Below, one piece after another: positions 1-64,000 of a stretch of DNA of 64,000 nt. The notes under the pieces were generated by a model. The model made no database searches, was not told where the DNA came from, and saw only the letters and a program-made list of their open reading frames with translations. How positions within the stretch are numbered: position 1 is the first letter of the stretch; every line of letters begins with the position of its first letter. Origin of the DNA: Baekduia alba (GTDB taxonomy: Bacteria > Actinomycetota > Thermoleophilia > Solirubrobacterales > Solirubrobacteraceae); assembly GCF_028416635.1 (NCBI RefSeq), contig NZ_CP114013.1:2728001-2792000 (forward strand), in the 5' to 3' direction. The translations under genes and the position numbers were made by a program.

Positions 1-56
1 CGCTGTCGCACGTCGAGGCGCTGCTGCCGTGGACCGCGCCGCCGCCGGCGGCCTAG
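1..56 (+). CDS. 3' end of an unidentified gene (partial)
   Basis: The frame beginning at base 3 reads LSHVEALLPWTAPPPAA and stops with TAG at 54-56. The Ala/Pro-rich tail and high-GC codon use look like the C-terminus of a real protein entering from outside the window, but 17 residues are too few to identify it. The stop overlaps the stop of the convergent cytochrome c/peptidase gene through a shared CTAG, a junction used repeatedly in this window (for example 23851-23854 and 30696-30699). Confidence 0.45.
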   Translation, partial: LSHVEALLPWTAPPPAA

Positions 57-1177
57 CCCGGGTCCGCGTTGCCGGCCGTGAACGTGTCGCAGGCGGCCGG
101 GGTGCCGGACCGGCGGCCGACGTCGAGCCAGTGGACGCGCTGCGCCGAGGAGCCGTGGGTCCAGGTCTCGGGCGCGAGGTCGGCGCCGGCCTGATTGCGC
201 TGGAAGTCGTCGCCGACGACCGTCGCGGCGCCGACGATGTCGGCGATGTCGGCCTGTGTGAGGGCGCCGACGCCTTCCAGCTCGTGGAGCCAGACGCCGG
301 CGTAGCAGTCGGCCTGGAGCTCGAGCGCGACCGAGCGGCGGTTGGCGCCGGCCGGGTCGGAGGCGTCGAGCCGCGCGATCCGGTCGTGGAGGCCGACCAG
401 CGCCTGGACGTGGTGGCCCATCTCGTGCGCGGTCACGTAGGCGGCCGCGAAGCCGCTGCGCAGGTCGTAGGCCCGGCTCAAGGCCTCGAAGAAGTCCGTG
501 TTGAGGTACACCCCGTGGGCGGGCGGGCAGTAGAACGGCCCGGTGCTGGCGGTCTGGACGCCGCACGGCGTGTGGATCTGGGTGTGGAAGAAGACGAGGT
601 GCGCCGGCTCGTAGCGCGCGCCGGCGCCCGCGAACTGGCGCTGCCACATCTCCTGGGCCGAGTCGAAGGCCTGGCGCAGGAACTCCGCGCTGGCCGCCGT
701 GGCCCCCGCGGTCGACGGGTCTGGCGCCGCGCCGGTCACCGGCAGGCGCATCTTGCGGACCGCCGGGCTCTCCAGCGTGGCGTCCGGCGCGGTCGCCGCC
801 TGGCTGCCCGAGGACTCCGCGACGAAGCGCGCGACCGCCTGGGCGTCCTCGCCGGCCACGATGCCGCGCGGCATGATCTTCGAGCCGAAGCCGCCGTTGC
901 GGATCGCGAACAGGACGTCGTCCTCGCTGACCTTGCGGTGGTCGAAGTTCACGCCGTCGGTGCGCTCGCTGCGGTGCACGTCGGTCGCCGACCCGCGCGC
1001 GCCCGCCGCGGCGAGCGTGTGGCAGCCCGCGCAGCGCGCCACGAACAGCTCCTTGCCGGTCGCCGCCTGCTGCTGGGTGGACGTGGTGTCGTCGCCGTCC
1101 GACCCGCACGCGGTCGCGCCGGCCAGCGCCGCGACGAGCGCCGCGGCGACCCCGGCCTGTCGGATGCCGGCGCGCAC
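53..1177 (-). CDS. Lipoprotein-like cytochrome c fused to a neutral zinc metallopeptidase (YpfJ-type)
   Basis: The 374-residue protein starts at a GTG placed directly after the abgT stop. An N-terminal hydrophobic segment ends at Cys24 (ATAC-G), a weak lipobox, followed by an Asp/Ser/Thr/Gln linker. Residues about 38-122 form a small class I cytochrome c domain: heme motif CAGCH at 49-53 and a likely axial Met at 102 (KIMPRG). Residues about 160-370 match the neutral zinc metallopeptidase family of YpfJ: HEMGHH at 251-256 supplies two zinc His and the catalytic Glu, ELQADC downstream supplies the third ligand, and Cys205/Cys217 could pair. Each domain is confidently recognised; the combination is unusual. 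Both would act outside the membrane. The substrate and the purpose of coupling heme redox chemistry to a peptidase are unknown. It is the last gene of the minus-strand cluster starting with azlC. Confidence 0.85.
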   Translation of the reverse strand: MRAGIRQAGVAAALVAALAGATACGSDGDDTTSTQQQAATGKELFVARCAGCHTLAAAGARGSATDVHRSERTDGVNFDHRKVSEDDVLFAIRNGGFGSKIMPRGIVAGEDAQAVARFVAESSGSQAATAPDATLESPAVRKMRLPVTGAAPDPSTAGATAASAEFLRQAFDSAQEMWQRQFAGAGARYEPAHLVFFHTQIHTPCGVQTASTGPFYCPPAHGVYLNTDFFEALSRAYDLRSGFAAAYVTAHEMGHHVQALVGLHDRIARLDASDPAGANRRSVALELQADCYAGVWLHELEGVGALTQADIADIVGAATVVGDDFQRNQAGADLAPETWTHGSSAQRVHWLDVGRRSGTPAACDTFTAGNADPG

Positions 1178-2809
1178 CTAGCTCACCGGCGCACCCGGGC
1201 CGAGCGGGATCCCGAGCAGGTACCAGGCCAGGAAGAACAGCGTCCAGAGGATCGACAGCGCGATGACGTAGGGCAGCATCATCGACACGACCGTGCCGAT
1301 GCCGCTGTTCTTGTCATAGCGCTTGGTGAACACCACGATGAGCGGGAAGTAGGCCATCAGCGGCGTGACGACGTTGGTGGGCGCGTCGCCGACGCGGTAG
1401 GCGGCCAGGACCGTCTGCGGCGGCACGCCGAGGCGTAGGAACAGCGGGATGAAGATCGGCGCCAGCAGCGCCCACTTGGCGATCGCCGCCGGGATGATGA
1501 AGTTGATGATCGCGCTGATGATCACCACGCCGAGCAGCAGCCACACCGCCCCGACGTCGATGTGCTCCAGGACGTCGCCGAGCTTCACCGCCGCGACGTC
1601 GGGCATCTTGGAGAAGTTGAAGCAGGCGATGAACTGCGCGATGAGCAGGAACAGGAACAGCAGCGCGGCGAGCCCGGCCCACGACTTCGTGATCGTCGCC
1701 AGGACCTGGTCCTTGGTCGTCAGCGTCCCGGCGCCGCGGCCGTAGCAGAGGCCCGCGACCAAGAACACGAACATGATGATCACGATCAGGCTGTCCATGA
1801 ACGGCGAGTCGCCGATCACCTTGTCGGTCACCGGGTCGCGCAGCGGCGCGCCCGGCGGCGCGGTGAGCAGGACGATGAACGCGATCGCCGCCAGCGTGCC
1901 CCACCCGGCCCAGGCCAGCCCGCGCGACTCGGCCTCCGGCGCGACCTCGGCCACCGCCGGCTCGACCTCGCCGTCGCCGCCCGCGGTCGGGGCCAGCGCC
2001 GGGTCGTAGTCGCCCAGGACCTTCTCCACGATCCGCGTCGTCACGGCCGTGGCGATGATCGTCACGAACAGCGTCGAGGCGATCCCGAAGTACAGGTTGG
2101 ACACCAGGTCGATCTTGTCGGCCGGGTCGGCGAAGTTCGCCGCGTCGTTGGTGATCCCGACGAGCACTCCGTCCAGCGGCGTGATCAGGAAGTTGACCCC
2201 GAAGCCGGCGCTGACGCCGGCGAAGGCTGCGGCGATGCCGGCTATCGGATTGCGCCCCACGCTCATGAATGCCGCCGCCCCGAGCGGTATCAGCACCAGG
2301 TAGCCCGCGTCGGAGGCGACGCTCGACAACATGCCGAGCAGGATGATGATGAACGTCAGCGTGCTCTTCGACGACACGCCGACGAGCTTGCGTATCAGCG
2401 CGGCGATCAGCCCCGACGCCTCCGCCAGGCCGACGCCGATCATCACCACCAGGATGATCGCCAGCGCGGCGAAGTTACGGAAGTTGTCGACGAACGACGT
2501 GAAGATGTAGCGGACGCCGTCGACCGTGAGCAGGCCCTTGACCGAGGACGTCTCGGTCACGATCCGGTAGCTGCCCGGACCGGGCGGCTCGGTGGGGCCG
2601 GCCTCGACGATGTCGCTGGAGCCGCCCTGGTAGACGGGCTCGCTGATCGCCGGGCGCTGGCGGTCGACCTGGTAGGTGGCGTGGACGCCGGCCCAGTCGA
2701 GCACCTGTGAGAGCAGGATGACCGACGCGATCAGCGCGAGGAAGATGATCGCCGGATCGGGCATCTTGTTGCCGATCCGCTCGATCGCGGTGAGCATCCG
2801 CTCCATCAT
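1178..2809 (-). CDS. abgT: AbgT-family transporter (p-aminobenzoyl-glutamate type)
   Basis: The 543-residue polytopic membrane protein matches the AbgT family in length and in segments such as [20 protein letters not shown] and [11 protein letters not shown], which recall the family's conserved helices, plus a late [20 protein letters not shown] segment. E. coli AbgT imports p-aminobenzoyl-glutamate, while other members export sulfonamides, so direction and substrate here are uncertain. The start is one of two tandem ATGs (2807-2809 or 2804-2806) overlapping the stop of the upstream M20 peptidase, preceded by GGTGAG, so the two are translationally coupled. Pairing with an M20 hydrolase mirrors the E. 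coli abgAB-abgT arrangement and suggests import of an aminoacyl-glutamate or peptide that is then cleaved. Confidence 0.88.
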
Positions 2810-4158
2810 CGGGCGCTCACCGCCGCGGCGTAGCGACCCAGGAAGTCGGCCTCGGCGGCGACCGTGTGCTCGAGCTCGCTCAGCAGCACGCGCTCGTCGG
2901 GCGCGTGGATGTTGCTGTAGCCGTCGGTCGCGCCGAGCAGCAGGATCTCGGCGCCCGGGACCGCGCTCTGCAGGGCGTTGACGAACGGGATCGAGCCGCC
3001 GGTGGCGACCTCGACGGTCGGCGCCGACCACGCCGCCGCCAGCGCCTCGCGGGCGGCCGTGTAGGCGGGGCCGTCGGTCGCGGCGGCGAAGCCGTTGCCG
3101 GTCTCGGCGGCGGCGACCTCCAGCGCGATGCCGAACGGTCGCAGCGCCTCGAGATGCGCGACCAGCGCCGCCTGGGCCTCGACCGCGTCCTGCGCGGGGT
3201 GCACGCGCAGGTTGAGCTTGGCGCGCGCGTAGGGGGAGACGGCGTTGAGCGCGTTGTCGACCGACGGCACGTCGATCCCGGTGACCGTGATCGCCGGGCC
3301 CGACCACACGCGCGAGCCCAGCCCGCCGGTGCCCAGCAGCGGCAGCCCGCGCAGGATCTCGGCCAGCTCGCGGAACTCGTCGTCGCTGTAGGACGCGCCG
3401 GTCCACTCCTCGCGCCGCAGGCCCGCGACGGTGACGTCGCCGTGCTCGTCGTGCAGCGACGCGAGCGCGTGCAGGAGGACGATCAGCGCGTCGGGCGCCG
3501 CGCCGCCGTACTGGCCGCTGTGCTTGGCGCCGGCCAGCGTCCGGACCTCGATCGTCGCCATCGCCATGCCGCGCAGCGCGACCGTGAGCGTCGGCACGCC
3601 CGGGCGCACACTGCCCATGTCGGCGATCAGCATCGCGTCGGAGGCGAACAGCTCGGGCCGCTGCTGCGGGTAGGTGTTGAGCGCGCCGCCGCCGATCTCC
3701 TCCTGGCCTTCGATCACGATCGTCAGGCCGACCGGCGGCTCGCCGCCCCAGGCGCGCAGCGCGCCGACGTGCGCCATGACGTTGGCCTTGGAGTCCGAGG
3801 TCCCGCGGCCGTAGAGCCCGCCGTCGCGCTCGGTCGGCTCGAACGGGGGCGAGGTCCACGCATCCTCCGGCCCGGCCGGCACGACGTCGTAGTGGCTGTA
3901 GAGCAGGACGGTCGGGGCGCCGGGCGGCGCGGGATGCGAGCCGAGGACGATCGGCGCGGTGTCGGGCAGCGCCAGCGTCTCGACCTGCGCGACGCCGGCG
4001 CCGCGCAGCAGGTCGACGATCAGGTCGTGCGCGTCCTGCAGCGGACCGGGCGGTGCGTCGGGCCCGGACACGGACGGGATCCGGACGAGCCGCTCGAGAT
4101 CCGAGCGCAGCTCGCCCATGAGCGACGGCACGCGCTCGGCGGCGGCGAGAGACGGCAT
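2806..4158 (-). CDS. M20 family metallopeptidase (dipeptidase / ArgE-DapE-CPG2 type)
   Basis: A 450-residue cytosolic two-zinc peptidase. The metal and catalytic motifs are in order: YSHYDVVP (zinc His and catalytic Asp), [10 protein letters not shown] (bridging Asp), EGQEEIGG (catalytic Glu and zinc Glu) and C-terminal NIHAPDER (zinc His). The lid domain sits between about residues 205 and 310. M20 enzymes of this type hydrolyse dipeptides, acyl-amino acids or carbamoyl/aminobenzoyl-glutamate. The stop overlaps the abgT start, so a joint role in uptake and cleavage of an amide-linked amino acid is likely. Upstream, a perfect 14-bp hairpin (4174-4208) separates it from the SLC13 gene and may uncouple expression. 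Confidence 0.9.
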
Positions 4159-4173
4159 GCCACCGATCCTTCG

Positions 4174-4208
4174 CCCGCGTGGGGTGACGCATCCTCACCC
4201 CACGCGGG
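4174..4208 (-). terminator. Perfect 14-bp hairpin between the SLC13 and M20 genes
   Basis: Arms CCCGCGTGGGGTGA (4174-4187) and TCACCCCACGCGGG (4195-4208) pair without mismatch around a 7-nt loop. It lies 15 nt upstream of the M20 start and 16 nt downstream of the SLC13 stop. There is no T-tract on either strand, so it may be a high-GC terminator, an attenuator or an RNA processing/stability element rather than a classical intrinsic terminator. Confidence 0.6.
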
Positions 4209-4224
4209 TGAACGGGAGTGGCAC

Positions 4225-5799
4225 TCAGAAGGTCCAGATCAGCGGCACGAGCCCGACGGCAACGGCGAAGAACAGCACGAGGATCGGCAGCCCCAGCCGC
4301 CAGTAGTCGCCGAAGCGGTAGCCGCCGGGGCCCAGGACCATCATGTTGGCCGGCGTGGCGATCGGCGTCAGGAACGACGCCGCGGCCGCGACCGCGACGC
4401 TCATCAGGACCGGGCGCGGCGAGACGTCGAGGTCGGCCGCGGCGGCGACCGCGACCGGGATCACGATCAGCGCGGTCGCCGTGTTGCTGATGAGCTGGCC
4501 GAAGACGGCGGTCACCACGAAGAGCACGATCAGCAGCACGTGCGGGCCGCCCGAGCCGACGACGTCGATGATCGCGTCGGCGATCTGGTCGGCGCCGCCG
4601 CTGGTGCGGATCGCGGTCGAGACGGGGATCATCGCCGCGATCAGGACCACGGTCGTCCACGAGATCGCGCGGTAGGCGCGATCGATCGGGACGATCCGGC
4701 ACAGGACCATGGCGCCCGCCGCCAGCAGCGTCGCGACCGCCGGCTCGAGCACGCCGCCGGCCAGCGCCGCGACCATCGCGACGAGGATCGCCAGCGCCGT
4801 CTTGGCGCCGCGCCCGAGCGCGACCGTCTGGCGGCGCACGAGGTGCGGCGGGTCGACGGCGAGCAGGTCGGCCTCGTCGACCCGCTCGTCCAGCGCGCTC
4901 CACGGGCCGCCGAGGAGCAGCGTGTCGCCGGCGGCGATCCGCGTCTCGGTCTCCGGCGCCGCGCGTCCGCCGCGCTGGATCGCCAGCACCATCAGGTCGC
5001 CGGCGTCGGTCAGCATCCCCGGGAAGATCGGCTCGCCGATCAGCGGCGAGCGCGGCGGGACGACGACCTCGGCGACGCCGCGCTCGCGGGTGAACAGCTG
5101 CGCGCCGTCGTCGTCGTGGTCCTCCAGGCGGTACTCCTCGATCAGCGTCCGGGCGAAGCGCGCCGGGTCGACGGCCATCGTGCGCGCGCTGCGGCGCGGC
5201 AGCAGGCGCGGGCCGAGCAGGACGCTGATCGCGATCGTGCCGAGGACGAGCGGCACGCCGGCCAGCGCGAACGAGAAGTAGCCGAAGCTGCCGGCGCCCG
5301 CGTCGTGCGACGCCTCCGAGACCAGGACGTTGACCGGCGTGCCCGTGAGCGCGAGCAGCGAGCCGGCGCTCGCGACGAACGCCACCGGCATGAGGAACTG
5401 CGACGGCGGCCGGCCCAGCCGCACGGCGGTGACGACCGCGACGGGCAGCAGCGCGGCGACCGCGCCGTTGACCGTGATCAACGCGGACGTCACCGCGACG
5501 AGCGCGAGCGTCAGCGCCGGCAGGCGGACCGGGTGCAGCCCGGCCCAACCGGTCATCGCCTGCCCGGCCCAGGTCGTCACGCCGCTGGCGTCCAGCCCCT
5601 CGGAGACCACGAACAGCGCCGCGATGAAGATCACCGTCGGGTCGCCGAAGCCGCCGAGCGCCTGGTCGAGGTCCAGGACGCCGGCCGCGTACAGCGCGAG
5701 CGTGCCGCCGAGGGCGACGAGCTCGACCGGCAGCCGGTTCCACAAGAACAACGCGACGAGCACGCCGAGCACGACGAAGCTGACGTCGGCGTCGCTCAT
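4225..5799 (-). CDS. SLC13 family permease with central TrkA-C (RCK_C) domain
   Basis: The 524-residue protein has two hydrophobic halves of the divalent anion:sodium symporter type, with repeated substrate-site signatures (TGTPVNVLVSEA near residue 150 and ATPANMMVLGPGGYRFGDYW near 490) and a paired ISNTATALIVIPVAV helix. A soluble insertion at about residues 205-330 (VVPPRSPLIGEPIFPGMLTD... then AAGDTLLLGG) has the TrkA-C pattern, usually a ligand-binding regulatory module. Probable substrates are sulfate or di/tricarboxylates; the sequence does not settle this. It starts 4 nt after the azlD stop, so it is co-transcribed with azlCD. Confidence 0.85.
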   Translation of the reverse strand: MSDADVSFVVLGVLVALFLWNRLPVELVALGGTLALYAAGVLDLDQALGGFGDPTVIFIAALFVVSEGLDASGVTTWAGQAMTGWAGLHPVRLPALTLALVAVTSALITVNGAVAALLPVAVVTAVRLGRPPSQFLMPVAFVASAGSLLALTGTPVNVLVSEASHDAGAGSFGYFSFALAGVPLVLGTIAISVLLGPRLLPRRSARTMAVDPARFARTLIEEYRLEDHDDDGAQLFTRERGVAEVVVPPRSPLIGEPIFPGMLTDAGDLMVLAIQRGGRAAPETETRIAAGDTLLLGGPWSALDERVDEADLLAVDPPHLVRRQTVALGRGAKTALAILVAMVAALAGGVLEPAVATLLAAGAMVLCRIVPIDRAYRAISWTTVVLIAAMIPVSTAIRTSGGADQIADAIIDVVGSGGPHVLLIVLFVVTAVFGQLISNTATALIVIPVAVAAAADLDVSPRPVLMSVAVAAAASFLTPIATPANMMVLGPGGYRFGDYWRLGLPILVLFFAVAVGLVPLIWTF

Positions 5800-5803
5800 C
5801 CGC

Positions 5804-6121
5804 CTAGAAGAGCAGCCGCAGCAGCGCCGTGAACGCCGCCGCGCCGATCACGACCCAGATCACGGACGCCTGGCGCCAGAGCAGGACGCCGGCGAAGGCC
5901 ACGCCGGCCAGCCGGGCGTCGATGTCGAGCGAGCCGTCGGAGATGACCGTCTCGGTCACGACCAGGGCGGACAGCAGCGCGGGGGGCAGGAGCGAGAGGA
6001 CGTGGGTCGTGCGGGCGCTGAAGGCGCGGCCGGCGACGGTGAAGGGGCCGAAGCCGCGGATCGCGGCCGTGGTCACGATGCACAGCGCGACGGTGATCCA
6101 GGCCTTCTCGGCGATGCTCAT
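5804..6121 (-). CDS. azlD: AzlD-type branched-chain amino acid exporter small subunit
   Basis: A 105-residue protein with four hydrophobic segments; WITVALCIVTTAAIRGFGPF and LSLLPPALLSALVVTETV match the AzlD family. With AzlC it forms an exporter of branched-chain amino acids or their analogues. The ATG shares bases with the azlC stop (ATGA overlap), typical of a translationally coupled two-subunit transporter. The TAG stop is 4 nt before the SLC13 start. Confidence 0.88.
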   Translation of the reverse strand: MSIAEKAWITVALCIVTTAAIRGFGPFTVAGRAFSARTTHVLSLLPPALLSALVVTETVISDGSLDIDARLAGVAFAGVLLWRQASVIWVVIGAAAFTALLRLLF

Positions 6122-6807
6122 GCGCGCGGCCTCCGCAGGCCGACCAGCGCGACGGCCGACGCGGCGAGGATCCCGACGCCGGCCGGCGCCAGCAGCCCGA
6201 GCACGACCGCGACGATCGCGCCGCCCACGGCGACCGCCTCGGCCTCGGCGCTGCGCAGCTCGCCGACGAGCAGGGCCAGGAAGAACGCGGGGAACACGAC
6301 GTCGATGCCCAGCGCCTCGGGATGCGGCAGCGCGGCACCGGCAAGCACCCCAACAACGGTCCCGGCCAGCCAGGTCAGGTACTGGAGCCCGCTGCTGCCG
6401 AACAGCGTGTGCCGGTCGAAGCGCCCCTCCCCGCGGCTGGCCAGCGCCCACGACGCGTCGACGACCGACTGGCCCTCCAGCGCGCGGCGCAGCCGGCCGC
6501 CGTGCAGCGACGGGCCGATCGACAGCCCCATCGCGAGGTACCGGGCGTTCATCAACATGGCCGCGATCACGGCCGCCGCGATCGAGCCGCCCTGGGCGAG
6601 GATCGCGACCGCCGCGAACTGCGCGCTCCCGGCGTAGACGAACGCGGACATCGCGATCGCCGCCAGCGCCGGCATCCCGGCCGCGCGCGCCGAGATCCCG
6701 AACGAGATCGCCACCACGAAGCCGGCGGCGGCGAACGGGACCGCGTCGCGGACGCCGGCGCGCAGCGCGGGGGAGGAGGTGAGGGTCGGCGCGCCCACGG
6801 CCTGCAC
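6118..6807 (-). CDS. azlC: AzlC-type branched-chain amino acid permease large subunit
   Basis: The 229-residue polytopic protein carries AzlC signatures (GFVVAISFGISARAAGMPAL, AFVYAGSAQFAAVAIL, MLMNARYLAMGLSI). It is the large subunit partnered by the overlapping azlD. The start used is a GTG at 6807; an in-frame GTG a few codons downstream is also possible and no strong ribosome site separates them. It is the first gene of the minus-strand cluster that ends with the cytochrome c/peptidase gene. Confidence 0.88.
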   Translation of the reverse strand: MQAVGAPTLTSSPALRAGVRDAVPFAAAGFVVAISFGISARAAGMPALAAIAMSAFVYAGSAQFAAVAILAQGGSIAAAVIAAMLMNARYLAMGLSIGPSLHGGRLRRALEGQSVVDASWALASRGEGRFDRHTLFGSSGLQYLTWLAGTVVGVLAGAALPHPEALGIDVVFPAFFLALLVGELRSAEAEAVAVGGAIVAVVLGLLAPAGVGILAASAVALVGLRRPRA

Positions 6808-6858
6808 CCTCGCACGCCGGCCGGCGCGCGGCCAGTTCGCGTTGCTTGCAGGCGGCGA

Positions 6859-7908
6859 TCAGCTGCGCTGATGGGCGCCGACGGCGGGCGCGGCGCGCGG
6901 CAGGTCGAACGCGTCGGCCAGCAGCTCGTAGGACCGCCGTCGCGCCGCGTGGTCGTGCGTGATCGTGACGACGACGACCTCGTCGGCGCCGTAGTCGTCG
7001 GCCAGCTGCTCGACCTGCGCGCGCACCTGGTCGACGCCGCCCACGATCGTGCGCCGGGTGGCTGCGGACGGGTTCGGAGTCAGCGGGTCCTCGCCCTCGG
7101 ACTCCAGGAAGCGCACCGCCTGCTCGGGCGTCGGCACCGGGATCAACCGGCCGCGCCGCAGCATCTTGAAGGCCATCCGCGAGGACGTCGCGAGGTAGCG
7201 CGCCTCCTCCGCGGTGTCGGCCGTCAGGACCCACGCGGCGACGGTCGTCTGCGGGTCGCGCAGGCGCTCGGAGGGCTGGAAGCGCGCGCGGTAGTCGGCG
7301 GCGATCGCCTCGTTCTGGGGCGCGATGAAGTCGGCGAACGCGTAGGGCAGCCCCAGCTCGGCGGCCCAGATCGCGCTCTGCGGCGAGGACCCCAGCAGCC
7401 ATGGCTCCGGCGTCTCCGGCCGCCCCGGCAGGCTCCCGGCCAGCCGCGCGAAGCGGTGTCCGTCGGGGAACGAGTCGTTGAAGTACATCAACAGCTCGAC
7501 GAGCTGCTGGGGGAAGTCGTCGGGCGCGGCGTCGCGGCGGTCGCGCTGCAGCGCGTAGGTCGTCAGCGGGTCGGTGCCCGAGGCGCGGCCGAGCCCGAGG
7601 TCGATGCGCTCCGGGAACAGCCCGGCGAGGAGGCTGAAGGCCTCGGCGACCTTCAGCGGCGAGTAGTGCGGGAGCATGACGCCGCCGCTGCCCACGCGGA
7701 TGCGCGAGGTCACCGACGCGATCGGCCCGATCAGCACCTCCGGCGCGGGGCCGGCGAGCATCGGCCCGCCGTGGTGCTCGGCGACCCAGTAGCGGTGATA
7801 GCCGAGCTGATCGGCCAAACGTGCGAGGTCGAGCGTGTCGTGCAGCGCCCCGGATCCCGTGCCGCCTTCGCGGACCGGGGACTGGTCGAGGACGCTCAGG
7901 CGCGGCAT
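6859..7908 (-). CDS. LLM-class flavin-dependent oxidoreductase (luciferase-like)
   Basis: A 349-residue luciferase-like monooxygenase. The N-terminus LSVLDQSPVREG, the motif YWVAEHHGGPMLAGPAPEVLIG, RVGSGGVMLPHYSPLKVAEAF, and GRASGTDPLT place it in the FMN-dependent subgroup that often carries the label MsnO8/YhbW-like. The start ATG at 7906-7908 is preferred over a longer in-frame start because a TACCGT -10 element (minus strand, 7915-7920) ends only 6 nt before it, leaving a leaderless mRNA. The substrate is unknown. It is transcribed divergently from the EamA gene, whose start is also promoter-proximal. Confidence 0.85.
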   Translation of the reverse strand: MPRLSVLDQSPVREGGTGSGALHDTLDLARLADQLGYHRYWVAEHHGGPMLAGPAPEVLIGPIASVTSRIRVGSGGVMLPHYSPLKVAEAFSLLAGLFPERIDLGLGRASGTDPLTTYALQRDRRDAAPDDFPQQLVELLMYFNDSFPDGHRFARLAGSLPGRPETPEPWLLGSSPQSAIWAAELGLPYAFADFIAPQNEAIAADYRARFQPSERLRDPQTTVAAWVLTADTAEEARYLATSSRMAFKMLRRGRLIPVPTPEQAVRFLESEGEDPLTPNPSAATRRTIVGGVDQVRAQVEQLADDYGADEVVVVTITHDHAARRRSYELLADAFDLPRAAPAVGAHQRS

Positions 7909-7914
7909 GGCTCG

Positions 7915-7947
7915 ACGGTAGCGTCCGCCCGTGGCCACCCATACGAT
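7915..7947. promoter_or_regulatory. Back-to-back leaderless promoters of the LLM oxidoreductase and EamA genes
   Basis: On the minus strand TACCGT (7915-7920) is followed after 6 nt by the ATG at 7908. On the plus strand TACGAT (7942-7947) is followed after 8 nt by the ATG at 7956. Both fit the TAnnnT -10 element with transcription starting at or next to the start codon. No Shine-Dalgarno sequence is visible for either gene. Confidence 0.55.
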
Positions 7948-7955
7948 CGAGCGTC

Positions 7956-9809
7956 ATGAGCGCTCGCGCCTGGACCGCCTTCGCCGCCGTCTCGACCCTC
8001 TGGGGCATCCCGTACCTGTTCATCAAGGTCGCGGTCGACGACGGCGTCCCGCCGGTCTTCCTCGCGTGGGCGCGCGTGTCGATGGCGGCCGTCATCCTGC
8101 TCGTCCTGGCCCACCGCGCCGGCGTGCTCAAGCCCGCGCTGGCGCGCGCGAACGCCAGGTGGCTGCTGCTCTACGCGGTGGTCGAGATCTGCGGGCCGTT
8201 CCCGCTGATCGCCGCGGGAGAGCGCCACATCCCGTCGTCGCTGGCCGCGATCCTGATCGCCGCGGTCCCGATGCTCGTCGCGCTGCTCGCGCTGCGCTTC
8301 GACCGGTCCGAGCGGGCCACCGGGCGCCGCGCCGTCGGGCTGGCGATCGGCTTCGCCGGGGTGATCGCGCTCGTCGGCCTCGACGTCTCGGGCAGCAGCG
8401 ACGAGCTGTTCGGTGCCCTGGCGATCCTGCTCGCCGCCGTCGGCTACGCGGCCGGCCCGATGATCATCAACCAGCAGCTCGGCACGCTGGACCCGCGCGG
8501 GCTGATGGCGGTCGCGCTGTCGATCGCGACCGTCCTGCTGACGCCCGCCGCGCTGCTGGCGCCGCCGACGCACACGCCGTCGACCGACGCGCTGCTCTCG
8601 ATCGTCGTCCTCGGGCTGCTGTGCACCGCCGCGGCGTTCGTCCTCTTCGGCGCGCTGATCGGCGAAGTCGGCCCGGGCCGCGCCACCGTGATCACCTACA
8701 TCTCGCCGATCGTGGCGGTCGCGCTGGGCGTCGCGGTGCTCGGCGAGCGCCCCGGCGCCGGCGCGGTCGCCGGCCTGCTGCTGATCCTCGCCGGCTCCTG
8801 GCTGTCGACCGACGGCCGCCTCCCGCCCGGCGTCGATCGCCGCCTGTCGCGTGCGCGCGGTAGATTGAAAGCCGTCTTTCCCGATCGGCAACCTGAGGTT
8901 GTCGACGACCCCATTCCCCGGAGCACCCAGATGAACCCCCTTCGCCCGCTGCTGGCGGCCGTCCTGATCCCCGCGGCGCTCTTCGTCGCCGCGTGCGGCA
9001 GCGACGACGACTCCAGCTCCACCACCGCGTCGGCCGCGGCGCCCAAGCCAGCCGCCGACACGAGCTGCCAGAAGGCGAACCTCAGCCTCGTCAACAGCGG
9101 GCAGCTCACGGTCGCCACCGACAAGCCCGCCTACCCGCCGTACTTCGTCGACGACAAGCCGGCCAACGGCCAGGGCTTCGAGAGCGCCGTCGCGTTCGCG
9201 ATCGCCAAGCAGCTCGGCTTCGCGCCGACCGAGGTCAAGTGGACGGTCGAGCCGTTCAACTCTTCCTACGCACCGGGCCCGAAGAAGTTCGACTTCGACG
9301 TCAACCAGATCTCGATCTCGCCGGCGCGCGCCAAGCGCGTGGACTTCTCCAAGCCGTACTACACGGCCCCGCAGGCGGTCGTGGCGCTGAGCAAGTCCGA
9401 CGCGGCCAACGCCAAGTCGCTCGCCGACCTGAAGAACACCAAGCTGGGCGTGCAGATCGGCACGACGAGCCTCGACGCCACGACGGCGACGATCCAGCCG
9501 TCGGCCCAGCCGCAGGTGTTCAACGACTCCAACGACGTGGTCCGCGCGCTGAAGACCGGCCGTGTCGACGCCGTCGTCGTCGACCTGCCGACCGCGTTCT
9601 ACCTCACCGGCGCGCAGGTCGAGAACTCCAAGATCGTCGGCCAGTTCGACGCGCCCGGCGGCGACGCCTGGGGCGCGCTGCTGCAGAAGGACTCCAAGCT
9701 GACGCCGTGCATCAGCGGCGCGGTCGACAAGCTCTCCAGCTCGGGTGAGCTGAAGCGGCTCGAGGCCAAGTGGATGGGCGCGGCGGCCGGCGCGCCGGAG
9801 CTGCGCTGA
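7956..9809 (+). CDS. EamA-type exporter whose frame runs into an ABC substrate-binding lipoprotein
   Basis: From the ATG at 7956 the frame stays open for 617 codons. Residues 1-285 are a DMT/EamA transporter with ten hydrophobic helices in two repeats (FAAVSTLWGIPYLFIKVAVDD; VVLGLLCTAAAFVLFGALI; ISPIVAVALGVAVLGERPG). Residues about 286-325 form a charged linker (GVDRRLSRARGRLKAVFPD). From residue 326 a complete polar amino acid binding protein begins with its own signal peptide and lipobox. No stop separates the two. EamA proteins end in the cytoplasm, so the next hydrophobic segment would put the binding domain outside, which is topologically possible. The alternative is that EamA lost its stop and the binding protein is made from its internal start (8931). 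A sequencing error is also possible. Confidence 0.7.
   Translation: MSARAWTAFAAVSTLWGIPYLFIKVAVDDGVPPVFLAWARVSMAAVILLVLAHRAGVLKPALARANARWLLLYAVVEICGPFPLIAAGERHIPSSLAAILIAAVPMLVALLALRFDRSERATGRRAVGLAIGFAGVIALVGLDVSGSSDELFGALAILLAAVGYAAGPMIINQQLGTLDPRGLMAVALSIATVLLTPAALLAPPTHTPSTDALLSIVVLGLLCTAAAFVLFGALIGEVGPGRATVITYISPIVAVALGVAVLGERPGAGAVAGLLLILAGSWLSTDGRLPPGVDRRLSRARGRLKAVFPDRQPEVVDDPIPRSTQMNPLRPLLAAVLIPAALFVAACGSDDDSSSTTASAAAPKPAADTSCQKANLSLVNSGQLTVATDKPAYPPYFVDDKPANGQGFESAVAFAIAKQLGFAPTEVKWTVEPFNSSYAPGPKKFDFDVNQISISPARAKRVDFSKPYYTAPQAVVALSKSDAANAKSLADLKNTKLGVQIGTTSLDATTATIQPSAQPQVFNDSNDVVRALKTGRVDAVVVDLPTAFYLTGAQVENSKIVGQFDAPGGDAWGALLQKDSKLTPCISGAVDKLSSSGELKRLEAKWMGAAAGAPELR
8861..8880 (+). 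promoter_or_regulatory. Candidate promoter for the ABC importer, inside the open EamA frame
   Basis: TAGATT at 8861-8866 fits a -10 element and is followed by a small palindrome GAAAG-CCGT-CTTTC (8867-8880). The stretch is visibly richer in A/T than the coding DNA on both sides, as if it were really an intergenic region. It would give a leader of about 60 nt before the binding-protein start with its GGAG ribosome site. Confidence 0.45.
8931..9809 (+). CDS. Polar amino acid ABC transporter substrate-binding lipoprotein (internal start)
   Basis: The ATG at 8931 is preceded by CCGGAGCACCCAG (GGAG about 8 nt upstream) and gives a 292-residue lipoprotein: signal peptide MNPLRPLLAAVLIPAALFVA, lipobox VAAC with the lipidated Cys, then a Ser/Thr/Ala linker. 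The mature part is a family 3 solute-binding protein (LTVATDKPAYPPYFVDDKPA; GFESAVAFAIAKQLG; FDVNQISISPARAKRVDFSKPYY; LGVQIGTTSLDA; DAVVVDLPTAFYL). It should capture a polar amino acid outside the membrane for the permease and ATPase encoded next. It is in frame with EamA (see 7956-9809); separate initiation here is the more conventional reading. Confidence 0.8.
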   Translation: MNPLRPLLAAVLIPAALFVAACGSDDDSSSTTASAAAPKPAADTSCQKANLSLVNSGQLTVATDKPAYPPYFVDDKPANGQGFESAVAFAIAKQLGFAPTEVKWTVEPFNSSYAPGPKKFDFDVNQISISPARAKRVDFSKPYYTAPQAVVALSKSDAANAKSLADLKNTKLGVQIGTTSLDATTATIQPSAQPQVFNDSNDVVRALKTGRVDAVVVDLPTAFYLTGAQVENSKIVGQFDAPGGDAWGALLQKDSKLTPCISGAVDKLSSSGELKRLEAKWMGAAAGAPELR

Positions 9810-9826
9810 CCAGCTCGCGACAGGAC

Positions 9827-10648
9827 GTGCGCGCCGCCGCCAAGCGGCGGCGCGCACGGCGCGGCATGGCGATCTCGGCGCTGTCGTCGCTGGTCGTCAT
9901 CGGGGGCCTGGTCGCCGTGGTCGTGACGTCGCCCGGCTGGGCCGACGTCAAGGCCACGTACTTCGACTGGGGCGACTTCACCGACGCGTTCCCGGCCGTC
10001 CTGAGGGGCTTCTGGCTCGACGTCAAGCTGTTCGTGATCGTCGAGATCTGCGTGCTGATCGTCGGGTTGGTCGTGGCGCTCGTCCGCACCACGCGCTCGC
10101 CCGCGCTGTTCCCGCTGCGGCTGATGGCCGCGGTCTTCAGCGACGTCACCCGCGGCGTGCCGGTCGTGCTGTTCATCTACCTCGTCGGCTTCGGCGTCCT
10201 GGCGCTGGACATCGACGGGCTCCCGACCGACCCGCTCGTCCTCGGCGGAGCGGCGTTGACCTTGTCCTACTCGGGCTACGTCGCCGAGGTCTACCGCTCG
10301 GGGATCGACTCGGTCCATCCGAGCCAGCTCGCCGGCGGGCTCGCGCTGGGCCTGACCCGCGGGCAGGCGCTGCGGTTCGTCGTGCTGCCCCAAGCGGTCC
10401 GCCGCGTCATCCCGCCGCTGCTCAACGACTTCATCGCGCTGCAGAAGGACGTGGCGTTGATCTCGTTCCTGGGCCCGATGGAGGCGTTCCGCGTCGCGCA
10501 GATCGAGGCGGCGTCGAACTTCATCTACACGCCGCTGGTCGCCGCCGCGGTGCTGTACCTGTGCGTGACGATCCCGATGGCGCGGATCGTCGACCACCTG
10601 CAGGCGCGCAACCGCCAGGTCCGCGGCGTCGTGGAGGTGACCGGATGA
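9827..10648 (+). CDS. Amino acid ABC transporter permease (HisM/GlnP type)
   Basis: A BPD_transp_1 permease with an N-terminal basic stretch (AAAKRRRARRG), a first hydrophobic helix, and the His/Glu/Gln/Arg/opine permease core. The EAA-loop equivalent is LALGLTRGQALRFVVLPQAVRRVIPPLLN, the contact for the ATPase. The start is uncertain: GTG at 9827 (273 residues) is chosen because the ATG at 9770 would overlap the binding-protein gene by 40 nt and add Gly/Arg-rich residues unlike the family; ATG 9866 is a third option. The stop overlaps the ATPase start (ATGA). Confidence 0.88.
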   Translation: MRAAAKRRRARRGMAISALSSLVVIGGLVAVVVTSPGWADVKATYFDWGDFTDAFPAVLRGFWLDVKLFVIVEICVLIVGLVVALVRTTRSPALFPLRLMAAVFSDVTRGVPVVLFIYLVGFGVLALDIDGLPTDPLVLGGAALTLSYSGYVAEVYRSGIDSVHPSQLAGGLALGLTRGQALRFVVLPQAVRRVIPPLLNDFIALQKDVALISFLGPMEAFRVAQIEAASNFIYTPLVAAAVLYLCVTIPMARIVDHLQARNRQVRGVVEVTG

Positions 10649-11406
10649 CGGCCGGCGCGGCGACGCCGGTCCTCGAGGTCCGCGGCGTGACCAAGGCCTA
10701 CGGCGACCGCCAGGTCCTGCGTGGCATCGACCTCGCCGTCCGCGAGCACGAGGCGATCGCGCTGATCGGGGCGTCGGGCTCGGGCAAGTCGACGCTGCTG
10801 CGCTGCATCGACCTGCTCGAGGAGATCGACGACGGCGACGTCTTCCTCGACGGCGACGTCATCACCGATCCCGCCGTCACGTCGCCGGACGTGCGCAAGC
10901 GGCTGGGGATGGTCTTCCAGGCCTTCAACCTGTTCCCGCACATGAGCGTGCTCGACAACATCACGCTCGCGCCGGTCCGGGCCCACGGGGCCGAACGGTC
11001 CGCCGCGCGCGACCGCGCGCGCGAGCTGCTCGCCCGCTTCGGGCTGGAGGGCCGCGAGTCCGACTACCCGGACCGCCTCAGCGGCGGCCAGCAGCAGCGC
11101 GTCGCGATCGTCCGCGCGCTCGCCACCCAGCCGCGGGCGCTGCTGCTCGACGAGATCACCAGCGCGTTGGACCCCGAGCTCGTCGGCGAGATCCTGCACC
11201 TGGTCGCCGAGCTCAAGGGCGAGGGCATGACCATGCTGATCGCGACCCACGAGATGGGCTTCGCGCGCGAGGTGGCCGACGAGGTCTGCTTCCTGCACGA
11301 GGGCGCGATCGTGGAGCGCGGCAGCGCCGAGCACATGTTCGCGGCGCCGGAGCATCCGGAGACCCAGCGGTTCCTGCGCCGGCTGCTCGACGCTGGACGC
11401 CTTTGA
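10645..11406 (+). CDS. Amino acid ABC transporter ATP-binding protein (GlnQ type)
   Basis: The 253-residue ATPase has all catalytic motifs: Walker A GASGSGKST, Q-loop VFQAFNLFPHM, signature LSGGQQQR, Walker B LLLDEITSALD and the H-loop ATHEM. VFQAFNLFPHM is typical of polar amino acid importers. The ATG overlaps the permease stop, so binding protein, permease and ATPase form one operon. Walker B reads DEITSALD where DEPTSALD is usual (Ile for Pro), a conservative-looking deviation. A small hairpin follows the stop. Confidence 0.92.
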   Translation: MTAGAATPVLEVRGVTKAYGDRQVLRGIDLAVREHEAIALIGASGSGKSTLLRCIDLLEEIDDGDVFLDGDVITDPAVTSPDVRKRLGMVFQAFNLFPHMSVLDNITLAPVRAHGAERSAARDRARELLARFGLEGRESDYPDRLSGGQQQRVAIVRALATQPRALLLDEITSALDPELVGEILHLVAELKGEGMTMLIATHEMGFAREVADEVCFLHEGAIVERGSAEHMFAAPEHPETQRFLRRLLDAGRL

Positions 11407-11413
11407 CGGCTTT

Positions 11414-11429
11414 GGCGGCTTTGTCCGCC
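11414..11429 (+). terminator. Small hairpin after the ABC importer operon
   Basis: GGCGG (11414-11418) and CCGCC (11425-11429) pair around a CTTTGT loop, 8 nt after the ATPase stop. The stem is only 5 bp and no T-tract follows, so this is a weak terminator call. Confidence 0.3.
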
Positions 11430-11480
11430 TGACCAGAGGTCTAGGCACCATTCGGCCCTGATCCGCCAAGATGCCGAGCG

Positions 11481-14400
11481 ATGGTCCGGGCAAGGGGATG
11501 CATCGCGGCCTTGGCGCTGCTGCTGGCGCTGGCCTGCGCCGGCGCCAGCGCGCACGCGGAAGGGGTCACCAACAGCGGCGACGACCTGCGCGACGGCTGG
11601 TACCCGAACCAGCCGCGTCTGGCGCCGGACGCCGTCAGCGCCGGCTCGTTCGGCCAGCTCTGGAAGGCGGACGTCGACGGCCAGGTCTACGCGCAGCCGC
11701 TCGTGGTGGGCTCGACCGTCTACGTCGTCACCGAGCGCAACCAGGTCTACGCGCTGGACAGCGAGACGGGTGACCTGAAGTGGACGCGCGACCTCGGCGC
11801 GCCGTTCCCCGCCACGCTGATCGGCAGCGCCGGATGCCCGGACCTGACGCCGGACCTCGGCATCACCTCGACGCCGGTGATCGACAGGGCGACGAACACG
11901 ATCTACCTGACGCACAAGACCTTCGCGCCGGGCAGCACCACGGCGGCGGCGTCATACATGGACGCGCTGGACGCGTCGACCGGCGAGCCGCGCGCCGGCT
12001 TCCCGCGGCGCTTCGAGGGCGTCGCGCAGAACACGCCGGCCAAGATCTTCATGGCGACGACCGAGCTGCAGCGGCCGGGGCTGCTGCTGATGGGCGGCGT
12101 CGTCTACGCCGCGTTCGGCGGCCACTGCGACATCCACCCCTACCAGGGCTGGGTGTTCGGGGTCGACGCGGCGAGCGGCGCGGTCAAGGCCCGCTGGAGC
12201 GCCGTGCTCACCGGCGACGGCGCCGGGATCTGGCAGTCGGGCGCCGGGCTGATGTCCGACGGGCCGGGCCGCCTGTTCGTCTCGACCGGCAACGGCAACT
12301 CGCCGCCCGTCGGGCTGACGGCGCCGGGCAACGGCGCCTACGGCGAGTCGATCGTGCGCCTCGACGTCCAGCCCGACGGCAAGCTCAAGCCGGGCGACTT
12401 CTTCGCGCCGTCGGACGCGGCGTACCTCGACGGCTACGACGCGGACTTCGCGTCGGGTGGCGTGACCGGCCTGCGCGACGACGCGTTCGGCACGTCGACC
12501 TTCCCGCACGTGAGCGTGGCGGTCGGCAAGGCCGGCTACGTCTACCTGCTCAACCGCGACGACCTCGGCGGCATCGGGACCGGCGTCGGGCAGGGCGACC
12601 GCGTCATCGAGCGCGTCGGCCCCTACGGCGGCGTGTGGTCGCGGCCGAGCGTCTGGCCCGGCGACGGCGGCTGGATCGCGATCCCCACCGCGTCGCCCGC
12701 GGCCGGGGCCGCGCCCTTCGCGGCCGGCTCGGTGGGCCGCCTCAACCTGTACCGCTACCGCGTCAACGGCGGCGTGCCGTCGCTCGACGCGCCGATCAGC
12801 TCCGACGACGCGTTCGGCTTCGGCTCCAGCGCGCCGGTCATCACCTCCGACGGCACCGCCTCGGGCTCCGCGGTCATGTGGGTCGTCTGGTCGCCCAACG
12901 GCACCGGCGCCGGCGCGCAGCTGCGCGCCTACGACGCGGTCCCGGTCAGCGGGCACCTGAAGCTGCGGCGCTCGTGGCCGATCGGGCAGTCGGCCAAGTT
13001 CGGGATGCCGGGCATCGGCGACGGCCGCGTGTACGTCGGGACCCGCGACGGCCACGTGCTCGGCTACGGCGCGCCGGTGACGTCCGAGGTCCAGGCGCCG
13101 GCGACGACGTTCCCGACCACGACGGTGGACGCGACCTCGACGGTCAACGTCAAGCTCACGATCACCGGCGCCGTTCACCTGACCTCGGTGAGCGCGGGGT
13201 CGGGTGGGCCGTTCACGGCGCGGCCGGACGGCCACGGCGTGCCGGGCGACTACACCGACGGGCAGTCCGCGACGATCCCGGTGGACTTCAAGCCGACCGC
13301 GCCGGGCGTGGCCGGCGGCGCGCTCACGGTCGTCACCGACAAGGGCACGTTCACGTTCAGCCTCACTGGGACCGGCCAGGGCACTGCGCCGCTGCTGACG
13401 GTCTCGCCGCCGGTCGTCTCGTTCGGTGGCGTCGTCGTCGGCCAGGATCTCGCCGGTACGGTGACGCTGGGCAACGCCGGCGAACAGCCGCTCACGATCC
13501 AGGACGTCACGCTGCCCGGCGCGCCGTTCAGCGTGGACGCCGCGCCGCACGTCGGCGACGTGATCGCACCGGGCGGCGCGGTCAACGTGGCCGTGCACTA
13601 CCGGCCGGATGCCGTCGGCGAGTACAACCAGGACCTGGTGCTCGAGACCACCGGCGGCGACGCGACGGTCGGCCTGTCGGGCACCGCCGGCCTCGGGCCG
13701 AGGCTCACGCTGTCGCCCGCCGGCGGCTGGTCGTTCGGCGACGTCGCGGTGGGGTCGAGCGCGGACGCGACGGTCACCGTCGCCAACACCGGCGACAGCG
13801 CGATGACGATCACGCGGTCCAAGCCGCCGACCGCCGCCGCGTTCACGGTCGTCGACGGGCTGGACGAGGCGACGACGATCCAGCCTGGCGCCAGCCGCGC
13901 GGTGGAGGTCCGGTTCACGCCCACGACCACCGGGCCGGTCGCCGGGCTCTGGACGCTGAACGCCGCCGACGGCAGCGGCGTGCACGACATCCCGCTCACG
14001 GGCGTGGGCGTCGCGCCCGGGCACGTCCAGGCGGCGCGCACGGCGACGTTCCCCGACGCGGTGCTGGGCGCGACCAGCGGCGCGGACGTGACGTTCGCCA
14101 ACGACGGCGGCGCCGCGTGGTCGGTCGTCGGCGTCGATGCGCCGGCGGCGCCCTTTGCCGTGACCGCGGCGCCGGCGGCGGGGACCGAGGTCGCGCCGGG
14201 CGCCAGCGTGACGGTGCACGCGACGTTCTCGCCGCTGGTGGCGGGCGAGGCGACGGGGAGGCTGGCGCTGCGGACGACGGCCGGCGTCCAGGCGGTGGCG
14301 CTGACCGCGCGCGGCGTGTCGGCGGCGGAGGTGCCGATCGTTCCTCCGGCCCCGATCGTGGCGCCGCCGGCGCCGGGCCCCGGCCCGATCGGCGGCCAGG

Positions 14401-14726
14401 GCCCGGTCCTGCCGACCCTCCTGCCGTCCAAGCTGTCGGTGTCCAGGCTGGTCGCCTCGCGCGACCGCCGCCGGGTCACCGTGCGCGGTCGCGTCACCGC
14501 GGCCGCCGCCGGCCGGCTGTCGATCGCGGTCGCCGCGCGCGTCGGCCGCAGGACCGTGACCGTCTCGACGCCGGCGCGCCTGCGCGGCCGCTCGACCTAC
14601 GCGCTCTCCATCACCTTGCCCAGGGCGGCCAGGAGCTGGTCGCGGCTGAAGGCCACCGTGCGGTTCCCGGGCAGCGCGCGGGTGCGGGCGGGCAGCGCGT
14701 CGCTGGTGCTCCTGCGCGCCCGCTAA
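11481..14726 (+). CDS. Secreted PQQ-like beta-propeller protein with choice-of-anchor/ASH repeats
   Basis: The 1081-residue protein starts with a Sec signal peptide (hydrophobic ALALLLALACAGASA, likely cleavage after AHA). Residues about 35-530 are an outer-membrane-type PQQ-like beta-propeller with repeated blades (VYAQPLVVGSTVYVVTERNQ; VYALDSETGDLKWTRDLG). Residues about 535-950 contain four Ig-like ASH/choice-of-anchor D repeats of about 100 residues, each with a 'F G.V..G....TVT..N.G' strand and a '.F.P...G' turn. A Pro-rich linker (VPPAPIVAPPAPGPGPIGG) precedes a basic beta domain at about 980-1081. No catalytic motif is evident; a surface binding or scaffold role is inferred. No membrane anchor or sorting signal is seen at the C-terminus. 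Confidence 0.8.
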   Translation: MVRARGCIAALALLLALACAGASAHAEGVTNSGDDLRDGWYPNQPRLAPDAVSAGSFGQLWKADVDGQVYAQPLVVGSTVYVVTERNQVYALDSETGDLKWTRDLGAPFPATLIGSAGCPDLTPDLGITSTPVIDRATNTIYLTHKTFAPGSTTAAASYMDALDASTGEPRAGFPRRFEGVAQNTPAKIFMATTELQRPGLLLMGGVVYAAFGGHCDIHPYQGWVFGVDAASGAVKARWSAVLTGDGAGIWQSGAGLMSDGPGRLFVSTGNGNSPPVGLTAPGNGAYGESIVRLDVQPDGKLKPGDFFAPSDAAYLDGYDADFASGGVTGLRDDAFGTSTFPHVSVAVGKAGYVYLLNRDDLGGIGTGVGQGDRVIERVGPYGGVWSRPSVWPGDGGWIAIPTASPAAGAAPFAAGSVGRLNLYRYRVNGGVPSLDAPISSDDAFGFGSSAPVITSDGTASGSAVMWVVWSPNGTGAGAQLRAYDAVPVSGHLKLRRSWPIGQSAKFGMPGIGDGRVYVGTRDGHVLGYGAPVTSEVQAPATTFPTTTVDATSTVNVKLTITGAVHLTSVSAGSGGPFTARPDGHGVPGDYTDGQSATIPVDFKPTAPGVAGGALTVVTDKGTFTFSLTGTGQGTAPLLTVSPPVVSFGGVVVGQDLAGTVTLGNAGEQPLTIQDVTLPGAPFSVDAAPHVGDVIAPGGAVNVAVHYRPDAVGEYNQDLVLETTGGDATVGLSGTAGLGPRLTLSPAGGWSFGDVAVGSSADATVTVANTGDSAMTITRSKPPTAAAFTVVDGLDEATTIQPGASRAVEVRFTPTTTGPVAGLWTLNAADGSGVHDIPLTGVGVAPGHVQAARTATFPDAVLGATSGADVTFANDGGAAWSVVGVDAPAAPFAVTAAPAAGTEVAPGASVTVHATFSPLVAGEATGRLALRTTAGVQAVALTARGVSAAEVPIVPPAPIVAPPAPGPGPIGGQGPVLPTLLPSKLSVSRLVASRDRRRVTVRGRVTAAAAGRLSIAVAARVGRRTVTVSTPARLRGRSTYALSITLPRAARSWSRLKATVRFPGSARVRAGSASLVLLRAR

Positions 14727-14737
14727 CTTGGCGGCGC

Positions 14738-15466
14738 GTGAGCGTCTTGGACGAGCTGGTCGATCATCCCGGTGTGGGGCGCGCGTTCGAGCGCGCCCTC
14801 GTCCCCGGACTCGGCGACGCGGCGCCGGGCGGGCGGGTGCGCCTGGACGCGCTGGCGCGCTGGCTGCAGGACGTGGCGCTGGCCGACGTCGTCGACGCCG
14901 GGCTGGGGGAGACGGCGCTGTGGGTGGTGCGGCGGGCGCGGATCGCGGTCCGGCGCTTCCCGCGCTTCGGCGAGGACGCCACGGCGCGGACGTGGTCCAG
15001 CGGCGTGGGGCGGATGTGGGCCGAGCGGCGGTCGACGATCACCACGACGGCCGGCGGCCACGTCGAGGCGGTGGCCCTGTGGGTCCACCTCGATCCGGTC
15101 ACCGCGCGGCCGATGCCGATCACCGACGCCGAGTTGGAGGTCTACGGGCCGTCGGCGGCCGGGCGCGTCGTCAAGGCCCGCCTGCGGCACCCGGCGCCGC
15201 CGGAGAACGGTGCGGGGACGCGCGCCTGGGCCTTCCGGACCACCGAGCTCGACGTGGCCGACCACATCAACAACGCCGCGTACTGGGCGCCGCTGGAGGA
15301 CGAGCTGCTGCGCGCCGCCGGCGGCGAGCCGGCCGCGATCGACGTCGAGGTCGAGCACCGGACGCCGGCCCAGCCGGGAGCGCACGCGGTGCTGTGCGAG
15401 GACGCGCGCCGCTGGCTCGTGGGCCCGAGCGGCGAGGTCCACGCGTCGTTCCTGATCCGGGCTTGA
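14738..15466 (+). CDS. Acyl-ACP thioesterase family protein (double hotdog)
   Basis: The 242-residue protein starts at a GTG 11 nt after the preceding stop. It reads as two hotdog domains: the N-terminal half has LDALARWLQDVALADVVDAG and WVVRRARIAVRRFPRFGEDATARTW, the C-terminal half has FRTTELDVADHINNAAYWAPLEDEL, where the DHINNAAYW stretch aligns with the Asn/His catalytic loop of acyl-ACP thioesterases. It probably releases fatty acids from acyl-ACP or hydrolyses a related acyl thioester in the cytosol. The stop codon lies inside the -35 element of the next promoter (TTGACG), so the following MBL gene is independently transcribed. Confidence 0.75.
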   Translation: MSVLDELVDHPGVGRAFERALVPGLGDAAPGGRVRLDALARWLQDVALADVVDAGLGETALWVVRRARIAVRRFPRFGEDATARTWSSGVGRMWAERRSTITTTAGGHVEAVALWVHLDPVTARPMPITDAELEVYGPSAAGRVVKARLRHPAPPENGAGTRAWAFRTTELDVADHINNAAYWAPLEDELLRAAGGEPAAIDVEVEHRTPAQPGAHAVLCEDARRWLVGPSGEVHASFLIRA

Positions 15467-15502
15467 CGCCACAAAGCTAATAGCGTTAGCATCTGAACTA
15501 TG
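15463..15502 (+). promoter_or_regulatory. Leaderless promoter with TetR-type operator for the MBL-TetR operon
   Basis: TTGACG (15463-15468), an 18-bp spacer, TAGCAT (15487-15492) and the ATG at 15500 seven bases later describe a consensus promoter with transcription starting at the start codon. GCTAA-TAGCG-TTAGC (15476-15490), an inverted repeat with 5-bp arms, sits between the two elements and overlaps the -10. A repressor bound there would block RNA polymerase; the TetR encoded as second gene of the operon is the obvious candidate. Confidence 0.7.
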
Positions 15503-16180
15503 CCTGCTAGCTCCTCTTCCGCCACCCGCATCGCCCGCGCCGGCTTCGTCAACTGCTACCTCGTCCGCGAGGACGACGGCCTCACGCTGATCGACACCAT
15601 GCTCAAGGGCAGCGGCAAGCGCATCGTCGCCGCGGCGCAGGGGCTCGGCGCCCCGATCAAGCGCATCGCGCTGACCCACGCGCACGGCGACCACGTCGGC
15701 GCGGTCGACGAGTTGGCGCGGCTGCTGCCCGGCGTCGAGCTGCTGATCTCCACCCGCGACGCGCGCTTCCTGCGCAAGGACATGTCCTTGGATCCCGACG
15801 AGCCCCAGGACAAGCTCCGCGGCGGTTGGCCGGGCACCGAGACCGAGCCGACCCGGACCTTCGAGCCCGGCGAGCGCGTCGGCTCGCTCGAGGTCGTCGC
15901 CGCGCCCGGCCACACGCCCGGCCACGTCGCGTTCTTCGACCCGCGCGACCGGACGCTGATCTGCGGCGACGCGTACACGACGCTCGGCGGCGTGCGGACC
16001 ACGTCCAAGCCGAGCTTCCCCTTCCCGCTGGCCGCGTTGTCGACGTGGAGCCGCGCGGTGGAGCTCGACACGGCGAAGGCGCTGCGCGCGCTGGACCCGG
16101 CCTTCCTCGCGCCCGGCCACGGCAAGGTCGTCGCCGCGCCGGCCGCCGCCATGGACCGCGCGATCGCGAAGGCGAGCTGA
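15500..16180 (+). CDS. MBL fold metallo-hydrolase
   Basis: The 226-residue metallo-beta-lactamase-fold enzyme has the HxHxDH zinc motif (LTHAHGDHVGA), a downstream zinc His (APGHTPGHVAF), the bridging Asp (LICGDAYTTLGG) and the final His (LAPGHGKVV). It begins directly at a promoter-proximal ATG with no ribosome site, consistent with leaderless translation. It is followed 7 nt later by a TetR gene, and the two form an apparently autoregulated pair. The substrate is unknown; such pairs often respond to small organic effectors. Confidence 0.88.
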   Translation: MPASSSSATRIARAGFVNCYLVREDDGLTLIDTMLKGSGKRIVAAAQGLGAPIKRIALTHAHGDHVGAVDELARLLPGVELLISTRDARFLRKDMSLDPDEPQDKLRGGWPGTETEPTRTFEPGERVGSLEVVAAPGHTPGHVAFFDPRDRTLICGDAYTTLGGVRTTSKPSFPFPLAALSTWSRAVELDTAKALRALDPAFLAPGHGKVVAAPAAAMDRAIAKAS

Positions 16181-16187
16181 GGTCGCC

Positions 16188-16757
16188 GTGCCGCGTGCCG
16201 GGCTGGACCGCGAGCAGGTGGTCCGCGCCGCCGCCGACATCGCCGACGACGAGGGTCTCGACGCGGTGACGCTCGCCCGCGTCGCCGCCCAGCTCGGGGT
16301 CAAGTCACCGTCGTTGTACAACCACGTCGAGGGCCGCGACGGCCTCGTGCGCGGCATCGCGCTGCTCGGCCTCGGCGAGCTCGCCGCGGCGCTGCGCGAG
16401 GCGGCCGTCGGCCGCTCCGGGCTCGACGGGCTGCTTGCCGCGTCCGGGGCCTATCGGACGTTCGTCAAGGACCATCCCGGGCGCTACACCGCCGGCGCCG
16501 TGACCGCCTCCGCCGCCGGCGACGCCGAGCACGAGGCCGCCGCGGCCGACGTCGTCGTCGTCCTGCAGGGCGTCCTGCGCGCCTGGGACCTCTCCGGCGA
16601 CGACGAGATCCACGCGCTGCGCGCCTTCCGCTCCGCCGTCCACGGCTTCGCGACCCTCGAGGCCGCCGGCGGCTTCGGCCTCGACCTCGACGTCGACACC
16701 TCCTTCACCCGCCTGATCTCGGCGTTAGCGGCGGGGCTAGAGGTCGACCACGCGTAG
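16188..16757 (+). CDS. TetR/AcrR family regulator, probable repressor of its own operon
   Basis: A 189-residue regulator starting at GTG 7 nt after the MBL gene. The N-terminal HTH is clear (GLDAVTLARVAAQLGVKSPSLYNHVEGRDGLVRGIALLGL); the Tyr-Asn-His-Val form is typical of the subgroup with a WHG/TetR_C_33 ligand domain, matched by HPGRYTAGAV and FRSAVHGFATLEAAGGFG near the C-terminus. The GCTAA/TTAGC operator upstream of the MBL gene is its likely target. Its last 21 nt overlap the convergent DUF488 gene. Confidence 0.88.
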   Translation: MPRAGLDREQVVRAAADIADDEGLDAVTLARVAAQLGVKSPSLYNHVEGRDGLVRGIALLGLGELAAALREAAVGRSGLDGLLAASGAYRTFVKDHPGRYTAGAVTASAAGDAEHEAAAADVVVVLQGVLRAWDLSGDDEIHALRAFRSAVHGFATLEAAGGFGLDLDVDTSFTRLISALAAGLEVDHA

Positions 16758-17180
16758 GCGCGGCATGCGCTGGCGCAGGTGCTCGGTCAGCGTGCGGCGG
16801 TGGCAGACCGCCGGATCGGCCTCCAGGCACATGAGCGCGGTGCGGGGTGCGATCGGGGAGGACAGCTCCGCGGCGAGCGCGTCGAGGTCGTCGACCGCGG
16901 TCGTCTCGACGTGGGCGGCGAAGCGCTCGGCGCCCTCGGGCGAGCGGTTGTTCTTGTAGAACCAGCGGATGTCGGGCGGCGTGCCGAGCGCGCGGCGGTG
17001 CTCGTAGGCGATGCCGTTGTCGGACAGCAGCTCGCCGAGCCGGGTCTTCGACATCCCGGCGCGGCGCGACTGCGGCCGGTAGCGCACGTCGACGAGGCGC
17101 TGCACGCCGGCGGCCCGCAGCTCGGCGACCAGCTCGGCCGGCAGCAGCCGCTCGTAGCCGATGGTCCAGATCGTTGGCAT
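16737..17180 (-). CDS. DUF488 family protein
   Basis: The 147-residue protein begins MPTIWTIGYERLLPAELV and has the family's RLVDVRYRPQSRRAGMSK loop, a central YEHRRALGTPPDIR and the C-terminal LMCLEADPAVCHRRTLTEHL containing the conserved Cys/His residues. The biochemical function of DUF488 is not established; the Cys-X6-Cys-His region suggests metal or thiol chemistry. It is convergent with the TetR gene and divergent from the WS/DGAT gene. Confidence 0.85.
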   Translation of the reverse strand: MPTIWTIGYERLLPAELVAELRAAGVQRLVDVRYRPQSRRAGMSKTRLGELLSDNGIAYEHRRALGTPPDIRWFYKNNRSPEGAERFAAHVETTAVDDLDALAAELSSPIAPRTALMCLEADPAVCHRRTLTEHLRQRMPRLRVVDL

Positions 17181-17225
17181 GACGTCGAAGGCTAGGCATC
17201 AGCGCAGTTGGGAACGTTCTGGTGC

Positions 17226-18761
17226 ATGAGACAGCTGACGACGTTGGACGCGCAGTTCCTGGCGGTCGAGTCCGGCCGCACCTACGGCCACGTCGGCAGC
17301 CTCTGCGTGTACGACCCGTCCACGGCGCCCGGCGGCGAGCTGACCATGCAGGACCTGTGCCACATGGTCTCCGAGCGGCTGCACCTGCTGCCGCCCTTTC
17401 GCTGGCGGCTCGTCAACGTGCCCCTCGGCCTCGACCTGCCGTACTGGGTCGAGGATCCGGACTTCGACATCGACTTCCACATCCGCGAGTCGGCGATCCC
17501 GCCGCCCGGCGACGACACCAAGCTCGCCGAGACCGTGTCGCGGATCTTCGCCCGGCCGCTGGACCGCTCGCGGCCGCTGTGGGAGCTCTACCTCATCCAC
17601 GGCCTGCCGGACGGCAAGGTCGCGCTGCTGACCAAGGTCCACCACGCGGTCGTCGACGGCGTCTCGGGCAACGAGATCCTGTCGGTCCTGCTGGACCCGT
17701 CGCCCGAAGGCAAGGAGCTGCCGCCACGCCCCGCGGGCCACGGGGGCGGCGAGCGCGTCCCGTCGGACCTGGAGATGCTCGCCCGCGGCGCGGCCGGCAT
17801 CCCGCTCCAGCCCTGGCGCGCGTTGCGCGCCCTGCCCACGACGCTGCCGGCGCTGACCGAGATCCCGGGCGCCAACGCGTTCCCGGTCGTCCCCGCGCTC
17901 TCCAAGGGCCTGTCCAAGCTGCGCGGCCTGGCCGGCGCGCCGACCAACGACGCGATCCTGGAGATCACGTCGGCCCGCGCGCCCAAGACCTCGTTCAACG
18001 GCCGCATCTCGCCGCACCGGCGCTTCGCCTTCGGCTCGCTCTCGTTGGACTCGGTCAAGGACATCAAGAACGAGCTGGGCATCACGGTCAACGACGTCGT
18101 GGTGACGCTCTGCGCGTCGGCCGTCCGCCAGTGGCTGATCGAACGCGACGAGCTGCCGCGCACGCCGCTGGTCGCGATGGTCCCGGTCTCGGTCCGGGCG
18201 CCGCACGAGCGCCAGGAGTTCGGCAACCGGATCTCGGCGATGATCGTCCCGATCCCGACCAACGTCGCCCACCCGCGCGACCGCCTGCGCCGTGCGCACG
18301 AGCTGCTGCGGGGCGCGAAGGCCAACCACGCGGCGCTGCCGGCGTCGCTGCTGACCGACGCGACGGCGTTCATCCCGCCGGCCGTCGCCGCGCTGGCCGC
18401 GCGGACGACGATCGACCTGCTGAGCCGGACGCGGCCGCCGTTGAACCTGGTGATCTCCAACGTCCCGGGCCCGCGCGAGTCGCTGTTCTGCGCGGGCGCC
18501 AAGCTCGAGTCGATGTTCCCCGTGTCGGTCGTCGTCGACGGCGTCGGCCTCAACATGACCGTGATGAGCTACCGCGACCACCTCGACTTCGGGATCGTCA
18601 CCGACCAGGGGCAGATCCCGGACGCGTGGCCGTTCATCGCCCACCTGCACACCGCGCTGGAGGAACTGGAGACCGTCCTGAACCGGCGCGGGCGGACGGT
18701 CAAGAAGGCTCAGGGGCCGGCGCCGTCTCGCCCGCGAAGCGGTCGCGCAGCTCGCGCTTGA
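17226..18761 (+). CDS. Wax ester synthase / diacylglycerol O-acyltransferase (WS/DGAT)
   Basis: The 511-residue acyltransferase has the catalytic motif HHAVVDG and the second family signature LNLVISNVPGPRESLF, with N-terminal LTTLDAQFLAVESGRTYGHVGSL and EFGNRISAMIVPIPT. It transfers acyl groups from acyl-CoA to diacylglycerol or fatty alcohol, making storage triacylglycerol or wax ester at the membrane. The ATG at 17226 is preferred to a longer start at 17208 because the family begins near MRQLTTLDAQF. The last 62 nt overlap the convergent acyl-CoA ligase gene, so the Lys/Arg/Pro-rich tail may be non-essential. The neighbouring ligase probably supplies acyl-CoA. Confidence 0.93.
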   Translation: MRQLTTLDAQFLAVESGRTYGHVGSLCVYDPSTAPGGELTMQDLCHMVSERLHLLPPFRWRLVNVPLGLDLPYWVEDPDFDIDFHIRESAIPPPGDDTKLAETVSRIFARPLDRSRPLWELYLIHGLPDGKVALLTKVHHAVVDGVSGNEILSVLLDPSPEGKELPPRPAGHGGGERVPSDLEMLARGAAGIPLQPWRALRALPTTLPALTEIPGANAFPVVPALSKGLSKLRGLAGAPTNDAILEITSARAPKTSFNGRISPHRRFAFGSLSLDSVKDIKNELGITVNDVVVTLCASAVRQWLIERDELPRTPLVAMVPVSVRAPHERQEFGNRISAMIVPIPTNVAHPRDRLRRAHELLRGAKANHAALPASLLTDATAFIPPAVAALAARTTIDLLSRTRPPLNLVISNVPGPRESLFCAGAKLESMFPVSVVVDGVGLNMTVMSYRDHLDFGIVTDQGQIPDAWPFIAHLHTALEELETVLNRRGRTVKKAQGPAPSRPRSGRAARA

Positions 18762-20238
18762 GGACCTTGCGCGACGGGCCCAGCGGCAGCTCGTCGACGA
18801 AGCGCACCATCCGCGGTCGCTTGTGGCGCGCCACGCGCTCGCCGACCCACGCCAGCAGCGCGTCGGCGTCGGGCGCGCCCGCGTCCTCGCGCAGCACGAC
18901 GACGGCCAGCACTTCCTCGCCGTGCGTGTCGTGCGGCACGCCGACGACCGCGACCTGGTCGACGTCGGGGTGGCGCATCATGACCTCCTCGACCTCCCGC
19001 GGGTAGACGTTGTAGCCGCCGCGCAGGATGAGGTCCTTCTTGCGGTCGACGATCCGCAGGAAGCCGCGCTCGTCCTTGGCCCCGAGGTCGCCGGAGCGGA
19101 ACCAGCCGTCCACGATCGCCCCGGCCGTCGCCTCCGGCCGCCCGTGGTAGCCCGCGAAGACGTCGTGGCCGCGGATGACGATCTCCCCGACCTCGCCGAC
19201 GTCCTTGAGCACGATCGCGTCGTCGACGTCGGGGTCGGCGATCTCGACCTCGACGCCCCAGATCGCGTGGCCGATCGACCCCGGCTCGACGCCGTACTCC
19301 AGCTGGTTGACGGTGGCGGTCGGCGACGTCTCCGACAGCCCGTAGCCCTCCTGGATCGTGACGTCGAAGGTGGTGTTGAACTCCTCCAGCACCTTGATCG
19401 GCAGCGGCGCGCCGCCCGACACGCACAGGCGCAGGTCGGGCAGCGTGGCGCCCGCGCCCGCCGCCCGGACCGCCGCGAGCAACGCCATGTACATGGTCGG
19501 GACGCCCAGGAACGCGGTGACGCCGTGCTCGTTCATGAGCGCCAGCGCCTGCTCGGGCTCGAAGCGCGGCTGGAGGATCAGCGTGCCGCCGACGAGGAAC
19601 GTGCCGTTGAGCGCCACGGTCTGGCCGAAGGTGTGGAACAGCGGGAGGCACCCGAACATCACGTCGTCGGCGACGATGTTGTTCGCGGTGTAGGCGTTGA
19701 CGAAGACGTTCATCGTGAGGTTGAAGTGCGTCAGCACCGCGCCCTTGGGTCGCCCGGTCGTGCCCGAGGTGTAGAACAGCACCGCGGGGTCCAGCGGCTC
19801 GCGCGCCTCGCGCAGCGCCTCCGGCTCGGCCGCCAGCGCGTCGTCGGAGCCCAGCCGCAGCACGCGCACGCCCGCCGCCTCGGCGCCCGCGGCCACGACG
19901 TCCTGCAGCTCGTCGGCGACGAACGCCACGCGAGCGCCCGCGTCCTCCAGCAGGAACGCGATCTCGTCGGCCACGAGCATCGGCGCCACCGGGACGACCA
20001 CCGCGCCGCGCGCGAGGATCCCGTAGTAGGCGGTGACGAAGTCGATGGTGTTGAGGCCGAGCAGCGCGACGCGGTCGCCGGGCCGGACGCCCGCCGCGCG
20101 CAGCGCGCCGGCCCGCCGCAGCGCCAGCCTCCACAGCTCCCCGTAGGTGGCCTGCCGGGCGCCTTCGACGGCCGCGACCTTGTCGGGTCGCCGCAGCGCC
20201 GACTCCTGCAGGACCGAGGCGAGCGAGAGATGGGGCAC
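18700..20238 (-). CDS. Long-chain fatty acid-CoA ligase (AMP-forming)
   Basis: The 512-residue ANL-superfamily enzyme shows the AMP-binding P-loop FYTSGTTGRPKGAVLTH, the motif GYGLSETSPTATVN, the hinge motif WFRSGDLG.KDERGFLRIVDRKKDLILRGGYNVYPREVEEV and a catalytic Lys near the C-terminus (GPSRKVLKREL). It activates fatty acids to acyl-CoA in the cytosol for beta-oxidation or storage lipid. It starts 3 nt after the stop of the upstream spermidine-synthase-like gene, forming a two-gene operon. Confidence 0.92.
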   Translation of the reverse strand: MPHLSLASVLQESALRRPDKVAAVEGARQATYGELWRLALRRAGALRAAGVRPGDRVALLGLNTIDFVTAYYGILARGAVVVPVAPMLVADEIAFLLEDAGARVAFVADELQDVVAAGAEAAGVRVLRLGSDDALAAEPEALREAREPLDPAVLFYTSGTTGRPKGAVLTHFNLTMNVFVNAYTANNIVADDVMFGCLPLFHTFGQTVALNGTFLVGGTLILQPRFEPEQALALMNEHGVTAFLGVPTMYMALLAAVRAAGAGATLPDLRLCVSGGAPLPIKVLEEFNTTFDVTIQEGYGLSETSPTATVNQLEYGVEPGSIGHAIWGVEVEIADPDVDDAIVLKDVGEVGEIVIRGHDVFAGYHGRPEATAGAIVDGWFRSGDLGAKDERGFLRIVDRKKDLILRGGYNVYPREVEEVMMRHPDVDQVAVVGVPHDTHGEEVLAVVVLREDAGAPDADALLAWVGERVARHKRPRMVRFVDELPLGPSRKVLKRELRDRFAGETAPAPEPS

Positions 20239-20241
20239 GGG

Positions 20242-21036
20242 TCAATCCTGCCACGGCGGGGTGCCGCGGCAGAGCAGCTCCACCTCGCGCGGCGTGGCCA
20301 GGGTGGCCGGCGAGGCGCCGTCGGCGGCGCCCCTGACGCGCAGGCGCTCCAGCGGCAGCGGGCCGTGAGCGGCGATCAGGACGACGTTGCCCTGCCGGCG
20401 CGCGCGCAGGACCGGTCCGCCGCCGACCGCCGCCACGGTGGCGAACGCCTCCACCAACCCGGCGCCGATCGCGCGCACGTCGTCCATCGGCGGGGCGTCG
20501 ACCACGTTGATGGCCAACGCGCCGCCCGGCGCCACGACGCGCGCGGCGTCGCGCAGCGCCTCCCGGGTCGCCAGGTGGCGCGGCACGCGCGCGCCGACGA
20601 ACGCGTCGACCAGCAGCGCGTCGACCGAGCCATCCGCGCGCCCGGCCAGCCACGCGCGGCCGTCGGCGACCTTGACCTTCAGGCCCGGCGCCTTGCGCAG
20701 GCCGAGGTGCTCGCGCGCCAGCGCGACCACGTCCGGATCGACTTCGACGACATGTTGGCGGCGCGTCGCGGTCCGGTCGCTGGCCGCCAGCGCACGGGCC
20801 AGCGCCGCGCCCGCTCCGCCGACGTGCACGATCCGCCGCGCGCGCAGCGCCTCGACGAGGTCGCGCATCCGGCGCAGGTAGTCGAACTCCAGGTGGCGCG
20901 GATCGGCGAGGTCGACGTAGGACGCGTCCATGTCGCCCTGCCTCAGCAGGCGGCCCGACGGCCGGTCGGCGTCGCGCTGGACGAGCAGGTCGCCGGAGGC
21001 GGCGAGGATCTCTGGGCCGGATCGGCGGCGGGCCAT
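20242..21036 (-). CDS. Spermidine synthase-like SAM-dependent protein
   Basis: The 264-residue protein has a Rossmann methyltransferase-like fold of the polyamine synthase type: glycine-rich IVHVGGAGAALARAL, an acidic strand VVEVDPDVVALAREHLGL, KVKVADGRAWLA, and DALLVDAFVGARVPRHLATREAL in place of the catalytic D.TDP loop. GGGPVLRARRQGNVVLIA is near the end. In actinobacteria such orphans are labelled spermidine synthase or methyltransferase without a proven reaction. Start ATG 21034-21036 faces a divergent promoter region. The acyl-CoA ligase follows at once, a pairing with no obvious pathway logic. Confidence 0.75.
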   Translation of the reverse strand: MARRRSGPEILAASGDLLVQRDADRPSGRLLRQGDMDASYVDLADPRHLEFDYLRRMRDLVEALRARRIVHVGGAGAALARALAASDRTATRRQHVVEVDPDVVALAREHLGLRKAPGLKVKVADGRAWLAGRADGSVDALLVDAFVGARVPRHLATREALRDAARVVAPGGALAINVVDAPPMDDVRAIGAGLVEAFATVAAVGGGPVLRARRQGNVVLIAAHGPLPLERLRVRGAADGASPATLATPREVELLCRGTPPWQD

Positions 21037-21126
21037 GGAGGCGCAAACGCTACAAGTTGGTGATTTGACGCACAGGGGAACGGGCAACCTGGGTGCCGCA
21101 CCCGTCCCAGGCACGAAGGATGTCCC

Positions 21127-23079
21127 ATGGCTGCACCCGCTCACCCGGCCACGCCGCCCGCGCCGGCGCCCGACCTCGCCGCGCTGCGCGCGCTCCTCGA
21201 CGGCGAGCACGCCGCGATCCGCGACCTCTGCCGCACGTGGCTGAGCGATCCGGCCAACGCGCCCCGCCCCGACCTCCCGATGCAAGAGCACCGGGCGCAG
21301 GTGCTCGCGTGGGCCGAGGAGCTCGCCGACGCCGGCCAGACCGCGCGCGGTTTTCCTCGGGCCTACGGCGGCGAGGGCCAGGTCGGCGGCGCCATCGCGG
21401 GCTTCGAGACGCTGGCCTTCGGCGATCTCAGCCTGCTCGTCAAGTGCGGCGTCCAGTTCGGCCTGTTCGGCGGCGCGGTGCTGCACCTCGGCACCCGCAA
21501 GCACCACGAGCGCTACCTGGCCGACATCGCCGCGCTGCGCCTGCCCGGCTGCTTCGCGATGACCGAGAGCGGCCATGGCTCCAACGTCCAGCAGCTCGCC
21601 ACGACGGCGACCTACGACGCGGCGACCGGCGAGTTCGTCGTCGCCACGCCCGACGACGCGGCGCGCAAGGACTACATCGGCAACGCCGCGCGCGACGGCC
21701 GGATGGCCGCGGTCTTCGCGCAGCTGATCGTCGGTGGGGAGGAGCGCGGCGTCCACGCGCTGCTCGTGCCGCTGCGCGACGCGGACGGCGCGACGCTGCC
21801 GGGCATCCGGATCGAGGACTGCGGCGCCAAGCTCGGCCTCGACGGCGTCGACAACGGCCGGATCTGGTTCGACGAGGTGCGGGTGCCGCGCGACAACCTG
21901 CTCGACCGCTACGCGTCGGTCGACGAGGACGGCGTCTACACGTCGCCGATCGCGTCCTCCACCAAGCGGTTCTTCACCATGTTGGGGACGCTCATCCAGG
22001 GCCGCGTGTCGGTCTGCGGCGCGTCGATCAGCGCGACGAAGGTGGCGCTGGCGATCGCCGTGCGCCACGCGGAGTCCCGGCGCCAGTTCGGCCCGCCGGG
22101 GGCGCCCGAGGTCGTCCTGATGGACTACCGCACCCACCAGCGCCGCCTCCTGCCCGCGCTGGCCAAGGTGTACGCGTTGCACTTCGCGCAGGAGGATCTG
22201 GTCGCCCGGCTGCACCATGTGTTCACCTCCGACGCCGAGCTCGACCGCGAGAAGCGCGAGCTGGAGACGCTGGCCGCCGGCCTGAAGGCCGTCGCGACGT
22301 GGCACGCGACCGCGACGATCCAGGAGTGCCGCGAGGCCTGCGGCGGCATGGGCTACCTGAAGGGCAACCGCTTCGCCGCGCTGAAGGCCGACACCGACGT
22401 CTTCACGACGTTCGAGGGCGACAACACCGTGTTGCTCCAGCTCGCGGCCAAGAACCTGCTGACCGACTTCCGCGACCAGCTCGGCGAGCTCGACCCGCTC
22501 GGCACGGCCGGCTTCTACGCCAAGCAGGGCTTCGAGACCGTCGCCGAGCGCAGCGCGATGCGCGAGGTGCTGACGCGCCTGGCCGACGACCTGCTGCCCG
22601 GCCGCGACGACCAGGCCGACCTCACCAGCCGCGACGTGCAACTCGAGCTGCTGCGCTGGCGCGCCGACCACGTCAAGTCGGGCGTCGCCCGCCGCCTGAA
22701 GGGCGGCATCGACGCCGGGCGCGAGCCCTTCGACGTCCTGATCGACTGCCAGGACCACCTGATCGCCGCGGCGCGCGCGTACGTCGACTGCGTCGTCCTG
22801 GAGGCCTTCGCCGCCAAGATCGGCCAGTGCGCCGACCCGGGCTCGCGCGCGCTGCTGGACCGCGTGTGCGACCTGTACGCCTTGAGCACGATCGAGGCCG
22901 ACCGGGGCTGGTTCCAGGAGCACGGCCGGCTGTCGTCGACGCGGTCCAAGGCCGTCATCAAGGCGGTCAACACGCTCTGCGGCGCGCTGCGCCCGCACGC
23001 GACCGCGCTGGTCGAGGCCTTCGGCGTGCCCGAGGCGTCGCTGGGCGACGCCGCCGCGGTGGCCGAGGCGAAGGCCTAG
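21127..23079 (+). CDS. Acyl-CoA oxidase/dehydrogenase (ACOX-like)
   Basis: At 650 residues it is longer than ordinary acyl-CoA dehydrogenases and has the acyl-CoA oxidase layout: N-terminal alpha domain, FAD segment CFAMTESGHGSNVQQLATTATYD, RVSVCGASISATKVALAIAVRHAESRRQFG, the catalytic Glu in TTFEGDNTVLLQLAAKNLL, and an extra C-terminal helical domain (about 460-640). It should catalyse the first, FAD-dependent step of beta-oxidation, with oxygen or an electron transfer protein as acceptor. AAGGATG lies 6 nt upstream of the ATG. It is divergent from the spermidine-synthase-like/ligase operon. Confidence 0.9.
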   Translation: MAAPAHPATPPAPAPDLAALRALLDGEHAAIRDLCRTWLSDPANAPRPDLPMQEHRAQVLAWAEELADAGQTARGFPRAYGGEGQVGGAIAGFETLAFGDLSLLVKCGVQFGLFGGAVLHLGTRKHHERYLADIAALRLPGCFAMTESGHGSNVQQLATTATYDAATGEFVVATPDDAARKDYIGNAARDGRMAAVFAQLIVGGEERGVHALLVPLRDADGATLPGIRIEDCGAKLGLDGVDNGRIWFDEVRVPRDNLLDRYASVDEDGVYTSPIASSTKRFFTMLGTLIQGRVSVCGASISATKVALAIAVRHAESRRQFGPPGAPEVVLMDYRTHQRRLLPALAKVYALHFAQEDLVARLHHVFTSDAELDREKRELETLAAGLKAVATWHATATIQECREACGGMGYLKGNRFAALKADTDVFTTFEGDNTVLLQLAAKNLLTDFRDQLGELDPLGTAGFYAKQGFETVAERSAMREVLTRLADDLLPGRDDQADLTSRDVQLELLRWRADHVKSGVARRLKGGIDAGREPFDVLIDCQDHLIAAARAYVDCVVLEAFAAKIGQCADPGSRALLDRVCDLYALSTIEADRGWFQEHGRLSSTRSKAVIKAVNTLCGALRPHATALVEAFGVPEASLGDAAAVAEAKA

Positions 23080-23115
23080 GCGGCGACGAGCACGGAAGGT
23101 TCGACCACGCTAGGA

Positions 23116-23184
23116 GGTCGCTCGAGCGAAGCGACCGTGAGGTGGGTCACACGCACCGCGGACGCTCCCGCGACCGGGGGAGCG
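23116..23184 (+). terminator. Two tandem hairpins after the acyl-CoA oxidase gene
   Basis: GGTCGCT (23116-23122) pairs with AGCGACC (23130-23136) and CGCTCCC (23163-23169) pairs with GGGAGCG (23178-23184), each a 7-bp stem with a 7-8 nt loop. They occupy the 184-nt gap between 23079 and 23264, otherwise empty apart from the HdeD ribosome site. No T-tracts follow; transcription termination is the likeliest role. Confidence 0.45.
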
Positions 23185-23263
23185 CAGATCCCCCAGAAGG
23201 GGTGAGCCGCAGCCACCCGCCCCGGTCTTACGGTCGTCGCACCGACTTCAGAGAGGACGTGCG

Positions 23264-23854
23264 ATGACCGCTGGTGCGCAGGCCAAGGGGTGGTACAGCT
23301 CCTGGTGGATCCCGATGGTGGTGGGGTTGCTCTCGCTGGTGTGCGGGATCCTGGCCCTGGTCTGGCCGGGCGTCACGCTGCTCGCGCTCGCGCTGATCGC
23401 CGGCATCAACCTGACGGTGCTCAGCGCGTTCCTGATCGGCGAGGGGATCGCCGACGACGAGGCGCCGGACCGCACGCTGCGGATCGTCCTCGGCGTGCTC
23501 GGCGTCATCACGGGCCTGATCGTCATGCGCCGGCCGGGCGAGACGTTGTTGGTGTTGATCATCGCACTCGGGATCTGGCTCGTCATGGACGGCGCCATCG
23601 AGGTCATCCGCGCGTTCCTGCGCGGCACCCAGCACCGCGTGCTGCTGATCCTCGGCGGGCTGATCGACGTGGGCCTCGGCATCGCGCTGCTGGTGTGGCC
23701 GAAGCTCGGGCTCGGGACCGTCGCGATCCTCGTCGGCATCGGCTTCGTGGTCCGCGGCATCATGTTGATGTTCAGCGCTTGGCGGCTGCGCGGCGTCGCG
23801 CACGCGGCCGCCGACGCGGGCGGCGCGACGCCGCTGCGGCCCACGCCCGCCTAG
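23264..23854 (+). CDS. HdeD family acid-resistance / DUF308 membrane protein
   Basis: The 196-residue protein consists of six hydrophobic helices arranged as three repeated hairpins, each with the family pattern of a glycine-rich turn (VVGLLSLVCGILALVWPGVTLLALALIAGI; IVLGVLGVITGLIVMRRPGETL; ILGGLIDVGLGIALLVWPKLGLGTVAILVGIGFVVRG). E. coli HdeD contributes to acid resistance; the molecular activity is unknown. GAGAGGA is placed well upstream of the ATG. The stop overlaps the convergent MBL gene by 4 nt (CTAG). Confidence 0.88.
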   Translation: MTAGAQAKGWYSSWWIPMVVGLLSLVCGILALVWPGVTLLALALIAGINLTVLSAFLIGEGIADDEAPDRTLRIVLGVLGVITGLIVMRRPGETLLVLIIALGIWLVMDGAIEVIRAFLRGTQHRVLLILGGLIDVGLGIALLVWPKLGLGTVAILVGIGFVVRGIMLMFSAWRLRGVAHAAADAGGATPLRPTPA

Positions 23855-24621
23855 CCGTCGTCGTCCAGCTCCAGCGCCTCCCCGGGGGCGAGGAGCGCCA
23901 CCTTCACGTCCGGTGCGACCTCCGCCGCGCGCGCCGCGAACGTGCGCGGCGGATCGGTGAGCAGGTGGCCGTGGCGCCGGCGCTGGCCGATCGGCAGGTA
24001 CGTGCCCCAGTGGATCGGGAGCGCGATCCGCGGGCGCAGCAGCGCCGCGGCGTCGGCCGCGCGCTCGGGGTCGAGGTGGCCGGGCCCGAGCGTCGGGCCC
24101 CAACCCCAGACCGGCAGCAGCGCGACGTCCAGGCCGCCGTCGCCGATCCGCTCCATGCCGTCGAACAGGTCGGTGTCGCCCGCGAAGTAGATCCGGCGGC
24201 CGTCGCCCTCGATGACGAAGCCCAGCGCGTCGACCGCCGGGCCGAGCGGGCGGCGGCGGCCGTCGTGGCGGGCCGGGACCGCGCGCACGGTCACGCCCAG
24301 GCCGAGCTCCACCACCTCGCCGACGACGACCTCGCGGACGTCGCGCAGCCCCGCGGTGCTCGCCAGCGTCGCGCGCGTCCCGCGCGGCCCGATCACCGGA
24401 ACGACGTCGTCGAGGCGCCGCAGGGTCGGGACGTCGGCGTGGTCGTAGTGCAGGTGCGACACCAGGACGGCGTCCAGCGGCGCCGGCAGCGCCGGGGTGC
24501 TCGCGGGCGCGTGGCGCCGCAGGTGCGCGACGCGCGAGCGCAGGACGGGATCGGTCAGGATCCGGATGCCGGCCAGCTCGACGAGGACGGTCGCGTGGCC
24601 GAGCCAGACGAGGCGCGTCAT
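23851..24621 (-). CDS. UlaG-like MBL fold metal-dependent hydrolase
   Basis: A 256-residue MBL enzyme: N-terminal WLGHATVLVELAGIRILTDPV, zinc motif SHLHYDHADVPTLRRL, the ARHDGRR and YFAGDTDLFDGM segments (bridging Asp) and PIHWGTYLP (C-terminal His). This pattern belongs to the UlaG/RomA-like group, whose members include lactonases and phospholipase D-type enzymes. The ATG overlaps the stop of the upstream membrane protein gene (24618), so it is co-expressed with envelope functions; a lipid-derived substrate would fit but is not shown. Confidence 0.85.
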   Translation of the reverse strand: MTRLVWLGHATVLVELAGIRILTDPVLRSRVAHLRRHAPASTPALPAPLDAVLVSHLHYDHADVPTLRRLDDVVPVIGPRGTRATLASTAGLRDVREVVVGEVVELGLGVTVRAVPARHDGRRRPLGPAVDALGFVIEGDGRRIYFAGDTDLFDGMERIGDGGLDVALLPVWGWGPTLGPGHLDPERAADAAALLRPRIALPIHWGTYLPIGQRRRHGHLLTDPPRTFAARAAEVAPDVKVALLAPGEALELDDDG

Positions 24622-25709
24622 GCGTCCGCGATCGCCTCGCGCTCGACCTGCCGGCGCAGCGCCCAGACGCCGAGGCCTGCGAGCAGGACGTAGAGCACGA
24701 TCGCCCAGAGCTGGCCGGCGGCGGGCAGCAGCCCGGCGGCGAGGAGGACGAGCAGCAGCACGAGGACGCCGCCGAAGACCAGGCCGCCATGCTCGGTGAG
24801 CGCGGGCGTGCTGAAGCGCCGCACCTTGCGCGCCCACGACGAGCCGCTGGCCAGCCAGCCGGCGAGGACGTCCACGACGCCGAGCACGACGAGCGCGCCC
24901 GCGATGTCGCGCAGCAGCGACGTGGTGATGCTCCAGGTCGCCGTCGCGGCACCCTCGTCGGAGCCGTTGGCCACCAGCTTGTCGACGACGTAATGGCCGC
25001 CCGCGCGCCGGACGACGAGCAGCAGCAGGCCGGCGATCAGCAGGGCCAGGCCGGCGCCGACGATGCCGTGCGCGCGGTTGGGCGCGAGCGCGACGCCGCC
25101 GACGAGCAGCACGAGCAGCACGACGACGCTGACCCAGCGCAGCGTCTCGAGCGCGTGGACGACCTTGCGGATCGTCTTGAGGTTGTCGCCGCGCAGGACG
25201 TGGACGGTCCCGTGGTCGCCCGTCGCGTCGGGCACGACCCCGAGGCGCTGGGCCAGGACGCCGAGCTGCGGGCGCAGGTCGACGACGACGCCGGCGTTGG
25301 CCAGGCGCGTGTCGCCCTCGACGATGGCGATGAACTGCCGGTGGGCGCGCCGGTTGGTCTCGCGCCACAGCTTCTGGAAGGCGCCCGAGGCGATCAGGCG
25401 CCTGGCCGTGCGCTCGGCGATCTCGCCCGCGCCGGCGGCCAGCGGCGCCGCGAGCGGCTGCAGGCGCGGCGGCAGGCCGGCTTCGAGCTTCGCGCGGATC
25501 GCCGGGCCTTGGACGAGCTGGTCGGAGAGGTAGGCGGCGGTCGCGTCCTGGACCGCCGACTCCTCGAGCAGGCGGCTGCTGGTGTCGACCCATTGGTCGG
25601 TGTCCAGGAGCTGGCGGTCGGCCCACGCGCCGAGCACGGCCACCACCGCCACGACGCACGCGAGCACGAGCAGGATCGACGAGGTGGTGCGGCGCAGGAT
25701 CGGGCTCAT
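24618..25709 (-). CDS. Uncharacterised membrane protein with four to five helices and an extracytoplasmic domain
   Basis: A 363-residue protein. A first helix near residues 10-30 is followed by a soluble region up to about 195 (WVDTSSRLLEESAVQDATAAYLSDQL...RANAG) and then four hydrophobic helices at about 190-215, 222-240, 265-290 and 310-345. The soluble part resembles the domain found in many actinobacterial membrane proteins that begin 'D.WV.T...L..D..V..A...YL...L', with no known function. It overlaps both neighbours by ATGA-type junctions, so phosphodiesterase, membrane protein and MBL hydrolase form one operon. Confidence 0.75.
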   Translation of the reverse strand: MSPILRRTTSSILLVLACVVAVVAVLGAWADRQLLDTDQWVDTSSRLLEESAVQDATAAYLSDQLVQGPAIRAKLEAGLPPRLQPLAAPLAAGAGEIAERTARRLIASGAFQKLWRETNRRAHRQFIAIVEGDTRLANAGVVVDLRPQLGVLAQRLGVVPDATGDHGTVHVLRGDNLKTIRKVVHALETLRWVSVVVLLVLLVGGVALAPNRAHGIVGAGLALLIAGLLLLVVRRAGGHYVVDKLVANGSDEGAATATWSITTSLLRDIAGALVVLGVVDVLAGWLASGSSWARKVRRFSTPALTEHGGLVFGGVLVLLLVLLAAGLLPAAGQLWAIVLYVLLAGLGVWALRRQVEREAIADA

Positions 25710-27802
25710 GAGACGGGCTCCGGAGTCGGGGCGGACGAGGTCGAGGACGTGGGCAGCTCGGCGTACGCGGCGTGGCCGAGCGCGACGAGCCAGTCGCGCA
25801 GGACCTGGTGGACGTGCCCGGCGCCCACGATCTCCTCGCGCGGCAGCGCGAACGTCGCGGGCGCGAGCAGGAACGGGTGGGCCTGCGGGCCGCCGAGGCC
25901 GCCGTGGGAGCCGACGAGCTCCTCGAACGCGGCGACCTCGTCGGTCTGCTCCCAGTAGGCGCTGTTGAGCACCACGTCCGGGCAGTGCGGGAAGCCGGCG
26001 GTGCGCACGACGTGCGCGGCGGCGCGCGGGCCGAAGGGCGCGAGCGGGTCCTCGCCGTCGACCGCGCCGGCGGTGAGGTCGTGGGTGCCGCGCGGGCCGA
26101 GGACGACGTCGTGGCCGGCCGCGTCGCGGACGAGCAGGAAGCCGATCCCGGGGTGCGCGCGCAGCGTCCCGAGCAGGTTGGGGTGCTCGATGTCGATCGT
26201 CTCGCGCGTGACGCGGCCCGGCAGGCGCGGGAACGTGATCAGCCCCAGGTTGCCCGAGGCCATGACCGACACCTCGGGCAGCGCGCCGGGCTCGATGGCC
26301 GGCGCGTCGCCGGCGGCGGCGTCCTCCATCCGCACCTCGCCGTCCACCGTTCGCCCGCGCGTCGCGATGCGGATCGCCCGGGCGCCCGCGCCGTCGCCCG
26401 TCCCGGCCTCGGTCAGCGCGGCGCCGAGCCGGCCGGCGGCCTCGTCCTCGCCCGAGCCCTCGGCGGCCATCGCCGCGTCGCCGATCCCGCACGCGTCCTG
26501 GACCAGCGCGTCGAGCGTCAGGCCGTAGCGGTCGCGGAACGTCGCGCCCTGCGTCTGGCCGTGGTCGCTCAGCACCACCACCTCGTAGGGTCGCGCCCCG
26601 CGCGCCTGCGCGGCGTTGGCGATGCGCTTGATCCGGCGGTCGACGCGGCGCAGCACGGCGAGCGTGTCGGCGCGCTCGATGCCCGAGTGGTGGGCGACCT
26701 CGTCGTAGGCCAGGAACGTGGTGTAGATGACGGGCCGCCCGGCCTCGACGTCGCCGATGACCGACTCGACCTGGAGGTCGAGCTGGACCGCCGTCGCGTA
26801 GGCGCGCATCACCGCGTACTTCCAGCCGCGCTTGACGCGCGGGCGCACGCCGCGCCGGCGCTGCTGCGTCGCGTGCACCATCTCGTCGGCGACGTCGTAC
26901 AGCGTGAGCAGCAGCGTGCGCGCCACGTTGTAGGGGCTGGCGAAGTAGGTGAAGTAGTCCTCGCCCAACCGGCCGCGGCGGACGTCGAGCACCGTGCTCA
27001 TCGTCAGCAGCGAGTGCGGCGCGTCGCCGCTGAGGATGTTCGCGCGGCTCGCGCCGTCGTCGAAGAGCAGCCCGCGGCCGTTGGAGACGCGGCGCTCGAT
27101 CTCGGCGGCGTCGCGCGGGTGGTTGGTGACGATCGGCCCGCCGCGGTCCTTCTCCCACCAGCGGAACGCGGGCATGTCGTGGTTGTCGCCGTGCAGGATC
27201 CCCGCCTGGCAGGCGCCGGTCTGCGACGACCAGTCGGTCTCCCAGCGCATCAGGCGGTGGCTGCCCTCGGCGACCCAGCCCTGCAGCGTCGGCGCGTTGC
27301 CGTCGCGCAGCGCGCGCTGCAGGACGACGTGGGCGAGGCCGTCGATCTCCAGGAACAGGATCCCGGGGACGTCGCTGTGCTGGGCGGCGCCGGCGCGGCC
27401 GTGCCGCCGGCGCAGCGCGACGTGCGCGGCGAAGCGGTCGTCGTCGTCGATCGACAGCAGCGCGGCGACCACCGTCGTGATCAGCGTCACGCCGAGCGCC
27501 ACCACGATGCCGGCGCCGAGGCCGTCGATGTCGACGCCCGGGACGATGGTGGCCGCCAGCATCAGCACCAGGCCGTTGAGGACGAGGACGGCGGCGCCGA
27601 GCGTCAGGACCGTGATCGGCAGGGCGATCCGGACCAGCAGCGGCCACAGGACCGCGTTGAGGACGCCGCCCAGCGCCGCGAGCGCCGCCGCGTCCCAGAA
27701 GCCCGCGACCGAGTACCCGGGCACGATCGGGCCCAGCGCCAACAGCGCCACGGCAGCGATGAGCAGCGTGGCGAGCGTCCGTGGTCCGAGGCCGCCGGGC
27801 AT
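25706..27802 (-). CDS. Holin-4-like membrane domain fused to an alkaline phosphatase/type I phosphodiesterase domain
   Basis: The 698-residue protein has four N-terminal helices in the pattern of the phage holin 4_2/DUF360 family (AALAALGGVLNAVLWPLLVRIALPITVLTLGAAVLVLNGLVLMLAA; GAGIVVALGVTLITTVVAALL). From about residue 145 a metal-dependent phosphodiesterase/nucleotide pyrophosphatase fold follows: ILFLEIDGLAH (metal Asp), TDWSSQTGACQAGILHG where the nucleophile Thr/Ser is expected, YDEVAHHSG and VVLSDHGQTQGATF (metal Asp/His). The catalytic part should sit on one membrane face and cleave a phospho(di)ester, possibly a lipid headgroup. The fusion is not unique among actinobacteria as far as I recall, but its substrate is unknown. 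Confidence 0.8.
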   Translation of the reverse strand: MPGGLGPRTLATLLIAAVALLALGPIVPGYSVAGFWDAAALAALGGVLNAVLWPLLVRIALPITVLTLGAAVLVLNGLVLMLAATIVPGVDIDGLGAGIVVALGVTLITTVVAALLSIDDDDRFAAHVALRRRHGRAGAAQHSDVPGILFLEIDGLAHVVLQRALRDGNAPTLQGWVAEGSHRLMRWETDWSSQTGACQAGILHGDNHDMPAFRWWEKDRGGPIVTNHPRDAAEIERRVSNGRGLLFDDGASRANILSGDAPHSLLTMSTVLDVRRGRLGEDYFTYFASPYNVARTLLLTLYDVADEMVHATQQRRRGVRPRVKRGWKYAVMRAYATAVQLDLQVESVIGDVEAGRPVIYTTFLAYDEVAHHSGIERADTLAVLRRVDRRIKRIANAAQARGARPYEVVVLSDHGQTQGATFRDRYGLTLDALVQDACGIGDAAMAAEGSGEDEAAGRLGAALTEAGTGDGAGARAIRIATRGRTVDGEVRMEDAAAGDAPAIEPGALPEVSVMASGNLGLITFPRLPGRVTRETIDIEHPNLLGTLRAHPGIGFLLVRDAAGHDVVLGPRGTHDLTAGAVDGEDPLAPFGPRAAAHVVRTAGFPHCPDVVLNSAYWEQTDEVAAFEELVGSHGGLGGPQAHPFLLAPATFALPREEIVGAGHVHQVLRDWLVALGHAAYAELPTSSTSSAPTPEPVS

Positions 27803-27817
27803 CCTCGGGCGACCGTG

Positions 27818-27849
27818 TCACCCGGGCGGGTGAGGGCGATTCGCCCTTT
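27818..27849. other. Tandem small hairpins, one with TCACCC/GGGTGA arms
   Basis: TCACCC (27818-27823) pairs with GGGTGA (27828-27833) around GGGC, and GGGCG (27834-27838) pairs with CGCCC (27842-27846) followed by TTT. They lie in the 71-nt gap between the flippase-like gene and the phosphodiesterase gene on the minus strand. The GGGTGA/TCACCC arm sequence is the same as at 4182-4200. Read on the plus strand the second stem plus TTT resembles a weak terminator. Confidence 0.35.
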
Positions 27850-27873
27850 CGGGGTGAGACGGCGGCTGCGCGA

Positions 27874-28866
27874 TCAGGCCGCGGCCTGCACCGCGAGCCG
27901 GCGGCGGTGCACGAGCCAGGCGATCAGGCCGGCGGGGAGCATGAGCCAGTAGGAGACCAGCCGGTAGGCGAGCGTCGCGACGGCCGCGTCCCCGCCGCGG
28001 ACCCCGGCCAGCGCCAGCGTCGCGGTCAGGCCGGCCTCGACGACGCCCAGGCCGCCCGGCGTCACCGGGATCTGGGCCAGCAGCTGGGCGCCGACGTAGG
28101 CGAGCAGGACGAGGCTGAAGCGCGGATGCGCGCCGACGGCGGTCACCGCGGTCATCAGCGCGAGCAGGTCGAACATCCAGCGGCCGACCGCCGCCGCGCA
28201 CGCGCGGACCATCCGGTCCCCGAGCCGCTCGGTCACCTCGTCGCGCTGGGCCACGAGGCGGTTCGGGAAGCCGGCCGACAGGCCGCGGTCGCCGGGCAGC
28301 CGGCCGCTGACGTTGACGGCGGCGCGGCCGACCCAGCGCAGCGCGTCGTCGCTGCGCGCCACCGCGAGGCCGACGCCCAGCATCGCGACGAACAGGACGA
28401 GCCCGAGGATCGCCGTCTCCAGCAGCGTCTCGGGCACCCGCAGCCCGAAGACGATCGCCGGCAGCGCCAGCACGGGCAGGACGCAGAGGCCGGCGATCTG
28501 GAGCACCGTGGCCGCCGCGAGGCCCGTCGCGATCGCGCTGCGCGGCACGTCGGCGGCGTTGAGCATGTTGTACTGCGCGGCCGCCGCCGTGGCCGCCCCG
28601 CCCGGGACCACGCGACCCAGCGCGCCGCCGGCCAGCTGCGAGGTCGCGACCGCCTTGAGGTCGCGCGTCCCGATCGACAGCGCCTGCAGCTCCCAGAGGC
28701 ACAAGCACGACAGCGCCTCGGCGACGACCATCCCGACCAGCCAGTACGGCTTGAGGTTCGCGACCTTCGGCCACGCGCCCAGCACCTCGCCGATCGCCGG
28801 GGCGACGCCGTAGATGACGAGGGCGGTGAGGGCCAACGCCCCCGCACGCCGGACGAGGGACGGCAT
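27874..28866 (-). CDS. Lysylphosphatidylglycerol synthase TM-region / UPF0104 family flippase-like protein
   Basis: A 330-residue protein with about eight helices. The family signature IPVTPGGLGVVEAGLTATL is present near residue 270, and GRVVPGGAATAAAAQYNML is the equivalent loop in the first half. It contains only the transmembrane part and lacks the soluble synthase domain of MprF, so a transport or flipping role for lipids or polyprenyl sugars is likelier than lysyl transfer. It stands upstream of the phosphodiesterase operon, which together suggests envelope lipid handling. Confidence 0.85.
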   Translation of the reverse strand: MPSLVRRAGALALTALVIYGVAPAIGEVLGAWPKVANLKPYWLVGMVVAEALSCLCLWELQALSIGTRDLKAVATSQLAGGALGRVVPGGAATAAAAQYNMLNAADVPRSAIATGLAAATVLQIAGLCVLPVLALPAIVFGLRVPETLLETAILGLVLFVAMLGVGLAVARSDDALRWVGRAAVNVSGRLPGDRGLSAGFPNRLVAQRDEVTERLGDRMVRACAAAVGRWMFDLLALMTAVTAVGAHPRFSLVLLAYVGAQLLAQIPVTPGGLGVVEAGLTATLALAGVRGGDAAVATLAYRLVSYWLMLPAGLIAWLVHRRRLAVQAAA

Positions 28867-28906
28867 CGCGCCGGAACCCTAACGCCGCCGACGGCGGCGC
28901 GCGCGC

Positions 28907-29251
28907 CTAGACGGCCATCGCGCCGGGCTGCCAGCCGGCGGCGCCGGGCCGGCGCGGAACGAGCGTGCACTCGAACGCGCCGCAGTCGACGCGCACCGGC
29001 ATGCCGGCGCTGAGCCCGCTGGCCGGGAAGGTGCGATCGGGGCGCAGCGCGCGGAGGCCGAGCTGGGCGTGCCCGCGCCGGGACGCCGCCGTGCACAGCG
29101 CGCGCTCGGCGTGCTGGAGGGTCATCCGCCAGCCGGCCGCGACGAGCGTGGCGCCGTGCCACAGCTCCCAACGCCAGCGCTGGCCGAGCCGATTGCGCGC
29201 CAGCGGATGCAGGGCGTAGGCGAAGTGAGGGCCGTCGACGGTGACCGACAC
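28907..29251 (-). CDS. Hypothetical protein, 114 residues
   Basis: I do not recognise the family. The product is basic and Trp/Arg-rich at the start (GQRWRWELWHG) with Cys residues at CTAASRRGH and in VDCGAFECTLV. No signal peptide, membrane helix or known motif is visible. The start ATG (29249-29251) is 38 nt from the divergent protease gene start, so the two share a short promoter region. Codon use matches its neighbours, supporting a real gene. Confidence 0.55.
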   Translation of the reverse strand: MSVTVDGPHFAYALHPLARNRLGQRWRWELWHGATLVAAGWRMTLQHAERALCTAASRRGHAQLGLRALRPDRTFPASGLSAGMPVRVDCGAFECTLVPRRPGAAGWQPGAMAV

Positions 29252-29289
29252 CCCTTCAAGCTAGCGCGCCCGGCGCCGATGCAGGGGTA

Positions 29290-29955
29290 GTGGAGGACCG
29301 ATTCCGTCCGTTCGTCGTGCCGCTTGGCATCCTCGTGGGCCTCGTGATCGCGATCGGCGTCGTGCGCGCGCACCGGGTCGCGACGGCGCCCGCGAGCGGC
29401 GGCGGCCGCGTCGTCGACCAGGTCAACGCGAACGAGCGGGCGGCCACGTTCACGTTCGACCCGTCGATCGCGCCGGGCGACCGGACCGCGATCCTCACCG
29501 CCGTCTCGCACGCCAACCCGCAGGCCCAGGCGCTCGTCGCCGAGGTCGACGGGCTGGTGAACGTGCACGTCGGGTCGCCCGGCGGGTCCGCGGTCGGCCT
29601 GACCGCGAGCCGGCCCGACGGCCGCTACGACGTGACGCTCGACCTCGGCCTGGTCTGGCGCCGCTACGCCCAGCGCGGCATCGACCGCGTGGTCCTGCAC
29701 GAGCTCGGCCACGTCGTCGACTTCGCGCTGGTCCCGGAGGCGTTGGACAAGACGCTCGACGCGCGGATCCCGGCCGGCTACGGCTGCGACGAGCAGCTCA
29801 TGGGCTCGTGCGCGGCGGAGGAGGAGCGCTTCGCCGAGAGCTTCGCCAAGTGGGCGACGGGCGACATCGGCGTCGACCTCTACCTCGGCTACAAGGTCCC
29901 GCCGCCCGACGACCTGAGCGCCTGGGGCGCTCCGCTCGCCAAGCTGCTCGGCTAG
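29290..29955 (+). CDS. Membrane-anchored HExxH metalloprotease-like protein
   Basis: A 221-residue protein starting at GTG with one N-terminal membrane helix (VVPLGILVGLVIAIGVVRA), leaving the rest outside. The zinc motif LHELGHVVDFAL occurs near residue 137, and AEEERFAESFAKWATG downstream offers the third ligand Glu. Cys residues in YGCDEQLMGSCAAEEE could form a disulfide near the active site. The pattern fits anthrax-lethal-factor-like or minigluzincin zinc peptidases; I cannot assign a family with certainty. Substrate unknown. Confidence 0.7.
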   Translation: MEDRFRPFVVPLGILVGLVIAIGVVRAHRVATAPASGGGRVVDQVNANERAATFTFDPSIAPGDRTAILTAVSHANPQAQALVAEVDGLVNVHVGSPGGSAVGLTASRPDGRYDVTLDLGLVWRRYAQRGIDRVVLHELGHVVDFALVPEALDKTLDARIPAGYGCDEQLMGSCAAEEERFAESFAKWATGDIGVDLYLGYKVPPPDDLSAWGAPLAKLLG

Positions 29956-30482
29956 CGGGGCGCGGGCTCCGGGTCGCTGCGCAGCCGCGAGTAGACGAAG
30001 GTGTCGGCCCGGATGCCGGGCTTGACGTAGGCGTTGCGCAGCACGCCGTCGCGCAGGTATCCGGCACGCTCGGCGACCTTGCGGGAGCCGACGTTGCCGC
30101 TGGAGATGATGAGGACGACGCGCTCCAGCCCCTGGTCGGCGAGCGCCCAGCGCGTCAGCTCCAGGACGGCGGCGGTCGCGATCCCGCGCCCCCGCGCGGC
30201 CGGGGCGGTCAGGTAGCCGAGCTCGGCCTCGGCGGCCGCGCGGTCGATCTCGACCGCCAGCGCCACGCCGAGGAAGGTGCCGTCGGCGTCGAGCACCGCG
30301 AACGCCTCCTTGGTCCCGTCGCGCCGGCCCTGCTCGTAGCGCCCGAGCCACTGCGGCGGGAAGTCCGGCTCCGGCGGATCGGGGAAGCGCGTGTAGCGCA
30401 GCACGTCCGGGTCGTCGACGAGCTCCGCGAACGCGGCGAGGTGGTCGTCGGTGAACGGCTCGAGGCGGATGTCCGGCGGCAT
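29952..30482 (-). CDS. GNAT family N-acetyltransferase (RimJ/RimL-like)
   Basis: A 176-residue acetyltransferase: IRLEPFTDDHLAAFAELVDDPDVLRYTRFPDPP at the N-terminus, AELGYLTAPAARGRGIATAAVLELTRWAL as the acetyl-CoA binding motif (RGRGIA), and IISSGNVGSRKVAERAGYLRDGVLRNAYV as motif B. It belongs with enzymes that acetylate ribosomal protein N-termini or small amines; the substrate is not predictable. The ATG at 30480-30482 (MPPDIRLEPF) is chosen; the frame is open upstream but the extra residues are not GNAT-like. Convergent overlap of 4 nt with the protease gene. Confidence 0.85.
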   Translation of the reverse strand: MPPDIRLEPFTDDHLAAFAELVDDPDVLRYTRFPDPPEPDFPPQWLGRYEQGRRDGTKEAFAVLDADGTFLGVALAVEIDRAAAEAELGYLTAPAARGRGIATAAVLELTRWALADQGLERVVLIISSGNVGSRKVAERAGYLRDGVLRNAYVKPGIRADTFVYSRLRSDPEPAPR

Positions 30483-30495
30483 GGTCGGATCGTAG

Positions 30496-30699
30496 GATGC
30501 CGCGTATGGCGACCGGTCCCGACCTCGCTTCATCGGCATGGCGCGCCCCGGCGTCGCGCTGACCGTGCGGGCGACGGTGCTCAAGGCCGGGGCGCGGATC
30601 GGCCACGTGCGCGTCGAGGTGCGCGACGTGGCCGATCGGCTGGTGGCGACGGGGGAGACGAGCCACGCCGTGGTCGCCGCCCCGTCGCCGGAGCCCTAG
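30496..30699 (+). pseudogene. C-terminal remnant of a PaaI-type hotdog thioesterase
   Basis: The frame is open from 30496 and contains an ATG at 30538. It encodes VALTVRATVLKAGARIGHV then RVEVRDVADRLVATGETSHAVV, ending in TAG at 30697-30699. This is the last strand pair of a 4HBT/PaaI thioesterase, but the N-terminal half with the catalytic helix is missing and replaced by the GNAT promoter region. At most 53-67 residues can be made, against about 130 for an intact enzyme, so it is probably a gene fragment. Confidence 0.55.
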
Positions 30700-31511
30700 G
30701 ACTGGACGTTGGCGGCGGCCGGAGCCTGCTGCGCGTCTTCGGACTTCGCCTCGCGCGGCTGCGGGTCCTTGCGGACGACCTTCTCGCACGAGCCGTTGGG
30801 GTTGCCGGCGGTCGCGTCGGTGATCATGTCGACGTTGTCGAGCAGCGCGACGTCGCGGCCGTCGCCGCAGGTGATGCGGTCGACCTCGCCGTCACGCGTG
30901 TGGAAGCGGTCGTTGCCGGGGCCGCCGTCGAGCGTGTCGCCGGTCTGATCCACAGACCCGGTCCCACCCACCCCGGCCTGCACGTCGCCGCGGGCCAGCG
31001 CCCACAGGTCGTCGTTGCCGTCGCCGCCGTAGGTGGTGTCCTGGCCGAGGTTGGCGTAGATCCTGTCGTTGCCCGGGCCGCCGTCCTGGACGTCGTTGCC
31101 GGTGCCGCCGGCCATCAGGTCGTTGCCGTTCTCGCCGTAGGACTTGTCGTCGCCCGAGCCGCCGTAGATGCGGTCGCGCGAGTCGCCGCCCTTGATGGTG
31201 TCGTTGCCGCTGCCGCCGAAGAGGCGGTCGTAGGAGGTCAGGTCGCCCGTGGCGTTGGCGTCGCCCGTGATCGCGTCGTCGCCGGCGCCGCCGTTGATCC
31301 AGTCGTTGCCCGGCCCGCCGGTCAGGGCGTCGTTGCCGCCGCGGCCGAAGATGCGGTCGTTGCCGGCGTTGCCGTCGATCGTGTCGGCCACCTTCGTGCC
31401 CCGCAGGTGCTCGTTGCCGGGGCCTCCGGTGATGGTCGCGGCCAGCGCGGGCGTCGCCGGGACGATGGCCAGCGCCATGGTGGCGCCGATGATGGACTTG
31501 CGAAGCTGCAT
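30696..31511 (-). CDS. Secreted RTX-like calcium-binding repeat protein
   Basis: A 271-residue protein with a Sec signal peptide (MQLRKSIIGATMALAIVPA, cleavage near ALA-A) and many GGxGxDxxx nonapeptides (GGPGNEHL, GNAGNDRIF, GRGGNDALT, GGPGNDWIN, GGAGDDAIT, GGSGNDTIK and others) that form Ca2+-binding beta-rolls. A non-repeat tail holds two Cys (DRITCGDGRD, NGSCEKVV), like the paralogue at 31669. The start at 31511 is chosen because it gives a clean signal peptide and AGGAGG lies upstream; longer in-frame starts do not. No toxin or enzyme domain is present, so a structural or Ca2+-dependent surface role is likely. Confidence 0.85.
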   Translation of the reverse strand: MQLRKSIIGATMALAIVPATPALAATITGGPGNEHLRGTKVADTIDGNAGNDRIFGRGGNDALTGGPGNDWINGGAGDDAITGDANATGDLTSYDRLFGGSGNDTIKGGDSRDRIYGGSGDDKSYGENGNDLMAGGTGNDVQDGGPGNDRIYANLGQDTTYGGDGNDDLWALARGDVQAGVGGTGSVDQTGDTLDGGPGNDRFHTRDGEVDRITCGDGRDVALLDNVDMITDATAGNPNGSCEKVVRKDPQPREAKSEDAQQAPAAANVQS

Positions 31512-31529
31512 GGTGGTTCTCCGTCCTCC

Positions 31530-31631
31530 TGAGAGCAGGTCGTATGACTTGCTCGGCAGGTTCACCGGTTCCGCTCCGTTTCCCAGCGTGCTCTCACCGC
31601 TTCCTCATGCTCCATGAGAGATTCGTGAGAG
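31530..31631. promoter_or_regulatory. Cluster of TGAGAG sites between divergent RTX genes
   Basis: TGAGAG occurs at 31530-31535, in inverse orientation at 31591-31596 (CTCTCA), and as a direct repeat at 31615-31620 and 31626-31631 with an 11-bp period. A CTCATG-CTC-CATGAG inverted repeat (31604-31618) abuts it. OmpR/PhoB regulators bind direct repeats spaced 11 bp, and such a regulator is encoded in the same operon (32141), so this is its likely target region. Confidence 0.55.
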
Positions 31632-31668
31632 GCTGCCCGCGCGCGATGATCGCCCGGGAACCTGCGTC

Positions 31669-32148
31669 ATGCTCATGTCCATGCCCTTCCGCTTCGTCCT
31701 CCCCGTGGTGATCGTGTCGCTGGTGCTCGGCGTCGGGACGAGCGTCGTCCACGCTCAGACCCACACCGGGACGCGCCAGGCGGACGTCCTGAACGGCACC
31801 ACGGGCGCCGACGTCATCAACGGCCGCGGCGGCGACGACCGGATCTTCGGCGGCCCCGGCAAGGACCGCCTCAACGGCGGGCCGGGCAACGACCTCGTGT
31901 CGGGCGACGCCGGCAACGACCGCATCGGCGGTGGCGCCGGCGACGACGTCCTGCTCGGCGGCGCGGGCGGCGACCGCATCACCGGCGGGCCGGGCCGCGA
32001 CACGATCGAGGGCGGCAGGGGCAACGACATCATCAACGCCCGCGACGGCGAGGTCGACGACGTCGGCTGCGGCCCCGGCCGCGACCGCGTGATCGCCGAC
32101 GCGGGGGACACGGTCGCCCACAACTGCGAGGTCGTCGAACGTGGCTGA
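31669..32148 (+). CDS. Small secreted RTX-like calcium-binding repeat protein
   Basis: A 159-residue protein with a signal peptide (RFVLPVVIVSLVLGVGTSVVHA, cleavage before QT) and about eight GGxGxD repeats (GTTGADVIN, GRGGDDRIF, GGPGKDRLN, GGPGNDLVS, GDAGNDRIG, GGAGDDVLL). The C-terminal GEVDDVGCGPGRDRV and HNCEVVE mirror the Cys-containing tail of the divergent paralogue. Three in-frame ATGs (31669, 31675, 31681) could start it. Its end overlaps the response regulator by 8 nt, so this secreted protein is co-expressed with the two-component system and may be its target or input. Confidence 0.85.
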   Translation: MLMSMPFRFVLPVVIVSLVLGVGTSVVHAQTHTGTRQADVLNGTTGADVINGRGGDDRIFGGPGKDRLNGGPGNDLVSGDAGNDRIGGGAGDDVLLGGAGGDRITGGPGRDTIEGGRGNDIINARDGEVDDVGCGPGRDRVIADAGDTVAHNCEVVERG

Positions 32149-32830
32149 TGCCTCCGCGGGGCCCGTCGTCCTGCTCGTCGACGACGACCCCGCGATCCGC
32201 CGCGCCGTCGCGGCGGGGTTGGAGCTGGAGGGCTTCTCGGTCGTGCCGGCCTCCGGCGGCCGCGCCGCGCTGGAGGCCGCGGCGCGCGTCAGCCCGGCGG
32301 TCATCCTGCTGGACCTGAGCATGCCCGACCTCGACGGCCTCGAGGTGCTGCGGCGGCTGCGCGCGAGCGGCGACCAGGTGCCGGTGTGCGTGTTGTCGGC
32401 CCGTGACGAGGTCGACGACCGCGTCGCCGGGCTGCAGGCGGGCGCCGACGACTACGTGGTCAAGCCGTTCGCGCTCGAGGAGGTCGTCGCGCGGCTGCAC
32501 GCGCTGCTGCGCCGCCGGCCCGCGGGCGCCGACGAGGCGCTTGTGGTCGGCGACATCCGGCTGGACCCGCGGGCGCGCTCCGTCCGCCGCGGCGAGCGCG
32601 CGCTCGACCTCACGCGGCGCGAGTTCGACCTCCTGCAGCTGTTCCTGCGCCATCCGGGCGAGATCCTGGATCGCGGGCGCCTGCACGAGGAGGTGTGGGG
32701 CTACACGTTCGATCCGCAGACGAACGTCGCCGACGTGTTCGTGGGCTACGTGCGCCGCAAGCTCGAGCAGGGCGGCGAGCCGCGCGTGCTGCACACGGTG
32801 CGCGGCGTGGGCTTCGTCCTGCGACCCTGA
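32141..32830 (+). CDS. OmpR/PhoB family response regulator
   Basis: The 229-residue regulator starts at GTG inside the end of the RTX gene. The receiver domain (1-120) has the acidic pair VDDDP, phosphoacceptor Asp in ILLDLSMPDLDG, the conserved Ser in CVLSARDE and Lys in YVVKPF. Residues about 130-229 are a winged helix (LDLTRREFDLLQLFLRHPGEILDRGRLHEEVWG; VADVFVGYVRRKLE; VRGVGFVLRP). Its partner kinase starts 13 nt downstream. The TGAGAG direct repeats at 31615-31631 are the best candidate binding site. Confidence 0.93.
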   Translation: MADASAGPVVLLVDDDPAIRRAVAAGLELEGFSVVPASGGRAALEAAARVSPAVILLDLSMPDLDGLEVLRRLRASGDQVPVCVLSARDEVDDRVAGLQAGADDYVVKPFALEEVVARLHALLRRRPAGADEALVVGDIRLDPRARSVRRGERALDLTRREFDLLQLFLRHPGEILDRGRLHEEVWGYTFDPQTNVADVFVGYVRRKLEQGGEPRVLHTVRGVGFVLRP

Positions 32831-32842
32831 GACGCTGACGCC

Positions 32843-34189
32843 GTGCGCAGCCTTCGCGGTCGCCTGACGCTCGGCGTCCTGCTCGTCCTCGCGGCGGTCG
32901 TCGTGGGCGCGGGCGCGGCCGCGCTGCACGAGGTCGACAAGTCCGAGCGCGCGGCGCTGGACGACCGGCTGCGCCGCACCGCGGAGCTGACGCGGCCGAC
33001 CGCGGTCGCCGCGGTGCAGAACGAGCTGCCGGGCCGCGACCCGCGGCTGGACGCCGTGCTGCGCGCCACCGGCAGCTCGCTGCGGCTGACGCTGGGCCGC
33101 GTCACGCTGGTCGACGCCGGGCCGCGGCCGCCGTCGCACGGCGCGCTGCCGCGCGGGCTGTCGACGTTCAGCAGCGACGGCCGCCGCTACCGCGCCTACG
33201 TCACGACGCTGAGCGATCCGGAGATCGGCGGGCGCGCGCGCCTGGAGGTCGTCTCGTCGCTGCGCGGGACCGAGCAGCGGATCGACGACCTCCGCGAGCG
33301 GGTCGCGCTGATCGGCGCCGCGGGCGTGATCCTCTCGGGCATCCTGGTGTGGTTGATCGCGTCGGTCGTGCTGCGGCCGCTGCGGCGCCTGCGCGCGGTG
33401 ACGGCGTCGATCGCCGACGACGAGGACCTGGGCCGGCGCGTGCCCGACGACAGCGGCCCGCAGGAGCTGCGCTCGGTCGCCCGGTCGTTCAACGCGATGC
33501 TCGCCCGGCTGGGGCGCTCGGCCGAGGACCGCGAGCGCGCGCTGGCCGCGACGCGGCGCTTCGCCGCCGACGCCGGCCACGAGCTGCGCACGCCGCTGAC
33601 CAGCGTCCAGGCCATCCTGTCGTCGCTGCGCCGCCATCCCGACCTGGACGGGCAGCGGCGCGGGGCGATGCTCGACGACGCGCTGGTCCAGCAGCGCCGG
33701 CTCGTCGACCTCCTCGACGGCCTGCAGGCGCTCGCGCGCGGGGAGGCGGGGCCGATCGAGCACGCGCCCGTCGACCTCACCGAACTGGTCGACGAGGTCG
33801 TCACCGCCGCGGGTGCGCGCCATCCGGAGGTCGCGGTCGCCGCGATGCTGCCCGAGGCGCCCGTGGTCGTCGACGGCTGGGAGCCGGGCCTGCGGCTGGT
33901 GGTCGAGAACCTGGTCAACAACGCCGTGCGCCACGGCGGCACGCGCGTGCACGTGACGCTGGAGGCCGCCGGCCCGGTCCTGGTCGTCGACGACGACGGC
34001 GCCGGCGTCCCGGACGCCGAGCGCGAGCGGATCTTCGCGCCGTTCGCCCGGATCGACGGGACGGATGCGCCGGGGTCGGGGCTGGGGCTGGCGCTGGTGG
34101 CCCAGCAGGCGGGGCATCACGGGGCGAGCGTGGCGGTGGAGCGGGCGCCGCAGCCGCTGGGCGGGGCGCGGTTCGCGGTGCGGTTCTAG
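32843..34189 (+). CDS. Sensor histidine kinase (HAMP-HisKA-HATPase)
   Basis: A 448-residue membrane kinase. Helix 1 (LGVLLVLAAVVVGAGAAAL) and helix 2 near 150-172 (VALIGAAGVILSGILVWLIASVVL) enclose an extracytoplasmic sensor of about 120 residues without a known domain. A HAMP region follows (RPLRRLRAVTASIADDEDLGRRVP), then HisKA with phospho-His in ADAGHELRTPLTSVQAIL, and the ATPase domain with N box VVENLVNNAVRHGG, G1 VDDDGAGVP and G2 GSGLGLALV. It is the cognate partner of the response regulator immediately upstream. The stimulus is unknown; co-transcription with an RTX protein suggests Ca2+ or envelope state. Confidence 0.92.
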   Translation: MRSLRGRLTLGVLLVLAAVVVGAGAAALHEVDKSERAALDDRLRRTAELTRPTAVAAVQNELPGRDPRLDAVLRATGSSLRLTLGRVTLVDAGPRPPSHGALPRGLSTFSSDGRRYRAYVTTLSDPEIGGRARLEVVSSLRGTEQRIDDLRERVALIGAAGVILSGILVWLIASVVLRPLRRLRAVTASIADDEDLGRRVPDDSGPQELRSVARSFNAMLARLGRSAEDRERALAATRRFAADAGHELRTPLTSVQAILSSLRRHPDLDGQRRGAMLDDALVQQRRLVDLLDGLQALARGEAGPIEHAPVDLTELVDEVVTAAGARHPEVAVAAMLPEAPVVVDGWEPGLRLVVENLVNNAVRHGGTRVHVTLEAAGPVLVVDDDGAGVPDAERERIFAPFARIDGTDAPGSGLGLALVAQQAGHHGASVAVERAPQPLGGARFAVRF

Positions 34190-34215
34190 GGGGCGGCGCG
34201 GCGCCACCGCCACCC

Positions 34216-35724
34216 TCAGCGCGCCGTCGGCGCCGCCAGCCGCGTCGGCGCCGCCCGCCCGCGCAGCGTCTCCTCGTCGCCGAGCGACCAGCGCGCCGGC
34301 TCCTCGCTCCCGTCGCGGCGCGCCCGCTCCAGCGCGGCCTCGGACGCGAGGACGCGGCCGTCGTGCTGCTTGGCCAGCTCGGTCAGGCGCGAGGCCTCGT
34401 TGACCGGGTCGCCGATCACCGTGTACTCGAAGCGCTGTTGGGCGCCGATGTTGCCGGCGACCGCGGTCCCGGCGGAGACGCCGATGCCGACGTCGCACTG
34501 CGGCACCTCGGCGGCGAGCCGCTCGCGCAGGATCCGGGCGGCGCGCAGCGCGGCGCCGGCGGCGTCGTCGTGGGGGAGCGGGGCGCCGAAGACGCACAGC
34601 GCGGCGTCGCCGACGAACTTGTTGACCGCGCCGCCCTCGCCGTCGACGACGTCGACCACGACGTGGAAGAACTCGTTGAGCAGCTCGACGACCTCGGCCG
34701 GCGGCCGCTGGTGGGCCAGCTCGGTCGAGCCGACCAGGTCGATGAACAACACGGCGACGTCGCGCTCCTCGCCGCCGAGCGTGATCCCGCGCTCCAGCGC
34801 CTGGCGCGCGACCTCCTCGCCGACCTGGCGGCCGAACAGGTCGCGCAGCTCCTCGCGCTCCTTCAGGCCCTCGACCATGCGGTTGAACCCGGCCTGGAGC
34901 AGGCCGACCTCGCTGCCGTCGTAGACGTCGACGTGCGCGTCGTCGCCGCGCTGGACCCGGCGTAGCGCGCCGCGCACGGCCTCCAGCGGATCGGCGAGCG
35001 ACCGCGCGGTGAGCGCCATCACCGCGACGCCGACGACGAGCGCGATGCCGCCGAGCAGCAGCGCGGTGACCGCGAGGCGGTGCGACGAAGCGTCGATCGT
35101 CCCGGTCAGGACGCCGGCGCCGACCAGCACCAGCCCGAGCACCGGCACGCCCGTGCCCAGGATGTAGGTCAACAGGATGCGCGCGGCGATGCCGGGCAGC
35201 GCGGGATCGTCCGGCACGTGGTCGGCGAGCGCGCGCGCCGCGACCGGCCGCAGGACGCGCTGGGCGAGCAGGTAGGCGACCGCGCAGGTCGCGGCGCCGG
35301 CCAGCCCGACCGTGATCGCGACGATCAGCGCCAGGTCGTGGTCGTAGCCGTAGTTGATGACCGTGAAGACGACGGCGCCGAGCGCCCACAGCGATCCGTG
35401 CACGAGCACCTCGCGCGCCGGCGTCAGCAGGACCGTCCGCTGCTCGGCGGCGGTCGGCGGGCGGTCCTCGCGCAGCCACGCGAGGACGGGGCGCAGGAGC
35501 CACAGCACCCAGAGCATCCCGATCGGGACCGCGAAGACGAGGTAGGCGACGAGCGCGAGGATGTTGACGCGCTGGGCCCGGTCGGGGTCGTCGACCGGCG
35601 GTAGCGGCAGGACCCAGCGGATCAGCGCGAAGACGATCGCCGCGCCGATGACGTTGGCGCCGATCATCAGGACGGCGTATGGGACGGCCAGCCGGCGCTC
35701 CAGATCGGACAGTCGGCTGAGCAT
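34216..35724 (-). CDS. Membrane adenylate/guanylate cyclase with HAMP domain (class III)
   Basis: A 502-residue protein with about six helices in the first 240 residues, a HAMP region (RSLADPLEAVRGALRRVQRGDDAHVDVYDGSEVGLLQAGFNRMVEGL) and a class III cyclase domain from about 310: metal Asp in AVLFIDLVGSTELA, second metal Asp in NKFVGDAALCVFGAP, and DVGIGVSAGTAVAGNIGAQQRFEYTVIGDPVNEASRLTELA. The layout matches mycobacterial Rv1318c-1320c-type cyclases. The Asp in EYTVIGDPVN where adenine specificity is read supports cAMP as product. It is convergent with the kinase gene and monocistronic. Confidence 0.9.
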   Translation of the reverse strand: MLSRLSDLERRLAVPYAVLMIGANVIGAAIVFALIRWVLPLPPVDDPDRAQRVNILALVAYLVFAVPIGMLWVLWLLRPVLAWLREDRPPTAAEQRTVLLTPAREVLVHGSLWALGAVVFTVINYGYDHDLALIVAITVGLAGAATCAVAYLLAQRVLRPVAARALADHVPDDPALPGIAARILLTYILGTGVPVLGLVLVGAGVLTGTIDASSHRLAVTALLLGGIALVVGVAVMALTARSLADPLEAVRGALRRVQRGDDAHVDVYDGSEVGLLQAGFNRMVEGLKEREELRDLFGRQVGEEVARQALERGITLGGEERDVAVLFIDLVGSTELAHQRPPAEVVELLNEFFHVVVDVVDGEGGAVNKFVGDAALCVFGAPLPHDDAAGAALRAARILRERLAAEVPQCDVGIGVSAGTAVAGNIGAQQRFEYTVIGDPVNEASRLTELAKQHDGRVLASEAALERARRDGSEEPARWSLGDEETLRGRAAPTRLAAPTAR

Positions 35725-35792
35725 CGCGCTGCGGAACCTACTTCTTGGCGCGGCTGCACCGTGGCACTGCCGCTGTTGACCGCGCGTTCAGT

Positions 35793-35809
35793 TAGTGTCG
35801 ACCGCCATG
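35793..35809 (+). promoter_or_regulatory. Leaderless-type promoter of the secreted hydrolase
   Basis: TAGTGT (35793-35798) lies 8 nt before the ATG at 35807 and no ribosome site is present. It argues against the alternative GTG at 35795, which would fall inside the -10 element. Confidence 0.5.
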
Positions 35810-37546
35810 CCGTCCGTCCCACGCTCCGCGCTGCTCGCCAGCGCGGCGGCGGCGCTGCTCGCGCTGCTGCCCGCCGCCACCGCCACCGCCGACCCCACGC
35901 CGTTCGGCCACGCCTGCACGCCCCAGAACGGCGTCCGCTTCTGCCCGACCACGGACCTCTCGTCCCGGCCGACCAGCTTCGACGGCACGCCGCTGGACGT
36001 CGACGTCACGCTGCCGTCCACGGGCGACGGCCCGTTCCCGACGATCCTGCTCCTGCACGGCCTCGGCGGCGACAAGACGTCGTTCGAGTCCACAGCCGGC
36101 GACAAGTCCTACAACAACTGGTTCTTCGCGCAGCAGGGCTACGCGGTCGTCACGCCGACCGCGCGCGGCTTCGGCGACTCGTGCGGCAAGCTGGAGTCGC
36201 GGACGCCGAGCTGCGCCACCGGGTGGACCCGGCTCGGCGACATGCGCTACGAGGTCCGCGACATCCAGACGCTCGTCGGCCAACTCGTCGACCAGGGCGT
36301 GGTCAAGCCGGACGCGATCGGCTCGACCGGCATCTCCTTCGGCGGCGGGTTCTCCACCATGTTGGCGTTCCTCAAGGACCGCGTCCGGTTGCCCGACGGC
36401 TCCTACGCGCCGTGGACGAGCCCGAAGGGCACGCCGATCTCGCTCACGGCCGCCTGGCCGCGCTGGCTGTGGTCCAACGGCGAGTCGATCTTCACGCGCA
36501 ACGGCCGCGGGCCGTGGTCGCGCACGCCCACCGGCGTCGAGGCGCAGGCCTACGCGGCCGGGATCTTCGCGGTCGCGCTGTCGGGCTTCACGGCGCCGAC
36601 CGGCGGCGACCTGAGCACGGACCTCACCAAGTGGAAGGCCCAGCTCGACAGCGGCAAGCTCGGCGCCGCGGTGCAGCCGACGCTCGACAACTCCTACAAG
36701 TACCACGGGGTCGCGGGGATGTCGGGCCCGCCCACCCCACTGCTGCTCCAGTCCGGCTGGACCGACGCGCTGTTCCCGGTCGGCCAGTCGCTCGGCGCCT
36801 ACGACCACATCCGTGCGCAGTCCAAGACCGCGCCGGTCGCGCTGCAGGTCGCCGACCTCGGCCACGACCCCGGCGCCAACCACCCCAAGGACGTCGCCGC
36901 GTTCGACCGCCAGGGCCTGGCGTTCTTCGACGCCTGGGTCAAGGGCTCGGGCGGCAGCAAGCCCGCGCCGGGCTCGGTCACCGCGTACACGACGACCTGC
37001 CCGAAGACCGCGGCGTCGGGCGGCGGTCCGTTCAAGGCCTCGTCCTTCGGCGCGCTGGCCACGTCGACGCTGCGCTTCGGCACGAGCAAGGCGCTGAAGA
37101 TCACGTCCAAGGGCGGCAACGCCAAGCTCGCGGCCGAGCTGTCGCCGCTGGCGGGCGCGATGGGCACGCACTGCGCGACGCACACGCCCGACAAGGCCAG
37201 CCACGCGACGCTCAGCACGACGGCGAGAGGTCAGACGCTGATCGGCCAGCCGGTCATCACGGGCCGGGCGGTCGTCAAGGGCCGCTATGGCCAGCTCGAC
37301 GCCCGCGTCTGGGACCAGGACCCGGCGACCGGCAAGGTCAAGCTCGTCGACCGCGGCGCCTACCGGTTGACCGACGACTTCACGGGGTCGTTCCGCTTCA
37401 CGCTGGACGGCAACGGCTGGAAGTTCCCCAAGGGCCACAAGATCGTCGTCGAGCTGCTGGGCCGCGACGCGCCGACCTATGGGCCGAGCCCGGCGACGTT
37501 CAGCGCGACGCTGACCAAGGTGAAGGTGGCGCTGCCGATCCGGTAG
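35807..37546 (+). CDS. Secreted CocE/NonD family alpha/beta hydrolase
   Basis: A 579-residue protein with a Sec signal peptide (SVPRSALLASAAAALLALL, cleavage near TATA-DP). The X-Pro dipeptidyl-peptidase/CocE-like fold shows FPTILLLHGLGGDKTSF (oxyanion region), nucleophile Ser in IGSTGISFGGGFSTML, a probable acid in SGWTDALFPV and the His in LGHDPGANHP. A C-terminal jelly-roll-like domain follows (from about residue 430), common in this family. It should hydrolyse an ester or peptide bond outside the cell. The ATG at 35807 is chosen over GTG 35795 because of the promoter position. Confidence 0.82.
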   Translation: MPSVPRSALLASAAAALLALLPAATATADPTPFGHACTPQNGVRFCPTTDLSSRPTSFDGTPLDVDVTLPSTGDGPFPTILLLHGLGGDKTSFESTAGDKSYNNWFFAQQGYAVVTPTARGFGDSCGKLESRTPSCATGWTRLGDMRYEVRDIQTLVGQLVDQGVVKPDAIGSTGISFGGGFSTMLAFLKDRVRLPDGSYAPWTSPKGTPISLTAAWPRWLWSNGESIFTRNGRGPWSRTPTGVEAQAYAAGIFAVALSGFTAPTGGDLSTDLTKWKAQLDSGKLGAAVQPTLDNSYKYHGVAGMSGPPTPLLLQSGWTDALFPVGQSLGAYDHIRAQSKTAPVALQVADLGHDPGANHPKDVAAFDRQGLAFFDAWVKGSGGSKPAPGSVTAYTTTCPKTAASGGGPFKASSFGALATSTLRFGTSKALKITSKGGNAKLAAELSPLAGAMGTHCATHTPDKASHATLSTTARGQTLIGQPVITGRAVVKGRYGQLDARVWDQDPATGKVKLVDRGAYRLTDDFTGSFRFTLDGNGWKFPKGHKIVVELLGRDAPTYGPSPATFSATLTKVKVALPIR

Positions 37547-37562
37547 CGCGACACTGGGAGGC

Positions 37563-38426
37563 GTGATCGAGCATCACGTCTCCCCCGTAGGGGACTGGGA
37601 GACCGCCAGCCGCCCACCGCACCCGGCGCTCGCGCCGTTCGTCGCGCGGGGCTACACCGGCTACGCGGAGACCGGCGCGCCGCCGCGGCGCCTCGAGGTG
37701 CCGCACGCGGCGATCGTCGTCATCGTCAACCTCGGCCCGCCGCTGGCCGTCGACGACTCCGGGCCGCTCGGGTCGTTCGTAGCCGGCCTGTACGACCGCG
37801 CGGCCGTCACGCACCAGCCCGGCGAGCAGGCCGGGATCCAGCTGGACCTCACGCCGCTGGGCGCCCGGATGCTGCTCGGGCTGCCGATGCGCGAGATCGC
37901 GCGCCGGGTGGTCGCGCTGGAGGATCTGGTCGGCGACGGGCTGGTCGACCGCCTGCGCGACACCGCGAGCTGGGCCGCGCGCTTCGACCTGCTCGACGCG
38001 TTCCTGCTCGCGCGGCTGGACCGCGCGGTGGCGCCGCGACCCGACGTCGCGTTCGCGTGGTCGCGGCTGGTGGCGACCCACGGCGCGGTCGGCGTGGCGC
38101 AGCTGTGCGCCGAGCTGGGCTGCAGCCGGCGGCACCTGGCCGCGCGCTTCGGCGACGACGTCGGCCTCGCGCCCAAGGCGGTCGGGCGGATCCTGCGCTT
38201 CCAGCGCGTCCTCGGCCTGCTCGCGGACGACGGCGGCGCGGGGCGCTTCGCCGAGATCGCGGCCGCCGGCGGCTACTACGACCAGCCGCACCTCAACCGC
38301 GACTTCCGCGAGCTCGCCGGCTGCACGCCGACCGAGTACCTCGCGCGCGTCCTGCCGGAGGGCCGCGGCGTCGCGGCGCCGGACGCGTTCCCAAACGTCC
38401 AAGACGAGGCCGTGCGCGCGGCGTAG
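37563..38426 (+). CDS. AraC family transcriptional regulator
   Basis: A 287-residue regulator starting at GTG behind GGGAGG. The N-terminal ligand domain (HPALAPFVARGYTGYAETGAPPRRLEVPHAAIVVIVNLG) resembles the DUF6597 type. The C-terminal double HTH reads GVAQLCAELGCSRRHLAARFGDDVGLAPKAVGRILRFQRVL and AEIAAAGGYYDQPHLNRDFRELAGCTPTEYL. It is followed 10 nt later by a VOC protein, a frequent pairing; the VOC gene also has a promoter of its own. Effector and targets are unknown. Confidence 0.9.
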   Translation: MIEHHVSPVGDWETASRPPHPALAPFVARGYTGYAETGAPPRRLEVPHAAIVVIVNLGPPLAVDDSGPLGSFVAGLYDRAAVTHQPGEQAGIQLDLTPLGARMLLGLPMREIARRVVALEDLVGDGLVDRLRDTASWAARFDLLDAFLLARLDRAVAPRPDVAFAWSRLVATHGAVGVAQLCAELGCSRRHLAARFGDDVGLAPKAVGRILRFQRVLGLLADDGGAGRFAEIAAAGGYYDQPHLNRDFRELAGCTPTEYLARVLPEGRGVAAPDAFPNVQDEAVRAA

Positions 38427-38439
38427 CGTCCGCGCCATG
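38424..38439 (+). promoter_or_regulatory. Leaderless-type promoter of the VOC gene
   Basis: TAGCGT (38424-38429) lies exactly 7 nt before the ATG at 38437, and its first three bases are the AraC gene's stop codon. This allows the VOC gene to be expressed separately from AraC. Confidence 0.45.
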
Positions 38440-38811
38440 GCTCAGATCATCCCGACGTTCCGCTATGACGACGCCCGCGCCGCGATCGCGTTCCTGCGCG
38501 ACGCCTTCGGCTTTGCCGAGCACGCGGTGCACCAGCGCGACGGCGTCGTCCACCACGCCGAGCTCAAGCTGGGCGACGCCTACATCATGCTCGGCGAGCG
38601 GCCGCGCGGCGACGGCGACGGCGACTTCCCCGGCGACGCGACCACGACCTACGTGGTGACCGACGACCCCGACGCCGGCTTCGCCCGCGCGGTCGCGGCC
38701 GGCGCCGAGGTCGTGCGCGCGGTCTTCGACACCGACTACGGCTCGCGCGACTTCGCCGTCAAGGATCCGGGCGGCAACGTCTGGTCCTTCGGCACGTACC
38801 GTCCCGATTGA
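38437..38811 (+). CDS. VOC family (glyoxalase/bleomycin-resistance-like) protein
   Basis: A 124-residue protein of two beta-alpha-beta-beta-beta units: IIPTFRYDDARAAIAFLRDAFGFAEHAVHQRDGVVHHAELKLGDAYIMLGE and TTTYVVTDDPDAGFARAVAAGAEVVRAVFDTDYGSRDFAVKDPGGNVWSFGTY. The ending 'F.V.DP.GN.W.FGTY' is typical of PhnB-like/VOC proteins. It may bind or modify a small electrophile or antibiotic; no specific activity can be claimed. Paired with the AraC regulator upstream. Its stop codon lies in the -35 box of the ABC-F promoter. Confidence 0.85.
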   Translation: MAQIIPTFRYDDARAAIAFLRDAFGFAEHAVHQRDGVVHHAELKLGDAYIMLGERPRGDGDGDFPGDATTTYVVTDDPDAGFARAVAAGAEVVRAVFDTDYGSRDFAVKDPGGNVWSFGTYRPD

Positions 38812-38837
38812 CGGCGCGCGGGGTCGTTCGCTACCTT
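38808..38837 (+). promoter_or_regulatory. Promoter of the ABC-F leader transcript
   Basis: TTGACG (38808-38813), an 18-bp spacer and TACCTT (38832-38837) match the spacing and -35 sequence of the MBL promoter at 15463. Transcription would start near 38844, giving a leader of about 140 nt before the ABC-F gene. Confidence 0.6.
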
Positions 38838-38864
38838 GGTCGGCGGCCCGACGAGGGCCACCGC

Positions 38865-38882
38865 ATGCGTGACGTGAACTAG
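38865..38882 (+). CDS. Five-codon leader ORF (MRDVN) upstream of the ABC-F gene
   Basis: ATG-CGT-GAC-GTG-AAC-TAG is the first start codon of the predicted leader transcript, about 21 nt from its 5' end. It is followed 17 nt later by a strong stem-loop. ABC-F antibiotic-resistance genes in actinobacteria and firmicutes are known to be controlled by ribosome stalling on such tiny ORFs, so a regulatory role is inferred. Coding status is not provable from length. Confidence 0.45.
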   Translation: MRDVN

Positions 38883-38899
38883 ACAGCCGCCCTGAGTCC

Positions 38900-38931
38900 G
38901 ACCGGCCCCGCGCCTTCCGCGCCCGCCGGTC
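38900..38931 (+). terminator. Stem-loop in the ABC-F leader (possible attenuator)
   Basis: GACCGGC (38900-38906) pairs with GCCGGTC (38925-38931); inside the loop GCG (38910-38912) can pair with CGC (38918-38920). It lies between the leader ORF and the ABC-F ribosome site. A stalled ribosome on the leader ORF could alter its folding. No T-tract follows, so termination would be of the high-GC type. Confidence 0.45.
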
Positions 38932-38983
38932 GCGCGCTGCTGCCTTCCCGCATCTCGTCACTTCCTCCCCAAGGAGCACCCGC

Positions 38984-40600
38984 ATGCCGTCGACCCTTCT
39001 CGACGCCCGCAGCATCACGAAGCACTTCGGCGCCCGTACTGTCCTGCAGGACGTGGACGTGCGCGTCGACGCAGGCACCCGGCTCGCGCTGATCGGCCCC
39101 AACGGGTCCGGCAAGTCCACGCTGCTGCGGGCGCTGGCCGGGATCGAGCCGCTGGACGGCGGGACCGTCCAGCGCTTCGGCACGGTCGGCTACCTGCCGC
39201 AGCTCGCCGACGTCCCCGGCGCCGCGGGCCGCGCCTCGGTGCGCGACACGATCATGGAGCGCCTGGGCGTCGCGGCCGCCGCGCGGGCGGTCGAGCGCGA
39301 GGAGACCCGGCTGGCCGCCGGCGACCTCGACGCGGTCGGGCCGCACGCCGCCGCGCTGGAGCGCTGGATGGCGCTGGGCGGCGCCGACGCCGAGGCACGC
39401 GTCGCCGCCGCCGCCGACGAGCTCGGGTTGTCGATGGCGTTGCTCGACCGGCCGCTCGGCACGCTGTCCGGCGGCCAGGCGGCGCGCGCCGGCCTGGCGG
39501 TGCTGCGCGCGGCGCGCTTCGACGTCGTCGCCCTCGACGAGCCGACCAACCACCTCGACGCCGACGGCCTGGAGCGCCTGGCCGCGCTGCTGGGCGGCCG
39601 CGCCGGCGGCGTCGTGATGGTCTCCCACGATCGCGCCCTGCTCGAGCGCTCGGCGACGACCCTGCTGGAGCTCGACGGGCGCACCGGCGCGGCCGCGCAC
39701 TACGCCGGCGGCTGGGCGGCCTACGTCCACGAGCGCGACGCCGCCCGCGCGCGAGCGGTCGCCGAGCATGAGCAGGCGCTGGCCGAGCGGGCGCACCTGG
39801 CCGCCGCGATCACCGAGACGCGCGCCCGCGCGCAGTCGGCGATGGGCAAGGTCCACCACCGCCCGCGCGACGGCGACCGGCACAGCGAGGAGTGGGTCAA
39901 GTCCCGCGCGCAGGGCATGCAGCGCCGCGCGGCGCGCGTCGAGAGCCGGCTGGACCGGATCGAGGTCCCTGACAAGCCGTGGGACGACGCGCCGTTGAAG
40001 CTGGTGCTGTCGCCCGCCGAGCGCCGCGGCGGCGCGGTCGTGGCGCTGGAAGGCGCGGTGCTGCGCCGCGGGTCGTTCACGGTCGGCCCGCTCGACCTTG
40101 CGGTCGGCTACGGCGACCGCGTGCTCCTGCACGGCCCCAACGGCTCGGGCAAGTCCACCATCCTCGCCGCGCTGCTCGGCGAGCTGGTCCCGGAGCGGGG
40201 CCGGCGGCTGGCCGCACCGTCGGCCGTGATCGCGCGGCTCGGCCAGGAGCGCGACGCGCTGAGCGCCCACGTGCCGCTGGCGGCGTCGGTCCGGGCGATC
40301 ACGGGCCTGGACGAGTCCGACGCCCGGACGGCGCTGGCGACCTTCGGGCTGGGCGCGGACCACGCCGCGCGCCGGGCGGCGACGCTGTCGCCGGGCGAGC
40401 GGACGCGCGCGGAGCTCGCGGTGCTGGCCCACCGCCGCGCGGCGTGCCTGCTGCTCGACGAGCCGACGAACCACCTCGATGTCGAGTCGCTCGAGGTGCT
40501 GGAGGGGGCGCTGCGCGAGTGGGCGGGGGCGTTGGTGGTCGCGACCCATGACGTGCGGTTGCGCGAGGCGCTGGGGTTGGAGCGGGTGGTGGCGCTGTAG
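38984..40600 (+). CDS. ABC-F family ATP-binding protein (ribosome-protection type candidate)
   Basis: The 538-residue soluble protein has two ABC cassettes and no membrane segment. Cassette 1: Walker A GPNGSGKST, signature LSGGQAAR, Walker B VVALDEPTNHLD. Cassette 2: GPNGSGKST, degenerate signature LSPGERTR, LLLDEPTNHLD. The inter-domain linker (about 235-330) is long, charged and helical, rich in Ala/Arg/Glu (ERDAARARAVAEHEQALAERAHLAAAITETRARAQ), as required to reach the ribosomal P site. Such proteins either protect against antibiotics acting on the 50S subunit or act as translation factors. AAGGAG precedes the ATG. The preceding leader with promoter, tiny ORF and hairpin favours an antibiotic-inducible role. 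Confidence 0.9.
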   Translation: MPSTLLDARSITKHFGARTVLQDVDVRVDAGTRLALIGPNGSGKSTLLRALAGIEPLDGGTVQRFGTVGYLPQLADVPGAAGRASVRDTIMERLGVAAAARAVEREETRLAAGDLDAVGPHAAALERWMALGGADAEARVAAAADELGLSMALLDRPLGTLSGGQAARAGLAVLRAARFDVVALDEPTNHLDADGLERLAALLGGRAGGVVMVSHDRALLERSATTLLELDGRTGAAAHYAGGWAAYVHERDAARARAVAEHEQALAERAHLAAAITETRARAQSAMGKVHHRPRDGDRHSEEWVKSRAQGMQRRAARVESRLDRIEVPDKPWDDAPLKLVLSPAERRGGAVVALEGAVLRRGSFTVGPLDLAVGYGDRVLLHGPNGSGKSTILAALLGELVPERGRRLAAPSAVIARLGQERDALSAHVPLAASVRAITGLDESDARTALATFGLGADHAARRAATLSPGERTRAELAVLAHRRAACLLLDEPTNHLDVESLEVLEGALREWAGALVVATHDVRLREALGLERVVAL

Positions 40601-40604
40601 TCCG

Positions 40605-40783
40605 GCGTTGGCTGGCGCTCAGCTCGGGCGCTTGTGGTGCGCGGTTGAGGGCGTCAAGGGCGAGCAGCCGAAAGGGCGACGCGACCGCTGCCGGCGTGGC
40701 GCCGCCCCTCGCCTCGTTGCCCTGGCTGCCCTCAGCCACGCACCGCACCACACCCACACCCCGAGTTGAGCGCCAACCAACGC
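40605..40783. repeat. Long imperfect inverted repeat between the ABC-F and UspA genes
   Basis: The outer arms 40605-40628 and 40760-40783 are complementary over 24 positions with one mismatch and one G-T pair (starts GCGTTGGCTGGCGCTC; ends GAGCGCCAACCAACGC). Inside, TGTGGTGC and GCACCACA-like blocks and a GGTTGAGGGC / GCCCTCAGCC pair continue the symmetry less perfectly to about 40662 and 40720. The element fills the gap between two convergent genes. It contains no credible ORF. It could be a bidirectional terminator, a REP/MITE-like repeat or a structured RNA. Confidence 0.7.
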
Positions 40784-40797
40784 CCGCGCCCGCGACC

Positions 40798-41283
40798 TCA
40801 CCCCGCGCTGTCGTCCGCCACGTCCGGCAGGTGCCCCACGAACACCGCCACGCCCGCGCTGTGCAGCACGTGTTGGCTCACCGACCCGAACATCGCGCCG
40901 ATGCGCCCAAGGCCCCGGGCGCCGAGGACGACGGCGTCGTGACCGCCGTCGTGGACCTGGGCGACGATCTCGGGGCCGGCGTGGCCGCGGCGGGTGACGG
41001 AGTCGACCGGCTGGTCGTCGGGCACCGCGTCGAGCGCGGCGCGCATCGTCTTCTCGGCGCCGCGGTCGGCGTCGCCCTGCATGGCGACCGGGTCGACGCC
41101 GGCGCCGTAGGCCAGCGCGGCGCTCTCGTTGACGTTGGGGATCACGGTCAGGACCGTCAACCGGCTGCGGTCGCGCTCGGCCAGCGCCAGCGCCATGGTG
41201 AGCGCGAGGTCGGAGTGGCGGGAGCCGTCGACGGCGACGAGGATCTTGTGGAAGGTGGGGCGATCGGGCATGTCGTCCTCCAT
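40798..41283 (-). CDS. Universal stress protein (UspA family)
   Basis: A single-domain UspA protein of 161 residues: HKILVAVDGSRHSDLALTMALALAERDRSRLTVLTVIP at the N-terminus and the ATP-binding signature in VVLGARGLGRIGAMFGSVSQHVLHSAGVAVFV (G-2x-G-9x-GS pattern). It starts at ATG 41283, or possibly 41271 (MPDRPTF). A GGGGCG-AGGA-CGCCCC hairpin (41303-41318) lies in its 5' region. It is divergent from the TetR-CDF operon and shares an intergenic palindrome with it. Confidence 0.9.
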   Translation of the reverse strand: MEDDMPDRPTFHKILVAVDGSRHSDLALTMALALAERDRSRLTVLTVIPNVNESAALAYGAGVDPVAMQGDADRGAEKTMRAALDAVPDDQPVDSVTRRGHAGPEIVAQVHDGGHDAVVLGARGLGRIGAMFGSVSQHVLHSAGVAVFVGHLPDVADDSAG

Positions 41284-41345
41284 GTTCGCTCACGCGGCAA
41301 CCGGGGCGAGGACGCCCCGCCGCAGCCGCGCGGGCTTCGGCCGTA

Positions 41346-41400
41346 GCGGAACCATGGATTCCGCTTGTCGCGGCTCGGTCGCACTAGGCTTGGCGGCGTG
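41346..41400. promoter_or_regulatory. Operator-like palindrome and leaderless promoter of the TetR-CDF operon
   Basis: GCGGAA (41346-41351) and TTCCGC (41359-41364) form an inverted repeat with a 7-nt CCATGGA centre, in the -35 region of a promoter whose -10 is TAGGCT (41385-41390). The GTG start follows after 7 nt (41398). On the other strand the palindrome also lies upstream of UspA. It is a plausible binding site for the adjacent TetR. Confidence 0.5.
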
Positions 41401-42090
41401 ACGCCCGCGACACGACGCGCCCCGCGCAAGGACGCGCAGCGCAACCGCGAACGGATCCTCGAGGCCGCGCGCGAGGTTGTGGCCGAGCGCGGCGTTGCGG
41501 CCAAGATGGAGGACGTGGCCGCCCGCGCGGGCGTCGGCATCGGCACGCTGTACCGCTTCGTCCCGACCAAGGACGCGCTCTTCGGCGGCATCTTGCGCGA
41601 GGAGGCCGAGCGCCTGGCGCAGCTGGCCGAGCGCGCGCTCGCGCTGCCGCCCGGCGAGTCCGCGTTCCACGCGTGGATGACCGAGGCCGCCGCGTGGCAG
41701 GGCGCCAACCGCGCGTTCATCGACGTGCTCGTCGCGCGCGACCCCGACGAGCCCGTGCCGCGCCTGCTCTCCCAGCGGCTGCGCGGGCTCCTGCGCGACC
41801 TCGTCCGGCGCGGCCAGGCCGACGGCGACCTGCGCGAGGACGTCAGCGCCTCGGACGTGATGATGGTGCTGCTCGCGGTGGGCCGCATCGGCGAGGGGAC
41901 CGCCGCCACCCACGGCGCCTACGCCAAGCGCTTCCTCGCGCTGCAGCTCGACGCCCTCGCGCCCGGCGGCACGCCGCTGCCCGGCAAGGCGCTGACCGAG
42001 CGCCAGCTCGAGCTCACCCTCGACGCGCTGGCCCACAGCCGCCGCGCGGCGGCCGGCGGCAGGCCGCGTGGCGGCGGGCCACGCGCGTGA
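41398..42090 (+). CDS. TetR/AcrR family regulator of the CDF exporter operon
   Basis: A 230-residue regulator. The HTH is RERILEAAREVVAERGVAAKMEDVAARAGVGIGTLYRFVPTKDALFGGILREEAERLA; the ligand domain is typical of the 'GIGTLYRxFPxK' group (RLLSQRLRGLLRDLVRRGQADGDLREDVSASDVMMVLLAVGRI). The GTG at 41398 is chosen because a -10 element ends 7 nt before it; the TTG at 41365 is rejected. It overlaps the CDF gene by GTGA, so it is probably an autorepressor of the exporter. Confidence 0.87.
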   Translation: MTPATRRAPRKDAQRNRERILEAAREVVAERGVAAKMEDVAARAGVGIGTLYRFVPTKDALFGGILREEAERLAQLAERALALPPGESAFHAWMTEAAAWQGANRAFIDVLVARDPDEPVPRLLSQRLRGLLRDLVRRGQADGDLREDVSASDVMMVLLAVGRIGEGTAATHGAYAKRFLALQLDALAPGGTPLPGKALTERQLELTLDALAHSRRAAAGGRPRGGGPRA

Positions 42091-43085
42091 CCGACGACGC
42101 GCGCGCGGGCGACGGCGGCCCTGGCCGCGACGCGAGCCTCACGAGCGTCTTCGCGGCGCTCGCCGCCAACATGGCGATCGCCGTGGCCAAGGGCATCGCG
42201 GCGGCGCTCACCGGCTCGGCCGCGCTCTTCGCCGAGACGCTGCACACGGTCGCCGACGCCGGCAACGAGGTCTTCCTCTACGTCGCGATCCGCCGCAGCG
42301 AGCGCCCGCCCGACGCGTCTCACCCGCTCGGCTACGGGCCGGAGCGCTGGTACTGGGCGCTGCTGGCCGCGATCGGGATGTTCGTGGTCGGCGGCGCCGT
42401 CTCGATCTTCGAGGGCATCAACGCGCTGATCCACCCGCGCGAGCTGGAGGCGTTCTGGGTCGGCGTCGTCGTGCTCGTCATCGCGATCGTGCTGGACGGC
42501 CTCAGCCGCACGGTCGCCGTGCGCGAGCTGCGCGGCCGCGCCTCGCGGGCCGGCGTGCCGTTGCGCCAGTACCTGGCCGAGTCCTCGGACCCGACGGTCA
42601 CCACCGTCTACCTGGAGGACTCGATCGACGTGCTCGGCGCGTCGCTCGCGCTCGTCGCGCTGGTCCTCCACAAGGTCACCGGCATCGAGATCTTCGACCC
42701 GATCGCCACGCTGATCATCGGCGGGATGCTGACCTACGTCGCGATCCGGCTGACGGGCCGCAACCGCGCGCTGCTGACCAACCAGGCCGTCGCGGCGCGC
42801 TACGTCGAGCAACTGCGCGAGGACCTCGTGGCCCAGCCGGGCATCGCCGCGGTGCACGACATCGAGGCCGTCCACCTCGGTCCGACGAGCGTCATGGCGG
42901 CCGCCGAGGTCGAGGTGCGCGACGGGATGACCGCCGACGACGTCGCCGACACGCTGGCCGTCGTGCGGGACACGCTGTGCGGCGCGGTGCCGGCGATCAC
43001 CCGGCTCTACCTGACGCCGGTCACGCGCGCCACGGCCACGCCGGCGGCGCCGCCCGAGCCGTCGGGCGACGCCGGCCAGGGCTGA
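42087..43085 (+). CDS. Cation diffusion facilitator family transporter
   Basis: A 332-residue protein with six helices in about the first 225 residues and a C-terminal cytosolic domain. Helix 2 has AALFAETLHTVADAGNEVFLYVAI, the H-x3-D metal site of CDF proteins, and helix 5 VYLEDSIDVLGASLALVALVL supplies the partner Asp residues (D-x3-D). The cytosolic part (VEQLREDLVAQPGIAAVHDIEAVHLGPTSVMAAAEVEV) is the usual dimerisation module. It exports a divalent metal (Zn, Fe, Co or Mn). The GTG start overlaps the TetR stop, so it is the TetR's immediate target. Confidence 0.9.
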   Translation: MTDDARAGDGGPGRDASLTSVFAALAANMAIAVAKGIAAALTGSAALFAETLHTVADAGNEVFLYVAIRRSERPPDASHPLGYGPERWYWALLAAIGMFVVGGAVSIFEGINALIHPRELEAFWVGVVVLVIAIVLDGLSRTVAVRELRGRASRAGVPLRQYLAESSDPTVTTVYLEDSIDVLGASLALVALVLHKVTGIEIFDPIATLIIGGMLTYVAIRLTGRNRALLTNQAVAARYVEQLREDLVAQPGIAAVHDIEAVHLGPTSVMAAAEVEVRDGMTADDVADTLAVVRDTLCGAVPAITRLYLTPVTRATATPAAPPEPSGDAGQG

Positions 43086-43094
43086 GACCCGGGC

Positions 43095-44792
43095 CTACGG
43101 GACGCGGTGGTCGTGCCGCGTCGCCGTCCGGATCAGCGGACGCTGCTTGCCGCCGACCTTCTGCGCCTGGGGCGCCAGCGACGGCGGCGTGTAGTCCGAC
43201 GTCGGCTCCTCGCCGGAGAACGTCGTGTCCTGCTTGCAGACCGTGCCCGCGGGCGGCAGCGCGCCGCCGAGCAGGTAGCCGTCGACCGCCGCGTTGACGC
43301 ACGCCGACTCGGAGTTGTAGGCCGTGTGGCCGTCGCCGATCATCGTCAGCAGCCGCGCGTTGCCCAGGTCCTTGACCAATGCCTTGGCGCCGCGGTACGG
43401 CGTGGCCGGGTCGTAGGTGGTGGCGACGACCAGCGGCGTGTTGGCGCTGTCAGGCAGCGTGAACGGCCCGCCGTAGCGGCCGTTGGCGCCGACCGGGAAG
43501 AGCCCGTAGTTGAGCTCGACGTAGCCGCTGTTGAACCAGAAGTGGTCGAACGTGTTGTACGAGCTCTTGCCGAGCCGGAAGTAGCGGTCGTTGTTGTCGG
43601 GGTAGCGCTGCTCGACCGCGCCGATCAGGAAGTAGCGATCGGTGTCCGGGGCGTAGGTGCCGGTCTCCGGGTCGTAGCCGAACGCGCCGTCGGAGTCCAT
43701 CCGGATGCCCGACCCGTCGCCGTCGGCGGCGTGGCGGAGCTCCTGGGCGATGTAGGGCGACCAGTACTCCTTGCGGTACAGGTTGTAGATCGTCGCGTTG
43801 AGGATGTCGTCGCCCGTGACCGCGCGCGTGTCCGCCGTCCAGCCCCACGGGTTGTCGGTCGACACGGGGATCGGGTTGGCGTTGGCCTGCTCGACGAGCG
43901 CGTCGAACGCCGCGTGCGGGTCGTCGCCGCCGAAGCCGTAGCAGGAGTCCTGGTCGCTCGCGCACGCCTGGAAGAACCGGTCGAGCTCGCGCTCGAACGC
44001 GCTGGTCTGCGCCTGCAGGTCTGCGGTCGGGTGGTTGATGTAGTCGTCGGCGTCGACCGGGCCGTCGAGCACGACGCGCCCGAGGTTGCCCGGGAACAGC
44101 GCGCCGTAGGTCGCGCCGAGGAACGTGCCGTAGGAGAAGCCGAGGTAGTTGAGCTGCGTGTCTCCGACGGCCTGGCGGAGCAGGTCGAGGTCGCGGGCCA
44201 CGTTGCCGGTCGTCACGTAAGGCAGCAGCGGCTTGTTGAGCTGCACGCACCTGCGGACGTACTGCCGGTCCTTCTTGAGCAGCGCCGACCGCTCCGTGTC
44301 GGGCGTGGCGTAGGGGATCGAGTAGATGCCCTGCGTCTCCTGGTTGGCCTGGCAGTCCAGCGCGGCGTCGCTGCGGCCGGTGCCGCGCGGATCGAAGCCG
44401 ATGATGTCGTATTGCTGGTTGAGCGTGTCGTAGAGACCCGGGCCGCCGTAGATGACCGGGTTGAGGAAGTCGGCCTCGACGGAGTCGGTGCCGCCCGCGC
44501 CGGGGCCGCCGTAGTTGACGAAGAGCGAGCCGAGCTTCTTGCCGGGGTTCGTCGCCTCCTTGCGCACGAGGGCGACGTGGTAGACGGCGTTGTCGGGCTT
44601 GGCGTAGTCCAGCGGCACCGCGGCCGAGGCGCACTCGAAGTGGACGTCGGGCGCGTCGGGGCTGGCGTCGCAGGGCTGCCAGTCCAGGACCGGCACCGGT
44701 GGGCCCCCCTGGGCCTGCGCGCCGGGCGCCACCACGATCGCCGCGACCAGCGCCACCAGCGCCGCCACCGCACTCCGTCGTACCGCTCTCAT
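43095..44792 (-). CDS. Secreted alpha/beta hydrolase, tripeptidyl aminopeptidase (TAP) type
   Basis: A 565-residue protein with a signal peptide (AVAALVALVAAIVVAPGAQA-QG). It has an S33-type fold: LFVNYGGPGAGGTDSVEADF (oxyanion), IIGFDPRGTGRSDAALDCQ, nucleophile Ser in NYLGFSYGTFLGATYGALFPGNLGRVVLDGPVD, a likely acid in VVATTYDPATPYRGA and His in TMIGDGHTAYNSESACVN, the C-terminal TAP domain signature. Six or more Cys suggest disulfides. It should remove short peptides from protein N-termini outside the cell. GAAGGGACC precedes the ATG. Confidence 0.87.
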   Translation of the reverse strand: MRAVRRSAVAALVALVAAIVVAPGAQAQGGPPVPVLDWQPCDASPDAPDVHFECASAAVPLDYAKPDNAVYHVALVRKEATNPGKKLGSLFVNYGGPGAGGTDSVEADFLNPVIYGGPGLYDTLNQQYDIIGFDPRGTGRSDAALDCQANQETQGIYSIPYATPDTERSALLKKDRQYVRRCVQLNKPLLPYVTTGNVARDLDLLRQAVGDTQLNYLGFSYGTFLGATYGALFPGNLGRVVLDGPVDADDYINHPTADLQAQTSAFERELDRFFQACASDQDSCYGFGGDDPHAAFDALVEQANANPIPVSTDNPWGWTADTRAVTGDDILNATIYNLYRKEYWSPYIAQELRHAADGDGSGIRMDSDGAFGYDPETGTYAPDTDRYFLIGAVEQRYPDNNDRYFRLGKSSYNTFDHFWFNSGYVELNYGLFPVGANGRYGGPFTLPDSANTPLVVATTYDPATPYRGAKALVKDLGNARLLTMIGDGHTAYNSESACVNAAVDGYLLGGALPPAGTVCKQDTTFSGEEPTSDYTPPSLAPQAQKVGGKQRPLIRTATRHDHRVP

Positions 44793-44812
44793 CTGGTCCC
44801 TTCCCCGAAAAT

Positions 44813-44853
44813 CCGCTCTGACCGTCTGAGCGGTCGCTTTGTCGAGCGCACAC
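44813..44853 (-). promoter_or_regulatory. Promoter and overlapping palindromes upstream of the TAP-type hydrolase
   Basis: On the minus strand TAGTGT (44848-44853) fits a -10 element. Downstream of it CCGCTC (44813-44818) pairs with GAGCGG (44828-44833), and GACCG (44820-44824) pairs with CGGTC (44831-44835). The position between promoter and start suits an operator or leader hairpin. No regulator is linked to it. Confidence 0.35.
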
Positions 44854-44901
44854 TACCCCACGAAAAGCCCGTTGGAACGCCGGATCTGCGAGTGTCGCGC
44901 C

Positions 44902-46419
44902 ATGTCCCGAGTCGTCCCGCTCGCGGCAGCGCTCCTGGCGCTGCTCGTCCTCGCTCCGTCGGCCTTCGCGGAGGCCGGATTGTGGGACGGCACCAAGGGC
45001 GTCCAGCACCTCCATTTCGCCACCGCGCCGATCGTCGTCAAGCCCGGCCAGAACAGCATCGACAACGTCGTCATCCCGGCCGCCCAGAAGCCCAAGGTCG
45101 ACGGCTACATCGTGCGCGCGCGGCCGGATCTGACCTACCTCGACGGGACGGTCCCGCCGGTCGACGTCATCCACCTGCACCACGGCGTGTGGCTCAACGC
45201 GTCGGGCAGCTCGCCCGCCTCGCCCGCCGGCAGCGTCCAGCCGATCTTCTTCGGGGGCGAGGAGAAGACGGTCTTCCGCATCCCCAAGGGCTACGGCTAC
45301 GCCTACAAGAAGTCCGACATGTGGATCCTCAACGAGATGATCCACAACAACACGCCGAACCGCACCAAGGTGCGGCTGGTGTGGGACCTCGACTTCATCC
45401 CGAAGACCGCGCCGATCGCCAAGCAGGTCACGCCGGTGCTCCCGCTGTGGATGGACGTCCGGCGCGGCTGGGGCTACCCGGTGTTCGACGTCGCCCAGCG
45501 CAGCGGCGGCGCGGACGGCCAGTTCACGTTCCCCGACGAGGAGCCCACCAACCCGTACGGGGACGGCAACCGCCAGAACGAGTTCTCGATGCCCTACGAC
45601 GCGACGATCGTCGCCGCCGTCGGCCACCTGCACCCGGGTGGCCTGCGCGACGACATCGACGTCGCGCGCCCCGGCGTCGCCGGCGGGGCGTCGAAGCTCA
45701 TCTTCCGCTCCGAGGCCAAGTACTACGACCCGGCCGGGCCGGTGTCGTGGGACGTGTCGCTCACGGCGTCCAAGCCCAAATGGCGCGTCGCGGTCAAGGC
45801 CGGCGATGTGCTCGCCATCCACGCGACCTACGACGCCCGGCAGTCGTCCTGGTACGAGAACATGGGCATCGTCCTGCTGTTCGCCGTGCCGCACCAGACC
45901 ACGGGCCCGGACCCGTTCGCGACGACCGTGGACCCGCGCGGCGAGCTGACGCACGGCCACCTCGCCGAGAACGACCACCACGGCGGCAAGACGGCCGTGT
46001 ACCCGGACCCGCGCAAGGCGAAGGCCGGCGCGGCCGCGACCGAGGTCAAGATCAAGGACTTCCAGTTCGTCCCCGGCGACCTCGGCCTGCTCTACGACAA
46101 GGACCAGATCCCGACGGTGCCCCAGGGCCAGAGCCTGGCGTTCGTCAACCAGGACGACCCGAACGTCGAGTGGCACTCGATCACCACCTGCCGCGCGCCG
46201 TGCAACCGCCAGACCGGGATCAGCTACCCGCTGGCCAACGGGCTGGGTGGGCGGGGCGGGGTCCAGTTCGACTCCGGCCAGCTCGGCTTCGGGCCCGCGG
46301 GCGCCTCGCCGGCGGCCAACCGGCTGACGTGGGAGACGCCGTCCGACCTGCAGCAGGGGACCTACACCTACTTCTGCCGGATCCACCCGTTCATGCGCGG
46401 AGCGTTCCGGGTGCAGTAG
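44902..46419 (+). CDS. Secreted SURNod19-like protein with a C-terminal cupredoxin domain
   Basis: A 505-residue protein with a signal peptide (VVPLAAALLALLVLAPSAFA-EA). The main domain (about 30-370) resembles the stress-up-regulated Nod19 family: His-rich HLHHG at 91-95, a GHLHPGG loop, and long beta segments, reminiscent of copper monooxygenase folds. Residues about 385-505 form a cupredoxin with all four type 1 copper ligands: His425 (EWHSIT), Cys492, His495 and Met498 (C-x2-H-x2-M, the amicyanin spacing). A CRAPC pair may form a disulfide. It is probably a secreted copper redox protein or oxidase. Starts upstream of 44902 lack a signal peptide. Its end overlaps the convergent monooxygenase gene by 29 nt. 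Confidence 0.75.
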   Translation: MSRVVPLAAALLALLVLAPSAFAEAGLWDGTKGVQHLHFATAPIVVKPGQNSIDNVVIPAAQKPKVDGYIVRARPDLTYLDGTVPPVDVIHLHHGVWLNASGSSPASPAGSVQPIFFGGEEKTVFRIPKGYGYAYKKSDMWILNEMIHNNTPNRTKVRLVWDLDFIPKTAPIAKQVTPVLPLWMDVRRGWGYPVFDVAQRSGGADGQFTFPDEEPTNPYGDGNRQNEFSMPYDATIVAAVGHLHPGGLRDDIDVARPGVAGGASKLIFRSEAKYYDPAGPVSWDVSLTASKPKWRVAVKAGDVLAIHATYDARQSSWYENMGIVLLFAVPHQTTGPDPFATTVDPRGELTHGHLAENDHHGGKTAVYPDPRKAKAGAAATEVKIKDFQFVPGDLGLLYDKDQIPTVPQGQSLAFVNQDDPNVEWHSITTCRAPCNRQTGISYPLANGLGGRGGVQFDSGQLGFGPAGASPAANRLTWETPSDLQQGTYTYFCRIHPFMRGAFRVQ

Positions 46420-47926
46420 CCCCGGCGCCGGCGGCGACCGGCGCCAGCTCGTAGGCCGCCGGGTCGAACGCGCGCGTCTGGTTCCAGAAGGCGAACGTGA
46501 AGTCCGGCCAGATCGTGGTGTTCTTGCCGTTGGCGTCGATGTACCAGGACGCGCACCCGCCGGAGCTCCACACCGTGTTGCCCATCTTGGCCTGCAGGCG
46601 GTCGTTGTAGGCCGCGACCGCGTCGGCCCGGACCTCGACCCGTCCGGCGCCGCGCTCACGCATCGCCTCCAGCGCCCCCAGCACGTAGTTGAGCTGGGCC
46701 TCGATCATGAACACGATCGAGTTGTGGCCCAGGCCGACGTTGGGGCCGACGAGCAGGAACAGGTTCGGGAAGCCGGCCATCGCGGTGCCGCGGTAGGCCT
46801 GCGGCGAGCGGTGCCAGACGCCGGCGAGCTGCTCGCCGTCGACGCCGTAGACGATGTTGGCCAGCGGGATGTCGGTGACGTAGAAGCCGGTCGCGAAGAT
46901 GATGGTGTCGACCTCGTGCAGGGTGCCGTCGGTCGTCACGTAGCCCTCGGGCCGGATCTCGACGATGTCGTCGGTGACGAGCTCGACGTTCTCGCGCCCC
47001 AGCGCGGGGTACCACTTGTTGGAGGGCAGGATCCGCTTGCAGCCGATCGTGTAGCTCGGGGTGACCTTCGCGCGCAGCTCGGGGTCGGGGACCTGGTCGG
47101 CGATGTGCTTGCGCGCGACCTTCTCGGCGACCTTGAGCAGCTTGGGCCGGTAGACGAGCCCGGGCACCAGCAGCTCGCGGCTGAGGTAGACGCCGGCCCG
47201 GACCGCGCGCTGCAGCGGCGGGAAGTTCTTGTACAAGAACCGCTCGACGCGGGTGATCGGGCGGTCGCGATGGGGCACGACCCACGGCGGCGTGCGCTGG
47301 ACGACGTCGAGGTGCCCGGCCTGCTGGGCGATCTCCGGGACGGCCTGGATCGCCGACGCGCCGGTGCCGACGACCGCGACGCGGCGGCCGCGCAGGTCGT
47401 GGTCGTGGTTCCAGGTGGCGGTGTGGAAGACCGTGCCGGCGAAGCTGTCCAGGCCCGGGAGGTCGGGCAGCGACGGCTCGCTCAGCGGGCCGGGGGCGGC
47501 CACCACGACGTCGGCGGTGTAGCCGCCGTTGGTGGTCTCGATGCGCCACAGGCTCGCGTCCGCGTCCCAGCGCGCGGCGGTCACCGCGGTGTTGAGGCGG
47601 ACCTTGTCGTAGATCCCGAACTTCTCGGCCGTCGCGCGCAGGTAGTCGCGCAGCTCGGGCTGCTTGGGGTAGGTGCGCGTCCAGTTCGGGTTCGGCGCGA
47701 ACGAGAACGAGTAGAGGTGCGACGGGATGTCGCACTGGCAGCCGGGGTAGGTGTTGGCCCACCACGTGCCGCCGACGTCGGCGGCACGCTCGAAGACCAG
47801 GAAGTCGGTGTCGCCGCGCTGCTGGAGCCGGATGGCCATGCCGAGGCCGCCGAAGCCGGCGCCCAGGATCCCGACGCGGACGTGGCGGGGCTGCGTGCCG
47901 TTGACTGGGGTGGACGTCGGGGTCAT
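46391..47926 (-). CDS. Flavin-containing monooxygenase, Baeyer-Villiger type
   Basis: The 511-residue enzyme has an FAD Rossmann motif (GILGAGFGGLGMAIRLQ), a second NADPH motif (VAVVGTGASAIQAVPEIA) and the Baeyer-Villiger fingerprint F-x-G-x3-H-x3-W as FAGTVFHTATW. VGGTWWANTYPGCQCDIPSHLYSFSF is typical of the group, and IIFATGFYVTDIPL closes the nucleotide fold. Such enzymes insert oxygen next to a carbonyl in ketones, steroids or long-chain compounds. It is divergent from a TetR gene, with a shared operator between them, which suggests induction by a hydrophobic substrate. Confidence 0.9.
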   Translation of the reverse strand: MTPTSTPVNGTQPRHVRVGILGAGFGGLGMAIRLQQRGDTDFLVFERAADVGGTWWANTYPGCQCDIPSHLYSFSFAPNPNWTRTYPKQPELRDYLRATAEKFGIYDKVRLNTAVTAARWDADASLWRIETTNGGYTADVVVAAPGPLSEPSLPDLPGLDSFAGTVFHTATWNHDHDLRGRRVAVVGTGASAIQAVPEIAQQAGHLDVVQRTPPWVVPHRDRPITRVERFLYKNFPPLQRAVRAGVYLSRELLVPGLVYRPKLLKVAEKVARKHIADQVPDPELRAKVTPSYTIGCKRILPSNKWYPALGRENVELVTDDIVEIRPEGYVTTDGTLHEVDTIIFATGFYVTDIPLANIVYGVDGEQLAGVWHRSPQAYRGTAMAGFPNLFLLVGPNVGLGHNSIVFMIEAQLNYVLGALEAMRERGAGRVEVRADAVAAYNDRLQAKMGNTVWSSGGCASWYIDANGKNTTIWPDFTFAFWNQTRAFDPAAYELAPVAAGAGATAPGTLRA

Positions 47927-47952
47927 CTGAAGGCTCCGGTAGTCGCTCGAAG

Positions 47953-47986
47953 GAACACGCTTGTCTCAAGTGTACGATGTTGTCTC
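47953..47986. promoter_or_regulatory. Operator region between the monooxygenase and TetR genes
   Basis: GAACA-CGCT-TGTCTC (47953-47967) matches the RAACA-N4-TGTCT palindrome also found at 53665 and 56796. An overlapping inverted repeat CTTG-TCT-CAAG (47960-47970) and a second TGTCTC half-site (47981-47986) are next to it. TACGAT (47973-47978) is a -10 element 9 nt before the TetR ATG. Both divergent genes could be repressed from here. Confidence 0.6.
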
Positions 47987-47987
47987 C

Positions 47988-48677
47988 ATGACCGTCCACG
48001 GCGACACGCACGCGCTCCGCGTCCTGCCCCGCGGACGCCACGCCGCGCCGCGCGCGGTCGTCGCCGAGTCCCAGCGCGAGCGGCTGCTGGTCGCGATGGC
48101 CGACGCGACCGCGGCCAAGGGCTACGCCAACGTCGCGGTCGCCGACGTGATCGAGCGGGCCGGCGTCTCGCGCCGGACGTTCTACGAGCACTTCACCAAC
48201 AAGGAGGACGCGTTCCTCGCCGCCTACGACGCGGGCGTCGCCGGGCTGCTGGACGCGATCGCCGAGGCGGAGGAGGCCGCGGCCGGGATCGATCCGAACG
48301 GCGGCCTGCTCGCGCGGGCCCGCGCGGGCACCGAGGTCTACCTCCAGCTGCTGGCCGACAACCCGGCCTTCGCGCGCACGTTCCTGATCGAGGTGCTCGG
48401 CGCGGGGCCGGCGGCGCTGGAGCGCCGTGACGCGGTCCACGCGCGGTTCGCGGCGCGCCTGGCCGACGGCTTCGACACGATCGCCGCCGGCGTCGACGGC
48501 GGGCTGCCCCGGCCGGCCGGCTACGTCTTCCGCGCCGCGGTCGGCGCGATCCACGAGCTGGTCCTCGACACGCTGCTCAAGCGCGGCGCCGGGGCGCTGC
48601 CCGAGCTGCTGGGCCCGGTCCTGGAGATCGAGCTGCGGCTGCTCGGCGCGCGGGTGCCGGAGCCGCCGCGCCCGTGA
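47988..48677 (+). CDS. TetR/AcrR family regulator divergent from the monooxygenase
   Basis: A 229-residue regulator. A basic N-terminal arm (LPRGRHAAPRAVVAESQRERLL) precedes the HTH (GYANVAVADVIERAGVSRRTFYEHFTNKEDAFLAAYDAG). The arm and HTH are clearly related to the TetR paralogues at 52927 and 53697. The ligand domain includes NPAFARTFLIEVLGAGPAALERRDAVHARFA. The ATG at 47988 is chosen for its position after the -10 element. It is the likely repressor of the monooxygenase and of itself through the RAACA-N4-TGTCT site. Confidence 0.88.
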   Translation: MTVHGDTHALRVLPRGRHAAPRAVVAESQRERLLVAMADATAAKGYANVAVADVIERAGVSRRTFYEHFTNKEDAFLAAYDAGVAGLLDAIAEAEEAAAGIDPNGGLLARARAGTEVYLQLLADNPAFARTFLIEVLGAGPAALERRDAVHARFAARLADGFDTIAAGVDGGLPRPAGYVFRAAVGAIHELVLDTLLKRGAGALPELLGPVLEIELRLLGARVPEPPRP

Positions 48678-48738
48678 GTTTCGGGCCGTGCCGCGCCGCG
48701 CTGCCGGCCGCGTCCCGACGGTAGGTTCTGCGTTGGGC

Positions 48739-49335
48739 ATGTCGTCCGCGACCACCACCACGAACACGCCGCTGCGCCGCCAGCTCGCCGGCGAGGAGGT
48801 CGGGCGCCGGCCCGCGGCGCTGGACGCGTTCCTGCTCGCCCGCCGCAAGTTCCTGGCCGGCGAGCGCGTCGACATGACGTCGCTGGCCGCCGAGCTGGGC
48901 GTCAACCGCGTCACGCTGTACCGCTGGGTCGGCTCGCGCGAGCAGCTGCTGGTCGAGGTCGTGTGGTCGCTGGCCCGCCGCACGCTCGACGACCTCGTCG
49001 CGGCCGACCGCGGCGGGCCGGGACGGCAGGTCCGGATCCTGATGGCCTTCCTCGAGGCGACGCTCGCCCACCCCGGCATGCAGCGTTGGCTGAGCGAGGA
49101 GGGCGAGTCGGCGATGCGCTTGCTCACCCGCCACGACACGGACTTCCAGCCGCGGCTGATCGCGGCGGTCGAGGAGCTCATCGACCCCGCCGACCCGGAT
49201 CGCCGCGAGGTCGCCTACGCGCTCGTCCGCGTGATCGAGTCCTACACCTACCTCGACCTCATCACGGGCGAGCGCCCCGAGGCGGGGCGGGCGGAGCCGA
49301 TCTTCCGCCGTCTGCTACAAACGCAGCGTTTGTAG
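48739..49335 (+). CDS. TetR-like regulator with QsdR-type ligand domain
   Basis: A 198-residue regulator with the HTH VDMTSLAAELGVNRVTLYRWVGSREQLLVEVVWSLARRTLDDL and a C-terminal region (VRILMAFLEATLAHPGMQRWLSEEGESAMRLLTRHDTDFQPRLIAAVEELI; YALVRVIESYTYLDLITGERPE) of the QsdR-like TetR subgroup. A TAGGTT -10 element lies 11 nt upstream of the ATG. The last codons form half of a perfect palindrome (49315-49335) in front of the HMG-CoA reductase gene, suggesting that this regulator controls that gene. Confidence 0.85.
   Translation: MSSATTTTNTPLRRQLAGEEVGRRPAALDAFLLARRKFLAGERVDMTSLAAELGVNRVTLYRWVGSREQLLVEVVWSLARRTLDDLVAADRGGPGRQVRILMAFLEATLAHPGMQRWLSEEGESAMRLLTRHDTDFQPRLIAAVEELIDPADPDRREVAYALVRVIESYTYLDLITGERPEAGRAEPIFRRLLQTQRL
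49315..49335. promoter_or_regulatory. Perfect palindrome at the TetR/HMG-CoA reductase junction
   Basis: CTACAAACGC (49315-49324) and GCGTTTGTAG (49326-49335) are exact reverse complements around a single A. The element covers the last seven codons of the TetR gene (including the stop) and lies 23 nt before the reductase start. It is far more A/T-rich than its surroundings. Size and symmetry suit a TetR operator. Confidence 0.65.
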
Positions 49336-49358
49336 CCCCGAGGAGAGGAGCCACGGCC

Positions 49359-50528
49359 ATGCGGACCCCTGTCCCGCGCGACCGCGAGAACGACTACACC
49401 CGCGACGCCGCCACGCTGCGCCGGGACTTCCTGGCCGAGCACAGCGGCGCGCCGCTGGAGCACGTCGGGCACTACTCGCTGGACCCGTCGTCGCTGCCGG
49501 GCAACATCGAGCACTTCACCGGCGTCGCGCAGGTGCCGATCGGGGTCGCCGGGCCGCTGCTCGTCAACGGCGAGCACGCCCAGGGCGAGTTCTACGTCCC
49601 GCTGGCGACGGCCGAGGGCACGCTGGTCGCCTCCTACAACCGCGGCATGAAGCTGCTGCACGAGGCCGGTGGCGTCACGACGACGATCACCGAGGACCAC
49701 ATGCAGCGCGCGCCGTCGTTCATCTTCCCCAGCGCGCGCGAGGCGCGGGCGTTCGGGGCGTGGCTGGTCGAGCGCTTCGACGACATCAAGGCGGTCGCGG
49801 AGTCGACGACGAGGTCCGGCCGGTTGAAGGACATCGAGCAGTACTCGGCGTCGCGGATCATCTACACGCGGTTCAACTACACGACGGGCGACGCGGCCGG
49901 CCAGAACCTCACCGGCAAGGCGACGCAGGCGGCGTGCAACTGGATCGTGGCGGAGTACCCCGGGATCGAGCAGTACTTCCTGGAGTCGAACTTCGCGACC
50001 GACAAGAAGACCTCGCAGGTGAACATGCTGCACACGCGCGGCAAGCGCGTGGTGGCCGAGGCGACGATCCCCGACGCGCTGCTGCGGTCGGTGATGAAGT
50101 CCTCGTCGGAGCTGATGTTCCGCGCGCGCCAGGTCTCCAACCTCGGCGGCTTCATGTCGGGCGTCAACAACAACGGCGCGCACTCGGCCAACGGCATCAC
50201 GGCGATGTTCATCGCCACCGGCCAGGACGTCGCCAACGTGGCGGAGTCCAGCTCGGCGTTCGTCCACGCCGAGCTGCGGCCCAACGGCGACTACTACTAC
50301 TCGATCACGATCCCGTCGCTGATCGTCGCGACCTACGGTGGCGGCACCGGGCTGGCGACCCAGCGCGAGTGCCTGGAGCTGCTCGGGTGCTACGGGGACG
50401 GCAAGGTCCGCAAGCTCGCCGAGATCGTGGCGGCGACCGTGCTGTGCGGCGAGCTGTCGCTCGGCTCGGCGATCGTGGCCGAGGAGTGGGTCACGGCCCA
50501 CGACGCCTACGGCCGCAACCGGCCTTAG
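49359..50528 (+). CDS. Hydroxymethylglutaryl-CoA reductase
   Basis: The 389-residue enzyme carries the HMGR motifs: VPIGVAGPLLVNG, catalytic Glu in ATAEGTLVASYNRG, DAAGQNLTGKATQAACNWI (D-x2-G-x-N), catalytic Lys in NFATDKKTSQVN, catalytic Asp in IATGQDVANVAES, ATYGGGTGLATQRECLELLG and a His near the C-terminus (TAHDAYGRNRP). It reduces HMG-CoA to mevalonate using NAD(P)H in the cytosol. GAGGAGAGGAG provides a strong ribosome site. No other mevalonate pathway gene is in the window, so the product's fate is open. The palindrome upstream suggests TetR control. Confidence 0.92.
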   Translation: MRTPVPRDRENDYTRDAATLRRDFLAEHSGAPLEHVGHYSLDPSSLPGNIEHFTGVAQVPIGVAGPLLVNGEHAQGEFYVPLATAEGTLVASYNRGMKLLHEAGGVTTTITEDHMQRAPSFIFPSAREARAFGAWLVERFDDIKAVAESTTRSGRLKDIEQYSASRIIYTRFNYTTGDAAGQNLTGKATQAACNWIVAEYPGIEQYFLESNFATDKKTSQVNMLHTRGKRVVAEATIPDALLRSVMKSSSELMFRARQVSNLGGFMSGVNNNGAHSANGITAMFIATGQDVANVAESSSAFVHAELRPNGDYYYSITIPSLIVATYGGGTGLATQRECLELLGCYGDGKVRKLAEIVAATVLCGELSLGSAIVAEEWVTAHDAYGRNRP

Positions 50529-50538
50529 CCTCGCGGCC

Positions 50539-51048
50539 CTAGCGATCGCGCAGAACCACCAGCGGGATCTCGCGCGTGGTGCGGCGCTGGTAGTCGCCGT
50601 AGGCGGGGTAGAGCTCCAGCAGCGCGGGCCAGAGGCGCTCGCGCTCCTGGGGCGTGGCCTCGCGCGCGGTGACCGGGCGGCGCCGGCGCCCGACCTCGAC
50701 GACCGTGTCCGGCGTCGCGCGCAGGTTGTGCAGCCAGGCCGGATGCTTGGGCGCGCCGCCATAGGAGGCGACGACGACGAGGTCGTCGCCGTCGGGCAGG
50801 TAGAGCAGCGGCGCGACGCGCTCCTCACCGCTCCTGCGCCCGACGTGGTGCAGGAGCAGGACCGGTGCGCGGTCGAACGAGCCGCCGAGCCGCCCGCCGC
50901 TGACGCGGTAGGCCCACGTGTTGATGGCCGTCACCGCGCTCCACGCCTTGAATCCCGCGGAGCCCGGCTTGGGCGGCCGGGCCGCGGAGGTCAACCTGCC
51001 GTACATGCCCTTCGCGCGCGCCATGGCGGACATCTTCGCTTCAGCCAT
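50539..51048 (-). CDS. Deazaflavin-dependent nitroreductase family protein (F420-type, DUF385)
   Basis: A 169-residue protein of the split-barrel Ddn/Fqr family: GGRLGGSFDRAPVLLLHHVGRRSGEERVAPLLYLPDGDDLVVVASYGGAPKHPAWLHNLRATPDTVVEVGRRRRPVTAREATPQERERLWPALLELYPAYGDYQRRT. The 'GR.SG..R..PL.Y..DGD..VVVAS.GG...HP.W..NL' pattern is diagnostic. It probably reduces quinones or nitro compounds with F420H2. The start may be ATG 51048 or 51033. Convergent with the HMG-CoA reductase gene, with 10 nt between their ends. Confidence 0.88.
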   Translation of the reverse strand: MAEAKMSAMARAKGMYGRLTSAARPPKPGSAGFKAWSAVTAINTWAYRVSGGRLGGSFDRAPVLLLHHVGRRSGEERVAPLLYLPDGDDLVVVASYGGAPKHPAWLHNLRATPDTVVEVGRRRRPVTAREATPQERERLWPALLELYPAYGDYQRRTTREIPLVVLRDR

Positions 51049-51074
51049 CCGTCCATGCGCCGATCACCGTGTGC

Positions 51075-51176
51075 ATGGCTCACATTTGTATGCGCTGCCT
51101 GCGCCTGTGGCTTCCACGCCGCGACGAGCAGCGCTCGACCTGCCCGCGATGCGGCGGGGCGCTTCGCCCGCATTAG
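51075..51176 (+). CDS. Candidate 33-residue zinc-ribbon microprotein
   Basis: An ATG at 51075 opens a short frame with CMRC near the start and TCPRCGGALRPH at the end, separated by basic LRLWLPRRDEQ. Two C-x2-C knuckles spaced 14 residues apart are the pattern of a small zinc ribbon. GTG 51069 would add two residues including another Cys. The upstream stretch is relatively A/T-rich (CTCACATTTGT), as at promoters here. No ribosome site is evident. The ORF occupies a 290-nt gap between two minus-strand genes. Confidence 0.4.
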   Translation: MAHICMRCLRLWLPRRDEQRSTCPRCGGALRPH

Positions 51177-51338
51177 CCGTGCAGCGGCCCCGCCGCTGCG
51201 CCGCACTGACGGTGGGACCCTGCGACCGCAGTAGCCGCGGTGCCCGGCCCCGCCGCACGGCGGGCGCCGCCTCCTTCTCGGGCGTGACCGGCTGGCCGGT
51301 CGCGTCCGCCACGCGGCGCCGACCGCCGGCTTCTGCGG
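51177..51338. other. Non-coding stretch with two hairpins downstream of dapA-like gene
   Basis: No ORF with convincing content is seen. CCCGCCG (51249-51255) pairs with CGGCGGG (51258-51264), and GACCGGC (51286-51292) pairs with GCCGGTC (51295-51301). As they follow the dapA-like stop on the minus strand, termination is the likeliest use. Confidence 0.4.
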
Positions 51339-52244
51339 TCAGCCGCCCTGCGCGACGGCGTCCAGCACGGCCTGGGCGCGCGCCAGCGAGGCGGGCGCCG
51401 CATTGACCTGCGGCGAGCGGACGTCCGGGGTCGCGATGCGCCCCTCGGCGTGCAGCAGCGCCTTGATGACCGCCGGGCTGGGCTCGGCGACCAGCGCCTG
51501 GACGAGCGGCAGCAGCGCCTCGGCATGCGGGCGCCCGGCCGCCACGTCGCCGGCCGCGCCCGCGGCGAGCATCGCGACGAAGCGCTCGGTCGCGACGTGG
51601 CTGCAAGCGGCGATCGCGCCCTTGCCGCCCATCAGCATGGTCGGGAACAGGAACGCGTCGTCGCCGCCGAGGACCGCGAAGCCGTCCGGCTGGCCGGCGA
51701 GCACCGCGAGCGTGTCGGCGTCGAGCGCGCCGACCGCCTGCTTGAGGCCGGCGACGTTGTCGGTCGCGGCCAGCTCGAGCAGCGCGGCCGCGCCGAGCCC
51801 GCGCCCGGTGCGATACGGCACGTTGTAGGTGATGAGCGGCACGGGGGAGCGCTCGGCCACGGCCTGGAAGTGCCGGACGATCCCGGCCTCGGACGGGCGC
51901 ACGTAGTACGGGACGACGGCCAGCGAGGCACGGACGCCCGGGACGTCGGCGAGCGCCGCGTGGCGCTCGATCGTGGTGCGCGTGTCGTCGGTGCCCGCAC
52001 CGACGACGAGGTCCGCGCCGCGGTCGGCGCACACGCGCGCGCAGGCGGCGACCGTCGCGTCGCGCTCGGCGGCGTCCAGCGAGGACGGCTCGCCGGTCGT
52101 CGAGAGCGCGATGAGCCCGGTCGCGCCAGCGTCGAGCACCTCGGCGCCCAGCCGCTCCAGCGCGTCGAGGTCGACGGCACCGTCGGCCGCGAACGGCGTG
52201 ACGATGGGGACGAGCAGGCCCGTGGGACGATAGGAGGAGGGCAT
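51339..52244 (-). CDS. DapA-like dihydrodipicolinate synthase / N-acetylneuraminate lyase family aldolase
   Basis: A 301-residue (beta/alpha)8 aldolase: LVPIVTPFAADGAVDLDALERLGAEVLDAGATGLIALSTTGEPSSL, the catalytic Tyr in ITYNVPYRTGRGL and Schiff-base Lys in VAGLKQAVGALD. TTGEPSSL replaces the usual GTTGE-xx-L segment with conserved residues intact. It may be the lysine pathway enzyme or another pyruvate aldolase; the absence of other lysine genes nearby leaves this open. The start lies 19 nt after the sigma factor stop on the same strand. Confidence 0.87.
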   Translation of the reverse strand: MPSSYRPTGLLVPIVTPFAADGAVDLDALERLGAEVLDAGATGLIALSTTGEPSSLDAAERDATVAACARVCADRGADLVVGAGTDDTRTTIERHAALADVPGVRASLAVVPYYVRPSEAGIVRHFQAVAERSPVPLITYNVPYRTGRGLGAAALLELAATDNVAGLKQAVGALDADTLAVLAGQPDGFAVLGGDDAFLFPTMLMGGKGAIAACSHVATERFVAMLAAGAAGDVAAGRPHAEALLPLVQALVAEPSPAVIKALLHAEGRIATPDVRSPQVNAAPASLARAQAVLDAVAQGG

Positions 52245-52263
52245 CGCGCCATCTTATGGGCGC

Positions 52264-52842
52264 TCAGAGCAGCTCCCGGATCTCGCGCGCGTCGGGCGCC
52301 AGACGCTCGGCGAGCGCGCGGATCCCGCGCGAGACGCGGGCGCGCACGGCCTGCTCGTCGATCCCGAGGTGCTCGGCCATCTGCTCGTAGCTCAGCTCGT
52401 CGAGGACACGCAGGCGCAGGGCCTCCTGCTGCTCGTGCGACAGGCCGTGCAGGTGGGTCGCGACGCGCCTGCGCAGCTCCGAGATCCCCGCCAGGTCCTC
52501 GAGCCGGCCGAGCTCGTCGTCGGAGAGCGGGGGCCGCTGGATGCCGAGCCGGGCCACGGCCCGCGCCTCGGCGCGGTGGCGCCGCACGAAGTGGCTGACC
52601 TCGTGGCGCGCGATGCCGTACAGCCAGCCGATCGCCTCCTCGCGCGAGCACCCGCGGAACTGGCGGCGATTGGTGTAGGCCCGTGCGAAGACCTCGGCGG
52701 TCAGGTCGGCGGCGCTGCCGGCGTCGAGCGTCTTGCGCGCGACGTAGACGGCCATGCCGGGCGCGTGCGAGCGCCAGAGCGCGTCCAGGGACTCGCTCGT
52801 GATCGCGAAGCCAGCAGGGGAATCGGGACGGCACCGCAGCAC
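52264..52842 (-). CDS. RNA polymerase sigma factor, ECF-like
   Basis: A 192-residue sigma-70 protein with region 2 (LWRSHAPGMAVYVARKTLDAGSAADLTAEVFARAYTNRRQFRGCSREEAIGWLYGIARHEVSHFVRRHR) and region 4 (LPxxxxEALRLRVLDELSYEQMAEHLGIDEQAVRARVSRGIRAL). It lacks regions 1 and 3, as ECF factors do. No anti-sigma factor is adjacent: the neighbours are a TetR gene and the dapA-like gene. The GTG start at 52842 is provisional; a shorter start is possible. Confidence 0.87.
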   Translation of the reverse strand: MLRCRPDSPAGFAITSESLDALWRSHAPGMAVYVARKTLDAGSAADLTAEVFARAYTNRRQFRGCSREEAIGWLYGIARHEVSHFVRRHRAEARAVARLGIQRPPLSDDELGRLEDLAGISELRRRVATHLHGLSHEQQEALRLRVLDELSYEQMAEHLGIDEQAVRARVSRGIRALAERLAPDAREIRELL

Positions 52843-52926
52843 GCAGAAGACCTCCTCCGGCCGCGGAGTCTGCCACGGAACCGTGTCCGCCGGCGGAGGT
52901 CGTGTCTGAGCGGCGGCGCGGGCCGG

Positions 52927-53670
52927 CTACTCGTCGGCCGGCTTGCTGCTGGCCTTGGCCTTGGGCTTGGAGCGCCTGCGCTCGTTCTTGAGCAGGGAGG
53001 TGGCGGTCTCCTGGCCCACGTAGGGCAGGAGCACCGAGAACAGCAGGTCGGGCAGCAGCGCCGGAAGCTCGTCGCCACGACCCTGGAGGACGCGCGAGTA
53101 GACGACCTCGTAGATGCCGCCGACCAGCGTCTCGGCCGTCAGCGCCGGCGGGAGCTTGGCCTTGGGCAGCTCGTCGGCGGCCGCCTTCTCGATCATCGTC
53201 GCGAAGGCCGCCATCGTCTGGTTGCGCCGCTCGATCGCGATCGAGCCGGCGGCCATGACCTCGACGATGCACATGTCGGCGAAGGCGGGCTCCTCGGCGA
53301 TGAACGAGAGGAACGCGCCGAGGCTGTCGCGGATCTTGGCGACCAGGCCGTCCGCCGCCTCGTAGGACTCGTAGACGTGGCGCAGCAGCTGCTGGGTGAC
53401 CTCGTCGTAGGCGGCGAGGTAGACGTCTTCCTTGCCCCGGAAGTTGTCGTAGAACGTCCGGCGGGAGACACCGGAGGTGACGACGATGTCCTCGACGCTC
53501 ATCGCGACGTAGCCGGCGGCGCTGCAGACGTCGGCGACCGCGGCCAGGATGCGCTGGCGCTGGTTGGCGACGACGAACTGCCTCGACAGGCCATGGCGGC
53601 CTGCCGGTAGCTGGTACGGCTCGCGCTGACGCTTCTTCCGGGGCTGTTCAGGCAAGGCGGACGGAAACAT
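52927..53670 (-). CDS. TetR/AcrR family regulator, paralogue 1 of a local cluster
   Basis: A 247-residue regulator. A basic arm (QLPAGRHGLSRQFVVANQRQRIL) precedes the HTH (GYVAMSVEDIVVTSGVSRRTFYDNFRGKEDVYLAAYDEV); the ligand domain contains EEPAFADMCIVEVMAAGSIAIERRNQTMAAFA and AETLVGGIYEVVYSRVLQGRGDELPALLPDLLFSVLLPYVG, followed by a Lys/Arg/Ser tail. The arm, HTH and C-terminal 'GGIYEVxYSRV' are near-identical in pattern to the gene at 53697, so the two are tandem duplicates. The start ATG (53668-53670) lies inside the AAACA-TACA-TGTCT operator. Confidence 0.88.
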   Translation of the reverse strand: MFPSALPEQPRKKRQREPYQLPAGRHGLSRQFVVANQRQRILAAVADVCSAAGYVAMSVEDIVVTSGVSRRTFYDNFRGKEDVYLAAYDEVTQQLLRHVYESYEAADGLVAKIRDSLGAFLSFIAEEPAFADMCIVEVMAAGSIAIERRNQTMAAFATMIEKAAADELPKAKLPPALTAETLVGGIYEVVYSRVLQGRGDELPALLPDLLFSVLLPYVGQETATSLLKNERRRSKPKAKASSKPADE

Positions 53671-53679
53671 ACATGTCTC
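53664..53679. promoter_or_regulatory. Operator over the start of TetR paralogue 1
   Basis: GAAACATACATGTCTC is a palindrome with one mismatch per arm, containing AAACA-TACA-TGTCT. It covers the start codon. The core motif recurs at 56796-56809 (mce divergence) and 47954-47966 (monooxygenase divergence). Confidence 0.6.
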
Positions 53680-53696
53680 GTCGGCCGCCTTGCATG

Positions 53697-54413
53697 TCAG
53701 GGCGAGGGGACCGCCCGCGCGACTGCCGTGCGCGTGACGCGCTGGTACTCGGCATCGGCGATCTCGGGTCCGACGAAGGGCAGGAGCGCGCTGTGCAGGA
53801 GCGACGGCAGGAGCGTCGGGAGCTCGGCCGTGCGGTGGGAGGTCACGCGCGAGTAGATCACCTCGTAGATGCCGCCGACGATCGCCTCGATCGCGACCGG
53901 TGGGGCGATCGAGTTGACCATCGCGTCGTCCGGAGGTGGTTGCAGGAGCACCTGGAAGGCCTCCATCGCCGCGGAGCGCCGCGCCAGCGCGCGCGGACCC
54001 GCGGCCAGCGCCTCCACGACGCAGACCTGGGCGAGCACGGGCTCGGCGGCCAGCAGGTTGAGGAACGCGGCGAGGCCGCGGCGGACGCGCGACGTCCACG
54101 TCTCTCCGGTGGCGAACGCGGAGGTCACACCACTCAGGAGCTGGTCCAGGACCAGCTCGTAGGCGGCGAGGAACGCCTCCTCCTTGTTGGCGAAGTGGTC
54201 GTAGAACGTCCGGCGCGAGACGCCGGCGATCGCGATGACGTCCTCGATCCGCATGGCCGCGTACCCCGAGCGGCTGGCCGCCTGGAGCACCGCGTCGAGG
54301 ATCCGCTCGCGCTGGTTGGAGACGACGAACGCCCGCGGGAGCCCGTGCCGACCCGCCGGAAGTTGGTGCGGTGCACGGTTGTGGGACGTTCTCTGCTCCA
54401 CGAGTCGAAACAT
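53697..54413 (-). CDS. TetR/AcrR family regulator, paralogue 2 of a local cluster
   Basis: A 238-residue regulator with the same build as paralogue 1: basic arm QLPAGRHGLPRAFVVSNQRERIL, HTH GYAAMRIEDVIAIAGVSRRTFYDHFANKEEAFLAAYELV, and C-terminal AIEAIVGGIYEVIYSRVTSHRTAELPTLLPSLLHSALLPFVGPE. The ATG at 54411-54413 corresponds to the start of paralogue 1 (MF...); the longer frame adds unrelated residues. It ends 26 nt before paralogue 1 begins, on the same strand. A GAAACA-N6-TGTTTC palindrome covers its start. Confidence 0.87.
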   Translation of the reverse strand: MFRLVEQRTSHNRAPHQLPAGRHGLPRAFVVSNQRERILDAVLQAASRSGYAAMRIEDVIAIAGVSRRTFYDHFANKEEAFLAAYELVLDQLLSGVTSAFATGETWTSRVRRGLAAFLNLLAAEPVLAQVCVVEALAAGPRALARRSAAMEAFQVLLQPPPDDAMVNSIAPPVAIEAIVGGIYEVIYSRVTSHRTAELPTLLPSLLHSALLPFVGPEIADAEYQRVTRTAVARAVPSP

Positions 54414-54424
54414 ACCTCTGTTTC
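54407..54424. promoter_or_regulatory. Operator over the start of TetR paralogue 2
   Basis: GAAACA (54407-54412) and TGTTTC (54419-54424) are perfect reverse complements around TACCTC. The left half GAAACATAC equals the left half of the site at 53664, but the half-site spacing is 6 instead of 4. It overlaps the ATG of the gene, as expected for autorepression. Confidence 0.55.
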
Positions 54425-54457
54425 TCACCGGGTGCCAGTGGTTCGTCCCGCCGAGAA

Positions 54458-54473
54458 GCACCCATCCGGGTGC
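54458..54473. other. Hairpin in the divergent region between TetR paralogues 2 and 3
   Basis: GCACCC (54458-54463) pairs with GGGTGC (54468-54473) around ATCC. The 184-nt gap (54414-54597) otherwise shows an AGCGG-ACCGA-CCGCT inverted repeat (54483-54497) and a GGGGGG ribosome-site-like run before 54598. No -10 element stands out clearly. Confidence 0.3.
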
Positions 54474-54597
54474 TGGTCAGCGAGCGGACCGACCGCTAAA
54501 GCTCCGTCACACCACTGCGCCTCGAGGCTCTTAGAGGGAGTGTGGGTCGATCCGGCGGACCTGCGAGACCGCCGGGAAGCGAACAACGGGGGGTCGA

Positions 54598-55224
54598 ATG
54601 AGGATGCTGAGCGAGGTCCCTTCCGGCGCGCGTGCGTGCTTGCCGGACTGCGCGACGTGTGAACGGCTGCGGGCTGCCGCGGCTCCGGCGGTGTTGATGG
54701 CCGGAGGAGCCGAGGTCACCATGGCCGACTTGGCCGCTGCGGCCGGCATCCCGGCGCCGGCGGCCGAGGGGCACTGCCCCGAGGGCGCGGCGGCCGTGGT
54801 CGCCGATGCCTACCGGCGCGCGTCGGGGGAGCTCTATGGCGAGTACGCCGCGTCGTTCCGCCTGGCGGACACGTGGTCGGAGAAGCTGGGAGCCGCGTTG
54901 CAGCGGCTTCTTCGCCGGTTGGCTGAGGAGCCGGCGATCGCCCACCTGTGCTTCGTGGCACCGGTGGGCGGGGACGAGCAGCTGCGCGAGATCCGCGAGG
55001 CGTTCCGCGCCCGCTACGTGCGGCTGCTGTCGACCGAGCAGGATCGTCATGCCGACGACGTCGAGCTGCTGCCCGAGCTCCAGCTGGAGATGATGGTCAG
55101 CATCGTGTTCCGCACGATCGGCGAGCTGGTGGCTGAGGGCCGCGCGCCCGAGCTTCCGGCGCTGCTCGAGGAGATCGCGGGGGCGGCGCAGGTGTTCGAG
55201 CCGCGGGTGGCCCTCACGGCGTGA
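54598..55224 (+). CDS. Degenerate TetR-like protein with Cys-rich N-terminus (paralogue 3)
   Basis: A 208-residue protein. In place of the basic arm it has SGARACLPDCATCERLR, a C-x3-C-x2-C cluster. The HTH region aligns with TetR (VTMADLAAAAGI) but the recognition helix and following positively charged segment are lost (PAPAAEGHCPEGAAAVVADAYRRAS versus SRRTFYDHFANKEEAFLAAY in paralogue 2), with an added Cys. The C-terminal ligand domain is retained (RLAEEPAIAHLCFVAPVG; LELQ then EMMVSIVFRTIGELVAEGRAPELPALLEEI). It may no longer bind DNA and could act as a redox or metal-sensing partner of the intact paralogues; this is inference. Start ATG 54598 or 54604. Confidence 0.7.
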   Translation: MRMLSEVPSGARACLPDCATCERLRAAAAPAVLMAGGAEVTMADLAAAAGIPAPAAEGHCPEGAAAVVADAYRRASGELYGEYAASFRLADTWSEKLGAALQRLLRRLAEEPAIAHLCFVAPVGGDEQLREIREAFRARYVRLLSTEQDRHADDVELLPELQLEMMVSIVFRTIGELVAEGRAPELPALLEEIAGAAQVFEPRVALTA

Positions 55225-55264
55225 CGCCCGGGCGTCGCCGCGGTTCGACGAGCGGCCGCTTCCG

Positions 55265-55906
55265 TCAGGAGGCGGCCGCCGTCCCGCGGCGCTCGGCAGC
55301 GAGCAGCGTGCAGATGGCGGGCGCGAGCCGCGGGAGCGACGCGTGCCGCCCGTCGATCAGCCGCCGCTGGATGATCCGGTGGACCGCGCCGAGCACGGCG
55401 TGGGCCACGTCGTCGGAGCGCAGCGCGCCCGGCGCGCGGAAGTCGTCCGGCTCCTGGTACCGCACGACCTCGGCCGCGAGCAGCCCCATGGTCTTCTCGT
55501 GGCGCGCCAGGCCGGCAGGCCCGGCGGCGAGGATGTCGACGCACAGGACGCGCGCGTGGGCGGGCCAGGCGGCGAAGTAGCGCAGCAGGGCGGCGAGGGC
55601 AGGCTCGAGGGCCGGGCCGGCCTCGATGACGATCCGCATCGTGTCGTCGCGGACCGCGTCGTAGGTGGCGAGCAGGCACTCCTCGCGGTTGGCGAAGTGC
55701 TCGTAGAACGTGCGCCGCGACGCTCGCGCGCCGATGATCACGTCGTCGACGGTGACGTCGAGGAAGCCGTTGACCGAGGCGCACTGCGCCATCGCGGCGA
55801 GCAGCCGGCTCCGGGCGACGGCGGGCCAGGCGCTGGGCACTGCGGCGCTGCCGTCGCGGAGGACGACCGGGCGGGTCAGCGCGGAGAGCGCGGTGGCGGT
55901 GGGCAC
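55265..55906 (-). CDS. TetR/AcrR family regulator, paralogue 4
   Basis: A 213-residue regulator starting at GTG. The HTH is FLDVTVDDVIIGARASRRTFYEHFANREECLLATYDAVRDD; the ligand domain has WPAHARVLCVDILAAGPAGLARHEKTM and AHAVLGAVHRIIQRRLIDGRHASLPRLAPAICTLLAAE. The SRRTFYEHF signature ties it to the other paralogues, but the LPAGRHG arm is replaced by VVLRDGSAAVPSAWPAVARSRLL. It is convergent with paralogue 3. A strong hairpin upstream separates it from the secreted protein gene. Confidence 0.87.
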   Translation of the reverse strand: MPTATALSALTRPVVLRDGSAAVPSAWPAVARSRLLAAMAQCASVNGFLDVTVDDVIIGARASRRTFYEHFANREECLLATYDAVRDDTMRIVIEAGPALEPALAALLRYFAAWPAHARVLCVDILAAGPAGLARHEKTMGLLAAEVVRYQEPDDFRAPGALRSDDVAHAVLGAVHRIIQRRLIDGRHASLPRLAPAICTLLAAERRGTAAAS

Positions 55907-55937
55907 GGGCGACCTTCCGTGATCGTGGGATGGTGCG

Positions 55938-56000
55938 GCGCTCCGGAGATCGGTACGGATCGATCCCCGGAGCGCGACGCGACGGCCGGCCCTAGGCCGG
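55938..56000 (-). terminator. Tandem hairpins between the secreted protein gene and TetR paralogue 4
   Basis: GCGCTCCGG (55938-55946) pairs with CCGGAGCGC (55967-55975), extended inside by GATCG (55948-55952) with CGATC (55961-55965). Nearer the secreted-protein stop, CCGGCC (55986-55991) pairs with GGCCGG (55995-56000). These stems directly after a stop codon on the minus strand make a convincing high-GC terminator despite the absence of a T-tract. Confidence 0.6.
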
Positions 56001-56005
56001 AGGCA

Positions 56006-56734
56006 CTACTTGCAGGGCGTGGACCCGTTGTAGGTGACCGAGCCGCCGGTGCTGAGGTCCGCCACGGCGCTGTACTGCCACTTCTTGCTCGACGGGCAGG
56101 AGGTCGTGGCGACGTAGTCCTTCGCCCACGACTTGCCGCCGACCGTGACGTTGAGCGTGTTGAGCGTGATCGGGACGCCGGCCACGATCTGCAGCGACTT
56201 CGGGACCTCGAAGTGCACCTTGTAGGACCACTTGCCGGAGGTGTCCTTGGTGATCTTGGCCGGGACCGCGGCCGCGACGCGGGCCGGGTTCTGGAGGACG
56301 GTCCAGAAGTAGATGACGCCCTTGCCGCCGTTGACGACGGTGATCTTCGGCGAGGTGTGGACCGTGTCGGCGAGCGCGTCGCCGCTGCCCTTGCCCATGA
56401 TCGACTTGGCGGGGCACTTGTCCGGACCGCCGCGGCCCAGCGTGGCCGCCGAGCAGCTCGGGTACTTGCCGCCGTTGTACAGGCCGCCCTTGGGGATGTA
56501 GACGTCGCCCGACTGGATGATCGGGTGCTCGACGTCGCCCGTGGTCGTCCACTTGGCGTTGAACTTCAGCGTGACGCCCTGCGGCTTCTTCTTGGTGCCG
56601 GCCTTGTTCGGCGAGACCGTTGCGTTGGCGGTGAACTGCGTCGGCGACGCGTCCTGCGCGATGGTCGGGGCGACCTCGACCACCGCGAGGGCCAGCACGC
56701 CCAGGGCTGCGGTCGGGATCAGGAACTTGCGCAT
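56006..56734 (-). CDS. Secreted protein of unknown function, divergent from the mce operon
   Basis: A 242-residue protein with a signal peptide (MRKFLIPTAALGVLALAVVEVAPTIA-QD). The mature part is beta-rich: FTANATVSPNKAGTKKKPQGVTLKF, a repeated 'K.TVVNGGKGVIYFW' strand pair, SCSAATLGRGGPDKCPAKSIMGKGSGDA with two Cys, and a Cys pair near the end (TTSCPSSKKW, STPCK). I do not recognise a named domain; similar secreted proteins are frequent in this class as far as I recall. It has a full promoter and GAGGAGAG ribosome site. Sharing an operator with the mce operon suggests a role in lipid capture or envelope. Confidence 0.75.
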   Translation of the reverse strand: MRKFLIPTAALGVLALAVVEVAPTIAQDASPTQFTANATVSPNKAGTKKKPQGVTLKFNAKWTTTGDVEHPIIQSGDVYIPKGGLYNGGKYPSCSAATLGRGGPDKCPAKSIMGKGSGDALADTVHTSPKITVVNGGKGVIYFWTVLQNPARVAAAVPAKITKDTSGKWSYKVHFEVPKSLQIVAGVPITLNTLNVTVGGKSWAKDYVATTSCPSSKKWQYSAVADLSTGGSVTYNGSTPCK

Positions 56735-56768
56735 CGATGCTCTCCTCATTGGTTCTGCGACGTCGGGG

Positions 56769-56797
56769 ACCGTAACGGCTCCAGACGTCGACTGCAA
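56769..56797 (-). promoter_or_regulatory. Promoter of the secreted protein gene
   Basis: On the minus strand TTGCAG (56792-56797), a 17-bp spacer and TACGGT (56769-56774) form a near-consensus promoter, giving a leader of about 30 nt with GAGGAGAG before the ATG at 56734. The -35 element lies inside the palindrome at 56793-56812. Confidence 0.6.
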
Positions 56798-56812
56798 ACA
56801 GAAGTGTCTGCA
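56793..56812. promoter_or_regulatory. Operator between the mce operon and the secreted protein gene
   Basis: TGCAAACA (56793-56800) and TGTCTGCA (56805-56812) form a 20-bp palindrome with one mismatch per arm around GAAG. Its core AAACA-N4-TGTCT is identical in half-sites to the operator of TetR paralogue 1 at 53665. It overlaps the -35 of the secreted protein promoter and ends 2 nt before the first ATG of the mce operon, so one repressor could shut both. Confidence 0.65.
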
Positions 56813-56814
56813 AT

Positions 56815-58299
56815 ATGAACTCGCCTGGCGCAGGGAAGTTGCGGGTCAGCTTCGCGCGCGGACGAGGGGCTCGACGGTTCCCCGTTGCCCCCGAAAACGA
56901 CCACGTGTACATTGCCGGCATCTCCACCGCGGCCCGCCAACCGTCCCGGGCGCCGCGCATGCTCGCCCTCGCCGCCCTGCTGCTCGTCGCAGCGGTGCTG
57001 GCGTGGGTCCTGCTGCGCAGCGACGCCCACCAGTACCGGCTCGTGTTCTCGAACGCGAGCCAGCTGGTCAAGGGCGACGTCGTGCGCATCGGCGGCTCGC
57101 CGGCCGGGACCGTGAAGTCGGTCGACCTGAGCGCCGACGACCAGGCCCAGGTCGACATCGAGGTCAAGGACGACTACGGCCCGCTGCACGAAGGGACCAC
57201 CGCGACGATCCGGGCCGAGGGCCTGACCGGCGTGGCGTCGCGCTACATCGACGTCAGCCCGGCGTCGGAGACGCGGCCGACGCTGGACGACGGCGCCCTC
57301 ATCCGCGGCGACAAGACCACGTCGCTCGTCGAGATCGACCAGCTCTTCGACACGCTCGACCCCAAGACGCGCGACGGGTTGGCCGGCCTCATCAAGGGCT
57401 CGGCCGACTGGTACGACGGCAAGGAGTCGGCGGCCAACGCGTCGGCCCAGCAGATCCCCAAGGCGCTGGCCGAGCTCGACGCGGTCGCCGACGAGATCAC
57501 CTCCGACAGCGGGATCTTCGAGCAGTTCCTGGTCCAGACCGGCGACGCGCTGGGCGCGGTCGCCGACCATCGCGACCAGCTGACGTCGCTGGTGTCCAAC
57601 ACGCGCCAGACCTCCGCCGCGCTGGCGTCCGACACGCAGTCGCTCTCGACCGCGCTGGTGAACGTGCCCGACGCGCTGCAGAGCGGCAGCGACGCATTCG
57701 TCGCGCTGCGCCCGGCGCTGACGGACCTGCGCAAGCTGACCGACGCGACCGAGGCCAACACCAAGAACCTGGAGCCGTTCCTGAAGGACTTGACGCCGGT
57801 CCTCCAGGAGGCGACGCCCACCATCGGGCAGCTGCGCAGGATGTTCGCGCAGCCGGGCGCCCACAACGACCTGCTCGACGCGCTGAAGGAGCTGCCCGCG
57901 CTCGGGAAGCTGAGCGACAAGGCGTTCCCGTCCGGCGAGAAGGCGCTGAAGCAGTCGTCGCCGATCTTCTCCTTCGCGCGGCCGTACGTGCCCGACCTCG
58001 TGTCCTGGGTCCGCGGCTACGCGGGCGCAGGCGCGACGTACGACGCCAACGGCCACTACATCAAGACCGTCCCGGTGTTCAACGCGTTCACCTTCACCGA
58101 CGACGCCAACGGCGGCAAGCTCACGCCGCGGCCGGCCGGCGAGCGCGGCACCAACCCGGCGTTGACCAACGGCAACCTGCGGCGCTGCCCGGGCGCGTCG
58201 ACGCCGGCGGCCGCCGACCGGTCCAACGGGTTCGTCGACCCGGGCGACCTGGCCAACGTCGACTGCGACCCGTCCGAGTCCGTGAGGCCGACCGGATGA
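56815..58299 (+). CDS. MCE family protein, first of six (MlaD-domain lipid transport)
   Basis: Up to 494 residues. One helix (LALAALLLVAAVLAWVLL) near residues 50-67 precedes the MCE/MlaD domain (YRLVFSNASQLVKGDVVRIGGSPAGTVKSVDLSADDQAQVDIEVKDDYGPLHEGTTATIRAEGLTGVASRYIDVSP) and a long alpha-helical tail. Mce proteins assemble into hexameric tubes that carry lipids across the envelope. The start is uncertain: ATG 56815 gives about 48 extra residues; ATG 56959 gives the usual short N-terminus, and TACATT (56908-56913) could be a nearer -10. The stop overlaps the next gene (ATGA). Confidence 0.85.
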   Translation: MNSPGAGKLRVSFARGRGARRFPVAPENDHVYIAGISTAARQPSRAPRMLALAALLLVAAVLAWVLLRSDAHQYRLVFSNASQLVKGDVVRIGGSPAGTVKSVDLSADDQAQVDIEVKDDYGPLHEGTTATIRAEGLTGVASRYIDVSPASETRPTLDDGALIRGDKTTSLVEIDQLFDTLDPKTRDGLAGLIKGSADWYDGKESAANASAQQIPKALAELDAVADEITSDSGIFEQFLVQTGDALGAVADHRDQLTSLVSNTRQTSAALASDTQSLSTALVNVPDALQSGSDAFVALRPALTDLRKLTDATEANTKNLEPFLKDLTPVLQEATPTIGQLRRMFAQPGAHNDLLDALKELPALGKLSDKAFPSGEKALKQSSPIFSFARPYVPDLVSWVRGYAGAGATYDANGHYIKTVPVFNAFTFTDDANGGKLTPRPAGERGTNPALTNGNLRRCPGASTPAAADRSNGFVDPGDLANVDCDPSESVRPTG

Positions 58300-59627
58300 G
58301 CCTGCGCCGCCGGCTGGGCCTGAGCCTGATCGGGATCATCGTGTTCGCGTTGGTCGGCGCGGCGCTGGGCGCCGGCGGGTCGTCCGACGGCGGCGGCTAC
58401 CGCGTGCGCGCGGTGTTCGACAACGCGAGCTTCGTCATCTCGGGCGAGGACGTGAAGATCGCCGGCGTCAACGTGGGCAAGATCGACTCGCTCGACGTCG
58501 ATGCGCACCACCGCGCGGTCGTGGTGCTGAGGATCGACGACCCGGCGTTCGTCCCGTTCCGCAAGGACGCGACCTGCCACATCGGCTTGCAGTCGCTGAT
58601 CGGCGAGCAGTACGTGGAGTGCACGCCCACGCAGCCGCGCGGCGGTGACCGGGCGCCGGCGCCCGAGCTGCCCAAGGTGCCGGACGATCAACCGGGCGCG
58701 GGCCAGCACCTGCTGCCGGTGTCGCAGACCTCGTCGCCGGTCGGCCAGGACCTGTTGAACGACATCATGCGCGTGCCCGAGCGCCAGCGGCTGCCGTTGA
58801 TCATCAACGAGCTCGGCACGGGCCTGTCGGGCAACGGCGAGGCGCTGCAGGCGGCGCTGCGCCGCGCGAGCCCAGCCCTGCAGCAGGCCGACAAGCTCGT
58901 CGCGGTCCTCGCGAGCCAGAACGAGACGTTGGGCAAGCTGGTCGACGACTCCGACGCCGTGCTCGGCCCGCTGGCCGAGCACCGCAAGGACCTGGCCGGG
59001 TTCGTCAAGAACGCGGGCGAGTCGGGCGCCGCGACCGCGCGCCAGGGCGACGCCCTGGAGCAGAGCTTCGCGAAGTTCCCCGCCTTCCTGCGCGAGCTCG
59101 GTCCCGCGGCCGATCGCCTCGGTGCGCTCGCCGACCAGACGACGCCGACGATCAAGGCGCTGTCCTCGCAGGCGACCTCGGTCAACGCGGCGATCGAGCG
59201 GCTCGGGCCGCTCAGCACGCAGGCCACCGGCGCGCTGAAGACGCTCGGCAAGGTCGCCGACCAGGGCCGCACGACGTTCCCACGCGCGGAGAGGGTCGTG
59301 CAGCAGTTCGCCGACCTCGGCATCCCGATCGAGCCACTGGCCCAGAACCTCGGCGCGCTCTCGACGAGCTTCGACAAGACCGGCGGCATCGAGTCGCTGA
59401 TGCGGTTCATCTACTTCTACACGGGCGCCGTCAACGGCGAGGACGCCTCCGGCCACTACACCCGCGCGGGCCTGTCGTTCGGCGACTGCGTGACGCGCAC
59501 GCCCGACTTCGACCCGGCGAGCATCTGCGCTTCGAAGTTCATCGACGAGGCGACCACCGAGGCCTCGGCCGCCCGCGCCAAGACGTCGTCCACGCTCCTC
59601 GGCTACCTGCTGGACGGCGGCAAGTGA
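58296..59627 (+). CDS. MCE family protein, second of six
   Basis: A 443-residue protein with an N-terminal helix (LGLSLIGIIVFALVGAALGAG), an MlaD domain (YRVRAVFDNASFVISGEDVKIAGVNVGKIDSLDVDAHHRAVVVLRIDD; GLQSLIGEQYVECTP) and a long helical region (LPLIINELGTGLSGNGEALQAALRRASPALQQADKLVAVL...). Helical tails of this sort form the tunnel of Mce complexes. It has Cys residues in the domain (TCHIGL, YVECTP) and near the C-terminus. Overlaps both neighbours by 4 nt, so the operon is tightly coupled. Confidence 0.88.
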   Translation: MSLRRRLGLSLIGIIVFALVGAALGAGGSSDGGGYRVRAVFDNASFVISGEDVKIAGVNVGKIDSLDVDAHHRAVVVLRIDDPAFVPFRKDATCHIGLQSLIGEQYVECTPTQPRGGDRAPAPELPKVPDDQPGAGQHLLPVSQTSSPVGQDLLNDIMRVPERQRLPLIINELGTGLSGNGEALQAALRRASPALQQADKLVAVLASQNETLGKLVDDSDAVLGPLAEHRKDLAGFVKNAGESGAATARQGDALEQSFAKFPAFLRELGPAADRLGALADQTTPTIKALSSQATSVNAAIERLGPLSTQATGALKTLGKVADQGRTTFPRAERVVQQFADLGIPIEPLAQNLGALSTSFDKTGGIESLMRFIYFYTGAVNGEDASGHYTRAGLSFGDCVTRTPDFDPASICASKFIDEATTEASAARAKTSSTLLGYLLDGGK

Positions 59628-61060
59628 ACCGGCGTCGCAACATGTCGATCGCCGCGAACCCGATCCTCATCGGCGGCGTCACCGTCCTGATGGTCATCGT
59701 CGCGGTGTTCCTGTCCTACAACGCGAACCACGGCCTGCCGTTCGTCCCGACCTACAAGGTCAACGTCGTGATCCCCAACGCCGACGGGCTGATCGCCGGC
59801 AACGAGGTGCGGATCGGCGGCAACCGCGTCGGCATCGTGCGCAAGATCGACGCGTTCGCGCGCGACGACGGCTCGACCGGCGCCACGCTGGAGCTGGCGC
59901 TCGACGCCAGCAACGAGCACCTGCCGGTCGACAGCACGATCCGGGTCCGGCCGAAGTCCTCGCTGGGCCTCAAGTACGTGCAGATCACGCGCGGCACGGC
60001 CGGACGCGAGATCCCGAGCGGCGGGCGGATCACCGTGGCGGCGAACGCCCAGACCGGCGTCAACATCGACCAGTTCTTCAACATGTTCGACGAGCCGACG
60101 CGCGAGGGCTCGGCCGGCAACCTGATCGAGTACGGCACCGGCTTCGCGGGGCGTGGCGCCGACCTCAACACCGCGGTGCGCAACCTCCAGCCGCTGGTCG
60201 ACCACCTCGAGCCCGGGGCGGCGAACCTGCTCGCGGCGCGGACGAGGTTCGACGCGCTGTTCCCGGCGCTCGAGCAGGCGGCCAGCGAGGTCGCGCCGGT
60301 CGCCGAGACCAACGGTCGGCTCTTCGGCGACCTCAACACCACCTTCGGCGCGCTGGCCGACAACGCCCAGGCGCTGGAGGACACGATCGCCGGCGGCCCG
60401 CACGCGCTCGACGTCGCCACGCGCGAGCTGCCGGCGCAGGCCGGCTTCGAGGCGGACAGCACCGAGCTGTTCCACCGCCTGCGCAAGCCGTTCCAGCAGC
60501 TCGCGTCGGCATCGACGTACCTGGCGCCCGCGTTCAAGGCGGGCACGCCCGCGTTGAAGATCTCGCCGGAGCTCAACGCCCGCGTGGTCCAGACCCTGAA
60601 CGCGCTCGACACGTTCGTGTCCGACCCGGTCGTGCTGCCGGCGCTGCAGCGCCTCACCGAGACCGCGAACCTCTTGAACCCGATCATCGCGTTCGCGACG
60701 CCGACGCAGACGACGTGCAACTACTTGTCGCTCTTCTTCCGCAACCTCGGCAGCGCGCTGTCGGAGAGCGACACGGTCGGCACGTTCCTGCGCGCGGATC
60801 CCGTCGTCGCCGGCCAGCAGCCCGACAGCGAGGCCGGCCCCGCCGCGGTCCCGGCGCACGGTCCGCCCGACGTGGCGACCACCACGATCCGGGACCAGTT
60901 CCTGCACGCCAACCCGTACCCGAACACCGCCGCGCCGGGCCAGACCCACGAGTGCGAGGCGGGCAACGAGGACTACATCGCGCGCCAGCAGGTGATCGGG
61001 AACGTGCCCGGCAACCAGGGCACGAAGGTCGAGCAGACCAAGCCGGAGCCGGCCCGATGA
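59624..61060 (+). CDS. MCE family protein, third of six
   Basis: A 478-residue protein starting at GTG in a GTGA overlap with the previous stop. Helix PILIGGVTVLMVIVAVFLSY is followed by the MlaD domain (YKVNVVIPNADGLIAGNEVRIGGNRVGIVRKIDAF; KSSLGLKYVQITRG) and helical segments up to about 360. A Pro/Ala-rich C-terminal portion with TTCNYLSLFFRNLG and GQTHECEAGNEDY supplies Cys residues that could pair. Role: subunit of the Mce lipid-transfer tube. Confidence 0.88.
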   Translation: MNRRRNMSIAANPILIGGVTVLMVIVAVFLSYNANHGLPFVPTYKVNVVIPNADGLIAGNEVRIGGNRVGIVRKIDAFARDDGSTGATLELALDASNEHLPVDSTIRVRPKSSLGLKYVQITRGTAGREIPSGGRITVAANAQTGVNIDQFFNMFDEPTREGSAGNLIEYGTGFAGRGADLNTAVRNLQPLVDHLEPGAANLLAARTRFDALFPALEQAASEVAPVAETNGRLFGDLNTTFGALADNAQALEDTIAGGPHALDVATRELPAQAGFEADSTELFHRLRKPFQQLASASTYLAPAFKAGTPALKISPELNARVVQTLNALDTFVSDPVVLPALQRLTETANLLNPIIAFATPTQTTCNYLSLFFRNLGSALSESDTVGTFLRADPVVAGQQPDSEAGPAAVPAHGPPDVATTTIRDQFLHANPYPNTAAPGQTHECEAGNEDYIARQQVIGNVPGNQGTKVEQTKPEPAR

Positions 61061-62562
61061 GACGCAACCAGAAGCTCGGGATGCCCCCGCTGCGCGCGGG
61101 CCTGCTGACGATCTTCCTGCTCGCGGTGATCGCCTACTTCGGCTTCACCAAGGCGGTCCCGTTCCGCCATCACTTCGAGATCCAGGCGGTCGTCAAGACC
61201 TCGAACCTGCTGCGCCCGAAGTCGCCGGTGCGCATCGCGGGCGTCAACATCGGCGAGGTCGTCAAGGTCGGGCGCTACAAGCACACCGACCTGTCGGTGG
61301 TCACGCTGCGCATCGACGACAACGGCCAGCCGATCCACCGCGACGCCACGCTGAAGATCCGCCCGCGCCTGTTCCTGGAGGGCAACTTCTACGTCGACCT
61401 CCGGCCGGGGACGCCGAGCACCGGCAAGCTCGACGACCGCGGGATGATCCCGATCTCCCAGACCAGCACGCCGGTGCAGCTCGACCAGGTGCTCACCGCC
61501 CTGCAGTCCGACACGCGTGCCTCGCTGCAGGTGGCGGTCAAGGGCCTGGGCACCGCGCTCGACGGCCAGCCGACCGCCGCCGACGACGCCGACCAGAACC
61601 CGGCCGTCCGCGGGCTCACCGGCGCCCAGGCGCTGAACAAGACGCTGAGCACGAGCCCGCAGTCGCTGCGCGAGACGGCGGAGATCGGCGGGGCGCTGCT
61701 CGGCCCGCACCCGCACGACCTGTCCAAGACGATCCACGGCCTCACGCGTGCGATGACCGCGCTGGCCGACCACCAGACCGACCTGTCGGACCTGGTCGTG
61801 GACTTCAACACCACGATGCAGACGACGGCCGCGCACTCCGCCGACCTCACCGCCTCGGTGCGCGAGCTCGGCCCGACCGCGCAGCATGCGAGCCAGGCGT
61901 TCCGGCTGCTCGACACCTCGCTGCCGGCCACGCGGCGATTCGCGCGCGAGCTGGCCGGGAGCCTCCCGGCGCTGCCGGCGACGATCGCCGCTGCCGGGCC
62001 GTGGCTGACCCAGTCGCGCAAGCTGCTCGGCGACGACGAGCTCGGCGGGCTGCTCGACCGCCTCAGCCCGGCGACCGCGAACCTCGCAGCGCTGGGCCAC
62101 GCGACGCGCGAGTGGCTGCCGAAGATCGACGAGTTCAACCGCTGCGTCACCGGCGTGATCCTGCCGATGGGCAACCTGAAGGTCGACGACGGCCCGCTGT
62201 CGGCCATCACCGAGAACTACAAGGAGTTCTGGCACGCGATGGTCGGCCAGGCCGCCGAGGGCCAGGGCTTCGACGGCAACGGCAACTACCTGCGCCTGCA
62301 GGCGTCGCGCGGGCCGACCTCGATCGTCACCGGCAAGACCAACTACTCGGACTTCCCGTTCGTCGGCCAGCCGACGCTGCCGCCGCTGCGCACGCGCCCG
62401 GCCTACGGCAACAAGCTGCCGGTCATGACGCGGTCGGTGCCGTGCTCCAAGAGCCCCGTGCCGGACGTCAACAACGCGGCCGCGACGGGTCCGGCAGACG
62501 GCTCGAACCCGTCCGGCGCCGCGCCCGACGACGAGGCCGTGCAGTCCGGAGGCGGGGGCTGA
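61057..62562 (+). CDS. MCE family protein, fourth of six
   Basis: A 501-residue protein: helix PLRAGLLTIFLLAVIAYFGFT, MlaD domain (FEIQAVVKTSNLLRPKSPVRIAGVNIGEVVKVGRYKHTDLSVVTLRIDD; RPRLFLEGNFYVDLRPGTP), then a helical tail and a C-terminal region with FNRCVTGVILPMGNLKVDDGPLSAI and RSVPCSKSPV, ending in a Gly/Ala/Asp-rich disordered stretch (SNPSGAAPDDEAVQSGGGG). It overlaps the third gene by ATGA. Confidence 0.88.
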   Translation: MRRNQKLGMPPLRAGLLTIFLLAVIAYFGFTKAVPFRHHFEIQAVVKTSNLLRPKSPVRIAGVNIGEVVKVGRYKHTDLSVVTLRIDDNGQPIHRDATLKIRPRLFLEGNFYVDLRPGTPSTGKLDDRGMIPISQTSTPVQLDQVLTALQSDTRASLQVAVKGLGTALDGQPTAADDADQNPAVRGLTGAQALNKTLSTSPQSLRETAEIGGALLGPHPHDLSKTIHGLTRAMTALADHQTDLSDLVVDFNTTMQTTAAHSADLTASVRELGPTAQHASQAFRLLDTSLPATRRFARELAGSLPALPATIAAAGPWLTQSRKLLGDDELGGLLDRLSPATANLAALGHATREWLPKIDEFNRCVTGVILPMGNLKVDDGPLSAITENYKEFWHAMVGQAAEGQGFDGNGNYLRLQASRGPTSIVTGKTNYSDFPFVGQPTLPPLRTRPAYGNKLPVMTRSVPCSKSPVPDVNNAAATGPADGSNPSGAAPDDEAVQSGGGG

Positions 62563-63899
62563 TGCGCATCCGCGGCCTGCGCAAGCAGCTCGGCAACGCC
62601 ATCTGGCTCGCGGCGATGATCGCGACGGGCCTGTTCGTCGGCAGCTACCTGCTCGCCCACGAGCGCATCGCGTGGCCGAGCTGGGTCCCGGGCCTGGGCA
62701 AGGAGTACTTCTACGTCAACGCCAAGTTCAACACCGCGGCGGGCGTGCTGCCGGGCCAGGGCAACGCGGTCACGATCGCGGGCGTGAAGGTGGGGGAGAT
62801 CTCGGGCGCGCGGCTCCAGGACGGGCAGGCCGTGCTGAAGCTCCGGCTCGACGCGAAGTACGGCCACGTCCACCCGGACGCCACGCTGCTGCTGCGGCCG
62901 AAGACCCCGTTGAAGGACATGGTCGCCGAGCTCGACCCGGGGACCAAGGGCCCCGAGTTGAAGGACGAGGGGACGCTCGGCGTCGGCTCGACGCAGCCCG
63001 ACGTCAACTTCGACGAGATCCTGTCCGGCCTGGACGGCGACACGCGGGCGGCGCTCGTCGCGCTGCTCCAGGGCGCGGGCACCGCGCTGGGCGGCGAGGG
63101 CGGGCGCGAGCTGGCGAGCACCGTCAAGCGCTTCGAGCCGCTGTCGCGCCATGCGGCCGAGGCCGGCCGGCTCGTCGCGCAGCGGCGCGTGAAGCTGCGC
63201 CACCTGATGGGCAACCTGTCGCTGCTGGCCCAGGAGCTGGGGGCGCGCGACAAGGACCTCGGCGAGTTCGTGAACTCGAGCGCCGCGGTGTTCCGGCACT
63301 TCAGCGCGCAGAACGACAACCTGGGCGAGACGCTCTCGCTCCTGCCCGGGACGCTGCAGAAGACCGACACGGCGCTGGGCAAGCTCGACGAGCTGGGCGC
63401 GACGTTCAAGACCGGCCTGAAGGCGCTGCAGCCGACGGCCAAGGCGCTCGGCCCGACGCTGCGCGCCACGCAGCCGTTCTTCAAGGAGACGACGCCGGTC
63501 ATCAAGCGCTCGCTGCGCCCGTTCGCGCGCGAGGCGCAGCCGACGGCGGCCAAGCTCGTCCCGGCCGCCAAGCACCTGGCGACGGCCACGCCGCACCTCG
63601 ACACGCTGACGACGATGTTGAACGGGTTGCTCGCGGAGCTGGCGCACGATCCGCCCGGCGACGGCGTGCACGGCAACAGCTACCTGTACTACGTGCCGTG
63701 GGCCAACCACAACACCAACTCGGTGTTGGCGTCGCAGGACGGCATCGGCCCGGTCCGCCACAGCCTGATCCTGTACCCCTGCGGCTCGCTGAAGATCATC
63801 AACTCGCTCTCCAACAACTTCAAGAACAACCCGACGCTCGCCGCGGAGCTCCAGCTGCTCGGCGTGCCGAAGGCGGGCTCCTGCGGGAAGGACGGATGA
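62562..63899 (+). CDS. MCE family protein, fifth of six
   Basis: A 445-residue protein whose ATG shares its A with the previous stop (TGATG). Helix AIWLAAMIATGLFVGSYLLA, then the MlaD domain (YFYVNAKFNTAAGVLPGQGNAVTIAGVKVGEISGARLQDGQAVLKLRLDAKYGHVHPDATLLLRPKTPLKDMVAELDPG) and a helical region with DEILSGLDGDTRAALVALLQGAGTALGG. C-terminal YYVPWANHNTNSVLASQDGIGPVRHSLILYPCGSLKI and GSCGKDG contain two Cys. Subunit of the same complex. Confidence 0.88.
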   Translation: MRIRGLRKQLGNAIWLAAMIATGLFVGSYLLAHERIAWPSWVPGLGKEYFYVNAKFNTAAGVLPGQGNAVTIAGVKVGEISGARLQDGQAVLKLRLDAKYGHVHPDATLLLRPKTPLKDMVAELDPGTKGPELKDEGTLGVGSTQPDVNFDEILSGLDGDTRAALVALLQGAGTALGGEGGRELASTVKRFEPLSRHAAEAGRLVAQRRVKLRHLMGNLSLLAQELGARDKDLGEFVNSSAAVFRHFSAQNDNLGETLSLLPGTLQKTDTALGKLDELGATFKTGLKALQPTAKALGPTLRATQPFFKETTPVIKRSLRPFAREAQPTAAKLVPAAKHLATATPHLDTLTTMLNGLLAELAHDPPGDGVHGNSYLYYVPWANHNTNSVLASQDGIGPVRHSLILYPCGSLKIINSLSNNFKNNPTLAAELQLLGVPKAGSCGKDG

Positions 63900-64000
63900 T
63901 CAAGACCGTCCCCACCCTCGGTCGCATCGCGGTGATGGCGCTCTTCGCGCTGTCGAGCTTCGGCGCGTGCCTGTTCCTGTGGATGGCCTTCGGCGGCCCG
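63896..64000 (+). CDS. MCE family protein, sixth of six (5' part only)
   Basis: The ATG at 63896 overlaps the previous stop (ATGA) and opens a frame running off the window: MIKTVPTLGRIAVMALFALS, then SFGACLFLWMAFGGP. One N-terminal hydrophobic helix followed by the beginning of an extracytoplasmic region matches the other five Mce proteins, and position completes the usual set of six. The MlaD domain itself lies outside the window. Confidence 0.7.
   Translation, partial: MIKTVPTLGRIAVMALFALSSFGACLFLWMAFGGP

Follow-up and report, generated by a model that had tools for sequence, protein, structure and literature searches.

The window, by which we mean the whole 64,000-nucleotide stretch of the Baekduia alba genome (G000) that was analysed, carries a gene for a QsdR-type TetR-family regulator (hereafter TetR) followed on the same strand by the gene for an HMG-CoA reductase (HMGR), with a perfect inverted repeat at the end of the first gene and a probable ribosome-binding sequence ahead of the second:

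48739..49335, + strand: QsdR-type TetR-family regulator, 198 amino acids (open reading frame; PF18598; 4ZA6 as best solved relative)
49314..49336, no strand: candidate operator, an 11-bp inverted repeat with a 1-bp centre (symmetry, rarity, counterparts at HMGR in G030 and G059)
49340..49350, + strand: probable ribosome-binding sequence of HMGR, GAGGAGAGGAG (read directly; function presumed)
49359..50528, + strand: HMG-CoA reductase, 389 amino acids (PF00368, 421 bits; ATG 22 nt past the operator)

TetR consists of a helix-turn-helix (HTH) at approximately residues 45-75 and a PF18598 (TetR_C_36) C-terminal domain at residues 93-194; it belongs to this family with 79.9 bits against a gathering cut-off of 33.7, as presumably does QsdR itself, and it gave no match to the Pfam TetR_N model. 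The HTH resembles that of QsdR (phmmer E value of 3e-9 to 4ZA6 over residues 34-90), and its GVNRVTLYRW stretch is largely kept among relatives. In PMC6262395, PDB 4ZA6 is named as QsdR, and QsdR of Rhodococcus erythropolis is described as a lactone-responsive repressor of the qsd lactone-degradation operon. The tested neighbours of TetR were HMGR, another TetR, an FMO-type monooxygenase and an F420H2-dependent reductase; no lactonase or acyl-CoA ligase gene was found among them, so that the regulator is not taken to be QsdR itself.

The inverted repeat had been placed at 49315-49335 in the preliminary description; its letters are exactly those claimed, and the symmetry runs one base further each way, giving GCTACAAACGC-A-GCGTTTGTAGC at 49314-49336 (direct read), with arms of 11 bp and a centre of 1 bp. 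As described, it encodes the end of TetR, spanning codons 193-198 and the TAG stop, and the HMGR ATG begins 22 nt past its last base. Within the window, nothing else matches the palindrome sequence when up to 3 mismatches are allowed (shuffling predicts 0), and no other site reaches 11/12 or more to the dyad pattern; the counts of other window sites at 10/12 (6 and 4) are near the chance level of about 2 each. The pattern GCTACA-N11-TGTAGC occurs once in the 5.86-Mb G000 genome when up to one mismatch is allowed in the outer hexamers. The same pattern read backwards, used as a control, gave 47 matches in G000 and 45 in the nearest relative, G030, so the rarity is partly due to the letters of the motif.

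The symmetry had also been called very unlikely by chance, which is an overstatement: in the window there are 9 palindromes whose arms reach at least 10 bp and whose centre is up to 8 bp, compared with a mean of 4.1 and a maximum of 9 in 60 first-order Markov sequences, and 2 with arms of at least 11 bp and a centre of 0-1 bp (Markov mean 0.4, maximum 2). Taken alone, the symmetry is weak evidence, and comparison across genomes is stronger; what sets this palindrome apart is its position, its A/T content in a window of 73% GC, and its conservation. Two longer perfect inverted repeats, with arms of 15 and 14 bp and centres of 3 and 7 nt, lie at 9826-9858 and 4174-4208, respectively, and are possible hairpins.

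The last six codons of TetR include three that are rare in a reference of 40 window ORFs chosen by GC3, among which TetR was not included: CTA (4 of 1540 leucine codons), CAA (12 of 381 glutamine codons) and CGT (27 of 1098 arginine codons). Codons ending in A or T make up three of these six, versus 4 of the remaining 192 in the gene. The pattern fits selection acting on the DNA; G030 shares the CAA codon, so that the pattern is not all new.

G030 is 84-85% identical to the window in TetR and 92-93% in HMGR. There, the TetR tail reads LLQSQRA and is encoded without a palindrome, and approximately 0.77 kb separates the end of TetR from HMGR, a gap which holds an oppositely oriented ORF (read from the sequence). 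Exactly 22 nt ahead of the HMGR start codon stands GCTACATATCCCGGACTTGTAGC, which shares with the window dyad identical outer hexamers, the 23-bp length and the 22-nt distance, while the DNA to its left differs; a GAGGAG-type stretch likewise precedes HMGR (direct read). No second GCTACA-N11-TGTAGC site was found by a scan of the G030 genome at up to one mismatch. Absence of the palindrome from close orthologues with the same gene pair, which had been named as the result that would speak against an operator, was thus not observed: G030 keeps the site, although its symmetry is imperfect (9 of 11 pairs). The further proposal of an operator fixed inside coding sequence holds in the window genome only, since the G030 site is placed outside TetR, 729 bp past the aligned TetR region. 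Nor is the tail LLQTQRL, put forward as a feature to be checked for conservation, retained; relatives end in LLLR or LVR or differ.

Alignment of the window with both parts of the G030 locus bears on where the change occurred. Of the 30 bases flanking the window dyad on its left, 28 agree with the G030 TetR tail and 14 with the DNA ahead of the HMGR site of G030; of the last 7 dyad bases, all 7 agree with that HMGR site and 1 with the TetR tail. The left arm matches either source equally well, at 8 of 11 positions, which leaves more than one place for the exact junction. These matches lead us to infer a joining of the 3' end of TetR to the HMGR leader in the window genome, with the dyad kept or rebuilt across the join; the change may have been a loss in the window genome or a gain in G030. 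It looks as though an operator was kept at one promoter while the DNA under part of it passed from intergenic to coding. Separately, a GTAC-N6-GTAC element adjoins a different type of TetR in G080 (L099, 5190-5330) and in G030 (L003, 1440-1490); in G080 this other TetR forms a divergent pair with HMGR, and in G030 with the QsdR-type TetR. A turnover of regulators at the locus is possible.

A third counterpart was found at the HMGR start of G059, where GCTACACATCCGTCCGATGTTGC agrees with 11 of the 12 outer bases; the best background score, among 246 stretches of 370 bp, was 9. Its symmetry is poor (5 of 11 pairs), the G059 genome holds 3 sites at up to one mismatch, and the TetR relative of G059 (61-65% identity) lies on another contig, not beside HMGR. 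Because the G030 and G059 sites both stand at HMGR, the element can be assigned to the promoter of HMGR, and the fact that it overlaps codons of TetR regarded as local. In G080, whose genome is 68% complete, HMGR has no dyad and no TetR match was obtained at the thresholds used; G045, G008 and G071 gave neither an HMGR match nor a site at up to one mismatch. In the genus sample as a whole (7 genomes, two of them 65-68% complete), a site with at most one mismatch stands at HMGR in 3 of the 3 genomes that have both HMGR and a TetR of more than 60% identity, and in 0 of the 4 others. The dyad is thus near the start codon of its putative target and conserved in relatives, as an operator should be, within the genus only. 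Across the order, exact GCTACA-N11-TGTAGC is present in 3 of 232 genomes (G000, G030 and G087), and the 3-kb locus of the G087 site holds no TetR or HMGR match. HMGR matches occur in 37 of 146 genomes of the family; among the 30 HMGR loci listed, 27 have no site at 11/12 or better, and none stands at HMGR in G027 or G058, whose TetRs are 61-62% identical.

Related dyads occur at the promoters of TetR genes themselves. A scan of 17 orthologue or relative loci (34-67% identity by tblastn; G000 and G030 left out), from -150 to +40 of the extrapolated TetR start, compared without bias all 4096 hexamers at spacers of 4-16, or 53,248 motifs. By perfect matches, GCAACA-N12-TGTTGC ranked first (6 of 17 loci), and ranks 2-4 were shifted registers of the same motif; by matches of at least 10 it was sixth (7 of 17), mostly behind G+C-only hexamers, with GCTACA-N12 at rank 65 and GCTACA-N11 at rank 874 of the 53,248. 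Perfect copies of GCAACA-N12 stand at the TetR promoters of G120, G027, G002 (two), G058 (two), G008 and a Dactylosporangium, and N11 or weaker forms at those of G023, G212, G059, G225 and G224. Written as GCWACA-N11/12-TGTWGC and accepted at 10/12 or better, the motif gives a TetR-promoter site in 11 of the 17 loci; W at position 3 and the 12-bp spacer were adopted after inspection of the data, a choice of which the unbiased scan is independent. A first orthologue scan, made with a 16-base consensus from the window, had yielded nothing above 11/16 outside G000 and G030, and the family motif surfaced after position 3 was relaxed and other spacers were tried. Among 180 permutations of the a priori GCTACA-N11, itself included, 3 were as good at a threshold of 10 or more, 26 at 9 or more and 11 by the sum; the support that the orthologues lend to this a priori form is modest. 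The half-sites differ, being GCTACA with an 11-bp spacer at HMGR versus mainly GCAACA with a 12-bp spacer in the orthologues, and the two forms are connected by five of six shared half-site bases and by intermediates such as GCAACACGAGGCGCGAATGTAGC in G023. At a threshold of 10 no site was found for G159, and at 11 none for G224 or an Actinomadura locus; in G000 and G030, the TetR promoter itself is without a site of this kind. In G222, G223 and G194, sites lie before neighbouring genes, namely a divergent pair of GMC oxidoreductase and hydrolase-like genes, and a hydrolase-like gene (the hydrolase labels come from sub-threshold Pfam matches). Among 22 loci of more distant PF18598-type relatives, L022 alone has a promoter-placed site at 11/12 or better; a site in L016 lies at -619.

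Several smaller features of these loci deserve mention. L022, a G030 paralogue of 39% identity, carries GCTACACAAGAGTGCAAGTGTAGC in its promoter, 70 bp ahead of where TetR is extrapolated to start, combining the HMGR half-sites with a 12-bp spacer. Two perfect GCAACA-N12-TGTTGC copies, 49 bp apart, occupy the TetR promoter in G002 (L090, 3890-3962) and in G058 (L094, 4618-4690). The motif is also found between divergent hydrolase-like and GMC oxidoreductase genes in L089 (2043-2066) and L092 (6151-6174), a placement that suggests a wider regulon. The recognition region W[FY]GSRD (G120, G027, G002 and G058) goes with the 12-bp-spacer GCAACA form, and several relatives with WVGSR[ED]QLL have the 11-bp form; the Dactylosporangium breaks this pattern, pairing WVGTREQLL with a 12-bp spacer.

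We consider it very likely, judging from these sequence comparisons, that the palindrome is an operator at which a dimer of the adjacent QsdR-type TetR would repress HMGR transcription. Direct repression of HMGR by the upstream regulator, as suggested in the preliminary description, is well supported by G030, G059 and the dyads at TetR genes, but most HMGR loci are without a site. The binding, repression, effector and exact promoter that we infer would fit together as follows: each TetR monomer would contact one GCTACA/TGTAGC half-site, and the dimer, once bound, would occupy the region 23-45 nt ahead of the HMGR start codon, within which the promoter or transcription start would lie if HMGR has its own promoter; an effector, of lactone type by analogy with QsdR, would then release TetR from the operator. 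A scan for a consensus sigma-70 promoter at HMGR found none, and no -10 element could be assigned. That the dyad overlaps TetR codons would be secondary, the TetR 3' end simply abutting the HMGR leader in the window genome.

In the general TetR paradigm, a neighbouring gene is repressed through a dyad operator in its promoter. The present arrangement resembles it in the 23-bp dyad, the adjacent repressor gene and the neighbour as putative target, and differs in that the operator overlaps the stop codon of the repressor gene and that the promoter of this gene shows no recognisable site. The element is of an ordinary kind, a probable TetR operator, in an informative place. The likeness to QsdR is that both are local TetR-family repressors (putatively, here) with a similar HTH; QsdR, however, targets a lactonase/acyl-CoA ligase operon from an operator between divergent genes, whereas the predicted target here is HMGR and the operator lies where the regulator gene ends. 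PMC6262395 proposes two palindromes (IR1/IR2) in the QsdR target promoter as possible operators, and places the lactone pocket, by docking, at Arg96, Glu90, Phe106, Leu158, Tyr159, Pro161 and Leu162. In an insignificant phmmer stretch counted by hand, Tyr159 and Leu162 of QsdR correspond to Tyr171 and Leu174 of TetR, and Leu158 and Pro161 to Thr170 and Asp173, the rest being unaligned. In the open-licence literature searched, we found no operator motif for QsdR relatives and neither TetR control of a bacterial HMGR nor the present operator. GCAACA-N11/12-TGTTGC, with its GCTACA variant, is offered as a candidate motif for the QsdR-type subfamily.

The dyad could instead be a true HMGR operator that is read by another regulator, whether the TetR encoded at 47961-48677, a regulator elsewhere, or a PF18598 paralogue, which we regard as distinctly unlikely. 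Several TetR genes do lie nearby, but the one at 47961 is 33% identical to the TetR beside the QsdR-type gene in G030 and at most 40% identical to the other TetRs of the G030 stretch. A paralogue is suggested by L022 of G030, whose half-sites (GCTACA-N12-TGTAGC) are identical to those at HMGR; in G000, however, the one other relative of the QsdR-type TetR at an E value of up to 1e-10 (L027, 33%) has no site. In G080, HMGR and a different TetR form a divergent pair accompanied by another dyad-like element, and G027 and G058 have TetR together with an HMGR that lacks the site; yet all three genomes that show an HMGR dyad also have the QsdR-type TetR, and related TetRs bear similar dyads at their promoters.

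Very unlikely, in our estimate, is that the palindrome works as an RNA hairpin before the HMGR ribosome-binding sequence, by attenuation, translational control or as a terminator of TetR. The isolated 23-nt sites do fold (a 10-bp stem with a 3-nt loop at -12.1 kcal/mol and z -4.0 in the window; -6.7 kcal/mol and z -2.75 in G030), but in a context of 61-62 nt they fold no better than shuffles (z -0.94 and +1.05, respectively), and an internal loop interrupts the G030 stem. No T run follows the palindrome and no terminator was predicted, and the related dyads, with their unrelated centres of 11-12 bp and their positions mostly upstream of TetR genes, behave like DNA sites. Least credible of all is that the palindrome arose by chance where a coding sequence ends; although perfect palindromes of similar size are not rare in the window, this reading is disfavoured by the outer hexamers, length and distance that G030 keeps despite different DNA to the left, by the G059 variant, by the genome-wide uniqueness and by the rare codons.

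What HMGR, the putative target of TetR, does in the cell can be approached from the rest of the genome. HMG-CoA synthase (PF08540) and mevalonate-diphosphate decarboxylase (TIGR01240) gave 0 matches in G000, which is 96% complete, compared with matches in 4 and 8, respectively, of 14 control genomes; G000 is thus not counted among genomes with the biosynthetic mevalonate pathway. NF004283 (PRK05692), which we take to be HMG-CoA lyase, has two matches in G000 above its cut-off of 246, at 333 and 256 bits, the second of which is uncertain since the model rings weakly in 14 of 14 controls. HMGR itself fits TIGR00533 (NADPH-type) at 367 bits versus 38 bits for TIGR00532 ('degradative'), both below cut-off. 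Given the lack of matches to both of these biosynthetic enzymes, HMGR may be inducible and serve catabolism. The present analysis proposes a regulator, together with a DNA motif, for a reductase seemingly outside any mevalonate biosynthesis pathway. A degradative mevalonate operon, mvaAB, is known in Pseudomonas mevalonii; the two cases share a regulated HMGR (putatively, here) and a genome in which no mevalonate biosynthesis genes were found, and differ in that the window HMGR fits the NADPH-type model better and has no HMG-CoA lyase adjacent.

A broader and tentative reading, rather unlikely when taken as a whole, is that a lactone-sensing QsdR-type repressor controls an HMGR that stands apart from any biosynthetic mevalonate pathway and works toward HMG-CoA in the catabolism of mevalonate/mevalonolactone (or a related hydroxy-lactone), with lactone induction; a wider regulon of PGAP1-like hydrolase, GMC oxidoreductase and zinc alcohol dehydrogenase would form an uncharacterised lactone/ester module of the order, with GCAACA-N11/12-TGTTGC as its operator, and the operator at HMGR would have been preserved as its left part turned from intergenic DNA into repressor coding sequence. 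Mevalonolactone as the effector of TetR is speculation. In G059 and G224, HMGR is followed by a PGAP1-like hydrolase, which in G120 and G002 is divergent from TetR with GCAACA-N12 sites between the two. In G224 the HMGR end, the hydrolase, an alcohol dehydrogenase and TetR all lie within 4.6 kb, and the grouping of genes around HMGR and TetR suggests an inducible catabolic module.
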